The notes beneath the pieces are model-generated. The model did not search any database. It had not been told where the DNA came from and worked only from the letters and a program-made list of their open reading frames with translations. Shown in pieces: positions 1 to 53,503 of a stretch of DNA of 53,503 bases. Origin of the DNA: Actinomycetota bacterium (GTDB lineage Bacteria; Actinomycetota; Acidimicrobiia; Actinomarinales; Actinomarinaceae); the NCBI GenBank assembly GCA_014384285.1, contig JACNGE010000017.1, forward strand, positions 1 through 53,503. Direction: 5' to 3'. The stretch's first letter is position 1, and each line of letters begins with the position of its first letter. Position numbers and translations under genes: made by a program.

Positions 1-1012
<1,012 letters not shown>

Positions 1013-1061
1013 GAATACTGAACAAGAACGCTTGCTATAGAATTTTTAAGAAGTTGATTAT

Positions 1062-1176
<115 letters not shown>

Positions 1177-1190
1177 CTTTTATTGAAGAG

Positions 1191-1213
1191 CCCCTAGGAA
1201 ACTAGGGGTTTTT
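1191..1213 (+). terminator. Rho-independent terminator of the rRNA operon
   Basis: A perfect 7-bp inverted repeat (CCCCTAG / CTAGGGG) closes a GAAA tetraloop and is followed directly by five T residues. It starts 14 bases after the 5S 3' end, as expected for the end of the rRNA transcript. It is the only textbook intrinsic terminator I recognise in the window. Confidence 0.93.
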
Positions 1214-1234
1214 CATTTAGATATGTAATTTATC

Positions 1235-1240
1235 TATACT
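1235..1240 (+). promoter_or_regulatory. -10 box (TATACT) 6 bases before the start codon
   Basis: TATACT is followed by TACAAT and then the ATG at 1247. With a usual 6-7 base gap from the -10 box to the transcription start, the first base of the RNA would be at or next to the A of the ATG, so a leaderless mRNA is inferred. No convincing -35 box is seen. Confidence 0.55.
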
Positions 1241-1246
1241 TACAAT

Positions 1247-1651
1247 ATGAAAAGTTTAGATTACGAAAAAATTCTTAGGTTCATTATGATTTTTGCAATA
1301 GTTGGTATCTCCGTATTAGTTGTAGTTGTTAATTTCATGCCTGCTTTTGCATACGATTTTTATGATCTCTATCCAGGTACAGAACATGGTCGGAGTAACT
1401 TTATTACCTACCCCAGCGTTCTGTATTTATTTGCTATTTATAACTGTTTTATGTACCTAGGTTCAAATGATTTAAAGTATATTGATGTATTTATTCTTCT
1501 CTCTATTCTTATGAGCATTATGAGGATAATATCAATTTTTACAAATGGATTGTATGTAACGCCATTCACAGTACTTGCATATCCGCCTGAATTGTTAGGA
1601 GCCCCAGTCCTATTCTTTATAAAAAAAATGATTCAAAAACAATCTATATAA
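1247..1651 (+). CDS. Small four-helix membrane protein, DUF4345-like
   Basis: The protein has 134 residues and about four hydrophobic segments (roughly 10-32, 53-72, 80-98 and 112-126), so it is an inner-membrane protein. The layout, a helix followed by a loop with a Tyr-Pro-Gly-Thr segment and then three more helices, resembles DUF4345-type proteins of unknown function; that assignment is a weak impression. There is no ribosome binding site, and a -10 box lies just upstream, so leaderless translation is likely. Its 3' end overlaps the convergent MBL-fold gene by 8 bases. It is the first gene after the rRNA operon terminator. Nothing in the sequence points to a substrate or partner. Confidence 0.75.
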   Translation: MKSLDYEKILRFIMIFAIVGISVLVVVVNFMPAFAYDFYDLYPGTEHGRSNFITYPSVLYLFAIYNCFMYLGSNDLKYIDVFILLSILMSIMRIISIFTNGLYVTPFTVLAYPPELLGAPVLFFIKKMIQKQSI

Positions 1652-2552
1652 GACTATTTCTTAGACCCCAAACCTGCATTTCAAAATTAGAATTTTGCAT
1701 GTAGTTTTTAATAGTTTGTTCATCAATTTTTAATGATATGTAATTTTGAGTTACCCATTCTTCTAGTTTTTGAGCAGCTTCCTTATTAGAAAGCTCAGGA
1801 ACATCTTTTATAAAATTTACCCATTTATCGATACTTATAATCGCATCATCAATAAGCTTATAAGGATTTTCATGAATGCCAAAGTGAGCAATACCAATGT
1901 AATTCAGCTCAAGTTTGCTTATATCTTCAAGTGTTTTAATTAGTATATCTCTATTAAAATCAGGAGGAGGGAGATTGGGTTGAACAAAGTTACCATGTGG
2001 ATAAATTAATCCAAGGGTATCACCCATAAATATAGTTTTTGATAATGAATCATAAAAGCTAAAGTGGTGTTTTGCGTGACCAGGGCTGTAAATGGAGGCT
2101 AGTTTTCTGTTATTTCCTAAATCAAAGCTATAACCATCTTTAAGTATTTTTATATTTTCGATAGGAGTCGGTTTAATCATTCCCCAGTTTTCTGTCAACC
2201 AATCCTCTGTATAAATTGCAGCTACTGCATTCCATAATTTTTCAGGGTTCGGAAGATGTTTTATTCCAAGTTCGTGAATGTATACAAAATGATTTTTATA
2301 TTTCTCTACCACATGACCAATACCACCTACGTGGTCAAGGTGTAGATGTGTTATTGCCGACCTATTTACATTTTCTATTCCCAGGCTATTTAATGCTGAA
2401 ATCAAATACGGAAAAGAGTTAGATGGACCTACTTCAATAAGTATAGGATCAGATGAGTCTATGTAGTAACATGACATCCTCCCAGGTTTGTCCTCCATGA
2501 GTACATCAATTTGGTAAACTCTATCGTTAAATTTTATTATTTCAGGTTGCAT
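1644..2552 (-). CDS. Metallo-beta-lactamase-fold hydrolase
   Basis: The 302-residue protein carries the metal-binding motif HLHLDH (about residues 88-93), the next metal ligand in a Gly-His-Ala-Lys-His segment (about 158-162), the bridging Asp in MGDT, and a later His in IAHFG. This is a complete binuclear metal site of the MBL superfamily, as in glyoxalase II, lactonases and related hydrolases. No signal peptide is seen, so it is probably cytoplasmic. Residues 245-302 form a helical C-terminal region. The family is too broad to assign a substrate. It is divergent from the gamma-glutamyltransferase-like gene, with only 44 bases between starts, and converges on the membrane-protein gene with an 8-base overlap. 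Confidence 0.88.
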   Translation of the reverse strand: MQPEIIKFNDRVYQIDVLMEDKPGRMSCYYIDSSDPILIEVGPSNSFPYLISALNSLGIENVNRSAITHLHLDHVGGIGHVVEKYKNHFVYIHELGIKHLPNPEKLWNAVAAIYTEDWLTENWGMIKPTPIENIKILKDGYSFDLGNNRKLASIYSPGHAKHHFSFYDSLSKTIFMGDTLGLIYPHGNFVQPNLPPPDFNRDILIKTLEDISKLELNYIGIAHFGIHENPYKLIDDAIISIDKWVNFIKDVPELSNKEAAQKLEEWVTQNYISLKIDEQTIKNYMQNSNFEMQVWGLRNSLI

Positions 2553-2596
2553 ATATATATTTTTGCATACCAGTTCTATAAACTACAATTGTTTGT

Positions 2597-4033
2597 GTGA
2601 AAGTTTCATTATCATCTACATCGCTTTACTCCATTCAAGCTGCTGAAGCAATTAAAGACTTATCGCCAAATGCAGCAGATTTAATGATAACTAGCGTGAT
2701 AACCTCTATGGTTACAGACCTAGGCGTTGTTTCACCTACAGCTGGTGGATTGCTCACTTACTATGATGGTGAAAATGGGATTATAAATACTGTCGATGGA
2801 TATTTTGTTTCTCCAAAAAGTTTTAATGGTAATGATCACGAGGAACATAAAATTTCAATGTCATATGGCGGTTACGTGGAAACTTGTAAAGGGGGCAATG
2901 CGTTTGCAATTCCAGGGATTTATAAAATTCTTGAACTAATCCATACAAGATTTGGGAGTATCCCACTTGAAAAACTTTTTGAATACCCAATTGAATTAGC
3001 TAAAAATGGATTTTCGTTACCGCAGCCATCTAAAGATTACTTAATTCATTCACTTGAGCCTTTGTTTATGTGGCATCCCACATCTAAAAATACACTGCAA
3101 TGTGTATTTAATGATTTAGAGAATGGGGTAGTGGTTCTATCAAAATTATCTGATAGCCTCAGCCACATGACGAATGAAGGCTTTAGTGATTTTTATTATG
3201 GAGATATCAGCAAAGAAATTATATCAACGGTACAAAAAGAGGGTGGTCATGCAACTGTGGATGATTTTGCTAACTATGAGTTAATTGAAAACAGTAAATT
3301 TACTACAGAATTTCGTGGTTTGGAGCTAACTGGTCATGCTGGACCCTCTATAGGGGGACTAATGGTCCTGAAATACTTAGATGCACTTGCTGGTGATGAA
3401 GTAAAGATTAAAGAAAACCTAATGAAAGTATATGAAGATAGAAAAAATCATTATGAGTTCTTTGGAAATAGAAGTACGTTTATAGATAATGAGATATCCA
3501 AGATATCGCAATCTAGTTCTACAATTCAAGTCAACACATCGGATGAATTAAATAATCATTTCTCGCTAACCTTTTCAAGTGGATACGGTTCCGGTGTTCA
3601 ATGTTCGGAGACAGGTATGTTTCTTAATAATTCACTTGGTGAAATTGAACTTAATCCACAGGGATTTTTAGGAGAAACATCTGGGGACCGTTTAATCTCA
3701 AATATGAGCCCTTTAATTATTAAGAATCAAAAAGGTATGGCAACAATTGGTTCACCAGGTGCTGATAGAATTAGTTCGGCACTAGCACAGGTCTTATATG
3801 AATATTCTCTTAATGCTGATTGGGTTATGGCAATTGAAAAACCTCGGTTCCACGTGAATATTGACGGCACTATTCGTTGCGAACCAGATACATATTTATC
3901 ATTCCCAGGGGAAATAACCACTAATACAAATGATATGTATTTTGGTGGTGTTTGCGTTACAGGTTTAGAGGAACAACTATTCGCTAAAGGCGATCCTCGT
4001 AGAGGAGATTCGGCATGGACAAATGTTAAGTAG
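2597..4033 (+). CDS. Gamma-glutamyltransferase-family protein (Ntn hydrolase)
   Basis: The 478-residue protein resembles gamma-glutamyltransferase from end to end: a large-subunit-like N-terminal part (SPTAGGLLTYYDG near residues 46-58) and a small-subunit core with GSGVQCSETGMFLNNSLGE (about 333-351), the MSPLII segment and a GSPGAD glycine loop. Active enzymes cleave themselves before a threonine. When the segment ending SLTFSSGYGSGV is aligned to the family, Thr309 (TIQVNTSD) takes that place. The family usually has TTH or TTQ there, so the nucleophile is kept but its neighbours differ. There is no signal peptide, unlike periplasmic GGT, and the chain is shorter than typical 550-580 residue forms. 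The start is GTG. It overlaps the SURF1 gene by 11 bases. The substrate is uncertain: glutathione, another gamma-glutamyl or acylamide compound. Confidence 0.85.
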   Translation: MKVSLSSTSLYSIQAAEAIKDLSPNAADLMITSVITSMVTDLGVVSPTAGGLLTYYDGENGIINTVDGYFVSPKSFNGNDHEEHKISMSYGGYVETCKGGNAFAIPGIYKILELIHTRFGSIPLEKLFEYPIELAKNGFSLPQPSKDYLIHSLEPLFMWHPTSKNTLQCVFNDLENGVVVLSKLSDSLSHMTNEGFSDFYYGDISKEIISTVQKEGGHATVDDFANYELIENSKFTTEFRGLELTGHAGPSIGGLMVLKYLDALAGDEVKIKENLMKVYEDRKNHYEFFGNRSTFIDNEISKISQSSSTIQVNTSDELNNHFSLTFSSGYGSGVQCSETGMFLNNSLGEIELNPQGFLGETSGDRLISNMSPLIIKNQKGMATIGSPGADRISSALAQVLYEYSLNADWVMAIEKPRFHVNIDGTIRCEPDTYLSFPGEITTNTNDMYFGGVCVTGLEEQLFAKGDPRRGDSAWTNVK

Positions 4034-4697
4034 ATTAAATAATCTACCAAACAAGTATCTTTTTTATTTTGGCCTTATTTTTGTATTCATATTTATATCA
4101 CTGTCATATTGGCAGTTCACAAGCTACCTTGAAGAAAAAAAACTATCTGCCCAAATATCGTATCCACAGGAACCAACAGAAGTACTAATTTCACAAATAA
4201 ATACCAGCAATGAATTTTCACTGATTACTACACAGGAAAGACTTAAGTTTGTAAAGTCATGGTTATTAAGGTCTAGAGTAAATAATGGTATGAGTGGATA
4301 CCATGTAATATCAATTTTTAAAAATGATATGAATGAGCACATTCTAATAAATAGAGGCTGGGTTCCTCTCTCTGCTGATGTTGATAATTATAATTTTGAT
4401 ACTGAAAGGTCATTTACTGGAATGTTGTATAAATATGATGAAATACCAAGATTCGGTCAGGAGGACATACCTGGATCTGAATATATTTTCAGAATCGATA
4501 AAATATTTCTACAGAATGAAACTAAAATAATTCTGCCAAATTACTATCTACAATTATCACAAAAATGCGGAAATGACATTACATGTATCGATACCTTAGA
4601 GCAATACCAAGCACCTCACCTTGGATACGCATTTCAGTGGATATTTTTTGCTATATGTTTAGCGGCTGTTGTTTTGAGGAAGAATAAACTCATATGA
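4023..4697 (+). CDS. SURF1-family cytochrome oxidase assembly protein
   Basis: The 224-residue protein has the SURF1 layout: an N-terminal membrane helix (about 12-32, ending LSYWQF), an extracytoplasmic domain with the signature LINRGWVPL (about 109-117), and a C-terminal helix (about 200-218) entered through HLGYAFQW. SURF1 proteins help insert heme a into subunit I of aa3-type cytochrome c oxidase. The start at 4023 overlaps the end of the preceding gene by 11 bases, and the stop overlaps the next start as ATGA, so the three genes form one operon. No cox genes are nearby in this window. Two Cys residues (Cys182, Cys187) near the second helix could form a disulfide; that is inference. Confidence 0.88.
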   Translation: MLSRLNNLPNKYLFYFGLIFVFIFISLSYWQFTSYLEEKKLSAQISYPQEPTEVLISQINTSNEFSLITTQERLKFVKSWLLRSRVNNGMSGYHVISIFKNDMNEHILINRGWVPLSADVDNYNFDTERSFTGMLYKYDEIPRFGQEDIPGSEYIFRIDKIFLQNETKIILPNYYLQLSQKCGNDITCIDTLEQYQAPHLGYAFQWIFFAICLAAVVLRKNKLI

Positions 4698-5605
4698 TTA
4701 AACGTTTTAAAAATGGTTCATATGACATTGCTTATCTCACCCAAGGTAAGGGTAGAGATATATTATTTTTACATGGGTTTCCTTCAAATATGTACATGTG
4801 GGATGAAATTACCGGAGTACTGAGTCAACAAGATTATCGAACTACTGTTATCGAGCAGAGAGGTTATCCTTTATCTTCCTCTAAGAAAATGAAACCAAAT
4901 GATTTTACAATCGATAAATTATGCGAAGATGTAGAAATCTTGATAAAAAATCTAGATTTAAATAATAAATTGACAATAGTAGGACACGACTGGGGGACAG
5001 TTGTTGCATGGGCATTAGTTAAAAGAAATAAAGTTCATGTAGAAAAACTTTTATCAATCTGTGGTGGAACTCTTTTTCCAAACTCTAAAGTTTACAGTTC
5101 TCTTAATTATGTAGATGGCAATCACTACATCACTTCATTTCAAAACCCAGAAAATGCTGCAATATTAATGGATGAGAATATAAAAAACTCAATACTTGGA
5201 GCATATAGAACAAAAAATAAGGAAGTCAATGTGAGTCTCTCTATTCAGTCATTATTTAACGATATGAATCACGATGAATATGCACTCACTGGTGATCAGA
5301 TAGAAAGTATTACATCACATTACAAAGTTAATGGATTCTATGGACCAATTTCATGGTATGCAAACTTAGATGAAAACATTGAAATATCAAAAAAATGGAT
5401 AAATAATGAAGTATCTCAAGAAATAACATTTATGTTTGGTGAAAAGGACATGGCAGTTTTATTAAATAAAAAAATGGTAGAAAGACTGACCAATGAAGCT
5501 GATCTTGTTAACATTAAGGAAATATCTGGTGCTGGTCACTGGCTGCCATATACACATAAGGAGAGTGTATTAAATGAAATCTACAGTCTTAATAAAGATT
5601 ATTAA
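4694..5605 (+). CDS. Alpha/beta hydrolase, epoxide hydrolase / haloalkane dehalogenase type
   Basis: The 303-residue protein has the fold's landmarks in order: the oxyanion-hole segment LHGFPSNMYMWDEI (about 26-39), the nucleophile elbow VGHDWGT (about 97-103) with Asp100 as nucleophile, an acid-bearing strand FMFGEKDMAV (about 249-258) and the catalytic His in GAGHWLP (about 283-289). An Asp rather than Ser nucleophile followed by Trp-Gly is typical of epoxide hydrolases and haloalkane dehalogenases. The variable cap domain lies between about 125 and 235. It is translationally coupled (ATGA) to the SURF1 gene. The substrate cannot be told from the sequence; an epoxide hydrolase is more likely than a dehalogenase because the HDWGT context is the commoner one there. 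Confidence 0.85.
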   Translation: MIKRFKNGSYDIAYLTQGKGRDILFLHGFPSNMYMWDEITGVLSQQDYRTTVIEQRGYPLSSSKKMKPNDFTIDKLCEDVEILIKNLDLNNKLTIVGHDWGTVVAWALVKRNKVHVEKLLSICGGTLFPNSKVYSSLNYVDGNHYITSFQNPENAAILMDENIKNSILGAYRTKNKEVNVSLSIQSLFNDMNHDEYALTGDQIESITSHYKVNGFYGPISWYANLDENIEISKKWINNEVSQEITFMFGEKDMAVLLNKKMVERLTNEADLVNIKEISGAGHWLPYTHKESVLNEIYSLNKDY

Positions 5606-5621
5606 TATGTCCTATAATATA

Positions 5622-5627
5622 TATTAT
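5622..5627 (+). promoter_or_regulatory. Possible -10 box for the adenosine deaminase gene
   Basis: TATTAT lies 8 bases before the ATG at 5636, and a second candidate, TATAAT, lies at 5613-5618. Either could serve; the closer one would give a nearly leaderless RNA. No Shine-Dalgarno sequence is seen before this ATG. Confidence 0.35.
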
Positions 5628-5635
5628 GTTGCGTT

Positions 5636-6580
5636 ATGAATAGAGCAGTACTTCATGATCATTTAGACGGTGGTTTGAGAGCAGCTACTGCTTCTGAACT
5701 AGCAAACCAAATAAATTACACTCCATTACAAAATATCGATAACATTGCTACATTTTTCGATCGTTCAGATTGCAAATCTTTGGAAGAGTATCTTGAAGCG
5801 TTCACTCACACCATTGCACTTATGCAAAGTTTTGAAAATCTAGAAAGAATTGCTTTTGAAGCCGCTGAGGATATGCACAATAACGGAATAACTATGTACG
5901 AAAGTCGATATGCCCCATTTTTCTCCGTAAATTCAAATTTATCCCCCACTGATGTAATTGATGCCATAAATTCCGGTTTCAATCAAGCACACAACACTTA
6001 CGGAATAGTTAGTGGCTTAATTCTTTGCGGTATGAGACATGATATTAAAAACGTAAAAATGGTCGGAGATCTGGCTATTGAGAATCGTAATAAAATAATA
6101 GGATTCGATATTGCTGGTCCAGAATTAAACTTTAGACCCAGTCTTTTTAACGAAACATTCAAAAATCTTAATACTGCAGGGGTAAACATAACTATTCATG
6201 CAGGCGAAGGCGATAATGTAGAATCCATACAAGAGGCACTAGACAATGGAGCACAACGAATTGGTCACGGTATTCGAATCATCGAAGACATTAACCTCGA
6301 TACTAAAACATATGGTAAAACAGCTTCTTATGTTCTAGAAAATCAAATTCCTTTAGAGGTTTGCATTACATCGAATATCCATACTGGAATTTACGCAAAT
6401 GTAGAGGCTCACCCTATAAATGAACTTGTAGATTTTGGTTTTCAAGTTTCATTGAATACGGACAATAGGCTAATGAGTAACACTTCAATTAAAAAAGAAT
6501 TATCAGAGGCTAAACGTTCTGGGGTTGAACACCCGGAAGAATTGTTAATAAACTCAGCTAGCTATAGTTTCTTGAACTGA
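5636..6580 (+). CDS. add: Adenosine deaminase-family protein
   Basis: The 314-residue protein begins MNRAVLHDHLDGGL, in which the two zinc-binding His of the family HxH motif are His8 and His10. The other active-site landmarks are present: THIHAGEGDN-type segment (ITIHAGEGD, about 185-193) with the third zinc His and the catalytic Glu, GHGIRII (about 210-216), and SLNTDNRLMS (about 275-284) with the last zinc-binding Asp. It should deaminate adenosine (or a related purine nucleoside) to inosine in the cytoplasm for purine salvage. It is shorter than the usual 330-350 residues because the N- and C-termini are trimmed. Its 3' end overlaps the convergent small nuclease-like gene by 27 bases. Confidence 0.9.
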   Translation: MNRAVLHDHLDGGLRAATASELANQINYTPLQNIDNIATFFDRSDCKSLEEYLEAFTHTIALMQSFENLERIAFEAAEDMHNNGITMYESRYAPFFSVNSNLSPTDVIDAINSGFNQAHNTYGIVSGLILCGMRHDIKNVKMVGDLAIENRNKIIGFDIAGPELNFRPSLFNETFKNLNTAGVNITIHAGEGDNVESIQEALDNGAQRIGHGIRIIEDINLDTKTYGKTASYVLENQIPLEVCITSNIHTGIYANVEAHPINELVDFGFQVSLNTDNRLMSNTSIKKELSEAKRSGVEHPEELLINSASYSFLN

Positions 6581-6886
6581 CTCAAGGTTATCAATTTCAA
6601 GAAAATTATAAAATTCTTTTTCATTAATGAGTTTAAAGTTTTTTGATGGATATAACTTTTTAGCTTTTTTTATCTTTTTTGACTTTCGAGTTATTAGATT
6701 TTGATTCATTGTTGTAATCTCTATAAATATATCTAATGAGGGGATGTAGAAGTCTGGTGTGAACATCATTTTAATTGCACCGCTACCCCACTTCAGCGGA
6801 AAGCTGATTGGTTCATAGAGCCATTCGATTCCAAATAAATCTAAGTGTTCTGCAAATATTTGTTCCGAACTTTGTGCAAACTTCAT
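6554..6886 (-). CDS. Small PD-(D/E)XK-like protein of unknown role
   Basis: The 110-residue protein has the outline of a restriction-endonuclease-like fold: a helix with Glu8, then FTPDFYIP (about 42-49) giving Pro44-Asp45, then a strand with Glu56-Ile-Thr58. Thr replaces the usual Lys of the E-x-K motif. After this comes a basic stretch, TRKSKKIKKAKKLYP (about 66-80). I recall a conserved family with a similar segment (TTM-x-Q-x-L-x-TRK) in other bacteria, but I cannot verify it. It is the last gene of the long minus-strand run; its start overlaps the MerR gene stop by 4 bases. Whether it is an active nuclease is open, given the Lys-to-Thr change. Confidence 0.65.
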   Translation of the reverse strand: MKFAQSSEQIFAEHLDLFGIEWLYEPISFPLKWGSGAIKMMFTPDFYIPSLDIFIEITTMNQNLITRKSKKIKKAKKLYPSKNFKLINEKEFYNFLEIDNLESVQETIAS

Positions 6887-7326
6887 GCTTTTTCAGCAGC
6901 CGCTTTTTCTGGATAGAGTGAATATATTTTTGCTTCTGCTTCTACATGTACTGGACCTAACGAAATACCAAACACTGCCTGTCCTTTTTTCAGCAAGTCA
7001 ATCATTTGATCATTATCAGTGATAACGTATATAGATTTACCATCAGAAAAAACTGAAACATCAGATATGTTAATCTTTTCACCGAGTACGTTCTGAATAT
7101 TTTTAAGAGCTATACGAATTTTTTGAAGACTTACACCAGCCTCTCTTAATTTGTTTACTAGTTTTATCTGTATGATGTCTTGAAAAGAATAAATCCTATG
7201 AAAACCAGAACCTTTTATATTTCTAATTGATGCATCAATTAAAGAGCTTGTAGTCCAATGGTCTAACTGCCTATAAGTGATCCCGGTTATTTTACAAACC
7301 TCAGGACCTGTATATCCCTGTTGCAT
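6883..7326 (-). CDS. MerR-family regulator (Rv1830-like)
   Basis: The 147-residue protein starts with a MerR winged helix: YTGPEVCKITGITYRQLDHWTTSSLI (split here as residues 5-20 and 21-30), the wing around GSGFHRIYSFQDI, and a following helix IKLVNKLREAGVSLQKIR. The C-terminal part (about 90-147) lacks metal-binding cysteines and probably forms a small effector or dimer domain. The order FtsR-like MerR, bifunctional nuclease, MerR matches Mycobacterium Rv1828-Rv1829-Rv1830, supporting an Rv1830-type regulator linked to growth or division control (family knowledge plus context). A -10 box 6 bases before the ATG suggests it can also be transcribed on its own as a leaderless mRNA. Confidence 0.85.
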   Translation of the reverse strand: MQQGYTGPEVCKITGITYRQLDHWTTSSLIDASIRNIKGSGFHRIYSFQDIIQIKLVNKLREAGVSLQKIRIALKNIQNVLGEKINISDVSVFSDGKSIYVITDNDQMIDLLKKGQAVFGISLGPVHVEAEAKIYSLYPEKAAAEKA

Positions 7327-7332
7327 ATTGTT

Positions 7333-7338
7333 AATCTA
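7333..7338 (-). promoter_or_regulatory. -10 box (TAGATT) 6 bases before the MerR start
   Basis: On the minus strand TAGATT is followed by AACAAT and the ATG at 7326. The spacer is nearly the same as the TACAAT seen before the genes at 1247 and 53206. It lies in the 38-base gap after the bifunctional nuclease gene, and would be an internal promoter of the long run. Confidence 0.45.
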
Positions 7339-7364
7339 CTATGATTTATTTTTTTATCAAGGTT

Positions 7365-7844
7365 TTAGAGAAAATCGTCAGGTGTAATGTTATCTATAAA
7401 TTCTCTGAATTCTTCTATGTCGTCTGTTTTGTCACCTATTATATCTATTGAATTTGCCTCAAAAACATCCTTATTTACCGTTATAGGGGCTTCTGAGCGG
7501 AGAGCTAGGGCAATTGCGTCACTTGGTCTAGCAGTAAGGGAAATATCACCATTTATAGTAGTTAGTATTAAATCTGCATAATATGTCTTGTCTATAATAC
7601 TTGTTATAGACACTTCTTTAAGAACAGCATTGAGAGACTCTATAACATCAATTATTAAATCATGCGTTTGAGGTCTTTCGTGCAAAACACCTTCTTGAGC
7701 ATAGGCAATTGACACAGCTTCTATTGTTCCAATCCATATCGGTAGAACTTTATTAGATATTGGATCAGAAAGTATCATTATTGGAGTATCAGAGTTCTCT
7801 TCCAATCTTATGCTATTAACAGCGACTTGTATTTTATTAGTCAT
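7365..7844 (-). CDS. Bifunctional nuclease family protein (DUF151)
   Basis: The 159-residue protein is a DUF151/BFN-domain protein: PIMILSDPISNKVLPIWIG (about 20-38), a central LTARPSDAIALALR segment (about 101-114) and an acidic C-terminus. The SARPSDAIALALR-type motif is the family signature. Plant homologues have been reported to have RNase and DNase activity, while the bacterial role is unsettled. It sits between two MerR-family genes as Rv1829 does in mycobacteria. A gap of 59 bases separates it from the carboxypeptidase gene, the largest in the 35-gene run. TAACCT lies 6 bases before its ATG, a weak leaderless promoter candidate. Confidence 0.9.
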   Translation of the reverse strand: MTNKIQVAVNSIRLEENSDTPIMILSDPISNKVLPIWIGTIEAVSIAYAQEGVLHERPQTHDLIIDVIESLNAVLKEVSITSIIDKTYYADLILTTINGDISLTARPSDAIALALRSEAPITVNKDVFEANSIDIIGDKTDDIEEFREFIDNITPDDFL

Positions 7845-7903
7845 AGATTAAGGTTAATAAAAAATATAACTATGAAAAAGTCAGGCAGTATACTTTCCAG
7901 TAT

Positions 7904-8977
7904 TTAATTTGCAAAAATAGAAAATAAATCTAGGAACTTAAATTTCCAAATTACTTCATAGCTGTTTGAATCTACACGTACTCGTCTACTTGAAATTGTA
8001 TTATCGAAATTTAATGTATTTTCATTGAACTTAATAAAATTTATCGAAAGCTTGTCTTTTAGATTTAAAAAATCTTTCCACTCATCTTTTGACGTACTGA
8101 CAGATTGAGAACTTGAGTTTCTTATAGAGTAAATCGGTTGGTCAATTTTAAAATTCTGAAAGTATCCAAAATTATTAAGAGACTCATAATACAGTAACTC
8201 TGTGTCGATAAAATGGTTTGTTTTAAGTTCATCCACGAAAGATTTGTTAACAATTGTAATGATTTGTCTATCATTATCTAAATTAAGTCCAGCAAAAGTT
8301 AGTCCTGCATTAGCAGTCCATCCTGTTTTTATACCAATAAAGCCTTTATCGATAATTTGATTAGTTGAATAATAAACTTGTTCATTTCCAGACACGTCAT
8401 CAGAAAAACTACTCTTACTTGTTATAGCTATTAGTTTATAGTTTTCAATAAAATCTAAAGACATTAATAATAGATCACTTAATGTTGTCATATGATTTGC
8501 TTCATCCAAACCATCAGGATTTACAAAGTTAGTATCTAACATACCAAGATTTTCTGCTTTCTTGTTCATTTTATCAACAAATAGATCTACATCATTGGAT
8601 ACAGCCATTGCAATTGCATATGCAGCGTCATTTGCGGAATAGATTAGAAGAAATTCAAGAAGATCTTCTACCGTTATTGTTACCCCATTCTTTAGATATG
8701 CAACCTTTCCAGCATATTCATAGTTTTCAGGTAAAGAAATTGTTATTAAGTCTTCAAACTCAAAGTGGTCAAGAAAAACAAGTGCTGTCATAATTTTTGT
8801 AATAGAAGCCGGAGCTATTTGTACGTCTATATTCTTTGAGTACATAGTAATTTCATTAACCAGGTCGTAAGAAAGGTAGTGTTCCGTTGTTATTTCCTCA
8901 TTTTCTAATTCGGCACTAAGTAAATTTGTTCCTGGTAAAACAGTGAATGCAAGGAATAAAATTATAAATCTTCTGAT
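7904..8977 (-). CDS. D-alanyl-D-alanine carboxypeptidase (peptidase S11), non-canonical start
   Basis: All three penicillin-binding motifs of the DacA family are present: SITK (SxxK nucleophile), SAN (SxN) and KTG in GIKTGWTANAG. It trims pentapeptide stems of peptidoglycan outside the membrane. The first in-frame ATG (8845) comes too late: upstream codons remain open and encode RRFIILFLAFTVLPG, a clear signal-peptide core ending near LLSA-E. No ATG, GTG or TTG occurs in that frame back to the preceding TGA. I place the start at an ATC (8977-8975), 6 bases after a good Shine-Dalgarno GGGAG; this gives 357 residues and a 16-base overlap with the FtsR-like gene. AUC initiation is inferred; ATA or ATT codons just downstream, or a sequencing error, are alternatives. 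No C-terminal amphipathic anchor is obvious. Confidence 0.8.
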   Translation of the reverse strand: MRRFIILFLAFTVLPGTNLLSAELENEEITTEHYLSYDLVNEITMYSKNIDVQIAPASITKIMTALVFLDHFEFEDLITISLPENYEYAGKVAYLKNGVTITVEDLLEFLLIYSANDAAYAIAMAVSNDVDLFVDKMNKKAENLGMLDTNFVNPDGLDEANHMTTLSDLLLMSLDFIENYKLIAITSKSSFSDDVSGNEQVYYSTNQIIDKGFIGIKTGWTANAGLTFAGLNLDNDRQIITIVNKSFVDELKTNHFIDTELLYYESLNNFGYFQNFKIDQPIYSIRNSSSQSVSTSKDEWKDFLNLKDKLSINFIKFNENTLNFDNTISSRRVRVDSNSYEVIWKFKFLDLFSIFAN

Positions 8978-9531
8978 ATAAAGCTCCCGATAATACTTGT
9001 AAAATTTTCAATAGCAATATTTAACTCTGAATCATCATCAATATTATTTTTAACTAGTTCCATAAAGCCAGCTCCCCTATCAGACATAGATTTAAATATG
9101 GAAAAATTTTTAGCAGTAAAACCTAAAGAATAGAAATAAGCAAAAGCTAAGAATCTTCTAACGTCATCTTGTGTGTATAAATCCTTTTTATTTTCTAGTT
9201 GGTAATCTATAAGATCTTCATAATGAGCTATTGACAACCCCGACCTTTTTAAAGCTTCATGTAAAGAGTAATCTTGAATAATAATGTTAACTTTTGCTCC
9301 TGATTTAAATAAATCAGGATTATTTTTAATAGCTTTTAGTGTATAAAACTGATTTTCTTGTAAATCTAAAATTTTTAATATTCTCTTTATATCCTTATCT
9401 TTGAAATTTCTTGTCCCACCTTTTGAACGAGTTGGAGCTATCAATCCTTCCTTTTCAAGAAATCTAAGTCTAGAGATTGTAACTGATGGAAAATCTTTTT
9501 GAAGTTTCTTAACTGTTTCTCCAATATTCAT
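8962..9531 (-). CDS. ftsR: MerR-family regulator, FtsR (Rv1828)-like
   Basis: The 189-residue protein begins MNIGETVKKLQKDFPSVTIS followed by RLRFLEKEGLIAPTRSKGGTR, the characteristic N-terminus of the actinobacterial FtsR group, in which the winged helix recognises division-gene promoters in corynebacteria and mycobacteria (family knowledge). A second helical block at 85-160 (KRSGLSIAHYEDLIDYQLENK...) is the C-terminal effector/dimer domain. The usual neighbour garA (FHA domain) is absent; fmt lies immediately upstream with a 4-base overlap. The start is the ATG at 9531, matching the family N-terminus. FtsR is the best identification; the exact target genes cannot be read here. Confidence 0.85.
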   Translation of the reverse strand: MNIGETVKKLQKDFPSVTISRLRFLEKEGLIAPTRSKGGTRNFKDKDIKRILKILDLQENQFYTLKAIKNNPDLFKSGAKVNIIIQDYSLHEALKRSGLSIAHYEDLIDYQLENKKDLYTQDDVRRFLAFAYFYSLGFTAKNFSIFKSMSDRGAGFMELVKNNIDDDSELNIAIENFTSIIGSFISEDL

Positions 9532-10343
9532 AAATTTCCTCTCATGTAGTCGTTTATACTCATCATTTTCTTTCCTTCAGGTGTTATTAATGAAGGATAA
9601 AGTTTCCCGTCAGTTAATTCTATTGGATAATCATGTTCTTCATCTGTATATTTATGAATCTTAAAAATGTGTTGTTTATGTGTAATAAATGCTGGACCCA
9701 TAACATCAAACGCACGTATTATTTTTTTAGCTTCGGTAAGGGTTTTCCCATCTAGAGAGAAATCAACTTTTTTAAATTTCTTTGTAGTTGAATCTACTGT
9801 AGGTGATTTGATAACTATTTTTTCATTTGCATCAATAATTACTCCAATGTTTGCTTGGAACGACTGTACACAATTATTGTAAATATCTGATGCGTATGTT
9901 GAGCTATCTACCTTAAAGGAATCTTGGTAAACAATATCACCGGCATCGATCTCTTTTTTAATTTTAAAAACGGTTAAACCTGCAGTGTTTTCATTGTTCA
10001 ATATAATTGATTCCACTGGAGATGGTCCCTTAAAACTAGGGAGTAAACTTAGGTGAATGTTATAAATCGCATTATTATTTTGAAGGAAATTTTCAGAAAA
10101 TATTCTCCCAAAACTTACACACAACCCTCTTGTCATATCAAGATATTTTGCATTTTTGTCGAAATATTGAAAATTTAGACCATTGTCTTTGCAGAAAATT
10201 TCAACAGGATTGGGTAATATCTTCCTACCTCTTCCACTTGGTATAGGTTCGGTTGTTATCACAGTTAATATTTTTGTCTGATTTGATAAGACTCTTAAAT
10301 AAGGGACACTTCGAACATCAGAGCCAAAAAAATAATTAAACAT
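9528..10343 (-). CDS. fmt: Methionyl-tRNA formyltransferase
   Basis: It transfers a formyl group from 10-formyl-tetrahydrofolate to Met-tRNA for translation initiation. The catalytic set Asn, His (NIHLSLLP, about 88-95) and Asp (DAGDIV, about 125-130) is intact, and SLLPSFKGPSPVESI matches the formyl-folate site. The start is set at the internal ATG at 10343 because MFNYFFGSDVRSVPYL lines up with the family N-terminus (M-x-x-x-FFGT-x-x-x-x-VP-x-L); an ATG six codons upstream (10361) would extend the gene further into def. At 271 residues it is shorter than the usual 310-315, mainly in the C-terminal tRNA-binding domain. It pairs with def upstream, overlapping by 8 bases. Confidence 0.92.
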   Translation of the reverse strand: MFNYFFGSDVRSVPYLRVLSNQTKILTVITTEPIPSGRGRKILPNPVEIFCKDNGLNFQYFDKNAKYLDMTRGLCVSFGRIFSENFLQNNNAIYNIHLSLLPSFKGPSPVESIILNNENTAGLTVFKIKKEIDAGDIVYQDSFKVDSSTYASDIYNNCVQSFQANIGVIIDANEKIVIKSPTVDSTTKKFKKVDFSLDGKTLTEAKKIIRAFDVMGPAFITHKQHIFKIHKYTDEEHDYPIELTDGKLYPSLITPEGKKMMSINDYMRGNL

Positions 10344-10830
10344 GTCTCCCAGGAAATCCATTTATTGAAATTTCTTTTAGCGCAGCTTTTCTTTCCTTCC
10401 TTTTCAAAGAACTAATTAAAAGCTTTCCATTAAGGTGGTCTAGCTCATGTTGCAGTACTCTGCCAAGTAAATCGTCTCCTTCATATGTAACTAAGTTACC
10501 CTTTTCGTCATAAGCATCCAATGATGCGTATTCTGCCCTTTCAATATCCCAATAATATCCTGGTAACGACAGGCAACCTTCCATGAATGTAATTGAACCC
10601 TTAGTATTTAAATTGTGTGGATTGATAGCAACATAGGGGCCATCTCCCGAATCAAAAACAAAAATATTTTTATTAATCCCGATTTGTGGAGCTGCTAAAC
10701 CCACTCCGGGTGCAGCGTACATTATCTCAATCATTTCATCTACAAGTAATTTAATAGAGTTATCAAAAATAGTAACGTCTGAAGACTTCATTTTTAAAGA
10801 AGGATAACCAAATTTAACTATCTCCTTCAT
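10336..10830 (-). CDS. def: Peptide deformylase
   Basis: The 164-residue enzyme removes the formyl group from nascent N-terminal methionine. All three motifs are present: GVGLAAPQIG (about 42-51), EGCLSLPG (about 84-91) with the metal-binding Cys, and the HELDH metal-binding and catalytic motif (about 128-132). The C-terminus is short and ends KRKERKAALKEI plus a tail. Its start shares one base with the priA-like gene stop. Following with fmt is the widespread def-fmt arrangement. Confidence 0.96.
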   Translation of the reverse strand: MKEIVKFGYPSLKMKSSDVTIFDNSIKLLVDEMIEIMYAAPGVGLAAPQIGINKNIFVFDSGDGPYVAINPHNLNTKGSITFMEGCLSLPGYYWDIERAEYASLDAYDEKGNLVTYEGDDLLGRVLQHELDHLNGKLLISSLKRKERKAALKEISINGFPGRHV

Positions 10831-12194
10831 TACAGACTTTTTACCCTTTCAACAGTTGATTTATTTAATTTATTAAATAGATTAATAATTTCATTGTAAT
10901 TTATATTGTCGGTTAGTTTTATTTTGACTTCATAAACGTATTGATTATTTGTAATTTTTGGTCCAATTATATATTTGTTACTATTAACAAAATCTAAATT
11001 AATTTTCGAAGTAATTTTGTAGATTCTTATATTTAAGTTTGGACCATATTTAGCTCGTTCACGCGCTTCTTTTTCAGCCCACTTTGACAGTTGTTTAGAT
11101 TTTAATTTAGTAATTAAATCAATTTTTTTAGTTGTGAATATCACGATAGCTATATTCTTTTTATGGAAACGCGTGATATTCCTAATAAAACTTATCAATC
11201 TGTTAGAACTTAATATTCCATTAAATGAAATTGTTGGATTGTATAATATTGCCGAAGTAATTGCTACATTTTTTGGATCTGTGGTTAAATTATGGTTTTT
11301 TGAAATAAATTGCAAATCTTGGACATAAGAAAATATGGTTAGATCTTTGTCTTTGTATTTTACATCAAAAATTTCTAAACATTCATCCATGCTGTTGCCA
11401 TAAATGTAAGCAATGTCAATTTCAGGTATTTCCAAAAAATATTCATTAACATTAGAAAAGTACTCTAAGGATGGGAATTCGTTGTAATAATAAAATGACC
11501 CATTAAATACCTTATGTTTGATTAAAGATGATTCAATGATATTTAAATTATTTAATTTTGGTAGGTTGTAGCTAATATTGTTCGAATTAAAGAAATGGAA
11601 AGTAAGCTTATCATCAACATTAATTCTTTCAAAATTTACTGATAAAACAATTATCGTTTCAAACTCTTTATTCTTCTCCCAAAATGAAGTAAATTCTTTA
11701 ACGCCGCCAGTTTTTTGATAAAAGCTTACTTTTTTCCCATTATTTTTTAAATGCTCAGCTACTTGTTTTGATTCTTCTAATGAAGATGTAAAAATGATGT
11801 TATAAGACTCTTTAAGATAAATTGCTACATCAGAATTTGGTTTAATAAAAATATTGTTCGTTTTCACTTTATTTTGCTTAGAAAGCAACTCATAGCTTAT
11901 GTGTTTATCTAGTAAAATCCCAATGTTAAGATTATTTGACACAGCTAATCTTTCTAAATATTTGTATTGGTTCCTATTGATACTTCCTATCTTTTTAAAA
12001 AGAGTTTTAGTATTGCTTACTGAACTAGTTGCTAAATTTACTTCAGTAATTATTGCGTTCCTTGTAGTGTTTCTAAATGGGACAGTTACGATATCCCCAA
12101 CTTGGATATTATCTGCATATTTATCAGGAACTTTGTATGTAAATTGATTAAAGCCATAAGTGTTATTGAATATAATTTCAAGGTTTACAAACAC
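10830..12194 (-). CDS. priA: Degenerate PriA-like protein without helicase motifs
   Basis: The 454-residue protein sits between coaBC and def, the classical priA position in actinobacteria. The N-terminus (residues 1-110; FTYKVPDKYADNIQVGDIVTVPF) matches the PriA 3'-end DNA-binding domain. The rest is recognisable in outline only: no GxGKT Walker A, no DEEH box and only one Cys, so no zinc-binding cysteine pairs. Near the C-terminus WAEKEARERAKYGPNLNI recalls the PriA segment before the final domain. Actinobacterial PriA proteins are known to have lost intact helicase motifs; this one is also about 200 residues shorter than typical. I infer a structural role in loading the replication restart machinery, or a vestigial gene. 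It starts 2 bases after coaBC and ends sharing one base with def. Confidence 0.72.
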   Translation of the reverse strand: MFVNLEIIFNNTYGFNQFTYKVPDKYADNIQVGDIVTVPFRNTTRNAIITEVNLATSSVSNTKTLFKKIGSINRNQYKYLERLAVSNNLNIGILLDKHISYELLSKQNKVKTNNIFIKPNSDVAIYLKESYNIIFTSSLEESKQVAEHLKNNGKKVSFYQKTGGVKEFTSFWEKNKEFETIIVLSVNFERINVDDKLTFHFFNSNNISYNLPKLNNLNIIESSLIKHKVFNGSFYYYNEFPSLEYFSNVNEYFLEIPEIDIAYIYGNSMDECLEIFDVKYKDKDLTIFSYVQDLQFISKNHNLTTDPKNVAITSAILYNPTISFNGILSSNRLISFIRNITRFHKKNIAIVIFTTKKIDLITKLKSKQLSKWAEKEARERAKYGPNLNIRIYKITSKINLDFVNSNKYIIGPKITNNQYVYEVKIKLTDNINYNEIINLFNKLNKSTVERVKSL

Positions 12195-12196
12195 GA

Positions 12197-13309
12197 CTAT
12201 AAAACAGTATTATCGATTATTAAAACTGCAATTTCATACTTTGAAAGCCTATTGGTCTTTATTAACAATCTATCTGAATTTATAATAGACACTTCATTGT
12301 AGTCACTTCCCACTTGATTATTTTTAATATTGTTAATTACTAAAAAGTTCACATTTTTATCTTTCAATTTTTCAAATCTTAATTCATCATCAAGTTGTGC
12401 AGAAAAAGCAATAGATATAATATTGGGATTATTTTTCACGATACTTTTTATAATGTCGATATTTGGACGTAACGTTATATTAAGAGCGCCGTTTTTCCTA
12501 CTGAGCTTTTTATCTGTATAGTCGGTAACAAAATCAGATACTGCAGCAACCATAAATAAATGTGAGGCATCAACAACTTCTCTTCCAAGAATGTTCATTA
12601 AACTTTCTGAATTGGTAAATTCTATATTATTAGCGTGAGGAATTTCATCGATGTTTGATGCATGAATGTAAGTAATTTCATAACCCCTTGCAAGGAGTTC
12701 TAACGCAATTGCTCTCCCCTGCTTTCCTGATGAATTATTGGTGATTGTTCTCACAGAGTCTATATGTTCTACTGTTCCACCCGAAGTAACGACAATTTTA
12801 GTCTTTTTGTCGTTAATCAAAGTAACAAATTCTTCTGGCTCAATTAATCTTCCTTCTCCTTTGTCTCCTATATCTAAGTTTCCATAACGAGGCCCACAGA
12901 TTATGTTGTTTTTAGATAAAAATTTCAAATTAGATTGTATATTATGATTTAAATACATTTCTTGATGCATAGCGGGTGCTATGTACACAGGTTTTGTGTG
13001 CATGAGAATGGTTGAAAGCAATAAATCATCAGCAATTCCCATTGCCATCTTCGATATAAAGTTTGCTGTTGCTGGATAAATAAGAAACTTGTCTGCCCAG
13101 CGCCCTAATTCTATATGAGGAGAGCCAGGTAACTCGTCCCAAGAAGTGTAAACTGATTCATTATCTAAAAACTTCTTTGAAAGGTACCTTTTCCCACCAG
13201 ATGTAGCTATTACCTTTACATTATTATCTTTAGCTAAAATGTTATACAGTAATTCGGATTTTGAAGCAGCAACACTACCAGTTATCCCCAATAGTATTTT
13301 GTTACTCAT
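12197..13309 (-). CDS. coaBC: Bifunctional phosphopantothenoylcysteine decarboxylase / phosphopantothenate-cysteine ligase
   Basis: The 370-residue protein carries out two steps of coenzyme A synthesis. The N-terminal flavin-dependent CoaC domain (1-170) has GITGSVAASKS, PATANFISKMAMGIADDLL and PAMHQEMY, with the PAMH form typical of actinobacteria. The CoaB ligase domain (170-370) has TSGGTVEHIDSVRTITNNSS, SGKQG, AAVSDF and a KLSRKNG lysine segment. It follows rpoZ by 5 bases in the conserved gmk-rpoZ-coaBC order. It is somewhat shorter than the roughly 400-residue norm, largely at the C-terminus. Confidence 0.95.
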   Translation of the reverse strand: MSNKILLGITGSVAASKSELLYNILAKDNNVKVIATSGGKRYLSKKFLDNESVYTSWDELPGSPHIELGRWADKFLIYPATANFISKMAMGIADDLLLSTILMHTKPVYIAPAMHQEMYLNHNIQSNLKFLSKNNIICGPRYGNLDIGDKGEGRLIEPEEFVTLINDKKTKIVVTSGGTVEHIDSVRTITNNSSGKQGRAIALELLARGYEITYIHASNIDEIPHANNIEFTNSESLMNILGREVVDASHLFMVAAVSDFVTDYTDKKLSRKNGALNITLRPNIDIIKSIVKNNPNIISIAFSAQLDDELRFEKLKDKNVNFLVINNIKNNQVGSDYNEVSIINSDRLLIKTNRLSKYEIAVLIIDNTVL

Positions 13310-13314
13310 CGCGA

Positions 13315-13542
13315 CTATTCGTTGTCTGAAACCTCTACTTTGCCTGCAGCTATTTCTTCAAAAGCGACAGTCAATGGTTTCCTACTTAAGCTTTGAACTT
13401 GAGGTGGAGTGTACGCTCCTATACCTTCGCCAAGTTGGTTAAAGTATGAATTTATATCCTTCGCTCTTTTTGCAGAGGTTATTACGAGTGCAAATCTTCC
13501 AGGTGTTTCTTTAAGCAATTCTTCAATAGGTGGTTTTATCAT
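13315..13542 (-). CDS. rpoZ: RNA polymerase omega subunit
   Basis: A 75-residue protein with the omega pattern: PPIEELLKETPGRFALVITSAKRAKDI (split at residues 4-20 and 21-30), then a loop and VAFEEIAAGKV near the C-terminus, which is the conserved TVAMEEIAxGK-type segment. Omega supports folding and assembly of beta prime. It overlaps gmk by 4 bases and precedes coaBC. Its spacer residues 35-52 (EGIGAYTPPQVQSLSRKP) resemble actinobacterial omega proteins. Confidence 0.93.
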   Translation of the reverse strand: MIKPPIEELLKETPGRFALVITSAKRAKDINSYFNQLGEGIGAYTPPQVQSLSRKPLTVAFEEIAAGKVEVSDNE

Positions 13543-14072
13543 CTTTCCTCCAGACTATATATTATATCTAATATCTTATTAACTGTAGTATTTATATCCT
13601 TATTCTTAATTTGATAATCAAATTTGTCCATAAAGCTTCGTTGGTATTCAGCTAGACGCATCCTCTCATCGATGAATGCTTCATCGTGCCCCCTTTTTTT
13701 TAGTCGTTTGATTAATTCTTCATCATCTATATCTATAAATATTCCTGTAAAAGATGGATTTGAAGCTAAAAGCTTTGTAGCTCCGTTTACTTCTAGATCA
13801 AGAATAAGGGAACCTACAGAATTATTTACAGCATTTTTACTTGTCCCGTAGTAGTTTCTTCCATATTTTTCATATTCAACAAAAAAATCATCGTCAATAA
13901 GTCTTAAAAACTCTTCTTCTGTAACGAAATTGTAATCTTCACCGTTATACTCTCCCTCCCTAATATTTCTTGATGTATAAGAAACAGAAAATTGGAAGTC
14001 TCTTTTTTGCCGTATTGCATCGATGATTGTTGATTTACCAACACCTGATGGACCAGAAAAAATAAAAATCAT
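13539..14072 (-). CDS. gmk: Guanylate kinase
   Basis: The 177-residue enzyme phosphorylates GMP to GDP. It starts with the P-loop MIFIFSGPSGVGKST (residues 1-15), followed by SVSYTSRNIREGEYNGEDY (about 34-52), the GMP-binding segment, and a lid with an Arg-rich helix (RLKKRGHDE). It overlaps mihF upstream (4 bases) and rpoZ downstream (4 bases), the typical actinobacterial mihF-gmk-rpoZ cluster. Confidence 0.96.
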   Translation of the reverse strand: MIFIFSGPSGVGKSTIIDAIRQKRDFQFSVSYTSRNIREGEYNGEDYNFVTEEEFLRLIDDDFFVEYEKYGRNYYGTSKNAVNNSVGSLILDLEVNGATKLLASNPSFTGIFIDIDDEELIKRLKKRGHDEAFIDERMRLAEYQRSFMDKFDYQIKNKDINTTVNKILDIIYSLEER

Positions 14073-14356
14073 TTCGAATCTATAAAAACTTTTATGTTCA
14101 TAATATTTTCGTTTGTTAGTTCTTTAATCATAGTTTTTTCGGTTAAACCTATACTATCGAGATATCGAGCAGTTTCCACTTTTCCTAAGAATTTAGTTTC
14201 TGTTAGATACTTATGCACCCTTATAGAATTAAGTTCATTATCTTTATAGGCCATCTCAAGGTTTTTAACTATAAAATCAGAATTCATTTCAAAATCTGAA
14301 ATAAATTCTTTCCTTTTTAAACTTATATCAGCGACAATTTCAGTAAATTTACTCAA
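14069..14356 (-). CDS. mihF: Actinobacterial integration host factor mIHF
   Basis: The 95-residue protein ends with the helix-two-turn-helix segment of actinobacterial mIHF: SIRVHKYLTETKFLGKVETAR (split at 44-56 and 57-64), YLDSIGLTEKTMIKELTNENI. Position immediately before gmk is diagnostic for this nucleoid protein, which bends DNA and in mycobacteria is essential. It is unrelated to the IhfA/HU fold. The N-terminal helix (1-40) is less conserved. Overlaps with nusB (8 bases) and gmk (4 bases) place it in the same transcript. Identification rests on both motif and context. Confidence 0.85.
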   Translation of the reverse strand: MSKFTEIVADISLKRKEFISDFEMNSDFIVKNLEMAYKDNELNSIRVHKYLTETKFLGKVETARYLDSIGLTEKTMIKELTNENIMNIKVFIDSK

Positions 14357-14726
14357 TTTCAGTACTCACTGAATTTAAAATACCATTTACGAATTTAGCA
14401 CCACTTTGTGAGGAATGCTTATCTGTTAATTTTACCCATTCTGAAATTATGACTTTTTTTGGAGTTAAATTCATAATTAACTCAGATATTCCTAAAATCA
14501 AGGAACTTTTTTCAACTTTACCTATTCTGGTATAGCTCCAATTTTTGCTGTAAGTTTCTATTGAATTTATTATCCGTTCATTGTTTAATTTTGTATTCTC
14601 AATTAGTTGCGTACATCGTAATAATTGATTTTCTTCTAAGTTGTTTTTAACAATCTCAACATTCTGAAAATCAAGATCGGAATTAAAAAAAGATTCAAAC
14701 GAAACAGCTCTAAAATCTTTCATCAT
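14349..14726 (-). CDS. nusB: Transcription antitermination factor NusB
   Basis: The 125-residue helical protein has the NusB pattern, with the central WSYTRIGKVEKSSLILGISELI (split at 65-76 and 77-86) and a C-terminal WVKLTDKHSSQSGAKFVNGIL segment matching the family AK-x-x-S-x-x-s-x-x-FVNGIL end. With NusE it binds boxA RNA for rRNA antitermination. The order efp-nusB-mihF is common in actinobacteria. The start could be either of two adjacent ATG codons; the first overlaps efp by 4 bases. Confidence 0.92.
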   Translation of the reverse strand: MMKDFRAVSFESFFNSDLDFQNVEIVKNNLEENQLLRCTQLIENTKLNNERIINSIETYSKNWSYTRIGKVEKSSLILGISELIMNLTPKKVIISEWVKLTDKHSSQSGAKFVNGILNSVSTEIE

Positions 14727-15280
14727 GTTCGTGTCATATAAGTTGAGTTTTTTGTATCGACCTTTATAGTCTCATCTTCTTCAATAAACATAGGTACATT
14801 TAGAACTAAGCCAGTTTCGCAGGTTATAGATTTAGTTGAAGAAGAGACAGTGTCCCCTTTTACAGCAGGTTCAGCTTTAGTAACTTTTAAGTTAACCGTT
14901 GCAGGCAAAACTATATCTATAGGTGTTTCATTGTACATTTGAATAGTTACCTCTTGGTTCGAAGTTAAAAAAAGATATTTGTTTTCAACAATAGAGGGAG
15001 TAAGTGATATTTGTACATAGGTTTCAGTGTTCATAAATACATAATTATCCCCATCTTGATAGAGAAATTGAAAAGTTTGTTTATCAATGTATGCTTGTTC
15101 GACGTCTTCATCAGCTCTAAACGTTTTATCAACTACACCACCACTTGATAAATTTTTTAATTTTGTTTTAACAAAAGCTCTACCTTTACCTGGTTTAACG
15201 TGTTGGTATTCAAGAATTAAGTAAAGAGTATTATCGACAAGAATTGACTGACCTGGTCTTATATCATTAGTAGATACCAT
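14723..15280 (-). CDS. efp: Elongation factor P
   Basis: The 185-residue protein is full length with three beta-barrel domains: KOW-like (1-62), OB (65-125) and a C-terminal S1-like domain ending near GLVLNVPMFIEEDETIKVDT. EF-P rescues ribosomes stalled at polyproline. The loop VKPGKGRAF puts Lys32 at the position that EpmA lysylates in E. coli; no modification gene is visible in the window. It starts on the last base of mltG's stop codon and overlaps nusB by 4. Confidence 0.96.
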   Translation of the reverse strand: MVSTNDIRPGQSILVDNTLYLILEYQHVKPGKGRAFVKTKLKNLSSGGVVDKTFRADEDVEQAYIDKQTFQFLYQDGDNYVFMNTETYVQISLTPSIVENKYLFLTSNQEVTIQMYNETPIDIVLPATVNLKVTKAEPAVKGDTVSSSTKSITCETGLVLNVPMFIEEDETIKVDTKNSTYMTRT

Positions 15281-16353
15281 TATGGAATCACTCCTTCTTC
15301 CTTTGCTTTATTTTTCATATTTATAAAATCCGTATAATCATTTGTAAAGGACATCTTGCCATTCTTTTCAGTCAAAAGGTAATACAAATAATCATTTTCA
15401 GGTGTTTCCAACACTGCACGAAGAGACCTTTCTCCGAATCCTGATATAGGAGTAGGTGGTAACCCTAAATACTTATATGTATTGTAAGGGGAATCTACTT
15501 GTAAATCTACCAATAAAACCTGTGACTTTCTCTTTTGTAGTGCGTACAATACAGTGGCATCAATTTGAATTAGCATGTCTTCATCAAGTCTATTTTTTAC
15601 AACTGAAGAAACAAGAGGGCGGTCTTCCTGTAATTTAGACTCAGCTTCAACCAAACTAGCAATAGTAAAAAATTCGTTATAAGAATTAATCCAAGAAGGA
15701 AGAGAAGTGCTTAAGAGCAACCTATCTGCAACCGTTTCTAATTCGTTAACCATTAATTGAAGGATATCTTCACCGTTTGAGTCAATGTTTATTTGATATG
15801 TATTTGGATAAAGTAAACCTTCCCAGTTGTTTAGATTTGATGGGTCGTTTAAATAAAGATACTTACTCTTTACCTGACCAGACAAAAGTGAGTTTTTTAG
15901 TAGGTCGTAATCGAAACCTGTTTGCGAAGATATAGATACCAATGTTTCAGTTATCCAAAGTCCCTCTGGAACTGTTATTGTATAAGTCTTTAATGGAGGT
16001 CCTTTCAGGAGTATTTCTGTTATCTCAGAAAATTCTAAGTTATTAGGAATTTCATACTCTCCTGCACGTAATTTATCAGTAAGGTTTTCATTTCTTAAAT
16101 ATAATTCAAAAGCAAGTTTTGAAGAAATAACTCCTTCAGATGACAAAAGAGAGGCAATTTCAGAAGCTGAAGATCCTTGTTGGATTTGAACATCTATAAT
16201 CTGAACGATTGATGAGTTTGAATTATTAAAATTTGCATCAACTTTTTCTATTGAGTTCGCTAAATTCCCAGTTGTTATTACAGCAATAAAAATAAGACTT
16301 ATTGTTATTAAGACCATAAAATTGGTGCGGTTTTTAAGATATGTATTAAACAT
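15280..16353 (-). CDS. mltG: Endolytic transglycosylase MltG (YceG-like)
   Basis: The start is set at ATG 16353 (357 residues), giving a short basic N-terminus (MFNTYLKNRTNF) before a single membrane helix at about 13-33 and an 8-base overlap with ruvX; an ATG 14 codons upstream would lie inside ruvX. The domain outside the membrane has the LysM-like segment (VQIIDVQIQQGSSASEIASLL) and the catalytic core with GLLYPNTY and EAESKLQEDRPLVSSV followed by KNRL. The Glu in VEAES is the catalytic residue. It cuts nascent peptidoglycan strands and so helps set glycan chain length. ruvX-mltG next to alaS is a common arrangement. Confidence 0.92.
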   Translation of the reverse strand: MFNTYLKNRTNFMVLITISLIFIAVITTGNLANSIEKVDANFNNSNSSIVQIIDVQIQQGSSASEIASLLSSEGVISSKLAFELYLRNENLTDKLRAGEYEIPNNLEFSEITEILLKGPPLKTYTITVPEGLWITETLVSISSQTGFDYDLLKNSLLSGQVKSKYLYLNDPSNLNNWEGLLYPNTYQINIDSNGEDILQLMVNELETVADRLLLSTSLPSWINSYNEFFTIASLVEAESKLQEDRPLVSSVVKNRLDEDMLIQIDATVLYALQKRKSQVLLVDLQVDSPYNTYKYLGLPPTPISGFGERSLRAVLETPENDYLYYLLTEKNGKMSFTNDYTDFINMKNKAKEEGVIP

Positions 16354-16723
16354 TAGAAAGATAAGTTTCAAGAATTTGTAATGCAGATATGTCATCTACT
16401 CTTTCATTATTTGATTTTGTTACAATTGAAGAAGTCATTCTTTCATCAATCTTAATGACTGTTATATTAAAATTTTCATTAATAACTTCTTTGATAAAAA
16501 GATCTGTTTCTTTGCTCATTCTTGTTTCGCTATTATTCAGACCTATCGGATTCCCAATAGCTATCCGATCTATTTCATAGTTTTCAACTATTTTTGACAA
16601 TTCTTCAATCAAATTTGTTTTTTTAGTATCTATAACTTTTAAAGCAAAGGAGGTATTGGATTTTCTTGTATATACTGCTAAACCTATATACCTCTCGCCG
16701 AAGTCAATTGCTAAAATGTTCAC
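16346..16723 (-). CDS. ruvX: RuvX/YqgF-family Holliday junction resolvase-like protein
   Basis: The 125-residue protein has the RNase H fold start ILAIDFGERYIGLAV (residues 3-17), with the first catalytic Asp, and IDERMTSS (about 95-102), the second acidic site, followed by a DDISALQIL acidic helix. The family takes part in 16S rRNA maturation and has been proposed to resolve recombination intermediates. It follows alaS with a 1-base gap, the standard alaS-ruvX-mltG order. It is not a replacement for RuvC by sequence, but it is of interest because ruvC is missing from its usual site further upstream. Confidence 0.93.
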   Translation of the reverse strand: MNILAIDFGERYIGLAVYTRKSNTSFALKVIDTKKTNLIEELSKIVENYEIDRIAIGNPIGLNNSETRMSKETDLFIKEVINENFNITVIKIDERMTSSIVTKSNNERVDDISALQILETYLSNV

Positions 16724-16724
16724 A

Positions 16725-19244
16725 CTAAATCATTTTAAGTAAAAGGTTTTCGATGTGAGAGAGCACTTTGACATCATCAAAATTACCAGGACCTCCGCCA
16801 ATAGATAATTTCGGATCTTTAGACGCTCCACCTTTGTAAAATTGCGAAGCTTCACTTATAATATTCGAGATATCAATTTGAGTATCCTTATTAACAGCAC
16901 CTACTAAACCTGTTTTGTCCCCAATTTTAGAAAGAATAACAACAATATCGACACTATCGGTAGATATGCAATTAAGTGCTAAATTTTTAAGATCTTCAGT
17001 TGTTTCAACTTCTACCAGGCCAATGTAGACTTTTTTATTGTTAATATTTTCACATGAATCAACAATCTGTTTTGATAAATTAGTTAGTTCCTGTTGCTTA
17101 AAACGACTAAGTTTTGATGATAGCTCTTCATAATCTTCTAAAAATGATTGAAGTTTTATTGGAACATCTTCAATGTTTGTTTTCAAAATTTGACTAACAC
17201 TTTCGTATGATTGATATGCATTTGATAGAAAATTGTAGGCATCTATACCAGAAAGCATTTCAACCCTCCTAAGGTTTGACCCAATAGAAGATTCTGAAGT
17301 GAGAACAATCAGACCTACATCATTAGAATTCTTTACATGAGTACCACCACAGAGTTCTTTACTAAAGTTACCTATAGATACAACACGAACATCATTTTCA
17401 TACTTGTCACCAAAAAATGCTAAAGCACCTTCTTCTTTTGCTTTTTCAATATTCATAATGTTCGTCTCTATTTCCAAATCATAAAATACCTGCTTGTTTG
17501 TTTCTTTAAAAATAGAATCTAGCTCGTCTTGAGCGACTTTATTCGTATGGCTAAAGTCAAACCTAAATCTGCCAGGTGCAACATGTGATCCTGCTTGTGC
17601 TACATGAGAGCCCAATATATTACGTAATGATGCATGTACCATATGTGCTGCAGTATGACTTTTAGAGACAGCATTTCTAAACTTATGGTCAACAACTTGA
17701 GTAACTTTATCACCAATTTGAAAATTAGTGTTTGAAGTAACAAGACCTGTAGAGCCAGATTTAGTCTGAACTAATTCAGTAACATTAAACTTAACTTCAT
17801 CACTAATCAGAATTCCTTCATCAGAAACTTGACCTCCTGCTTCATAATAGAAAGGTGTCTCAGTAAAAAATAGAATCTGTTTTCCATCTACGTCTTTAAT
17901 ATCGTAAATTTCAGATGCAGACTCCAGAGAATCATAACCTGTGAAAAGATTCTTATCTACGTTAAATAGTACTTCAGAGCTAGCTTGTCTAGATTTACTT
18001 GACTTATCTTTGTGGGCTTCGAAATGTTCCAAAAATTCTTTTTCATCTATTATGAAATTATTTTCAATAGCTATTTCGTTAGTAAGTTCATACGGAAAAC
18101 CGTATGTTTCAAATAAATAAAAGGCATCTTTAGAGTCAATATTGTTTTTTTTATTAATAATCGAATTAATTTCAACAACCCCTTTTTCAATAGTTCTCTG
18201 GAATAAATTTTCCTCTGCTTTATAAAGTTTGACTATTTTCGCTTTGTTGTCTGTTAATTCAGGATAGGAACTTTTATATAAATTAATAATCTCTTCTAAT
18301 AGATAATCTAGTGAGTTTATCTCGTTTTTTAACTGGTGGTATGCACGAATAGTACGTCTTATAAGTCTACGCAATATGTAACCCCTACCTTCATTAGTAG
18401 GAACTACACCATCAGAAATCATGAATGTACTTGATTTCATATGATCTAATATAATTTTTTCAAACTTATCATTCCTATCATCAATATTCTTAATAAGAAC
18501 TTCATGAATAGGTGCAAAAAGATCTGTTTGAAATAAGTTATCCTTTTCTTGGAGAACCATAGCCATACGCTCTAGGCCCATCCCAGTATCTATGTTTTTA
18601 CTTGGCAACTCTCCAACCACTTCATAGGGTTTATCTTGAATTGAATCTGTGAAGACAAGATTCCAAACTTCAATAAAACGATCTTCTCCCCCACCTATAG
18701 GCCCACCATCTTCTCCAAATTCTGAGCCTCGATCAATAAATATTTCTGAACTAGGCCCACATGGTCCAGGAATGTTCATGTGCCAGAAATTATCTTTATC
18801 TCCTCTTTGTATTCTTAATTCAGATATTCCGATTTCATCTTTCCATATATCAAATGCTTCGTCGTCATTTTTGTACACTGTGATCCATATTTTGTTTGGA
18901 TCTACTCCTAATATATTTGTTATAAAGTCGTAGGAATACCTAATTGCTTCTTTCTTAAAATATTCACCTACACTAAAGTTTCCTAACATTTCAAAGAATG
19001 TAAGGTGTCTGTCTGTTTCACCTACTATATCTATATCAACAGTACGGATACATTTTTGCGAAGAAGCCATATTTCTATTATCTGGTGTTTTGGTTCCCGA
19101 GAAGTAATCTTTAAGAGGTACCATTCCGGCAGCAGTAAACAGCAGAGTATCATCGTGTGGTATCAAAGATGCAGAGGATAAAATTTTATGATTATGTTCT
19201 TGAAAATATTCAAGAAATTTACTTCTTATTTCATTGCTTTTCAT
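16725..19244 (-). CDS. alaS: Alanyl-tRNA synthetase
   Basis: The 839-residue enzyme charges tRNA-Ala. The class II catalytic core fills the first 240 residues (LLFTAAGMVPLKDYFSG; QKCIRTVDIDIVGETDRHLT; FFEMLGNFSVGEYF). The tRNA-binding middle part follows, then the editing domain with HTAAH at about 527-531 and CGGTH at about 630-634, which removes mischarged serine and glycine, and a C-terminal DHHA1 domain with GGGPGNFDD. It is near the lower end of the family size. It overlaps aspS by 14 bases and is followed by ruvX. Confidence 0.97.
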   Translation of the reverse strand: MKSNEIRSKFLEYFQEHNHKILSSASLIPHDDTLLFTAAGMVPLKDYFSGTKTPDNRNMASSQKCIRTVDIDIVGETDRHLTFFEMLGNFSVGEYFKKEAIRYSYDFITNILGVDPNKIWITVYKNDDEAFDIWKDEIGISELRIQRGDKDNFWHMNIPGPCGPSSEIFIDRGSEFGEDGGPIGGGEDRFIEVWNLVFTDSIQDKPYEVVGELPSKNIDTGMGLERMAMVLQEKDNLFQTDLFAPIHEVLIKNIDDRNDKFEKIILDHMKSSTFMISDGVVPTNEGRGYILRRLIRRTIRAYHQLKNEINSLDYLLEEIINLYKSSYPELTDNKAKIVKLYKAEENLFQRTIEKGVVEINSIINKKNNIDSKDAFYLFETYGFPYELTNEIAIENNFIIDEKEFLEHFEAHKDKSSKSRQASSEVLFNVDKNLFTGYDSLESASEIYDIKDVDGKQILFFTETPFYYEAGGQVSDEGILISDEVKFNVTELVQTKSGSTGLVTSNTNFQIGDKVTQVVDHKFRNAVSKSHTAAHMVHASLRNILGSHVAQAGSHVAPGRFRFDFSHTNKVAQDELDSIFKETNKQVFYDLEIETNIMNIEKAKEEGALAFFGDKYENDVRVVSIGNFSKELCGGTHVKNSNDVGLIVLTSESSIGSNLRRVEMLSGIDAYNFLSNAYQSYESVSQILKTNIEDVPIKLQSFLEDYEELSSKLSRFKQQELTNLSKQIVDSCENINNKKVYIGLVEVETTEDLKNLALNCISTDSVDIVVILSKIGDKTGLVGAVNKDTQIDISNIISEASQFYKGGASKDPKLSIGGGPGNFDDVKVLSHIENLLLKMI

Positions 19245-20937
19245 CGCTAATATACCTTAGATTATAGTCTGATAGTTCACTTTCATTTATTGAAGAAGGC
19301 GCTTCTGTTAATGGATCCATGCCTGATTGTGTTTTAGGAAAAGGTATGACATCTCTAATAGATGGTTGCTTAAGAATTTCTGCAACAAGTCTATCTATTC
19401 CAATTGCAAAACCTGCATGTTGTGGCGTTCCGTATGAAAGAGCTTCTATAAACCATCCGAACCTAGTGTCTATTTCTTCATTGGATAATCCCCATTTTTC
19501 AAGTACAAGTTTTTGTATTTCAGGGGTGTTAATTCTTTGTGAGCCTGAACCTAATTCCACACCATTTAGAACTAAATCGTAGTGTAACGCAATAGCTTCA
19601 TCAGGAGCCTCTTTAAAAAGTTCAGAATCTTTAGGCGCTGTAAATGGATGGTGCGAAGGCTGTAGAACTCCACCTTCATTTTCGAAATATGGAAAATCTT
19701 CTACCCAGAGAAAACTAGCTGCTTCAGTTGCCTCACCTTTAAAAATATCTCTACGAAGAACATCCATGTATTTAGATATTTCTAACAAATCGCCTGACTG
19801 AAATATGGTCACACCACTACCCTTTGAAAGAATAGAGTTAATTTCCTCTTCCTTTAAAAACTTAACTAACGGACCTGTTAATTCGTTATCAGTACATTTA
19901 AACCAACCAAGTCCATTAGAACCCATCTCTTTAACTAATTGATCTAACCTATCCAACTCTTTTCGTGTTAATAATTCTGATGTATGAAGTGACAAAACTT
20001 TGCCATTGTTAGATAGATTTTCCTTTATAAACTTTATTTCAGTATTTTCAAAAATCTCAGTAGAGTCACTAATTGTCGATGCAATTCTTAAATCTGGTTT
20101 ATCAGTCCCGTATAATTTAATCGATTCTTGATATGAAATAGTTTTAAACGGAGTGGTTATTTTAATATCAAATGCTTCATCAAATATATGTTTTACAATA
20201 ATTTCTACATTCTTCTTTACTAGTTCGGGGTTACCATTCGAAAACTCTAAATCTAACTGGGTAAATTCTGGTTGGCGATCTTTTCTCGAATCTTCATCAC
20301 GATAGCATTTTGCTATTTGGTAATAATTTGGAAACCCAGACATCATGAATAATTGTTTATACATTTGTGGTGATTGTGGTAATGCATAAAAAGAACCAGG
20401 AGATTTCCTAGAAGGAACAAGAAAATCTTTTGCACCTTCAGGAGTAGATTTAATTAATGTGGGTGTATCTATTTCTAATATGTCTAATTTGTTCATGATA
20501 GTTCTAATACTCTTAAAAGTTTTTGACCTTGCGACAATATTATGTTTCATTTCATTTCGACGTAAGTCTAGATATCTGTATTTTAAACGTATTGTTTCAT
20601 CGGTTTCTATACCATCTTCAATCTGAAAAGGTAATGACTTACTTGGATTTACAACTGTTATTTCGTTAACTGCAATTTCGAATTCACCAAGTAAAGTTTT
20701 TTTATTTATTAATTCACTGTTTCTTTTTTTAAAAATACCTGAAATTTCTATATAGTACTCACTTTTAACATTCACTTCAATTGAGGATTCTTTATCAAAT
20801 ACCAATTGAATTGTAGATTCAAAATCCCGTAAATCTATAAAAGTTAAACCTCCATGATCTCTTACGTTATCAACCCACCCACGCAAAGAAGTAATATTTG
20901 AATCTACGACAGTAGTAGTTAAATCTTTAATTCTCAA
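19231..20937 (-). CDS. aspS: Aspartyl-tRNA synthetase, bacterial type
   Basis: The 568-residue protein has an N-terminal OB anticodon-binding domain (1-105; SLRGWVDNVRDHGGLTFIDL), a class II core with FLVPSR, QSPQMYKQLFM and CYRDEDSRKDRQPEFTQLDL, the bacterial GAD insertion (about 275-420) and motif 3 with GFAIGIDRLVAE. Whether it is discriminating or also charges tRNA-Asn cannot be told; no gatCAB genes are here. Overlap with hisS (11 bases) and alaS (14 bases) makes a three-synthetase block. Confidence 0.97.
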   Translation of the reverse strand: MRIKDLTTTVVDSNITSLRGWVDNVRDHGGLTFIDLRDFESTIQLVFDKESSIEVNVKSEYYIEISGIFKKRNSELINKKTLLGEFEIAVNEITVVNPSKSLPFQIEDGIETDETIRLKYRYLDLRRNEMKHNIVARSKTFKSIRTIMNKLDILEIDTPTLIKSTPEGAKDFLVPSRKSPGSFYALPQSPQMYKQLFMMSGFPNYYQIAKCYRDEDSRKDRQPEFTQLDLEFSNGNPELVKKNVEIIVKHIFDEAFDIKITTPFKTISYQESIKLYGTDKPDLRIASTISDSTEIFENTEIKFIKENLSNNGKVLSLHTSELLTRKELDRLDQLVKEMGSNGLGWFKCTDNELTGPLVKFLKEEEINSILSKGSGVTIFQSGDLLEISKYMDVLRRDIFKGEATEAASFLWVEDFPYFENEGGVLQPSHHPFTAPKDSELFKEAPDEAIALHYDLVLNGVELGSGSQRINTPEIQKLVLEKWGLSNEEIDTRFGWFIEALSYGTPQHAGFAIGIDRLVAEILKQPSIRDVIPFPKTQSGMDPLTEAPSSINESELSDYNLRYISDEKQ

Positions 20938-22099
20938 TTAATACCTCTATATCAAAATCAACGGAAGTGTTGTTAACTAAGTCTTTAATTGTATCTTCAT
21001 CTGTGTTAATCACGTACCTTGCATTAAGATTTTTAGCCTGTTTAAATTGAGTATTCAATTTGGATATACGTGGTGGTTTAAAGTAATTAATTTTTTTATC
21101 GTCTAAAAATAATGCATATTCTGTAATTTTATTTATATTAGAACCAATTAAATATATAGTTGGGTCTGCAGAAACTGTTCCAATTGTATTCATTATTCTT
21201 TCTATCCCAAATGCAACTCCAACACCATTAAACTTACCAAGACCAAGTATTTCGGATAAACGGTCGTACCTCCCACCGCCTCCAAGAACTAGGCCATCTT
21301 TAGTAATGAATTCAAATGTTAAGTCATTATAATAGTCAAGACCTCTAACAAGCTTTGTATTTTCTCTATAAGCTATTTTGTTTTTATTAAGAAGAGATTT
21401 CAAAAGATTGAACTTTAGAATTGAATCTTCGTTAATGTACTTTAAAATTTCAGGAGCATCTCTAATGACATCGAAATCTGTTTTATTGTTAGAATCTAGT
21501 ATCCGTAAAGTATTATTATTTAACTTTTCAAGGCTTTCATCAGATAGCTTGTCTTTATTTAATGTTAAATATTTATGCAGATTATCAATATATGCATTTC
21601 TATCTTCAAGTGAACCTATTGTATTAATTTCCAAAGTAAATTCGAGATCTAAGTTTTTTAGAAATCTAATTGAGTCACTTATTACTTGAAAATCAGAATA
21701 TTCGTCAATTTGACCTATAATTTCAATACCACCTTGAGTAAATTCTCTGTATCGATTTTTTTGTGGATTTTCATATCTAAACATTTGACCAAAATATGCG
21801 TAATGTTTAGTTTGTTCTTTATTGAACTGTGAGTGATATCTTACAATACTTGATGTGCCTTCAGGTCTAAGTACAAGAGATCTACCACCTTTATCATCGA
21901 ATTGATACATCTGTTTAGACACAATTTCTGAATTTACACCTATAGATTTTTCAAATAATTCGGTATATTCAATATGAGGTGTTTGGGTATATGAATATCC
22001 ATAATTAATAAATGATTTATGGAATTGATCTCTTATATAAAGGTATTTCGTCGAATTTTCATCAACTATGTTTTGAGTACCTTTTACCTGTTCAATCAT
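20927..22099 (-). CDS. hisS: Histidyl-tRNA synthetase
   Basis: The 390-residue protein has the class II HisRS landmarks: LVLRPEGTSSIVRYH (motif 2 start), GGGRYDRL (the histidine A loop, about 277-284) and VGVAFGIERIM (motif 3, about 294-304). The C-terminal anticodon-binding domain is present but short, so the enzyme is smaller than the usual 410-430 residues. The order MBL hydrolase-hisS-aspS is typical of actinobacteria. It overlaps both neighbours by 8-11 bases. Confidence 0.95.
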   Translation of the reverse strand: MIEQVKGTQNIVDENSTKYLYIRDQFHKSFINYGYSYTQTPHIEYTELFEKSIGVNSEIVSKQMYQFDDKGGRSLVLRPEGTSSIVRYHSQFNKEQTKHYAYFGQMFRYENPQKNRYREFTQGGIEIIGQIDEYSDFQVISDSIRFLKNLDLEFTLEINTIGSLEDRNAYIDNLHKYLTLNKDKLSDESLEKLNNNTLRILDSNNKTDFDVIRDAPEILKYINEDSILKFNLLKSLLNKNKIAYRENTKLVRGLDYYNDLTFEFITKDGLVLGGGGRYDRLSEILGLGKFNGVGVAFGIERIMNTIGTVSADPTIYLIGSNINKITEYALFLDDKKINYFKPPRISKLNTQFKQAKNLNARYVINTDEDTIKDLVNNTSVDFDIEVLIEN

Positions 22100-22718
22100 T
22101 TAAATATTCCCTTATAAACTCATTTTCCTTACTTATAATACTCACTTTTTCAGATGGTCCGTGGCCTGGAAGAATTTCATAATCTTTATTAAATTTAGAG
22201 TACACGTTCTTAATTGACGATATCATATCGGAATTACTACCACTTTTTAGATCAGTTCTACCGATACTTTCTTTAAAAACAAAATCACCTGTAAAAATAA
22301 TTCCAAGATCAGGGAATTCAAAGGAAGTACTACCTGCTGTGTGACCTGGATTATGGTAAATATTAATTAAGTCGTTATTTAATGTATTAACATCAATTAT
22401 TTCACCATTAAATGTTTCGCTCTGAATAAAGTTATTCGTAAATGAAGCAATCTGTTCTTGTGGGTTTCTAGCAAGAAACTCATCTTCAAGATTCATAAAA
22501 ATTTTGCTTTCAAAATTAACCATCCCCAATGAGTGATCAAAGTGACCGTGGGTTACCAATGCTCCCCCAATACTTAAGTTATTCTTTTTAACATAGTTTA
22601 TTGGTTCATCTAAATCCGGTGGCAAGTCTACAAAAAAGCATACGTCATCGTTAAATGGTCTTAGTATGTAACAATTTGAGGACGTAAAACTTGTAAATCT
22701 ATATAGTTCAGAATTCAT
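22092..22718 (-). CDS. MBL-fold hydrolase, glyoxalase II-like
   Basis: The 208-residue protein has the binuclear metal motif THGHFDHS (about 55-62), then HNPGHTAGSTS (third His), GDFVFKESIGRTD (bridging Asp) and the late LPGHGP His. These are the features of small glyoxalase II-like enzymes. A related gene lies between relA and hisS in mycobacteria (Rv2581c), so context supports orthology. The substrate is not known; a hydroxyacyl-glutathione substrate is doubtful in actinobacteria, which usually use mycothiol. It overlaps rel by 4 bases. Confidence 0.88.
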   Translation of the reverse strand: MNSELYRFTSFTSSNCYILRPFNDDVCFFVDLPPDLDEPINYVKKNNLSIGGALVTHGHFDHSLGMVNFESKIFMNLEDEFLARNPQEQIASFTNNFIQSETFNGEIIDVNTLNNDLINIYHNPGHTAGSTSFEFPDLGIIFTGDFVFKESIGRTDLKSGSNSDMISSIKNVYSKFNKDYEILPGHGPSEKVSIISKENEFIREYLND

Positions 22719-24880
22719 TTTTTACCTGGGAATATTCTTGATGCCTCAAAAACATTTTCTATATTTTTAGCATCTTTAATAATCTCTTCTAGTTGGTTAT
22801 TGTCACTAATTTCTATTTGAAATACTAAACTTACAATCCTTTTACTACTTGTAACAGATTTAGCAACGAGTATATTTCCCCCATTGTCTGAAATTGCAAT
22901 AGTTGCATCCCTTAAGAGATATGGCCTATCAATAGCTTCGATTTCTAACCAAATAATGCTACCTGTGTGTGTGTGGAAGCCCCATGTAACATCGATAATA
23001 CGTTCCCCTTTTGTGCTATCAATTTGAATGTTCATACAATCTGATCGATGCACAGAGATACCATTATTGATTGTTACAAATCCTAATATATCATCACCCG
23101 GAACAGGAACGCAGCACTTAGCCATCCTTACTTGAATATCATCATATCCTTCTACAATTATAAGACCCGAACTCTCAGAGTCTTTTGCTTCCGGTGTAAA
23201 TATATCTTCATCGTCAGTAATTTCTTCTGGAAATACATAGTTCCGTATTTTATTTCCAATATTATTAATTTTTAAATTACCATTACCTAATTTTTGATAA
23301 AACATTTCATAATTTGGTAATGAAGTTACATCAAGTAAATTTTTTAAAATATCTTCTTTATTTGCAAAATTTAATACATCAGTATTTTCATCTAGCCATG
23401 TGTTGAGTATCTGCTTTCCTTTTTGTATGTCCTCATCTTTCATTTGCTTCTGATACCATTGTTTAATTTTTGATCTAGCTCTTGATGTTTTTACTAAATT
23501 TAGCCAGTCTCTACTGGGTCCTTTTGTAGAATCATTAGTTGTCAATACTTCGACAATATCACCAGTTTTAATAGTGTTACCTAAGTTAGATAATTTTCCA
23601 TTAACTTTTGCACCAATCATTTTTTCACCGACTTCTGTATGAACTGCAAATGCGAAATCCACTGCGGTAGATCCTGAAGGAAGTGTCACAACATCACCAT
23701 TTGGTGTTAGACAAAAGATTTCGTCTTCATATAAATCTAATTTCATGTGTTGCAAAAATTCATTAGGATCTGGATATTCTGAAGAAATATTATTTAAATC
23801 ATTTGTCCATTCTTTTAAATCGTTAGAGGGTTTCTCTTTATACTTCCAATGTGCAGCAACTCCAAATTCAGCTCTATAATGCATCTCTCTTGTTCTTATT
23901 TGAATTTCAACTTTATTCCCATCTGGAGTCAAAACAGTTGTGTGCAGACTTTGGTACAGATTAAATTTTGGCATTGATATAAAATCTTTGAACCTTCCAA
24001 GGACAGGTTGAAAGTTCGCATGAACAAGCCCAAGTATTGAATAACAGTTTTTAACATCATCAGTAATAATTCTTACACCTATAAGATCATTAATTTCATG
24101 GAAAGATAAACCACTATTTATAATCTTTTTATAAATAGAGTAATTGTGTTTTGGTCTTCCAACTACATCGGCAGATATAGAATTGTCTCCTAATAGTTCA
24201 GTAAGAATTTTGGTTGTTTTCTTTATTTCAGAATTTCGATGGGGTGAAGTTTTATTAATCAGGCTTTCTATTTCTAAATTTTGTTTCTTAAATAAGATTT
24301 CAAAAGAGGTGTCTTCAAGAGTATGTTTTATATTTTGCAATCCTAGTCGATGAGCTAACGGAGCATAAACGTATAATGTTTCATTAGCTATTTTTTCCTG
24401 TTTCCAATCATTTAAGTGCTCCAATGTTTCAATATTATGCAATCTATCTGCAAGTTTGAGAATCAATACTCTAATATCTTTAGACATAGCAACAACCATT
24501 TTTCTAATGGCATCCGCTTTAGCTTCTTCTTTTGTGTTGTATTTTATACGATCTAATTTGGTTACACCATCTACGATGTTTGCAACATCTGCACCAAAAC
24601 TTTTTTTGATATCATTATAAGTAATATCAGTATCTTCTATTAAATCATGCAAAAGAGCTGCTGTTACTGTTTCTATATCCATACTCAAATCTGAAAGATA
24701 GATTGCAACACTAACTGGGTGGGAAATATATGGCTCACCGGATTTTCTTTTCTGAGAAATGTGACCGTTAAATGCCATATTGTAGGCAGAATTAATGATA
24801 TCTAATTCTTTATCCTCATATCTCGATCTAAGATCTTCTATTAAATCATCAACAGTACTTGTTTTAAGATTTTCACCCAT
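22715..24880 (-). CDS. relA: Bifunctional (p)ppGpp synthetase/hydrolase Rel
   Basis: The 721-residue long RSH protein has the domains in order: HD hydrolase (about 30-190) with the metal motif LLHDLIEDTD intact; synthetase (about 230-350) with GVRIITDDVKNCYSILGLVH and RFKDFISMPKFNLYQSLHTT; TGS (about 385-450); a helical region and a Cys-rich segment KCCVPVPGDDILG (about 590-602); and a C-terminal ACT domain (650-721). Since the HD and synthetase motifs both look intact, it should make and break (p)ppGpp under amino-acid stress. It follows secF by a 21-base gap, matching the secD-secF-rel order of mycobacteria. Confidence 0.96.
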   Translation of the reverse strand: MGENLKTSTVDDLIEDLRSRYEDKELDIINSAYNMAFNGHISQKRKSGEPYISHPVSVAIYLSDLSMDIETVTAALLHDLIEDTDITYNDIKKSFGADVANIVDGVTKLDRIKYNTKEEAKADAIRKMVVAMSKDIRVLILKLADRLHNIETLEHLNDWKQEKIANETLYVYAPLAHRLGLQNIKHTLEDTSFEILFKKQNLEIESLINKTSPHRNSEIKKTTKILTELLGDNSISADVVGRPKHNYSIYKKIINSGLSFHEINDLIGVRIITDDVKNCYSILGLVHANFQPVLGRFKDFISMPKFNLYQSLHTTVLTPDGNKVEIQIRTREMHYRAEFGVAAHWKYKEKPSNDLKEWTNDLNNISSEYPDPNEFLQHMKLDLYEDEIFCLTPNGDVVTLPSGSTAVDFAFAVHTEVGEKMIGAKVNGKLSNLGNTIKTGDIVEVLTTNDSTKGPSRDWLNLVKTSRARSKIKQWYQKQMKDEDIQKGKQILNTWLDENTDVLNFANKEDILKNLLDVTSLPNYEMFYQKLGNGNLKINNIGNKIRNYVFPEEITDDEDIFTPEAKDSESSGLIIVEGYDDIQVRMAKCCVPVPGDDILGFVTINNGISVHRSDCMNIQIDSTKGERIIDVTWGFHTHTGSIIWLEIEAIDRPYLLRDATIAISDNGGNILVAKSVTSSKRIVSLVFQIEISDNNQLEEIIKDAKNIENVFEASRIFPGKK

Positions 24881-24901
24881 ACCTATATGCTAGTAAAGAA
24901 T

Positions 24902-25807
24902 TTATTTATTAATTATCTTTGCTAAAAATGGAACTGTAACGAATATAGAGCTATAAGTTCCAGAAAGTATTCCTATAAATAATGGAAGTGCAAAATCAGT
25001 AAGAGTGCCTGATAATCCTAAATAATTACCCAGGAATAGAATGGAGGCTATGGGTATAGCTGAAGTAATTGATGTGTTCAGACTTCTCATAAGAACTTCA
25101 TTAAATGTTTTATTAAGTGAATCATCGGAGAGATAGGAAAATCTTGAAGTCTTCACTGTATCATTCAATTTATCGAAAAGTATAACTGTATCGTATAGTG
25201 AGTAACCTAAAATCGTAAGTAAAGCAATTACTGTTGAAGGAGTTATTTCCAACCCTAGTAACACATAAATTGAGAATACTAACAATAGATCATGCATGAG
25301 TGCAATTAAAGCAATTATTGAGTATTTAAATTCATACCTGTAAGAGATTATTAATATAACTAAAGTTAAAAATATGAGTAAAGCTTGAAGGCCTTTAGAA
25401 GTAATCTCATCTCCAAATGTAGGGCCAACCCTTTGAAAATCAATATTTTCATCGCTTACATCAAATTTATTTGAAAGATAAAAAAGAAATTCTGTCTCTT
25501 TCTGTTGAGTATTTTCTGTTGCGCGGAAAATTATTGAGTCAGAATTGTCAAATGTTTGGTATCTAGAAACATCAAGAATTGAAGAATTCATTACCTCTGA
25601 TATATCCTCATCTGAATAGTTGGCTTCTAGTTGATACGTTGTTCCACCAGTAAAGTCAACAGAAAGATTTACAGGTAATACACCCAGTGAAGACATTATT
25701 AATACAGCCAAAAAAATGACCACTTCTATTAAAAATACTTTATAAAATAATTTTCCAACTTTTAAAAAATCAACATTAGTTGATCCGAGAAACAGACGTT
25801 TAATCAT
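24902..25807 (-). CDS. secF: Protein export membrane protein SecF
   Basis: The 301-residue protein has an N-terminal helix (about 25-45), the extracellular P domain beginning VDFTGGTTYQLEA (about 51-63) and five further helices from about 135 on. The family motif GYSLYDTVILFDKLND (about 200-215) and the last-helix segment are intact. With SecD it uses the proton gradient to pull secreted proteins out of the SecYEG channel. Its start overlaps the secD stop by 8 bases. Confidence 0.96.
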   Translation of the reverse strand: MIKRLFLGSTNVDFLKVGKLFYKVFLIEVVIFLAVLIMSSLGVLPVNLSVDFTGGTTYQLEANYSDEDISEVMNSSILDVSRYQTFDNSDSIIFRATENTQQKETEFLFYLSNKFDVSDENIDFQRVGPTFGDEITSKGLQALLIFLTLVILIISYRYEFKYSIIALIALMHDLLLVFSIYVLLGLEITPSTVIALLTILGYSLYDTVILFDKLNDTVKTSRFSYLSDDSLNKTFNEVLMRSLNTSITSAIPIASILFLGNYLGLSGTLTDFALPLFIGILSGTYSSIFVTVPFLAKIINK

Positions 25808-27254
25808 TTATTAAATCACTTTCTTTTATTGGGAAGAATACTCTCGGGCTCTTAGATAATGAACTTATTACAGGTACAGCATTTCTTGTATAGATTCTAG
25901 TAAATATCAAGTCAAAGATAGTTGCTACTCCAAGTGCAAGTGCAAATCCGCGAATCGGCCCTATTGCTAGAACATACAATAATAATGCAGCTGATAATGA
26001 TACAAAATCTGCTGTCAAAATTGTTTTCCATGCATCTTGTGAAGCTTTTTCAGCCGCGAATTGAAATGATCTACCAATCTTAATTTCATCTTTAAACTTT
26101 TCAAATGTAACAATGTATGAATCGGCAGCTAATCCAATAGAAACAATGATTCCAGCAATCCCGGATAAAGTTAGGGTAAAACCTTGATATTCGCCAAGCA
26201 GAGTTATTACAGAATAGAAAAGCAAACCAAAAGAACTCAATCCAAGAATTGCTACAAGACCTAATGTACGATAATAAAGAATTAGATACATTGAAACAAT
26301 AACCAAACCTACTAATCCTGCTTGTAGTCCCAAGTTCAAGGTATCTTCACCAAGAGTAGCTGAAACTTTTTCTATAGAAGATCTTTCAAATGATACTGGC
26401 AAAGCTCCGTACCTTAGAATAATAGCTAAGTTATTTGCTGATTCCCCTCCATCAGCATTACCCATAGATATTGCTGCAGTTCCACCAGTTATACCAACTG
26501 AAGGATCTACATCAAAGGCAACACCAGGTGCTGAAACAACTTCTCCGTCTAGAACTATAGCTAGCTTTCTCTGTTCACCATTTTGGCTTGCAAGTTTTTT
26601 AGTTAATTCAGTAAATAGCTGTGCAGAGTCTTCTTTAAACTCCAAGGAAACAATCCATTCATTTTCTGGAAACACTGCAATCGCATCAGAAATATCATTA
26701 CCAGTTAACTCTGCAGGACCTAATTGGTATATAACTGGATATCCACCGCTCACTGATAATATATAAGATTCAAATTCAGGATTATCATTAATTGATATAC
26801 CAATAAATTCATCAACCCCGGTTACTCCTTCTTTTATTTTAGTGCTCACATCTTCAGGGTCATCAGGATTTACTTCTAAACTTAGTGCTGGTGAGTATCC
26901 AGTTGTTAGAGATGAGTCGAGTACTGGCCTAAATGTTAATAGTCCAGTTGTTCCTAAAGCTTCAATAGCTCTTTCTTGGTCTGTAACACCTGGTAACTGG
27001 ACAAGCACAGAATTTTCACCGCTTATTGCAATTTCTGGTTCTTGAACATCTCCAAATGCCTCAATCCTAGTTCTCATTATCTCAACTGCCTGCTCTATAA
27101 GTTCTTGATCTGTATCATCATCTGCGGTAAGTATTACTGAAATACCTCCTTGTAAATCAAGTCCTAGTTTTGGTGTTAATTCCTGGATGTAAACTAGAGC
27201 AAACAGAGATGCTGAAATAATCGGTAAAAACAAAATGTTAAAATACTTTTTCAC
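25800..27254 (-). CDS. secD: Protein translocase subunit SecD
   Basis: The 484-residue protein has a first helix (about 5-22), the family motif LGLDLQGGISVIL (about 31-43), P1 base and head domain (45-300) and five C-terminal helices including GIAGIIVSIGLAADSYIVTFEKFKDE (split at 358-370 and 371-383), with the Asp expected in proton coupling. It is shorter than E. coli SecD (615 residues), as is usual for Gram-positive bacteria. It overlaps yajC by 4 bases and secF by 8. Confidence 0.96.
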   Translation of the reverse strand: MKKYFNILFLPIISASLFALVYIQELTPKLGLDLQGGISVILTADDDTDQELIEQAVEIMRTRIEAFGDVQEPEIAISGENSVLVQLPGVTDQERAIEALGTTGLLTFRPVLDSSLTTGYSPALSLEVNPDDPEDVSTKIKEGVTGVDEFIGISINDNPEFESYILSVSGGYPVIYQLGPAELTGNDISDAIAVFPENEWIVSLEFKEDSAQLFTELTKKLASQNGEQRKLAIVLDGEVVSAPGVAFDVDPSVGITGGTAAISMGNADGGESANNLAIILRYGALPVSFERSSIEKVSATLGEDTLNLGLQAGLVGLVIVSMYLILYYRTLGLVAILGLSSFGLLFYSVITLLGEYQGFTLTLSGIAGIIVSIGLAADSYIVTFEKFKDEIKIGRSFQFAAEKASQDAWKTILTADFVSLSAALLLYVLAIGPIRGFALALGVATIFDLIFTRIYTRNAVPVISSLSKSPRVFFPIKESDLIND

Positions 27255-27502
27255 AACAACCCATTAATTTTTGATTTTGCGATTACAACTTCACCTTTTT
27301 TTAATACAAGAGTGACAGTTTTTTCATCTAAGGCAACAATTCTTCCATGCATACCTGAATCAGTTATAACGTTGTTTCCAATTTTGAGTTGATCAAGCAT
27401 TTGATTGTGTTTTTTATTCCTCCTTCTCTGAGGAACCCATAGAATTGTGTAAAAAACGATTAATACGATGACTAAAGGTAATACACTTATTAATTCATTC
27501 AT
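27251..27502 (-). CDS. yajC: Preprotein translocase subunit YajC
   Basis: The 83-residue protein has one N-terminal membrane helix (about 7-23), the RRRNKKHNQML basic stretch (about 27-37) and a small beta domain with IGNNVITDSGMHGRIVALDE (about 44-63), the YajC signature. It associates with SecDF. It overlaps tgt and secD by 4 bases each, in the order queA-tgt-yajC-secD-secF known from many bacteria. Confidence 0.94.
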   Translation of the reverse strand: MNELISVLPLVIVLIVFYTILWVPQRRRNKKHNQMLDQLKIGNNVITDSGMHGRIVALDEKTVTLVLKKGEVVIAKSKINGLL

Positions 27503-28581
27503 ACGTATCTCTTTCTAAAATTAGCAAAATCTGATTCTAATATACTTTTTCTTGCATCATCAAGCATAATCTCAGTCTGAATTAAATTATGAACTGTTAA
27601 ATATAACCAAGCACTTGTTGGCTCATTTCTAAGTATATGTCTCAAGTAAGCTTTTGAATAATTTTTGCAGGTAAAACATGGACATCCTTCGTATATCGGG
27701 GATGGATCATTAGCGAATTGTTTATTCTTTATATTTAAATAAGTATTTCCTGTTATTAATTTTCCGTGTCTGGCTAATCTAGCAGGCCATACACAATCAA
27801 ACATATCAATACCTTCTTCAATTAAATCAATCAAACCCAATGTATCTCCAAGTCCCATTACATATCTTGGTCTGTTTTCAGGTAAAAATTGCGTAGTGTA
27901 GTTAACTATTTCTTTTCTTTCTCCTCTTGTTTCACCTAGGGCAAGACCACCAAGTGCATATCCATCAAACTCTAACTTTGTCATAGAGAGGGCAGATTTT
28001 TCTCTTAATTCTTTTACTAACCCACCTTGGACGATTCCAAAAAGAGACTGATTATTGTTAGCATGTATATTTTTAGCTATATTAGCCCACGTCTCAGTTG
28101 TTTTAATCGCATCTTCTTGTTTCTCAATTGGGGCATCAATATTTACAACATAATCAAATATCATTGCAATATCACTTCCCAGGAGGTTTTGAGTTTTAAT
28201 AGAAACTTCTGGTGTCATTAAAAAAGTAGACCCGTCATATATATTCTTAAACTCTATTCCCTCTTGTATTTTTTTAGTTGGTAATGACCAACCCTGAAAA
28301 CCACCTGAGTCAGTAAGAATAAGCTTATTCCAATTCATAAACTTATGAAGACCACCGAGTTCATTAATCAAATCTGCACCAGGCCTTAGATATAAATGGT
28401 ATGTATTTGCTAATAGAACTGTTGTTTTATCCAGCATTTCGTGAGGAGTTGATTTTAATGAGCCTTTTGTAGCAACTGGCATAAACGTAGGAGTAAGTAA
28501 TTCTTTGTTATTGATTTTGACTATTCCAGCTCTTGCAAAGCTATCTTTTTTAACAATATTAAAATCTAAATTACTCATCAA
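27499..28581 (-). CDS. tgt: tRNA-guanine transglycosylase
   Basis: The 360-residue enzyme exchanges guanine for preQ1 at position 34 of GUN tRNAs. It has TPTFMPVATKGSLK (about 28-41), LTDSGGFQG with the first catalytic Asp, GGLALGE, and FDCVWPARLARHG with the nucleophilic Asp. The zinc site CPCFTCKNYSKAYLRH is followed by a further His. Two adjacent start codons exist (28581 and 28578); the first overlaps queA by 11 bases. It works with QueA upstream; no preQ0 synthesis genes are in the window. Confidence 0.96.
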   Translation of the reverse strand: MMSNLDFNIVKKDSFARAGIVKINNKELLTPTFMPVATKGSLKSTPHEMLDKTTVLLANTYHLYLRPGADLINELGGLHKFMNWNKLILTDSGGFQGWSLPTKKIQEGIEFKNIYDGSTFLMTPEVSIKTQNLLGSDIAMIFDYVVNIDAPIEKQEDAIKTTETWANIAKNIHANNNQSLFGIVQGGLVKELREKSALSMTKLEFDGYALGGLALGETRGERKEIVNYTTQFLPENRPRYVMGLGDTLGLIDLIEEGIDMFDCVWPARLARHGKLITGNTYLNIKNKQFANDPSPIYEGCPCFTCKNYSKAYLRHILRNEPTSAWLYLTVHNLIQTEIMLDDARKSILESDFANFRKRYV

Positions 28582-29572
28582 TCTTGAATATTACTGCATC
28601 CCCAAAACTTAAAAACTTAAGATTATTATTTTGTGCATATTCATAAAGTTCTTTCCAATTATCTCCATATATTGATTTAACAATTGATAACAATGTACTT
28701 TTCGGTGCATGAAAATTTGTTATTAGGTAATCCCCTATATTAAATTTATAACCAGGAGTTATAAAAAGATTGGACATACCTTCATAGACTCCCGTATTGA
28801 AAACAGTTTCTAGAGTTCTTAAGACAGTAGTTCCAACCTGAACAATTTTATATCCAGATTGCTTTAAAGTCAGAATTTTCTTATAATCGTTTTCCTCTAT
28901 CCTATAATATTCAGAGTGTATTTTGTAGTTCTCAACTATTTTTGTGTCTATTGGTTTGAAAGTACCAAGGTTTATGTCTAAGTTAATAAAAATTACTTCA
29001 TGTCCGTTGAACTTTAATTGCTCAATCATGTCTAGGGTAAAATGTAAACCTGCTGTAGAAGATGCAACAGAAAAGCCGCCACTAGAGAATTCATTAATGT
29101 AATCTTTGTATTTCGATGAATCATCTTTTATATAGGGTGGCAAAGGTACAGTACCAAATCTGTCTATTAGACTATTTACATTTTCACTAAATTCTATAGT
29201 GTAAGTACTCGCATCTTTATTCAGAATTTTTATTTCAGCTATTTCGGTATTTAAAGTGTCACCTATTTTTATTTTTCCTGATGATTTGATAAGAACTTCA
29301 GCTTGGTAGTCGTTTTTTATAACTAATACAAAAAGTTCAACTTTACCCTGTGTGTCTACTTTATTTGTTTTAATTCTTACATTTCTAACTTTAGATTTAT
29401 TGAAGATAAAAACAGATTGTTCTTGAAGAGTTTCTATATACTGACTGAACTTAATTATTTTTTTAGATTCACTAATTAATAATTTTGAATTCTTGGGTTC
29501 GATATATCTGTTCTGTGCAATTGAAGATGTCTCTAGATTGTAATCTAAATCATCTATCGGTGTATTGAACAA
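28571..29572 (-). CDS. queA: S-adenosylmethionine:tRNA ribosyltransferase-isomerase
   Basis: The 333-residue enzyme adds the epoxycyclopentanediol moiety from SAM to preQ1-tRNA. It is recognised by PLPPYIKDDSSKYKDYINEF (about 142-161), SVASSTAGLHFTLDMI (about 167-182), VGTTVLRTLE (about 246-255) and NFHAPKSTLLSIV (about 288-300). The N-terminus MFNTPIDDLDYNLETSSIAQ is typical. It begins directly after the stop of the nuclease-like gene with no gap and overlaps tgt by 11 bases. Confidence 0.95.
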   Translation of the reverse strand: MFNTPIDDLDYNLETSSIAQNRYIEPKNSKLLISESKKIIKFSQYIETLQEQSVFIFNKSKVRNVRIKTNKVDTQGKVELFVLVIKNDYQAEVLIKSSGKIKIGDTLNTEIAEIKILNKDASTYTIEFSENVNSLIDRFGTVPLPPYIKDDSSKYKDYINEFSSGGFSVASSTAGLHFTLDMIEQLKFNGHEVIFINLDINLGTFKPIDTKIVENYKIHSEYYRIEENDYKKILTLKQSGYKIVQVGTTVLRTLETVFNTGVYEGMSNLFITPGYKFNIGDYLITNFHAPKSTLLSIVKSIYGDNWKELYEYAQNNNLKFLSFGDAVIFKIDE

Positions 29573-29926
29573 TTATTTTTCTAAAAGTTTAACAAACAGG
29601 TCATATGACATTGATATTACCTCGGGTATACCATCGTTTGTCCTTCTTGAATTATTGTCTTTACGTTTGAGTTTTTTCCAAAATACTAGAGTATTAGTAT
29701 CACCAGATTTTGTAATAGCTTTATCAAGAGTTTGGTGTAGATTTAGGTTTTGACGTGATTTAGCTTCTATAAAGAATTCTTCTTCTCCTATAAATAATTG
29801 AATATCTCCTAAATCGTTAGAGCCACCTTCTGCAAATCTTTGAGCTCTAAAATTAGATACATTATTAAGCCTATTTACAATGTTTGTTTCGTAGTTAGTA
29901 CCTTGTTTTTTTGCTTTATTTACCAT
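29573..29926 (-). CDS. Hjc-like PD-(D/E)XK nuclease in the ruvC position
   Basis: The 117-residue protein has an N-terminal Lys/Gln/Gly segment and Glu13 (GTNYETNIVNRL), then AEGGSNDLGDIQLF (about 32-45) with Asp41, then a strand and FFIEAKSRQ (about 51-59) with Glu54-x-Lys56. This E...D...ExK spacing is that of archaeal Hjc and related PD-(D/E)XK junction-cutting or repair nucleases. It lies between yebC and queA, where most bacteria have ruvC-ruvA-ruvB. From this I infer it may supply the Holliday junction resolvase function, but a general nuclease role, or a restriction-like one, is also possible. The 19-base gap to yebC and zero gap to queA show it is part of the operon. Confidence 0.78.
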   Translation of the reverse strand: MVNKAKKQGTNYETNIVNRLNNVSNFRAQRFAEGGSNDLGDIQLFIGEEEFFIEAKSRQNLNLHQTLDKAITKSGDTNTLVFWKKLKRKDNNSRRTNDGIPEVISMSYDLFVKLLEK

Positions 29927-29945
29927 CTAGCAATTTTAACAAAAA

Positions 29946-30689
29946 TTATTCATTTAATGCAGCATGCATAAGATTCTCTTCAATATCAAAATTTGTATAT
30001 ACATTTTGAACGTCATCGAGATCTTCTAGTGAATCAATTAACTTGGATAATTTTTGAAATTTTGACAAATCTAGCATAACAAAAGTTGATGGAATGTATG
30101 CAACTTCAGAATTCGTAGTTCTAAAATTATTGTTTATGAATATTTCATTTATTTTTTTGAAATCTTGGGGAAGAAATTCAAATGTTAAGCTCGATTCATT
30201 TTCACTGAAATCAAGACAGGAGTTTTCAATTGCTAAATCTATCAGGATATCGCTACGTTCATCAAATTGGAACACTGCTTTTCTTTCAAAAAGATAATTT
30301 ACACTTCCTGGGGCTCCAGTGGACCCATCAAACTTTGAGAAAATCGATTTTACGTCAGCAGAAGTTCTGTTCCGATTATCAGTTAGACATTCTACAAGTA
30401 TTGCTACCCCATGAGGTCCATATCCTTCATAGAAAACTTCATCAAAGTTATCACTTTCTTGCTGACCACTTAAACGTTTGAGTGCTTTCTCTATATTGTC
30501 GTTGGGGACAGACATAGACTTAGCTTTTGATATAGCTTGATAAAGAGATGCATTGCTTGATGGGTCAGCACCACCGTTTTTTGCAGCTACTTCTATTGCC
30601 CTAATAAGTTTTGCAAAAAGTTTACCTCTTTTAACATCGTTTGCTCCCTTTTTTCTTTTAATTGTTGACCATTTAGAGTGCCCCGACAT
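29946..30689 (-). CDS. yebC: YebC/TACO1-family translation or transcription regulator
   Basis: The 247-residue protein starts with the invariant MSGHSKWSTIKRKKG and continues ANDVKRGKLFAKLIRAIEVA, then IEKALKR, and GYGPHGVAILVECLTDNRNR (about 88-107). The family was first described as a transcription regulator; some members have since been linked to relief of polyproline stalling. Its start lies 17 bases inside pdxT. The order pdxT-yebC followed by the Holliday junction genes is the actinobacterial standard. Confidence 0.95.
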   Translation of the reverse strand: MSGHSKWSTIKRKKGANDVKRGKLFAKLIRAIEVAAKNGGADPSSNASLYQAISKAKSMSVPNDNIEKALKRLSGQQESDNFDEVFYEGYGPHGVAILVECLTDNRNRTSADVKSIFSKFDGSTGAPGSVNYLFERKAVFQFDERSDILIDLAIENSCLDFSENESSLTFEFLPQDFKKINEIFINNNFRTTNSEVAYIPSTFVMLDLSKFQKLSKLIDSLEDLDDVQNVYTNFDIEENLMHAALNE

Positions 30690-31251
30690 TTAATCCTTTC
30701 ATTACAAAATTATCTAACCAATTTAAATAATTTTGCTCATTATTTAGTTCTGGATGAAAAGTTAAACCAACAATATTGTTTGATTGAACACCTACGATTT
30801 CATCTTCCATTTTAGCTATCACCTTTACCCCACTGCCTACACTTGTAATTTTAGGTGCTCTAATGAAACAATAATTATCATTAAAGTTGTTAAATTGAAC
30901 TTTCCCTTCAAATGATTGATTCTGTCTACCGTAACCATTTCTTTCAATATCACAGTCAAGTATGTTGAGTGTACTTTTACCTAAAATAGAATTCTTTGCT
31001 AACAGTATTAATCCAGCACAAGTTCCAAGCGTAGGTATTCCAGTAAGAATCTTAATTTTAAGATGATTAAATAGGTCATTGTTTTCTTGAATTTTAATCA
31101 TAGAGGTTGATTCACCACCAGGTAAGATAATTGAACCAACTTCTTCTAAATCGTCAACTGTACGGATTAAAATGAAATCTCTCTCGATTAATTTAAGAGA
31201 TTCAAGGTGTTCCTGAAAGCTTCCTTGAAGTGCTAGGATACCTGTTTTCAA
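30673..31251 (-). CDS. pdxT: Pyridoxal 5'-phosphate synthase glutaminase subunit
   Basis: The 192-residue class I-type glutaminase supplies ammonia to PdxS. It begins KTGILALQGSFQEHLESL and has LPGGESTSM (about 44-52), GTCAGLILLA (about 75-84) with the nucleophilic Cys, and the His-x-Glu dyad in TFHPELNNEQ (about 167-176). Immediately follows pdxS with no gap. Confidence 0.95.
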   Translation of the reverse strand: MKTGILALQGSFQEHLESLKLIERDFILIRTVDDLEEVGSIILPGGESTSMIKIQENNDLFNHLKIKILTGIPTLGTCAGLILLAKNSILGKSTLNILDCDIERNGYGRQNQSFEGKVQFNNFNDNYCFIRAPKITSVGSGVKVIAKMEDEIVGVQSNNIVGLTFHPELNNEQNYLNWLDNFVMKGLNVGAL

Positions 31252-32136
31252 CTACCAACCTCTTTTAGCGAGCTTCTCCGATTCATGTAGATCATCAATG
31301 TTAATACCAACCATAGGTTCGCCAAGATTCTTGGAAACTTCAACTAATTTTGCAGGATTGTCATAATTAGTTGTAGCTATTACAATTGCTTCAGCTCTTT
31401 CTAATGGATCTCCACTCTTAAATATTCCGGAGCCAACAAACACTCCATCACATCCAAGCTGCATCATTAAGGCTGCATCAGCTGGCGTTGCTATACCTCC
31501 TGCTGCAAAATTTACTACAGGTAATCTGCCACTTTCTCTTATTGAATTTAATACCGTAACAGGTGCCCCATAATTCTTAGCTAGTGCCATGAGTTCATTT
31601 TCATCAGCTGATAAGACTTCATTAATTCCTTTGGTCATACTTCTCATATGTCTGACAGCTTCTATGACATTGCCAGTTCCGGCTTCACCTTTAGTTCTTA
31701 TCATTGCAGCACCTTCACCAATTCGCCTGCACGCTTCACCTATATCTGTAGCACCATTTACAAAAGGTGTTTTAATTTCATGTTTACTAATATGATTAAC
31801 CTCATCAGCAGGTGTAAGAACCTCACTTTCGTCAATAAAATCAATACCTAGTTCTTCTAAAATCTGAGCTTCAACAAAGTGGCCAATTCTTGCTTTAGCC
31901 ATAACTGGAATAGAAACCGTGTTCATAACTTCTTGAATGACTTCAACAGATGACATTCTTGAAACTCCGCCCTCGGCTCTTATATCTGCCGGAATTCTTT
32001 CTAGTGCCATAACAGCAACTGCCCCAGATTTTTCAGCAATTTTAGCTTGCTCAGCATTAACGACATCCATGATAACGCCACCTTTGAGCATCTCTGCAAA
32101 ACCTTTTTTTACTTTAAATGTAGATTCAATTTTCAT
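31252..32136 (-). CDS. pdxS: Pyridoxal 5'-phosphate synthase lyase subunit
   Basis: The 294-residue TIM-barrel protein makes PLP from ribose 5-phosphate, glyceraldehyde 3-phosphate and ammonia. It has [20 protein letters not shown] (about 15-34), [36 protein letters not shown] with the Schiff-base Lys, and [16 protein letters not shown]. These are nearly invariant in the family. With pdxT downstream it gives a complete deoxyxylulose-independent B6 pathway; the glycine decarboxylase genes elsewhere in the window need this cofactor. Confidence 0.97.
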
Positions 32137-32149
32137 ATTTTTATTCTAA

Positions 32150-33133
32150 CTATATTTTAAAGTAGAGAGAAATCCAACACTCCATTACTTTTTCAATTGA
32201 GTAACGGTTTATATGTACAAGTTGTTTTCTATGAATGTCTTCGATATTACTTTTTAATAATATATCTATTGTTTCAGAAAGTGATTCAAGCGATTTATTT
32301 TTGAAGTATATACCAGTGTTACCTAATAGTTCGGTAAATGCTGGGATGTCACTGCATACAACCACACAACCATAGCTGATAGCTTCAATTAGTGTTATGC
32401 CAAAGCTTTCACCACGTGAATTAACAGCAAGGTATATGTCTGATTCTAATAAAATCTGATGTTTTTGTTCATTGTCAGGATTTACATGCGTAATAATGTT
32501 TTTTGAAAATTTATCACGATTCACGATTGCTTGAAATATAGAATTCTTATTGATTTTTGTTTCTGCATACTCTTTATAAAGATCGAAGTTTTTTCTTTTC
32601 TCATCTCTACCAATAAACAAGAACTTTGTATTGCCATTATTTTTATATTCATATTTAAGCACCGAAATAGCATTCGGAATTATTCCTACTGCTATTTTTG
32701 ATGAGATAGATTTTCTAGCAACATTACTAACTGCTGTTACAGCAGATGATTGTTTTTCATTATATAAAAGCATTTTTTGTGCATATTGCAACATGGGCGA
32801 AAGATCAGCATGGTGTGATAATATTGTCTTTTTATTTATAGGGATACGCCAAAAAAAAACAGGTATAAATGGTTCGTGAATATGTATTACATCAGCCCAT
32901 AAAAGTGCTTTTTTAACAATTTTACGCCGTGGAAATAATTTAATTGGTGCAACGGATCCATTAAACCTAAATTTGAATGTCTCACCTACATCGAAATCAT
33001 TTGAATCAGGACTGAGTATTTTTATATCTAATTCTTGACTACTTGCAAATTTTTTTATTAATGATAATTGATTCTGTACTCCTCCATAATACTTCATACT
33101 GTATGGTGAGATAAGTAAAACCTTAGTACTCAT
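32150..33133 (-). CDS. pimA: Phosphatidylinositol mannosyltransferase PimA-like (GT4)
   Basis: The start is set at ATG 33133 (327 residues), which gives the family N-terminus MSTKVLLISPYSMKYYGGVQ with the GGVQ loop at residues 16-19 and an 11-base overlap with the acyltransferase gene. An upstream ATG (33172) would place 13 extra residues inside that gene. Other GT-B landmarks are HIHEPFIPVFFW (about 83-94), FLFIGRDEKRKN and SRGESFGITLIEAISYG with the nucleotide-binding Glu. PimA adds the first mannose from GDP-mannose to phosphatidylinositol on the inner face of the membrane. The pgsA-acyltransferase-pimA cluster supports this over other GT4 activities. Confidence 0.87.
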   Translation of the reverse strand: MSTKVLLISPYSMKYYGGVQNQLSLIKKFASSQELDIKILSPDSNDFDVGETFKFRFNGSVAPIKLFPRRKIVKKALLWADVIHIHEPFIPVFFWRIPINKKTILSHHADLSPMLQYAQKMLLYNEKQSSAVTAVSNVARKSISSKIAVGIIPNAISVLKYEYKNNGNTKFLFIGRDEKRKNFDLYKEYAETKINKNSIFQAIVNRDKFSKNIITHVNPDNEQKHQILLESDIYLAVNSRGESFGITLIEAISYGCVVVCSDIPAFTELLGNTGIYFKNKSLESLSETIDILLKSNIEDIHRKQLVHINRYSIEKVMECWISLYFKI

Positions 33134-33995
33134 CAGTCCATACAGGCTGTATTGAATGCCATTGATTGGCATCTAAAGAAATTAGTTTTTCAAAAGATTT
33201 GGCAAGCACCTTCATGCCTTGTTGTATGCTTTGTGCTTCATTCTCGAAATGGGGGACGTAAAATGGTTTTTCAAAATATAAGGTATATTTATTATTAATT
33301 TTTATAAATGTTGCAGGAACAATAGGTACACCTGTCTTTAGGGCAAGTGCAACAGGACCTTTGGGGAATGCTGCTAGATCACCAAAAAACTCAGTACCTA
33401 CTCCACTTTTATTCACACTTCTTTCTGATAGAAGGCAAACATGATAACCATTGTTTATTTTTTCCTGTACCAGATTAAAAGTATTTTGACCCTTTCCTCC
33501 AAGTATAATTTCACAACCAAGTTCTTCTCTCAATGATTTAAACCATGTCATAACTTTTTGATTATCTAAAGGTTCAGCAACAGCGAGTAGTTTCAAATCA
33601 AGTTTATTACCAACAGGTATTGCCATTTCCCAATTTCCAACATGTGGTAGAGCAAAAATAAAGCCAATATTCGAAGTCTTTAAAGTTGTTATATAATGTT
33701 CGTTAACTATTTCAACATTATTAAGAATTTTATTTTGAAAATTTGATTTTGTTAACCATAGTGTCTCAAGCCAATACTTTACATAGTTAATTTTAACTTT
33801 AATTGGACTGTAACTGATTTCACCAAACTTTTGAAATCGTGAAATTCTTTTATGGAGGTTGATACTGTTTTTAAATGACAATAGATAATAAATTGGTCCA
33901 ACGATATATGAAAGTACAAGTAAAAATCTAAGATTGAGATGTTTTACTAGGTTATGTGTAAATATAATAAGTAAGTATTGAAGGTACTTAATCAT
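33123..33995 (-). CDS. Phosphatidylinositol mannoside acyltransferase (LpxL/HtrB-like)
   Basis: The 290-residue protein has a hydrophobic N-terminal region (about 8-40) and the acyltransferase motif PHVGNWEMA (about 116-124), in which His and Glu of the HxxxxE signature are present. Later come KGPVALALKTGVPIVPATFI (about 212-231) and the C-terminal QPVW. In mycobacteria the equivalent gene (patA, Rv2611c) acylates the mannose of PIM1 and lies between pgsA and pimA as here. It overlaps pgsA by 4 bases and pimA by 11. Confidence 0.88.
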   Translation of the reverse strand: MIKYLQYLLIIFTHNLVKHLNLRFLLVLSYIVGPIYYLLSFKNSINLHKRISRFQKFGEISYSPIKVKINYVKYWLETLWLTKSNFQNKILNNVEIVNEHYITTLKTSNIGFIFALPHVGNWEMAIPVGNKLDLKLLAVAEPLDNQKVMTWFKSLREELGCEIILGGKGQNTFNLVQEKINNGYHVCLLSERSVNKSGVGTEFFGDLAAFPKGPVALALKTGVPIVPATFIKINNKYTLYFEKPFYVPHFENEAQSIQQGMKVLAKSFEKLISLDANQWHSIQPVWTDEY

Positions 33996-34558
33996 AGGTT
34001 TTTATATAGCTTAGTAAATCTTTGCATAACTGTGACCCACGTGATTAGAGCAAACAAATATACGAAATTAAAAGAAAACTTAAAATACATAAAAAATACT
34101 GCAAACAATACCCTTTCAGGTCTTGCCGCTAAACCAACTTTGTTATCAAAACCATAGATCTCTGATTTAGCTCTAATATAAGGAATTAATCCTGAAGATG
34201 TGAGAATTGCAAATACCGTAAAAAGCTCAATTTCATTGCTGGTGTATTTGATACCGATGACACCCCAAATGAAAAGCTCACCGATTCTATCTACTGTTGA
34301 ATCAAGAAAAGCTCCTTTTTTAGAGGACAAATTCAATGTCCTGGCCAGTGGTCCGTCAAGACCATCGATTGCACTTCCTAAAAAAATTAAGATAATTCCG
34401 ATATTTTTATTGTTGGTTAAAAAATAAATTGTACCTAGGATAACAACTAAAATTCCAAATACAGATAAAGTATTCGGTTTAATCTTTAAAAATATACATA
34501 TCTTTATAAATGGTTTAGCAAATTTTTCAGATGCAGCTTTGAAGTATTTTTCAAGCAT
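33992..34558 (-). CDS. pgsA: CDP-alcohol phosphotransferase, phosphatidylinositol phosphate synthase-like
   Basis: The 188-residue integral membrane enzyme has the complete CDP-alcohol phosphotransferase motif: DGLDGPLART (about 67-76) followed by KKGAFLDSTVDRIGE (about 82-96), giving the D-x-x-D-G-x-x-A-R...G-x-x-x-D-x-x-x-D pattern. Five to six helices are visible. In this cluster the actinobacterial enzyme makes phosphatidylinositol phosphate from CDP-diacylglycerol and inositol 1-phosphate, the first step toward PIMs. The substrate assignment is from gene context; the motif alone would also fit phosphatidylglycerophosphate synthase. Confidence 0.9.
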   Translation of the reverse strand: MLEKYFKAASEKFAKPFIKICIFLKIKPNTLSVFGILVVILGTIYFLTNNKNIGIILIFLGSAIDGLDGPLARTLNLSSKKGAFLDSTVDRIGELFIWGVIGIKYTSNEIELFTVFAILTSSGLIPYIRAKSEIYGFDNKVGLAARPERVLFAVFFMYFKFSFNFVYLFALITWVTVMQRFTKLYKNL

Positions 34559-35042
34559 TTTGTATAGACTCTGTGTAAACTTCCGACACTAAGTCACCAT
34601 TCGCTGCATCTATTTCAATTATTGATTTTTTAGTTGGTGGATTTTTATGATCGTAAACTATTACTGTCCAAATTGGTTTTAAAAATTTGTATGAATTAAT
34701 GAATTCAAAAGTTAAAGCTATTGAATAATAACCAATAGAATGTGGAACGTTATTTTCTATATTTTTAATGACTTCATTTTGTTTAATGTTTACTGAATTG
34801 TCTATCAACAATATGAATAATCCAAACATTACGATTAGTGATGAGCCTGATGATACAGACAACCATCCAGTTAAACTGAATACAATTTGTGATAATACTC
34901 CTGTCACAATTAGCACGAAACCATATAAATTTCTTCTTTTTGGATTAGGAATGATGTAACTGCCTACTGCTAACGAATTTAGGTCTTCTGGGACAACTTG
35001 TTTCTCAGCATCGTCTTTTGATATATCAATACCATCTATCAT
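34551..35042 (-). CDS. Two-helix membrane protein of unknown function
   Basis: The 163-residue protein has an acidic N-terminal segment (1-35), two adjacent membrane helices (about 40-58 and 65-83) and a soluble C-terminal half with alternating strands ending ESIQNA. I do not recognise a family. It starts on the last base of the thrS stop and its stop overlaps pgsA by 8 bases, so it is translated with the phosphatidylinositol genes. In mycobacteria this slot between thrS and pgsA1 holds a HIT-domain protein, to which this one has no visible likeness (no HxHxH motif). Confidence 0.8.
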   Translation of the reverse strand: MIDGIDISKDDAEKQVVPEDLNSLAVGSYIIPNPKRRNLYGFVLIVTGVLSQIVFSLTGWLSVSSGSSLIVMFGLFILLIDNSVNIKQNEVIKNIENNVPHSIGYYSIALTFEFINSYKFLKPIWTVIVYDHKNPPTKKSIIEIDAANGDLVSEVYTESIQNA

Positions 35043-36973
35043 CAGAAACTGAACTTAGGCTCTTTTGAAGACTCTTTTATTATAGAAATTAATGAGTCTA
35101 TATCATCATCGTTTATGTCGTCAGAATCTACTCTATTCAACGAGCCAGTATTATTAGCTAAGTCCTTTTCTCCGATGATTAATACTTGTGGAATTCTCAT
35201 CTTGTTAGCATCATGAATCTTTTCACCTAACCTTATATTTCTATCATCAATTTCAATACGTATATTTGTAAGTTTTGAAGCTATTTTTTGTACGTATTCA
35301 TCGACAGATCCTATTGTCAGTATCTTGAGCTGTATTGGTGCTAACCAATATGGAAAGTTTCCTTCATAGTGTTCAATCAAAATTCCTGTAAATCTTTCAA
35401 TAGAACCTAGTAGAGCTCTATGTATCATGACAGGTTTATCTTTAGTATTTTCGGTCGATACGTATTCTAGATCAAAATTAGTAGGCTGAGCAAAGTCAAT
35501 TTGTATTGTAGAAAGTTGCCATCTGCGACCAATAGCATCTTTAACATGTAGGTCTATTTTGGGACCGTAGAATGCTCCTTCACCCTCTGCAGTAATGAAA
35601 TCTATACCTTGTTCTTCTAAAGCATTCTCCAATGATGATGTTGCTATTTCCCAATCTTTACTTTCACCGATAGCCTTTGAAGGTTTTGTTGATAAATCTG
35701 CTTCAATTTGTGTAAATCCAAATGAATTTAACAAAGCAATTGAAAATCTTAATAAATTATTTACTTCCTTATTGATTTGATCGAACGTACAAAATATGTG
35801 TGCATCATCCTGTGTAAACCCTCTTGCTCGCAATAGTCCGTGTAATACACCTGACTTTTCAAATCTATAAACTGAGCCTAATTCAAAAAGTCTTAACGGT
35901 AATTCTCTGTATGACCTTAAGTCACTTTTGTAGATAAGTATATGGAATGGACAATTCATCGGTTTTAAGTAATATTTATCATCATTATCTTTGCTGTTGA
36001 GAGGTGGATACATTCCCTCTTCATAGTGTTCAAGGTGGCCAGAAGTTTCCCACAGTACTGATCTTCCTATGTGAGGAGTGTTAACAAATTTATATCCATT
36101 ATTAAGATGTGCAGACTTACTGTAGTTTTCTATAATATTTCGTAGTAACGCACCGTTTGGTTTCCATAAAAACTGACCTGGTCCTAACTCATCTGCTGTT
36201 GTAAAAAGTTCTAACTCTTTACCAAGTTTGCGATGATCTCTTTTTTCAGCTTCTATTCTTCGTTCTAGGTACTGTTGTAGATCTTTGTCGCTATACCAAC
36301 TCGTCCCATATATTCTTTGGAGTTGTGGGTTGCTCTCATCGCCCCTCCAGTAAGCACCACCTAATCTAGTTAATTTAAAATATTTAATAAAACCTGTATG
36401 AGGGACATGCGGACCTCTGCATAGATCTATAAATGAGTTATTTGAATAAACTGAAACATTCTCACCTTGAACCCCTTCATTAGAATCTGCAGCTTCAATA
36501 AGTTCTTTTTTGAATTTCTGATCTTGAAATAATTTCGATGCGTCTTTTTTACTCATATAAGACTTTACAAAGGGTTGATTTTCTTTTGATAATTTATGCA
36601 TTTCTTTTTCTATTTCTATGAGGTCGTCTTCACTAATTGTTTTTTCAAATAGGAAGTCATAATAAAAACCATCTTCTATATCGGGTCCCACTCCATACAT
36701 AGTTCCCGGATAAAGATTTAAAACAGCTTGTGCAAGTAAGTGAGCAGATGAATGTCTTAATATTTTTAGTGAACTTATATCTTTCTTTGTGAGTATTCTT
36801 ATATCAGAGCTTTGACTTATTAGGTACGAAGTATCAAATATTTCTTTATTAACTTCTACACATACAGCATCTCTAGCTAGGTTAGAACCAATATCAGAAG
36901 CTATTTCATATCCAGAAACTGGTTCAGTGTATTTTTTTACTGTGCCATCTGGTAACTTTATTTCAATACTCAT
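35042..36973 (-). CDS. thrS: Threonyl-tRNA synthetase
   Basis: The 643-residue enzyme charges tRNA-Thr and heads the long minus-strand run. Domains in order: TGS (1-62), editing N2 domain with HSSAHLLAQA (about 74-83) and a later His/Cys pair, class II core with MNCPFHILIYKSDLRSYREL (about 339-358; zinc-binding Cys), RARGFTQDDAHIFC, and HRALLGSIERF (motif 3), then the anticodon domain with APIQLKILTIG and IRLGEKI. It is full length. A -10 box just before the ATG suggests a leaderless start for the entire run. Confidence 0.97.
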   Translation of the reverse strand: MSIEIKLPDGTVKKYTEPVSGYEIASDIGSNLARDAVCVEVNKEIFDTSYLISQSSDIRILTKKDISSLKILRHSSAHLLAQAVLNLYPGTMYGVGPDIEDGFYYDFLFEKTISEDDLIEIEKEMHKLSKENQPFVKSYMSKKDASKLFQDQKFKKELIEAADSNEGVQGENVSVYSNNSFIDLCRGPHVPHTGFIKYFKLTRLGGAYWRGDESNPQLQRIYGTSWYSDKDLQQYLERRIEAEKRDHRKLGKELELFTTADELGPGQFLWKPNGALLRNIIENYSKSAHLNNGYKFVNTPHIGRSVLWETSGHLEHYEEGMYPPLNSKDNDDKYYLKPMNCPFHILIYKSDLRSYRELPLRLFELGSVYRFEKSGVLHGLLRARGFTQDDAHIFCTFDQINKEVNNLLRFSIALLNSFGFTQIEADLSTKPSKAIGESKDWEIATSSLENALEEQGIDFITAEGEGAFYGPKIDLHVKDAIGRRWQLSTIQIDFAQPTNFDLEYVSTENTKDKPVMIHRALLGSIERFTGILIEHYEGNFPYWLAPIQLKILTIGSVDEYVQKIASKLTNIRIEIDDRNIRLGEKIHDANKMRIPQVLIIGEKDLANNTGSLNRVDSDDINDDDIDSLISIIKESSKEPKFSF

Positions 36974-36978
36974 TGGTT

Positions 36979-36984
36979 ATAATA
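36979..36984 (-). promoter_or_regulatory. -10 box (TATTAT) before thrS
   Basis: On the minus strand TATTAT is followed by five bases (AACCA) and the thrS ATG. It would start a leaderless mRNA at or beside the first codon, and is the only obvious promoter for the first part of the 35-gene run. No T-box or other leader can fit, so the common tRNA-dependent leader control of thrS in Firmicutes is absent here. Confidence 0.5.
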
Positions 36985-37051
36985 TTAGTGATACTTACAA
37001 ACTATTATTTTCAAGTAAAAAAAACATCGATTTTTTATGTTTTAATAGATA

Positions 37052-37636
37052 GTGAGTAAAAAAGTAAATATTTCTTTAAATAATAAAAGTATAGAAATAT
37101 CTTTCATCGACGTTCTAAAAAATCACACAGTAATTTGTGAATATGTAGGTCTAAACATCTACCAACTGAGTATGAGCAAATTTTCTGTGCAAAATACAAA
37201 AAATAAGCCGGTCTCCCTTACTTCTACAGAACTTCGTAATATAAACATGCACTCATTAAATAAACGATCGATAAGACTCATTAATTCTTTTATTAATCTC
37301 GATAAGTCAAATGCCTACGAGAAATTAGAATTTATATACATAGCTGACCATGACCTTAAAAATGTGTTGAGACTGATCCATAAAACAAACAAAGAACTGA
37401 CTAAAAAAAACTTTCTTGCACAATTTTCTCTTTATTATGTCAACACATGTCTCTCGTATGATAAAAATATTACAAAGATATTAGAACAGAAAACTGGTTA
37501 CAAGCAGACATATATTAAAAACTTAGTAAAAGAGTGTTTTCAAAATGGTTACCTTAAGAATTCCTCAAAGGGTCTACCTGGAGGCATACTCACTACAAAA
37601 ACTATTAATTACTTGAAACAGTCACACTTAATATAG
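37052..37636 (+). CDS. Predicted helix-turn-helix protein
   Basis: The 194-residue protein starts with GTG. Its N-terminal 110 residues are strand-rich and unrecognised. The C-terminal part (about 116-190) reads like the helix-turn-helix of small actinobacterial proteins: FLAQFSLYYVNTCLSY, then ILEQKTGYKQTYIKNLVKEC, then QNGYLKNSSKGLPGGILTTK. The pattern A-E-x-T-G-x-x-x-x-x-I-x-x-x-V-x-x-x-x-x-x-G-x-L is where other members have VAEHFGVSxSTAxRWVxxARExGLL, from memory. It is transcribed away from thrS, with 78 bases between the two starts, so it could regulate that promoter. Its end overlaps the convergent cyclophilin gene by 32 bases. Confidence 0.7.
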   Translation: MSKKVNISLNNKSIEISFIDVLKNHTVICEYVGLNIYQLSMSKFSVQNTKNKPVSLTSTELRNINMHSLNKRSIRLINSFINLDKSNAYEKLEFIYIADHDLKNVLRLIHKTNKELTKKNFLAQFSLYYVNTCLSYDKNITKILEQKTGYKQTYIKNLVKECFQNGYLKNSSKGLPGGILTTKTINYLKQSHLI

Positions 37637-38261
37637 TTACATCCTCTACCGGTTTATCACCTTCGGCTGTTTGCACAGAAGCTATAGAATCTATTACTTC
37701 AAGACCATCAGTCACTTTACCAAAAATTGTATATTGATACGGGAGCGGATAATCAACGTGCATAATAAAAAATTGACTACCATTTGTGTTTGGTCCAGCA
37801 TTAGCCATCGCTAATATCCCTTTTTCGTAGGGTTGTTGATTATTTAATTCATCTTCAAACGTGTATCCTGGGTATTTTCCATAATCACCATGCCCTGTTC
37901 CGCTGGGATCTCCACCCTGAATCATGAAACCAGATATTACCCTGTGAAAAATAATATTGTCATAATAACCATCATTCGAGAGTGATATAAAGTTATTTAC
38001 AGTCATTGGTGCTGTATCAGTAAAAAATTCGACAGTCATGGCCCCTTTTGTTGTTGAAATAACAGCCGTATGCTTTTTACTTGTGTCTATTGTCATCTCT
38101 GGCATAGAGGAATAAACTTTTTCGTTACCCATTGTTTCTTCTCCTTCATTTTTATCTTCCACTATCTCATTTAATTCAACTTTTTCAGTTTCTCCAGTTT
38201 CTGTACAAGATCCAAATACAAGGGACAAAGCAATTATTAAGAACAATTTCTTTTTATACAT
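37605..38261 (-). CDS. Cyclophilin-type peptidyl-prolyl isomerase, lipoprotein
   Basis: The 218-residue protein has a lipoprotein signal, MYKKKLFLIIALSLVFGSC, with the lipobox LVFGSC putting the lipidated Cys at residue 19. An acidic linker (20-60) follows. The cyclophilin domain (about 65-218) has FHRVISGFMIQGGDPSGTG (about 106-124), with the Arg, Phe and Gln of the active site, and NGSQFFIMH (about 160-168). It is tethered on the outside of the membrane and helps fold exported proteins. It is coupled to the hotdog thioesterase gene by an 8-base overlap. Confidence 0.92.
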   Translation of the reverse strand: MYKKKLFLIIALSLVFGSCTETGETEKVELNEIVEDKNEGEETMGNEKVYSSMPEMTIDTSKKHTAVISTTKGAMTVEFFTDTAPMTVNNFISLSNDGYYDNIIFHRVISGFMIQGGDPSGTGHGDYGKYPGYTFEDELNNQQPYEKGILAMANAGPNTNGSQFFIMHVDYPLPYQYTIFGKVTDGLEVIDSIASVQTAEGDKPVEDVTILSVTVSSN

Positions 38262-38643
38262 TTAAATTACTCAACCTTACCTTGGATATTGCACATAAGT
38301 TACTGTCATTGTATATCTTGGCTTCCCATAGTTGTGAACGCTTTCCTATTTTTATTGGACTTGCTTCACAAATAAGTTGACCTTCCTTGGCGGATTTCAA
38401 AAAATCTGTATTATTATTGACTCCAACCCAAACACCTTCTTGTGTAAAATATGCAGCGTATGAAATAGCAGCTTCAGCCATAGATGCATACACGCCACCA
38501 TGGACAAGTCCCATTGGTTGATGATGATCTGATGTAATTAATAGTTCTGTTTTAATGCTATCTCTTTCGATTTTTATAATCTTATGTCCATAAAGTGCGT
38601 CAAAAGTACCTTCGGTAAATTGCATCTCATTCATATTGTCCAT
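38254..38643 (-). CDS. Hotdog-fold thioesterase (PaaI-like)
   Basis: The 129-residue protein has the PaaI/YbdB-type motif LVHGGVYASMAEAAIS (about 46-61), with the Asp/Glu acid in the long helix and a HGG turn, and the later NTDFLKSAKEGQLICEA strand. Members hydrolyse acyl-CoA thioesters such as aryl- or fatty acyl-CoA; the acyl group here is unknown. It overlaps the membrane-protein gene by 17 bases and the cyclophilin gene by 8, so the three are co-transcribed. The start could be either of two ATGs (38643 or 38634). Confidence 0.88.
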   Translation of the reverse strand: MDNMNEMQFTEGTFDALYGHKIIKIERDSIKTELLITSDHHQPMGLVHGGVYASMAEAAISYAAYFTQEGVWVGVNNNTDFLKSAKEGQLICEASPIKIGKRSQLWEAKIYNDSNLCAISKVRLSNLNV

Positions 38644-39193
38644 AGACGTCCTTTAATCGTTTCTCACCTTCACCTCTAATAAACCACCAAAAACCAATTG
38701 CGACAGTTAATAAAGTTGAGGAAGTTAATGTTATTGTATATATTATCGAGTCTAATAAATTAACATTTAAAATTCCATAAACAAACAAACCTATGCCATA
38801 AGAAGTAATGAAAAGGGTAACAAATCCAAACCAACTAAACGATTTACCGAACCCTGCGACTACAATTTTTCTATCCTGAATAGGAAAAAAATATCTATTT
38901 TCAAGTTGATGAGCTATCAATAACTCATCTCCCGTTTCGAGGTTAATTTTATTTTCAAGGTATTGACTAAAGTTTCTAGAAAATATTAAGTAATGTGCAT
39001 GAAATGAAAGTATTACTGCACCGAATAAGCTTACAAACGGAATGATATAGAAAACAATATTTTCTTGAATAACTATTAATAAGATCGAGGCCGCAAAAAG
39101 AAATCTGACATCTATAAGAAACTGTTGATGATAATAGCGATTCATTTGTCGCATTCTTTGCAATTGTTCTCTAATAACTGTTAATTTATCCAC
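38627..39193 (-). CDS. Four-helix membrane protein, unknown function
   Basis: The 188-residue protein starts at GTG. It has a basic, Gln/Arg-rich N-terminus (REQLQRMRQMNRYYHQQ, about 8-24) that could be cytoplasmic, then two helices (about 29-45 and 49-70), a soluble loop with the Asp/Glu-rich segment LENKINLETGDELLIAHQLE, and two more helices (about 122-141 and 147-170). No family is recognised. It is divergent from a two-helix membrane-protein gene 21 bases away. Confidence 0.75.
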   Translation of the reverse strand: MDKLTVIREQLQRMRQMNRYYHQQFLIDVRFLFAASILLIVIQENIVFYIIPFVSLFGAVILSFHAHYLIFSRNFSQYLENKINLETGDELLIAHQLENRYFFPIQDRKIVVAGFGKSFSWFGFVTLFITSYGIGLFVYGILNVNLLDSIIYTITLTSSTLLTVAIGFWWFIRGEGEKRLKDVYGQYE

Positions 39194-39214
39194 AGGTTAA
39201 AGTTTATATAAGAT

Positions 39215-39589
39215 ATGTTTAAATCAAAATACACATTATGGTTTATTACTTTTTTAATAGGTATAGCAATATACAATATATTTGCAATCGTTCAAATAGA
39301 GTTCAACACAGTATCTCTATATAGTTTTAAGAAATTTACTATTGAATGTGGAACTATCTATGACTTACTGACAAATAATGTAGATTTTTCACAAAATAAA
39401 AATTTAAGTATGAACAGATCTATTTGTGTGAACCAGGCAATGGTTACCCTTACAACCTCAATTCTTACTATTATTTTTCTAATGTTTATGTTTTATTATG
39501 CTTATAAGGCTTTCAAAAATAAAGACAATTTTGAAGACATGAGCTCACTTTTGACAATATTAAGACGAAGAAACAATAAATCTCTATAA
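39215..39589 (+). CDS. Two-helix membrane protein, unknown function
   Basis: The 124-residue protein has a helix at about 8-27 and another at about 77-98. Between them lies an extracytoplasmic loop with two cysteines (Cys45 and Cys71) that could pair. It ends in a basic tail (LRRRNNKSL). No family is recognised. TTTATA lies 6 bases before its ATG, so it may be leaderless. The promoter of the next gene overlaps its stop codon. Confidence 0.65.
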   Translation: MFKSKYTLWFITFLIGIAIYNIFAIVQIEFNTVSLYSFKKFTIECGTIYDLLTNNVDFSQNKNLSMNRSICVNQAMVTLTTSILTIIFLMFMFYYAYKAFKNKDNFEDMSSLLTILRRRNNKSL

Positions 39590-39590
39590 T
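39585..39590 (+). promoter_or_regulatory. -10 box (TATAAT) 6 bases before the LLM gene
   Basis: A consensus TATAAT, then CAAGTT, then the ATG at 39597. The box overlaps the last codons of the preceding gene. A TTGACA lies at 39551-39556, but its spacing (28 bases) is too long for a normal -35. A leaderless mRNA is inferred. Confidence 0.6.
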
Positions 39591-39596
39591 CAAGTT

Positions 39597-40538
39597 ATGC
39601 ATATAGGTGCTTTTATACCTCAGGGATGGAGAATGGACTTATCTGGAGTCCCTATTAACGAACAGTGGGAAACAATAATAAATTCCGCTAACAAGATTGA
39701 AGAATTAGGTTATCACTCATTGTGGGTATACGATCATTTTCATACTGTTCCATCTCCTACTCAAGACCCTACATATGAATGTTGGTCACTGATGGCAGCT
39801 TTGTCTCAAACAACTTCTAAAGTACGACTAGGTCAGATGTGTACGTGTAACTCATATAGAAATCCTGCCTATCTTACAAAAGTAGCATCTACTATCGATG
39901 TTATGTCCGGCGGACGTCTTGAGTATGCAATTGGTGCAGGTTGGTATGACCAGGAATACAAAGCATATGGATATGATTATCCATCAGCTGGTGTTAGGTT
40001 AAAAATGCTTGAAGAATCGTTAATTATTTATAAAAAAATGACTACAGAAGATGAAGCTTCATTCGAGGGCGAATATTATCAAATTAATAAAGCAATAAAT
40101 AAGCCAAAACCTATTCAAAAACCACACCCACCACTTTGGGTATGTGGTGGCGGCGAAAAAGTTACACTTAAACTCTTAGCTCGATATGGTGATTATGGAA
40201 ATTGGGATGTTGACGTAGAGGGGTTTATAAATAAATCAAACATACTTAGAGAACATTGTGAAAATGAAAATAGAGAGTTTTCTGATATTGGCAGGACCTT
40301 GCACACCAATGTTATTATTGGTGAAAATCAAGCTGATCTTGATAGTAAGATCGAAAAGATTTCAGAGTATACATCCATTCCAAAAGATATGTATTTAAGC
40401 AAGCCATTAGTTGGGGTCAAAAATAAAGTATTTGAAAAAATTGATGAGTTTGAATCACATGGTTGTAGTTATTTAATTGCCTATATAGCTGATATTGTCT
40501 GGGGAGATACGTTAGACATTCTTAAAGAAAAGCTCTAG
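39597..40538 (+). CDS. LLM-class (luciferase-like) flavin-dependent oxidoreductase, F420-type
   Basis: The 313-residue TIM-barrel protein has the LLM pattern: IEELGYHSLWVYDHFHTVPS (about 34-53), LAALSQTT-type segment MAALSQTTSKVRLGQMCTC, STIDVMSGGRLEYAIGAGWYDQEYKAYGYDYP (split at 102-117 and 118-133), and PPLWVCGGGEKVTLKL. GRLEYAIGAGW is the cofactor phosphate loop. Many actinobacterial members use F420 rather than FMN; this points to F420 but does not prove it. The substrate is unknown. It converges on the DUF3048 gene, separated by a structured 107-base gap. Confidence 0.88.
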   Translation: MHIGAFIPQGWRMDLSGVPINEQWETIINSANKIEELGYHSLWVYDHFHTVPSPTQDPTYECWSLMAALSQTTSKVRLGQMCTCNSYRNPAYLTKVASTIDVMSGGRLEYAIGAGWYDQEYKAYGYDYPSAGVRLKMLEESLIIYKKMTTEDEASFEGEYYQINKAINKPKPIQKPHPPLWVCGGGEKVTLKLLARYGDYGNWDVDVEGFINKSNILREHCENENREFSDIGRTLHTNVIIGENQADLDSKIEKISEYTSIPKDMYLSKPLVGVKNKVFEKIDEFESHGCSYLIAYIADIVWGDTLDILKEKL

Positions 40539-40645
40539 AAATACGGAAGCCCCCAATGAAGAGGGCTTCCCAACAGGGCTGCGTATCACACTTAATTGAA
40601 ACGCACTATCAGAATACCATGAGAAATGTTGAAAAGTAAAGTTAT
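40539..40645 (+). other. GC-rich structured intergenic element (two hairpins)
   Basis: Two inverted repeats are visible between convergent genes. Hairpin 1 is an 8-bp stem, GGAAGCCC (40545-40552) with GGGCTTCC (40563-40570), loop of 10. Hairpin 2 is TGCGT-A-TCA (40580-40588) with TGA-A-ACGCA (40597-40605), eight pairs with one A-A mismatch and an 8-base loop. The GC content of 40543-40585 is far above the surroundings. Neither strand has a proper T run after hairpin 1, though the minus strand continues GTATTTC. It may be a bidirectional terminator or RNA-stabilising end; a small RNA is possible. Confidence 0.55.
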
Positions 40646-42388
40646 TTAGCCAAAACTAGGATTTTTAGTGTTTGGAACTAAAGAAATCCAGACTTTTCCC
40701 TTAGGGACAAAAAGTTTAGTTCCATTTTGATCAACAATATGAAAAGGATCGAGATTTGATCCACGTTTCCAGAATGCGTCTAAGAGTTTTCCCTTGTGAA
40801 GGATGATTGCTCTACCTTCTCCTACTGTTTTTACTGATGGAAGTTGCAATGGATGTATATATGGTTCACATAAAAGAGCTATTACGGTTGTTGTTGAAAT
40901 CTGCCCCTGATTCCCATTTTTATCTACCCAGTTATGGATATTGTTTTTTGAAGTACCTTTGTAAGCGTCATAGTATGTTCTCACATAAGAGTTTCCGTTC
41001 CAGGTCCATGTCGTACTTGTCTGGGATGAAAACGTTAAGTTTAAATAAGAATTAGATGACCAGCTAGAGAGAGAGGGCTCCCCCCAAGGAAAAAGAGGTT
41101 GTGGTGTTGATGATTTAACATATCCCTTATCAACAGCTAATTTCTTTAGTTTTACAGTATCAGCATATAGATTATGCGGCGCTTTTCTATCTGAAATACG
41201 AAAGTATTCTGGTCTTCTGTCGCTAATGACGGGAACACCCATATCAATTATTTCTGGAATAAGACCTCCGGTCGCTCCACTTGCTACAAGAACTCCACCT
41301 AATGGTCTTAATACTGTAGGATCAGTAGGTCTCGCTGATCGAATAGGGCCGTTATAAGTTGTATCACTTTGGTAAAAGATATTAATGAATCTCGTCATGC
41401 CACCTTCAACCAACACTTCAACTACTGCATCTGCGTCTTGTGGACCTGATTGAGGTCTAGCTCTAACATTATTATCATTTTTTATTCCGATGACTATTGA
41501 ATTATTCGAACCGGCTGGCATGAGCAAGCCGTTTACAGGAGAATTTACTCCAGGGGTGTAGTTCTGAGTCTCCACGGGTCCAATAGATGAATATGTTTTT
41601 TCTTTGGTTAGTGACCATCTTGCCTGTAAGTAAGAATCGAGTTCATTTTGTGAATTAACTTGTGCAATGCTCCCAAATCGATATACGAAAACAGGGTAAA
41701 AACAAGGATCTGGGACCCATACATCGGAAATATTTACATATCCATCGATACAACTGAGACTAGGATTATAGTAGCGTAGGTCTAAAGCTGAATTAGCTAC
41801 TACTGGTGTTGATATTGTTGTTGTGGACTCATTAGATATAACAATAGTTTTAGTATCATCAGCAACATAAGAACTTTCACCTTTATTTAAAGCAGATAAT
41901 GTTTTTGGTCCAACAACACCGTCAGTACTTAAACCTGCTTTAGCTTGAAAAGTTTTCACTGCCCTTTTGGTTTCAGGTCCATTAATTCCATCAACTTTAC
42001 CTAAATAAATACCAAGGTTCTTAAGCAGTTTTTGTATTTGCTCTGTTTGCTCTGAGTACTGGTTAATAGTGCTAACAACTTTTGTAGAAGTACTTTTTTG
42101 TTTACTAACAAGTACTGATTTATCTAATAACTTTGTACATGTTTCAGGACCTAGTATTCCATCAGCTGTTGCATTGTTTAATAATTGAAATTCTTTTAAT
42201 GCATTTATAGAGATTGGTCCTATCTGGCCATCAATTTTCCCCTCATAATAGTTGTATGATTTTAAAACAATTTGGAGCATAAATTCATTTCTTACTGGAT
42301 GTTTGTCATATTCATCCACACAGGTATATTCAGCTGAAGAAAATGATGCGTTAAATATTAATAATGAAAGTATTAAAGAGGACAGCAA
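40646..42388 (-). CDS. Secreted DUF3048 protein with two peptidoglycan-binding domains
   Basis: The 580-residue protein begins with a signal peptide (about 1-19, cut near SSAEYTC). Two PG_binding_1 repeats follow: about 36-88 (YNYYEGKIDGQIGPISINAL, ADGILGPETCTKLL) and about 115-168 (LGIYLGKVDGINGPETKRAV, STDGVVGPKTLSAL). A linker rich in Ser/Thr leads to a Cys-containing insert (about 210-235), and then a DUF3048 domain (about 300-580) with NVRARPQSGPQDADAVVEVL, VEGGMTRFINIF, GPIRSARPTDPTVLRP and RKAPHNLY. DUF3048 has no firm function. The PG-binding repeats place this copy at the cell wall. It starts directly after the stop of its paralogue. Confidence 0.88.
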   Translation of the reverse strand: MLSSLILSLLIFNASFSSAEYTCVDEYDKHPVRNEFMLQIVLKSYNYYEGKIDGQIGPISINALKEFQLLNNATADGILGPETCTKLLDKSVLVSKQKSTSTKVVSTINQYSEQTEQIQKLLKNLGIYLGKVDGINGPETKRAVKTFQAKAGLSTDGVVGPKTLSALNKGESSYVADDTKTIVISNESTTTISTPVVANSALDLRYYNPSLSCIDGYVNISDVWVPDPCFYPVFVYRFGSIAQVNSQNELDSYLQARWSLTKEKTYSSIGPVETQNYTPGVNSPVNGLLMPAGSNNSIVIGIKNDNNVRARPQSGPQDADAVVEVLVEGGMTRFINIFYQSDTTYNGPIRSARPTDPTVLRPLGGVLVASGATGGLIPEIIDMGVPVISDRRPEYFRISDRKAPHNLYADTVKLKKLAVDKGYVKSSTPQPLFPWGEPSLSSWSSNSYLNLTFSSQTSTTWTWNGNSYVRTYYDAYKGTSKNNIHNWVDKNGNQGQISTTTVIALLCEPYIHPLQLPSVKTVGEGRAIILHKGKLLDAFWKRGSNLDPFHIVDQNGTKLFVPKGKVWISLVPNTKNPSFG

Positions 42389-43501
42389 TTAATTACTGTT
42401 CCAAGTAATTTCTCCATTAGTTGGAACAATATGAATCCACTGGGAACTTGGTGGTACTTCGATAAGATTTTGATTGTTGTCTATAAAAGTAAATGGTTCT
42501 TTGATGTCATTTCTTCTCCACGTACCTTGGATTAAATTGCCATTGTGAAAGATTGTAACCGGGCCAACTCCCACAGTTAAAATACTTGGAAGTGTAGTAT
42601 TTTCATCATTATAAAGTGGTCCTTGAATCACTACTACAGTTTGTGTTTTCAAAATATCACTATAGTTTCCATCCTGAGAAATAAAATTATGAGCAACTGC
42701 CTCTTTATTTGGAGCGTATCCATCAATAATAAATCTTTCGTAACCCTTTTCACCGAGTTTCCATATCACAGTTGTAAATTCGCTGTATTTTATTGTTATT
42801 CTTGTTGCGCCTTCTTCCCAATTAGATTGGTTGTATCCAAAATCGTATAATGGTTGTGGTCCAGGTTGAAGAAAATAATATCCTTTGTCGTTTACAACAC
42901 CTCTAACCAGTTCAGTGTCTGCATATAGATTATGAGGTGCATTTCTATTTGCAATTCTAAACATTGAAGGAGCTACAGTTTCTTCAAGAACCGGTACACC
43001 AGATTCTCTTATTGTGGGTATTAATCCTCCGGTAGCACCAGATACTACAAGGGTTCCACCATATGGTCTTATAACAGTTGGATCTGTTGGTCTAGCTGAC
43101 CTAATCGGACCTAAATAACTAGAGGATTTATCTAAAAACAATGCTAAAAATCTCGTCATACCGCCTTCTACGAGGATTTCAAAGATTGCATCTGCTTCCT
43201 GTAAACCAGATTGTGGTCTTGCATTTATATTATTATCAATTTTAAAAGCTAATACTCTTCTGGGTCTTTTTAACCAAAGTTCTGGTGATATTTCTAATCC
43301 TGTTAAAGCAGACATTCTTTCTATGTCAAAATTATATTCTTCTACAACTTCTCCTGTATCAGAAGTTGTTGTTGTAGTTGCTGGCACTTCAATGGAATCA
43401 TTCAATGTTGTGGTTGTAGGATTTGCTTCCTCGGTTACTTCGTTACTAGAGGAACAAGCTATCAATACTAATGCAAGCATTAGAATGTTAATTTTTTTCA
43501 T
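42389..43501 (-). CDS. DUF3048 (YerB-like) lipoprotein
   Basis: The 370-residue protein has a lipoprotein signal (MKKINILMLALVLIACSSSN) with the lipidated Cys at residue 16, then a Thr-rich linker (about 24-50), then a DUF3048 domain (about 60-370): NINARPQSGLQEADAIFEIL, VEGGMTRFLALF, GPIRSARPTDPTVIRPYGGT and NRNAPHNLY. It is a clear paralogue of the following gene, which lacks the lipobox but adds two peptidoglycan-binding repeats. The second half of DUF3048 proteins (here about 215-365) has a conserved WRR-x-x-x-x-EPF pattern. A -10 box 6 bases upstream suggests its own leaderless promoter. Confidence 0.88.
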   Translation of the reverse strand: MKKINILMLALVLIACSSSNEVTEEANPTTTTLNDSIEVPATTTTTSDTGEVVEEYNFDIERMSALTGLEISPELWLKRPRRVLAFKIDNNINARPQSGLQEADAIFEILVEGGMTRFLALFLDKSSSYLGPIRSARPTDPTVIRPYGGTLVVSGATGGLIPTIRESGVPVLEETVAPSMFRIANRNAPHNLYADTELVRGVVNDKGYYFLQPGPQPLYDFGYNQSNWEEGATRITIKYSEFTTVIWKLGEKGYERFIIDGYAPNKEAVAHNFISQDGNYSDILKTQTVVVIQGPLYNDENTTLPSILTVGVGPVTIFHNGNLIQGTWRRNDIKEPFTFIDNNQNLIEVPPSSQWIHIVPTNGEITWNSN

Positions 43502-43505
43502 ACTG

Positions 43506-45149
43506 CTATATTAGTGCTGAAAAAATTAACTTTATAAGGTTTATTTTTGAATTCTCAAGCTGATAATATGTAAGATTTTTAAAAATCTTTTTCCCTTTTC
43601 TATTTGATGTAAACCACACAGGGTCCACAAATGGAAGTTTAAATTTTGAGTATAGAACACCTTTTTGTGGGGATTCAAAGAAAAATGCATTGTGAACATA
43701 ACCCTGTCCACTTTGTATGTTTGAGTCTTTATTGCCTGGAAATCCACCCCAGGGCATTGTTGGTATTATGAAACCTAACGCTGACCATTCATTAATAGCA
43801 ACTGTTCCATATTTGAGTTTTTCTACATATTTCGAAAGAATATTTTTATTCCTTTTAGAATTGTGATTCTTTAACAATACTGAAACACCTAAATTACCCC
43901 ATAAGTCTTCATTTGCATAAAGAATTGCTTTATTAGCAAAATCTTCTTCATCTTCAGATTCTAAATATTTAAAAAACAACGTTGAAGACCATACTTCATT
44001 ATTTTCATAATGATCATTTAATTCTAAATCCTTTGTTAAGTGGGGTGTTGCGCATGACTCATCATTTTCTTGTGTATACCTTTTGTCCGATCTAAGTGAT
44101 TGAAGTTTTTCACTACTATTTGGGTAGTAAGCTAATCTATCTGACTCTTTTTTAAGTTGTTTCTTAATTTCAGAGACTAAAGCTGGGGTATGTTTCCATG
44201 TTTTTGGCAATACAACTATTTGCGCAGATATACAATTAAATCCATTGTTATTTAGCTTCGCAGTGACAATTTTCCTTGCTTGATATTTTATTTCTGATGA
44301 AGACCATTTTCCTGGATGGATAATAAAAGGGGTAACATTTCCAAGTTCAGTGGTAAATGACTTTTTATTTATCTTTTTAAGTGTTTTCTTTCCTTTTTCA
44401 TTTTCTGTAAGTGTGTGTCCATATACAATATTCTCATACGTTTTGTCAGAACCTGTTAAATGCATATTTGTTATACCTGAATGTTCTGTCATATATTTAG
44501 AGATATAAGTATCACCCTGAGTAACAACTAAGAATCCCTTTTCAATAAAATTTTCAAAAACCTTTTCAAATACTGGTTTTAAATACTCATTAACAGGATT
44601 GAGTTTAAGTAAAATTGTATGGCGGTTTACTACCATATCGTATATTGTGTCTAATAAAGGAATTGATGAAACATTTCCAGCACCTAAAATTAACGTAATA
44701 CCTTTAGTGAATCCAAGTCTATTTCCAAATCCTCTTGTTTCTAATATGTCTGTTTTGGACATATTTTTATGGAAATGAAGATCAGCTGTAATGAAAGGGA
44801 AAAGTAGTTTTTCTATATTTTTAGTAGGAAAGATATTTATTTTGTTGTCTATGATTTCAGATTCATTTATTAGTGAATCATTATTTTTGAGTAGGTAGTC
44901 AATATAGTACTGAAGACCAAGTGTCGAAGCAAAGGGTCCGCCAAGCCATTCCTCTCCTTCAGCTATAGATTCCTTTACACCTTTGTTATCGGCTCCTATA
45001 GTTGCCCAAAAATAAGCAATACTTTTTAAATTTTGTAATGATTGTTCAAACATGGTTGCTAATTCTTTATTAGTGACCTCAGAAAAAGCCTTTGAATGAA
45101 GTCTAAGTTTTGAGATATTTCTATCTACTTCAAGAGTTGTAACCACCAT
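43506..45149 (-). CDS. Aldehyde dehydrogenase-family protein
   Basis: The 547-residue protein has the ALDH features: LGAGNVSSIPLLDTIYDMVV (about 155-174, cofactor-binding Rossmann segment), FTTELGNVTPFII (catalytic Glu, about 267-279) and NGFNCISAQIVVLP (catalytic Cys in FNCISAQ, about 301-314). The C-terminal segment PFVDPVWFTSNRKGKKIFKN (about 505-524) is an extension beyond the usual 480-500 residues; I recall actinobacterial relatives with a similar end. The first residues (1-35) are also extra. The substrate is unknown. A -10 box TAAACT lies 6 bases before the ATG. It follows the glycine cleavage genes by 37 bases. Confidence 0.85.
   Translation of the reverse strand: MVVTTLEVDRNISKLRLHSKAFSEVTNKELATMFEQSLQNLKSIAYFWATIGADNKGVKESIAEGEEWLGGPFASTLGLQYYIDYLLKNNDSLINESEIIDNKINIFPTKNIEKLLFPFITADLHFHKNMSKTDILETRGFGNRLGFTKGITLILGAGNVSSIPLLDTIYDMVVNRHTILLKLNPVNEYLKPVFEKVFENFIEKGFLVVTQGDTYISKYMTEHSGITNMHLTGSDKTYENIVYGHTLTENEKGKKTLKKINKKSFTTELGNVTPFIIHPGKWSSSEIKYQARKIVTAKLNNNGFNCISAQIVVLPKTWKHTPALVSEIKKQLKKESDRLAYYPNSSEKLQSLRSDKRYTQENDESCATPHLTKDLELNDHYENNEVWSSTLFFKYLESEDEEDFANKAILYANEDLWGNLGVSVLLKNHNSKRNKNILSKYVEKLKYGTVAINEWSALGFIIPTMPWGGFPGNKDSNIQSGQGYVHNAFFFESPQKGVLYSKFKLPFVDPVWFTSNRKGKKIFKNLTYYQLENSKINLIKLIFSALI
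43508..43513 (-). promoter_or_regulatory. -10 box (TAATAT) 6 bases before the DUF3048 lipoprotein gene
   Basis: On the minus strand TAATAT is followed by AGCAGT and the ATG at 43501. The box overlaps the end of the aldehyde dehydrogenase gene. It shares the spacing seen at several other first genes in this window. Confidence 0.5.
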
Positions 45150-45155
45150 AAAGCT

Positions 45156-45161
45156 AGTTTA
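45156..45161 (-). promoter_or_regulatory. -10 box (TAAACT) 6 bases before the ALDH gene
   Basis: On the minus strand TAAACT is followed by AGCTTT and the ATG at 45149. It lies in the 37-base gap after gcvPB, giving the aldehyde dehydrogenase gene a possible separate, leaderless transcript. Confidence 0.45.
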
Positions 45162-45186
45162 TTGCTTATTAACCTAACTTCAAAAT

Positions 45187-46692
45187 CTATTCAGTTAATT
45201 CCAAAAGCTCAAAATCACCCCAATGAACAGTAAGATGTTTAGCTGGTATTAATTCATTTGGTCTTCCAACCGGTAAATTTTTTGGATAATCAGTAAGGTT
45301 AACCCCTGGTGCTGAAAGTTCCTCAACGATAAGTTTTATACTTTCGGCTAAGTCGTCTAATGTTTCAACTGTTTGTGTCTCTGTAGGTTCAAACATTAAT
45401 GCTTCTTCAACTATTAACGGGAAGTATATTGTTGGTGAATGAAATCCTTTATCTAGAAGAGCTTTACCAACATCGTATGCTTTAATTTTGTGTGATTTTT
45501 TTAATTCTTTAACAGTAGCAACAAATTCATGCATACACGGTTCATCGTAAGCTAATGGAAGGTGTTTTGAAACCTTTGAACTTAGATATCTTGCATTAAG
45601 AACTGCATAGGAACCTAGGGTGTCCAATCCTTCTTTTCCTAAAAGCTTCATGTATACGAGTGCTCTCAGAGCAACAAGAAAGTTTCCGTGATAACCATGC
45701 ATTCTTCCAATACTGAATTCTGGAGTGTACCAGCTATAATTATCACTATTTTTAACCACAATTGGTCCAGGTAAGTATTCTCTAAGATAATCTTTGACTG
45801 CTACAGGACCAGAACCAGGTCCACCTCCTCCATGAGGTGTTGCAAAAGTTTTATGAAGATTAGAATGAACAATATCAAACCCCATATCTCCTGGTCTGCA
45901 TACACCGACAATAGCATTTAGATTTGCTCCATCGTAGTAGAGTAATCCCCCAGCTTCGTGAATAATATTAGATATTGTGAGAATCTCCTCTTCGAATAAC
46001 CCCCCAGTATTTGGGTTAGTGAGCATCAGACCGGCAGTATTTTCATTGACCAAAGATTTCAAGTCTTCAATGTTTACCATACCTCTTTGATCGGTAGCTA
46101 CTTCAACGACGTTAAAACCAGCCATTTTGGCAGATGCAGGATTAGTTCCATGCGCTGAATCAGGAACAATAATATCTTTTTTGTGATCAAGTTTTTGATT
46201 TTGTAAATAACGCTTTATTATCAACAGTCCAGTTAACTCTCCGGATGCACCTGCTGGTGGTTGAAAACTGGCGTGATCCATACCTGTTATCTCTGTTAAA
46301 TAATCTTCTAAAATATGTAGAATCTCAAGCGAGCCTTGTGTGAATTCTGAAGGAGTAGCTGGATGTGTGTTGGAGAAGTTGGGAATTGATGCAACATAAT
46401 CAGCAAACCTAGGATTATATTTCATGGTGCATGATCCAAGTGGATAAAAACCAAGATCAACTGCGAAATTCCTATGTGCGAGTCGTGAATAGTGCATAAC
46501 CAAATCATGTTCAGAAACTTCTGGGAGAGGTGCTTTCTCATTTTTTAAAGCAGGATGATTAAGTTCTACCTCAGGTACATCTAGATTAGGATACTTGGAA
46601 GCTTTTCTTCCTGGCCTTGATAGTTCTCTAATAGTAGGTTCCGCTGAACCACCTACTAATGGAAGTGAACTTGCGTTACCACCGCTAACCAT
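45187..46692 (-). CDS. gcvPB: Glycine dehydrogenase (decarboxylating) subunit 2
   Basis: The 501-residue PLP-binding subunit of the split P-protein. It has the PLP Lys281 in HSNLHKTFATPHGGGGPGSG (about 276-295), DFALYPLGSCTMKYNP-type segment (DLGFYPLGSCTMKYNPRFAD, about 79-98), and DSAHGTNPASAKMAGF (about 177-192). The N-terminus MVSGGNASSLPLVGGSAEPT has no mitochondrial or export signal. With subunit 1 it decarboxylates glycine and passes aminomethyl to GcvH. The two coding regions overlap by 8 bases. Confidence 0.96.
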   Translation of the reverse strand: MVSGGNASSLPLVGGSAEPTIRELSRPGRKASKYPNLDVPEVELNHPALKNEKAPLPEVSEHDLVMHYSRLAHRNFAVDLGFYPLGSCTMKYNPRFADYVASIPNFSNTHPATPSEFTQGSLEILHILEDYLTEITGMDHASFQPPAGASGELTGLLIIKRYLQNQKLDHKKDIIVPDSAHGTNPASAKMAGFNVVEVATDQRGMVNIEDLKSLVNENTAGLMLTNPNTGGLFEEEILTISNIIHEAGGLLYYDGANLNAIVGVCRPGDMGFDIVHSNLHKTFATPHGGGGPGSGPVAVKDYLREYLPGPIVVKNSDNYSWYTPEFSIGRMHGYHGNFLVALRALVYMKLLGKEGLDTLGSYAVLNARYLSSKVSKHLPLAYDEPCMHEFVATVKELKKSHKIKAYDVGKALLDKGFHSPTIYFPLIVEEALMFEPTETQTVETLDDLAESIKLIVEELSAPGVNLTDYPKNLPVGRPNELIPAKHLTVHWGDFELLELTE

Positions 46693-47992
46693 TATTCACC
46701 TCTTTAAAGCAATCTATATAATTATCAATTTCTTTTTTTGTGCGTTTTTCAGTTAGTGCAATAAGTAATTCATTGTCACTATAACTAATACCTGCAAGAA
46801 ATCCTTTTTGGCCCATCTTTGTTAATACCTCACTAGTTGGTATTTTCGTTTCTATAAGAAATTCTCTTAGAGATGTTGATTCATTTTTAATTTTGAAACC
46901 TGAATTTTTAAGTTCAGATTTCATATAGGCAGCTTTTTGAATTGCTTGATACCCAACTTGATAAATTCCCTCCGGACCCATCCATGAAAGATGAATTGCA
47001 GAACCAATAGCATTTAGGGTTTGGTTTGTACAAATATTTGACGATGCTTTTTCTCTGCGTATGTCTTGCTCTCTTGCTCTAAGAGTCATCACGTAAGTCT
47101 TTTTATGGTTACTGTCTATAGTTTCGCCAATTATTCTTCCTGGAACTAAACGTGCAAGATCTTTTTTTGTTGCGAACCAACCTACAGTAGGACCACCGAA
47201 AGATAGTGGAGTACCTATTGATTGGCCTTCTGCAACGACTATATCAAAACCCATTGATCCCGGAGTTTTTAGAACACCTAACATTGATGGATCTACGTAA
47301 CATATTGCAATAAGCCCCTTGGCATGTGCTTTGTTGACGAGTTCTGTTAAATCTTGGGCTGATCCTTCATAGTGGGGAAAAGATACAACAAATGCAGCAT
47401 CATCTTCGTTAAATTCATAGTCTTCGGGGAAAAGATAGTTATCCAGTTCTATATATTTAATGTTAAATTTATCACCATCTATTAAAGTGTTGATTACTTC
47501 TTTACTGTTTGGATTGAATCCCTGTGAAATAATAATATTGTCACGTTTAGTTTTATTAATAGTTACTGAAATAGCTTCAGCGATTGAGGTTGCACCGTCA
47601 TAAAGAGATGCGTTTGCCAACTCCATTTCGGTTATATCGCAAACAAGAGACTGAAATTCAAATAACACTTGTAATATACCTTGTGATATTTCAGCTTGAT
47701 ATGGTGTATAAGAGGTCATAAATTCTGGTCTCATTGTGAGAGATTTAACTGTAGGTGGTAAATATATATCGTAATGTCCACCACCTGCAAAACAGACTAA
47801 CTTGCTTGCGTTTTTTGAGGCGATTGTTTCAAATAATTCTGTAGCCTCAAGTTCAGAAAGAGATTCATCAAAATCAAGTCCGCCATCTATTAATAACTCT
47901 TTAGGTATATGTGAAAACAATTCTTCGAGTGATGATATTTTTAACTCATCAAAAATAGTATTGAGGTCAATATTGGAATGTGGTACAAACAT
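46685..47992 (-). CDS. gcvPA: Glycine dehydrogenase (decarboxylating) subunit 1
   Basis: The 435-residue subunit corresponds to the N-terminal half of single-chain GcvP. It has FAGGGHYDIYLPPTVKSLTM (about 68-87), TSYTPYQAEISQGILQVLFE (about 93-112), SLYDGATSIAEAI and EGQSIGTPLSFGGPTVGWFA (about 261-280). It lacks a PLP lysine, as expected. Split P-proteins are common in Firmicutes and thermophiles, while many actinobacteria have a fused chain. Its start and the gcvT stop share one base. Confidence 0.96.
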   Translation of the reverse strand: MFVPHSNIDLNTIFDELKISSLEELFSHIPKELLIDGGLDFDESLSELEATELFETIASKNASKLVCFAGGGHYDIYLPPTVKSLTMRPEFMTSYTPYQAEISQGILQVLFEFQSLVCDITEMELANASLYDGATSIAEAISVTINKTKRDNIIISQGFNPNSKEVINTLIDGDKFNIKYIELDNYLFPEDYEFNEDDAAFVVSFPHYEGSAQDLTELVNKAHAKGLIAICYVDPSMLGVLKTPGSMGFDIVVAEGQSIGTPLSFGGPTVGWFATKKDLARLVPGRIIGETIDSNHKKTYVMTLRAREQDIRREKASSNICTNQTLNAIGSAIHLSWMGPEGIYQVGYQAIQKAAYMKSELKNSGFKIKNESTSLREFLIETKIPTSEVLTKMGQKGFLAGISYSDNELLIALTEKRTKKEIDNYIDCFKEVNNG

Positions 47993-49014
47993 TAATTTAA
48001 AAACCTTTTCTTTAGTATTTTACCTTCAACCAATTTACCACGAATATCAAATACTATTAAATCTGTAGAAGGTTGGTTCTCAAACATCACAAATCCAATT
48101 GATTTTTGTAGCCTAGGGGAAAAATTTCCGGATGTAACAACTCCTCCACTTTCTCCTGCAGAAACTTTTGTACCTGTCCTTGCTATTGCTCTAGTGTCTA
48201 TTTCAAACTTTTTCAGAATTTTGTGAGGTCCATTCTTTAATTGTTCAGTAATCACTTCTGATCCTAAGTATGGCTGTTTGTTCGTTATCGTCCACTTTAA
48301 ACCGGCCTCTACAGGGGTTATTTCATCTGATAATTCAAAACCATACAATGGTAAAGAAGCTTCTAGTCTTAACGTATCCCTTGAGCCTAAACCGCAAGGA
48401 GAAATATTATTAGATTTCAAATAATCTAATAATTCATCTACATAATCTAAAGAAACCATTATTTCCAATCCGTCCTCACCCGTGTAGCCTGTCCTAGCAT
48501 AAGTGTATTGGTCATTTTGTAAGCATGAAAATGAATCTGGTATATCAACAAGACCTTCCATAATTTCAATAGCATTTGGTCCCTGTATTGCAATTAATGC
48601 TGTTGAATTCGTTACATCATTAAAAGAAATCGAGTATGTAATTAGATGTTCTTTAATTTTTAATGTATTAGCTGCATTGCAGATAAGTAAAATCTTATCT
48701 TGAAATTTCCAAAATATAACATCATCGATTGCACAACCGTTATTGTTAGTGAAAATGGAGTATAAAGCTTTTCCAACTTGTAAATTTTCTATGTCAGAGC
48801 AGATTAAGGTCTGTAAAATAGCGATATCATTATATTGGATCTCTAATCTCCCCATATGTGAAACATCGAAGAATCCTTTATCTTCTCTTACGTAATTGTG
48901 TTCTTTTATTGTTCCTTCATACGAAAAAGGCATAGACCAACCAGCAAAGTCGATAAATTTTGCATTTTGCGAGGTATGGTAATTATGTAATGGTGATACT
49001 AAAGAGTCTGGCAT
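47992..49014 (-). CDS. gcvT: Aminomethyltransferase (glycine cleavage T protein)
   Basis: The 340-residue tetrahydrofolate-dependent enzyme has AKFIDFAGWSMPFSYEG (about 18-34), FFDVSHMGRLEI (about 48-59), TGYTGEDGLEIMVS (about 173-186; the Asp is the catalytic one by family knowledge usually in the earlier segment) and SRDTLRLEASLPLYG (about 213-227). It completes glycine cleavage with release of ammonia and methylene-THF. It is preceded by gcvH with no gap and followed by gcvPA. Confidence 0.95.
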   Translation of the reverse strand: MPDSLVSPLHNYHTSQNAKFIDFAGWSMPFSYEGTIKEHNYVREDKGFFDVSHMGRLEIQYNDIAILQTLICSDIENLQVGKALYSIFTNNNGCAIDDVIFWKFQDKILLICNAANTLKIKEHLITYSISFNDVTNSTALIAIQGPNAIEIMEGLVDIPDSFSCLQNDQYTYARTGYTGEDGLEIMVSLDYVDELLDYLKSNNISPCGLGSRDTLRLEASLPLYGFELSDEITPVEAGLKWTITNKQPYLGSEVITEQLKNGPHKILKKFEIDTRAIARTGTKVSAGESGGVVTSGNFSPRLQKSIGFVMFENQPSTDLIVFDIRGKLVEGKILKKRFLN

Positions 49015-49377
49015 TTAAGATATAAATGTTTCGTACTCTTGATAAAGCATTCCAGAATCGTCAAGGTTAACGACCTCAGCCTTAACCATCCAACCATCTC
49101 CACATGGATCAGTATTAATGACCTCAGGTTCTGATTCGAGTCTGTCGTTTATTTCAACAATAACACAATCCATTGGGGCATATGCTTCTGCAACTGTTTT
49201 AGTTGCTTCAACCTCTACCATAGATTCCCCTTTGGAAAACTCCTGACCTACTTCAGGTAATGTAACAAACACAATATCTCCAAGTTCACCTTGTGCGTAA
49301 TCTGAAATCCCAATTGTAATTTTATTTTCTGTCAAGGAATACCATTCGTGTGTTTCTAAATACTTTATTTCACTCAT
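49015..49377 (-). CDS. gcvH: Glycine cleavage system H protein
   Basis: The 120-residue lipoyl carrier has HEWYSLTENKITIGISDYAQ (about 10-29), GELGDIVFV and VEVEATKTVAEAYAPMD (about 54-70), with the lipoylated Lys60. A Shine-Dalgarno-like AGGAG lies shortly before its ATG, making it one of the few clear SD sites in the run. It is first of the four glycine cleavage genes; the L protein gene is not in the window. No glycine riboswitch fits in the 7-base gap to the SDR gene. Confidence 0.95.
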   Translation of the reverse strand: MSEIKYLETHEWYSLTENKITIGISDYAQGELGDIVFVTLPEVGQEFSKGESMVEVEATKTVAEAYAPMDCVIVEINDRLESEPEVINTDPCGDGWMVKAEVVNLDDSGMLYQEYETFIS

Positions 49378-49384
49378 AAATCTC

Positions 49385-50095
49385 CTATCTAGGTTTTACT
49401 GTCGAAAAACCACCGTCAACATGTATAGTTTGCCCAGTAATCCATTTAGAATCATCTGACAGCAACCACTTTACAACAGGAATTATATCACTAGTATCAC
49501 CAATCTTCGAAATAGGATGCATAGATTTTGATAACTCGACTGCAGCTTCACTTGACAATATTTTTTGTGACATATTCGAATCCATGATGCTTGGAGCGAT
49601 AACATTTACCCTTAGATTATCTTTTGCATAACTTGCAGCTGCTGATCTTGCCATACCTTCTATACCAGATTTAGCTGCCGATATTAACTCATGATTTGAT
49701 AAGCCCTTAGTTGCAGCTACAGATGAAAAAAATATAGCTGATCCATTCGTCATTTTTCTAGCAAAAGAAGACAATAAATAATATGATGAAAATAAATTGA
49801 TATTAATAACATCTCTGAAATCTTGAATTGTTGAACCATGTAAAGGTTTGAGATGAATTGAACCTATACAATTGATCAATCCTTTTATTTCTTCATGTTC
49901 TACAGTTTTTTGAAATTCTTTTGTATCTACAGGATTATCAAGGTCAATCAAACTATAAGTAGCATTCAGTTCCTCGGAGAGTTGTTTAAGTTGTAACTCA
50001 TCCCTACCAATGAAATGTACAGTTTCAGTCTTTGATAGCTCCTTAGCAATTGCTTTACCTGTAGTACCAGTAGCTCCTGCAATAATGTATGTCAT
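49385..50095 (-). CDS. Short-chain dehydrogenase/reductase without the catalytic tyrosine
   Basis: The 236-residue protein has the SDR cofactor loop GATGTTGKAIA (about 6-16), the NCIGSIHLKPL strand and IFFSSVAATKGLS (catalytic Ser region). The segment that should carry Y-x-x-x-K reads HELISAAKSG, with Ile in place of Tyr and the Lys kept. RVNVIAPSIMDSNMS and TGQTIHVDGGFS follow as usual. I recall a subgroup with the same S-x-x-A-K change in other bacteria, unverified. It may be a non-catalytic or differently acting member. It lies between the GH1 gene and gcvH. Confidence 0.82.
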   Translation of the reverse strand: MTYIIAGATGTTGKAIAKELSKTETVHFIGRDELQLKQLSEELNATYSLIDLDNPVDTKEFQKTVEHEEIKGLINCIGSIHLKPLHGSTIQDFRDVININLFSSYYLLSSFARKMTNGSAIFFSSVAATKGLSNHELISAAKSGIEGMARSAAASYAKDNLRVNVIAPSIMDSNMSQKILSSEAAVELSKSMHPISKIGDTSDIIPVVKWLLSDDSKWITGQTIHVDGGFSTVKPR

Positions 50096-50119
50096 CCTAA
50101 TATGTTAGTTAGTAGCAGA

Positions 50120-51388
50120 TTAATCAGAAAATGAATTCGTAGTTGATATTTCGCCAAACCAGAATGCTGACGGATGGGGTTTTCTTTCGAACGTAGATTT
50201 GTTTACTTCTACAAGTCCAAAATTCATATTGTAACCTAAATCCCATTCAAAATTATCTAATAAAGACCAGTAAAGATATCCTATAACCTTTCCATAATTT
50301 TTTTGGTAATCATGTACATCTTTTAATACTTCAGTGACAAACTCTACTCTCTCATCATCATTGTCGGTTGCTATACCATTTTCAGTAATAAAGATATCCT
50401 TGTCAGGGAATTTACTATGAATCCTATGAAGATTGTATTTTATAGCTTCCGGCCTATATTCGTAACCCATCTTTGTTTTCCTAGCCTTGGGTGGTACGTA
50501 ATCATTTCTTCCAGAAAATGTGTCAAGAAAAATTGGAAAATAGTAATTTCTAAGTATTGGAATTTTGATTAATAACCACGCTAAAGACCTATAGATAAGG
50601 TTTGGACTTGTTCTTTTGATTGAATACGTCTGCAGACCTATAAAGTCATCTAGATCTGAAGCATAAAAGAACTTATCTTCAAGATGGTATTTTAAGTACT
50701 TATTGAAAGTGCTATTGTCATTATCATCCCATTCATGTAAAGCATGTGTCATGCCAACCTTTGCATTAGGATTTTTCTCTTTGATTACCATTAATGCCTT
50801 TTTGTGTGCTTTGATGATGTTTTCTGAAGCTGTGATAAATATTTTTTCATTTCGTATCCCAGGTGGAAATTTTTTCTTAGAAAAATATCCAAACATACTA
50901 AAGATGCCGGGTTCATTAATCGTATTATAATATTGAACTTCTTTAGGCAAGACATCCATCATCTTAGAAACATAGTTAACAAAGGCTTCAGTTGTTTTTG
51001 GCGATGCCCAGTAACCATACTTTTCAAGCCAATCAGGTGTTGTGAAGTGATGAAAAGTAATTACAGGTGTTATATTATTTTTCAGTAATATTCTTGCTTT
51101 CTGTACATAATGGTTGATTGCGACGTCGTCAAAAGATTCTTCAGCTGGCTGGATTCTACTCCACTCCATAGAGAATCTAAAAGCTTTGATTCCAAGGGTA
51201 TTGATTAAATCTATATCGTTTTCTAAATATTCATAATGTTTGCATGCATCATTACATGGTTCTGCGCATACCGTACCTTTTTTATTTTCCCAGTGTGTCC
51301 AATCATTGTTATAGATACCACCTTCGACCTGGTAGGAAGCAACTGCTGTGCCAAAAATAAATTCTTTAGGAAATGTGTATTTACTCAT
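50120..51388 (-). CDS. Glycoside hydrolase family 1 beta-glycosidase
   Basis: The 422-residue TIM-barrel protein has FIFGTAVASYQVEGG (about 10-24), FRFSMEWSRIQP (about 72-83), the acid/base TINEP (about 152-156), the nucleophile ITENG (about 331-335) and the sugar-binding WSLLDNFEWDLGY (about 373-385). Both catalytic Glu residues are intact, so it should be an active retaining beta-glucosidase or beta-galactosidase; the sugar cannot be chosen from sequence. No signal peptide is seen, so the substrate must be taken up first. The start overlaps the DoxX-like gene stop by 8 bases. Confidence 0.92.
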   Translation of the reverse strand: MSKYTFPKEFIFGTAVASYQVEGGIYNNDWTHWENKKGTVCAEPCNDACKHYEYLENDIDLINTLGIKAFRFSMEWSRIQPAEESFDDVAINHYVQKARILLKNNITPVITFHHFTTPDWLEKYGYWASPKTTEAFVNYVSKMMDVLPKEVQYYNTINEPGIFSMFGYFSKKKFPPGIRNEKIFITASENIIKAHKKALMVIKEKNPNAKVGMTHALHEWDDNDNSTFNKYLKYHLEDKFFYASDLDDFIGLQTYSIKRTSPNLIYRSLAWLLIKIPILRNYYFPIFLDTFSGRNDYVPPKARKTKMGYEYRPEAIKYNLHRIHSKFPDKDIFITENGIATDNDDERVEFVTEVLKDVHDYQKNYGKVIGYLYWSLLDNFEWDLGYNMNFGLVEVNKSTFERKPHPSAFWFGEISTTNSFSD

Positions 51389-51749
51389 ACCGATAAATAA
51401 TATATGTTATACCTACATATGCAAATTGGATTAACATTCTATAAAAGTGTTGTAGGTTAGTGAATACTCGGTTTCCATATGGTAAATTTTCTACCCACAC
51501 GTATAAATTAGCACCGTATATAACAATAAGAAATACAATCATTATTAAGGCTGCTTCTGATCTCCATTTAGTTAATAAAAATATTGGAATAAGAATTTCG
51601 AGAAAACCAGTAAATTGATGAACGGCTCTGGGGAAAGGTATAAACGGTGGAACTATAGCATCGTAGAATCCAGGATTAATAAAATGGTTTAAACCTGCAA
51701 AAATAAAAAAAATCACATATGCATAAGTTAATAATTTAACTACATCCAA
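51381..51749 (-). CDS. DoxX-like membrane protein
   Basis: The 122-residue protein has four membrane helices (about 4-20, 45-60, 66-84 and 100-120) with the FAGLNHFINPGFYDAIVP (about 17-34) and FTGFLEILIPIFLL patterns of the DoxX/DoxD group. These have been linked to quinone or thiol redox partners, but function is unclear. The start codon is TTG (51749), overlapping the end of glpK by 10 bases; its neighbours glpK and GH1 give no firm functional link. Confidence 0.85.
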   Translation of the reverse strand: MDVVKLLTYAYVIFFIFAGLNHFINPGFYDAIVPPFIPFPRAVHQFTGFLEILIPIFLLTKWRSEAALIMIVFLIVIYGANLYVWVENLPYGNRVFTNLQHFYRMLIQFAYVGITYIIYRYE

Positions 51750-53206
51750 TTTTTAGCCTTACCAATAGCTTTGTTCCAATTATTTAGATAATCAAAACGT
51801 ATATTATCGTTCATATTAGGTGACCATGTTTGTTCTCTTGATTGATTTGCTGATATTGTATCCAATCGAATATCATTTATGTAAACATATGAAGCTAAAC
51901 CAGCGCCAAAGGCAGTAACTTCTTGAATTTTCTGGGACTGAATTTGCAAGTTGCTTATATCGGCTTGGAACTGCATCAATAAATTGTTGGCAGTCATTCC
52001 ACCATCAACTGAGAGTGTAGAGAGTTTAACACCTAAATCTAACTCAAAAGCCTTAAGTAACTCGTCTGCCTGATAAGCAACAGATTCAATAACTGATCTG
52101 GCAATATGAGATTTATTAGTGTGTCTAGTCATACCTGTAATTGTTCCGCGTGCAGATGGGTCCCAGTGAGGTGAGAATAATCCAGAAAATGCTGGTACAA
52201 AATATACTCCACCATTATCTTTTACTAAAAGTGCAAGATTTTCAATATCACTACTTTTATCGATTAAACCTATATTATCTCTTAACCATTGAACTGATGA
52301 TCCAGCAATAGCGACAGATCCCTCAAGTGCATAAACTGGCTCTTCGTTCTCGATTTGATATGCGACTGTTGATATAAGTCCATTTTGAGATTGAACTATA
52401 TCAGTACCAGTATTGCTCAATAAGAAGCATCCAGTTCCGTACGTGTTTTTACTATCCCCTACTTGATATGCTTTATGCCCGAATAAAGATGCCTGTTGGT
52501 CACCTAAAACAGCTGTTATAGGTACATTTTTTAATAACTCAGTATTTTTAACAAAAAGAGATAAAGATGGCTGTACATTTGGAAGGCTTGTAAACGGTAT
52601 GTTAAATTTTTCGATTATTGGCATACTCCAGTCTGAGGTATGTAGATTAAACATAAGTGTTCTACTTGCATTAGTGATATCAGTAACATGTTTTCCAGAA
52701 AGCTTATAAAGCAACCATGAATCTACAGTTCCAAAACATAAATCATCTTTTTGAGCTGCATCTTGAATTTTTTTTACATTTCGAAGTAGCCAAATTATTT
52801 TTGTAAGTGAAAAATATGTTGCTACTGGCAGACCTGTATGTAACATTTCGTCTTTAAGAGATTCTATATTTATTATTTCATCACAAATATCCTGTGTTCT
52901 TGTATCTTGCCAAACTATTGCATTGTAAAGTGGCTTACCTGATGATTTTGACCATGCGACAGTTGTTTCTCTTTGATTTGTAATTCCTATTGAAGAAAGT
53001 TTATTTAGATCAAATTTCTTAGCTACTTCTGATATACAAGTATTGACACTCTCCCATATTTCATCAGGATTGTGTTCAACATAGTTTGGTGCAGGGTAAA
53101 TTTGTTCAATTTCAATTTGATGAATAGCAACCTGATTCTCTTCACTATCAAATATAGCAAATCTTGTACTTGTCGTTCCTTGATCAATGGCACCAAAATA
53201 TTCCAT
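51740..53206 (-). CDS. glpK: Glycerol kinase
   Basis: The 488-residue kinase has GAIDQGTTSTRFAIFD (about 5-20), SIGITNQRETTVAW (about 72-85), NAIVWQDTRTQ (about 95-105), GTVDSWLLYKLSG and YGTGCFLLSNTG (about 258-269), and VDGGMTANNLLMQFQADI in the ATP domain. It phosphorylates glycerol to glycerol 3-phosphate for lipid synthesis or energy. No glpF or glpD is in the window. It heads the second minus-strand run and has a consensus -10 box 6 bases before its ATG. Confidence 0.96.
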   Translation of the reverse strand: MEYFGAIDQGTTSTRFAIFDSEENQVAIHQIEIEQIYPAPNYVEHNPDEIWESVNTCISEVAKKFDLNKLSSIGITNQRETTVAWSKSSGKPLYNAIVWQDTRTQDICDEIINIESLKDEMLHTGLPVATYFSLTKIIWLLRNVKKIQDAAQKDDLCFGTVDSWLLYKLSGKHVTDITNASRTLMFNLHTSDWSMPIIEKFNIPFTSLPNVQPSLSLFVKNTELLKNVPITAVLGDQQASLFGHKAYQVGDSKNTYGTGCFLLSNTGTDIVQSQNGLISTVAYQIENEEPVYALEGSVAIAGSSVQWLRDNIGLIDKSSDIENLALLVKDNGGVYFVPAFSGLFSPHWDPSARGTITGMTRHTNKSHIARSVIESVAYQADELLKAFELDLGVKLSTLSVDGGMTANNLLMQFQADISNLQIQSQKIQEVTAFGAGLASYVYINDIRLDTISANQSREQTWSPNMNDNIRFDYLNNWNKAIGKAKNWM

Positions 53207-53212
53207 ATTGTA

Positions 53213-53218
53213 ATTATA
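53213..53218 (-). promoter_or_regulatory. -10 box (TATAAT) 6 bases before glpK
   Basis: On the minus strand a consensus TATAAT is followed by TACAAT and the ATG at 53206, the same spacer as before the gene at 1247. No good -35 is seen. It should drive glpK and probably the genes downstream to gcvPB as a leaderless transcript. Confidence 0.65.
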
Positions 53219-53267
53219 ACAAGTCAGTTTTTTCTTAATTTTAATATCTTCATTAATAAATATTCTT

Positions 53268-53273
53268 TAAAGT
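53268..53273 (+). promoter_or_regulatory. Possible -10 box (TAAAGT) before the TauE-like gene
   Basis: TAAAGT is followed by ACTTGT and the ATG at 53280, again with a 6-base spacing. It matches only the TANNNT minimum, so it is weaker than the glpK box on the other strand. Confidence 0.35.
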
Positions 53274-53279
53274 ACTTGT

Positions 53280-53483
53280 ATGGAATTTTCTTTAGAATTT
53301 AATACCTACGTAATCCTATTTATTGCAGCTTTTCTTGCATCGTTAATTGATTCTATAGCTGGAGGTGGAGGTTTGCTCACTACTCCAGCAATGTTATTAG
53401 TTGGCATATGTCCCTTGAACACACATGCTACAAATAAATTTCAATCATGTTTATGTACATTTACTTCCACGTATAACTATTAG
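53280..53483 (+). pseudogene. TauE/SafE-family permease, interrupted
   Basis: The first 50 residues match the start of a TauE/SafE sulfite/anion exporter: a helix (about 8-25), the family motif IAGGGGLLTTPAML (about 26-39), and ATNKFQS (about 49-55; usually ATNKLQS). The reading frame then meets two consecutive stop codons (TAG TAA) at 53481-53486, only about 67 residues in, where the family continues for another 170-190. Other frames soon stop as well. Either the gene is broken, or a sequence error lies near the window end; the rest of the gene lies beyond the window, so I cannot tell. Confidence 0.55.
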
Positions 53484-53503
53484 TAAAACGGATTTCTGAC
53501 TTA

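Follow-up and report, generated by a model that had tools for sequence, protein, structure and literature searches.

The window, that is, the whole analysed stretch of 53,503 nucleotides, originated from a Ca. Actinomarinales genome (1.10 Mb, 92% complete). The reading frame of 117 residues on which the original prediction was based could be confirmed at 29573–29926 of the minus strand. It was located within a tight row of genes sharing the same strand, in the order pdxS, pdxT, yebC, resolvase ORF, queA, tgt, yajC, secD, secF, and relA. The features of the locus were as follows.

31252–32136, minus strand: pdxS, conserved upstream flank, assigned by locus comparison
30673–31251, minus strand: pdxT, conserved upstream flank, assigned by locus comparison
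29946–30689, minus strand: yebC, upstream neighbour of the resolvase gene (Pfam TACO1_YebC_N and Transcrip_reg)
29573–29926, minus strand: gene of a Hjc-fold PD-(D/E)XK nuclease, a phrog_244-type putative Holliday junction resolvase (117 aa, stop codon included in the coordinates)
about 29888–29890, minus strand: Glu13 codon, upstream of the E-A-K codons, computed from the ORF
about 29804–29806, minus strand: Asp41 codon, upstream of the E-A-K codons, computed from the ORF
29759–29767, minus strand: codons of Glu54-x-Lys56 (E-A-K motif) of the PD-(D/E)XK catalytic core, computed from the ORF
28571–29572, minus strand: queA (Pfam Queuosine_synth)
27499–28581, minus strand: tgt (Pfam TGT)
27251–27502, minus strand: yajC (Pfam YajC)
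25800–27254, minus strand: secD (Pfam SecD)
24902–25807, minus strand: secF, assigned by comparing gene order and homology over 36 loci and the outgroups

Pfam analysis confirmed yebC, queA, tgt, yajC, and secD at these positions and in the order originally described, while secF, correctly placed at the end of the described row, and relA were assigned from order and homology across loci. The end of yebC was separated from the start of the resolvase gene by 19 bases, and the stop codon of the resolvase gene abutted the queA start with 0 intergenic bases.

Profile comparison of the window protein revealed a match to phrog_244, a phage family that carries the label RusA-like Holliday junction resolvase, over residues 1–116 (E 8.4e-11), with other orthologues matching at about 1e-11. 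The term RusA-like is a label of that family only, and the window protein itself had no match to RusA. A profile-profile comparison of the orthologues against 14 actinophage and prophage resolvases received a probability of 97% (E 6e-11) over 108 columns. When searched against the PDB, a profile of 20 orthologues ranked Sulfolobus Hjc first with a weak E value of 0.056, and these Hjc chains were also recovered, at E 0.005, with a profile of the 14 actinophage and prophage relatives. A Pfam scan of the window protein to E 10 gave PDDEXK_15 (PF24608) alone, at 20.1 bits (E 6.5e-4), which was under the curated cut-off of 27; the best orthologue received 22.4 bits. No match of the window protein to the Pfam families of Hjc (PF01870), RusA, or RecU could be observed, and the best orthologue for Hjc (L022) received 12.2 bits against a cut-off of 21.1. 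The predicted pattern of Glu13, Asp41, and Glu54-x-Lys56 was invariant in 20 orthologues, whose identity to the window protein was 74–90%. These residues (E13, D41, E54, and K56) aligned with E12, D42, E55, and K57, the catalytic residues of Hjc (PMC6555300). The description of the protein as Hjc-type could be retained for the fold and the active site, while its sequence family is that of phrog_244 and the actinophage resolvases; the profile search suggested along with it left PF01870 unmatched and PDDEXK_15 below its cut-off and recovered phrog_244.

An AlphaFold model based on 38 sequences (pLDDT 79.7, pTM 0.76), which superseded a poor 22-sequence model (pLDDT 64), contained the anticipated PD-(D/E)XK core with its elements in the order helix, three strands, helix, strand, strand, and helix. 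The nearest solved folds were those of archaeal Hjc/Hje. The top 12 PDB fold matches were all Hjc, with probabilities of 0.98–1.00 and one of 0.90, the best at E 1.2e-3. Archaeal Hjc/Hje also accounted for most of the first 28 matches, at E 1e-3 to 5e-2 and with TM-scores of only 0.39–0.48. The rest were Bax1 nucleases and restriction enzymes, RecU structures appeared only at ranks 36–39 with E above 0.1, and the RNase H fold of RuvC was not matched by the model of the window protein.

In the public genome collection, 36 loci with the resolvase gene were found. Most of them bore the name Ca. Actinomarinales, Actinomarina, or OCS155 cluster, and a few were unclassified Actinomycetota or Acidimicrobiia. 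The order pdxT-yebC-resolvase-queA-tgt was conserved in 35/35 loci whose gene was uncut by a contig end. Among 42 surveyed genomes of Ca. Actinomarinales, which were 51–94% complete, 37 carried the gene. The five remaining genomes also lacked yebC, while three lacked queA and two had a queA fragment only; therefore the whole locus was unassembled there due to assembly gaps. A single-sequence search of 296 other genomes of the phylum did not reveal a relative of the resolvase, and in a profile search within the class the single clear relative beyond the order came from genome G343, where its surroundings were phage-like. This Acidimicrobiia relative (L109, 1103–1447, on contig C107) was also the closest single-sequence match found, with 34% over 94 residues. 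Weak phrog_244 matches in two further genomes (G031 and G189, E about 1e-5) were located within frames of 460–499 codons.

Across the order, the protein identity was 73–90%, and the resolvase protein was more conserved than YebC and QueA at the same loci. The median dN/dS was about 0.11 over 61 usable pairs, as obtained by a simple Nei-Gojobori calculation with partly saturated synonymous sites. The gene is under purifying selection. This dN/dS, together with a conservation above that of yebC and queA, indicates that the ORF is a real gene and no chance ORF.

Two outgroup loci (L149 and L155) were read gene by gene and contained yebC, ruvC, ruvA, ruvB, queA, and tgt contiguously, with RuvC, RuvA, and RuvB confirmed by Pfam. 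Other outgroups showed pdxS-pdxT-yebC, a gap of a few kilobases with ruvC, and then queA-tgt-yajC-secD-secF-relA. Since the layout of the outgroups read in detail was yebC-ruvC-ruvA-ruvB-queA-tgt-yajC-secD-secF, a single gene has been substituted for the three ruv genes at the same position, and the proposed non-orthologous displacement at the original locus was borne out by these loci. It is considered highly likely that the resolvase gene took the exact ruvC-ruvA-ruvB slot in the ancestor of the order, a judgement which is made jointly with that on the housekeeping role of the enzyme given below.

The three ruv genes had been proposed to be gone, and intact copies elsewhere in the genome were looked for and not found in either the own genome or the 42 genomes of the order. 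RuvC (PF02075) had no match in the own genome, even at E 10, and was above the cut-off in 0/42 genomes, while RuvA was found in 0/42 at E 0.1. RuvB_N matches across the 42 genomes reached at most 41 bits, compared to 251–256 bits for the true RuvB of relatives with the RuvB profile. The RuvB_N matches above the cut-off in the own genome (36.9 and 26–28 bits) were rejected as RuvB; the best two were DnaX (L001) and ClpX (L002), and the third, a 619-codon frame, was probably FtsH as judged by its length. As the own genome is 92% complete, the absence of RuvABC rests on the 42-genome survey and not on this genome alone. RuvC was present in 91 of 119 sampled genomes of the same class, covering 68 of 69 genera, and the sole genus without it was that of Actinomarinales. 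That RuvABC lies elsewhere in the real genomes and is missing only from the MAG and SAG assemblies appears scarcely credible. Completeness of 51–94% leaves room for such gaps, but RuvC and RuvA were missing from all 42 genomes while RecG was detected in every one, and the ruv slot was assembled and occupied in 37 of them.

RecA was present, and RecG (detected in 42/42 genomes) was full length and above the strict cut-off in 33, some of the matches below the cut-off being fragments at contig ends. A second PF00154 match (L181), considered as RadA, was DnaB. With RecA and RecG present and ruvABC absent, recombination has been kept, and the loss is limited to the Ruv branch. The RecG survey also produced a second strong match in about 15 of the 42 genomes, a frame of about 1050 codons which is presumably Mfd. 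This frame was missing from the remaining genomes, the own genome and some 90% complete ones among them, and transcription-repair coupling may have been lost in one Actinomarinales sub-group.

Single-sequence searches gave no match to the resolvase among plasmids and viral contigs, and the best value among phages was E 0.08; therefore, profiles were needed to find its relatives. A total of 336 phage records matched the prophage copy from Acidimicrobiia. Most of them were annotated as Holliday junction resolvase, and the phage copies were often found beside helicase, primase, RecT, or NrdH genes. Relatives were also carried by a large group of marine phages related to Roseobacter phage CRP-810. 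A well-conserved marine phage family of about 80 IMG/VR contigs (L187–L266; Roseobacter phage CRP-810 gp22) carried a resolvase of the phrog_244 type and fold class. It shared the RLNFHDAL/NLNLHQTL region and an N-terminal KAKG motif with the Actinomarina protein, and formed a deep clade separate from it. In the neighbourhoods of L075 and phage CRP-810, the resolvase gene was flanked by a primase-type gene on one side and a 2OG-Fe(II) oxygenase gene on the other.

Two very divergent nucleases of the resolvase family, each a second one in its bin, could be observed within Actinomarina MAG bins. One was found in the own genome (L107, 2340–2681 of the 3780-base contig C9) beside a primase/helicase-like gene, and the other (L108, 2511–2876 of contig C45 in G300) lay beside a ribonucleotide-reductase-like gene. 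These small phage-like contigs possibly represent Actinomarina phages or bin contamination. The phage nature of the relatives, along with such contigs in the MAGs, would also fit a phage or defence remnant that landed between yebC and queA after the ruv loss and has no housekeeping role. This is very improbable given the universal retention of the gene at a single fixed position with no adjoining phage genes, the low dN/dS, and the conservation exceeding that of its neighbours yebC and queA.

The phylogenetic tree was constructed without the archaeal Hjc rows, which were too long-branched to use. The Actinomarina proteins formed their own clade (99/99) among deep branches and were placed inside no phage clade. 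As the relatives are overwhelmingly phage genes, phage-to-host transfer is the natural reading of the origin, while transfer from host to phage is conceivable. The chances are about even that a phage resolvase was captured into the ruv operon in a streamlined marine bacterium and replaced the whole of RuvABC, with a major free-living order now resolving its recombination intermediates by one phage-derived Hjc-fold enzyme and RecG.

Resolution of recombination intermediates starts from joint molecules made by RecA; the branch point is then shifted by a motor protein, and two strands opposite each other are cut by a nuclease dimer. With considerable confidence, Ca. Actinomarinales use the small Hjc-fold PD-(D/E)XK nuclease of the phrog_244 type as their housekeeping Holliday junction resolvase; a near-universal repair step has probably been taken over by a single enzyme here. 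One nuclease can stand in for RuvC but not for RuvAB. In the absence of RuvAB, RecG is the one known motor left, and branch migration presumably passes to the retained RecG in a putative partnership with the nuclease. In such a pathway, RecA would form the joint molecules, and RecG would replace RuvAB in migrating or regressing the branch point. A putative homodimer of the 117-aa protein would then bind the four-way junction and may make paired metal-dependent nicks via Glu13, Asp41, Glu54, and Lys56, leaving ligatable duplexes. RusA may be regarded as the closest functional precedent for a phage-type resolvase acting with RecG. When active, RusA from a prophage rescues ruv mutants of E. coli (PMC3533792), and RusA may require RecG for branch migration to cleavable sites (PMC3403352).

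The name Holliday junction resolvase is an annotation in the members of phrog_244, for which no experiment was found. PD-(D/E)XK nucleases of about 117-aa size can act on other substrates. The protein could be a structure-specific or flap/replication-fork nuclease of the Hjc fold, with RecG and another unrecognised enzyme (e.g., YqgF) handling the junctions and the ruv slot being coincidental. The lower-ranked fold matches to Bax1 and restriction nucleases are in line with this, and phage resolvases are described as often promiscuous on branched DNA (PMC3864405). Nevertheless, this is unlikely, as the nearest families in both structure and sequence are junction resolvases, and the gene occupies the ruv slot and is kept wherever the locus is assembled, the lineage that carries it being exactly the one that lost RuvC.

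The known systems closest to the putative housekeeping resolvase include the phrog_244 and actinobacteriophage resolvases, e.g., Mycobacterium phage NelitzaMV gp84. These matched over the full length, were of the same size (115–130 aa), and had in common the E...GD...E-x-K pattern and the C-terminal KR...V-x-M...LL region, with an identity of about 26–34% to the separate Actinomarina clade. Whereas phrog_244 genes occur in the replication/recombination module of phages, the Actinomarina gene is chromosomal, and every complete locus has it between yebC and queA. Archaeal Hjc/Hje (PF01870; PDB 1HH1, 1GEF, 2WCW, and 1OB8) share the fold and the four catalytic residues, but the Actinomarina protein is bacterial, its C-terminal half has diverged, and it does not reach PF01870. 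The RuvABC resolvasome has the same genomic slot and presumed cellular role; however, it consists of three proteins with RuvC of the RNase H fold, while the Actinomarina system has one protein and lacks a RuvAB motor. RusA of lambdoid prophages and RecU of Firmicutes are likewise non-orthologous replacements of RuvC. RusA also works without RuvAB but has an unrelated fold, and RecU works beside RuvAB and outside the ruv locus (PMC1193525, PMC3403352). Neither of them replaces all three ruv genes in place across a whole order, as the Actinomarina gene does.

RuvABC is the machine with which nearly all bacteria separate recombining chromosomes, and RuvAB ranks with the most widely conserved recombination genes of bacteria. 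A survey of 117 genomes by Rocha and colleagues revealed only two RecA-bearing genomes without RuvAB, those of Wigglesworthia and Aquifex, both with RecG, and the same authors noted that resolvases might be supplied by prophages (PMC1193525). In the genome paper on Ca. Actinomarinales (PMC7771536), strong homologous recombination was reported, and neither ruv, Holliday, nor resolvase was mentioned. The literature searched, to which Aravind and colleagues' survey of the resolvase families from 2000 did not belong, contained no earlier report of this RuvABC replacement. Non-orthologous displacement of resolvases is known; what is unusual here is that all three ruv genes were displaced, in place and order-wide, by one phage-type Hjc-fold gene. 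A role of YebC in regulating RuvABC was suggested in the past (PMC3403352). The retention of YebC (29946–30689) at this locus despite the loss of every ruv gene speaks against a ruv-specific role of the protein. An abundant, free-living marine order of tiny actinobacteria that shows signs of strong homologous recombination without RuvABC represents a natural experiment on whether RecG and one small nuclease suffice, and phrog_244, whose function was found only as annotation, gains a testable housekeeping role.
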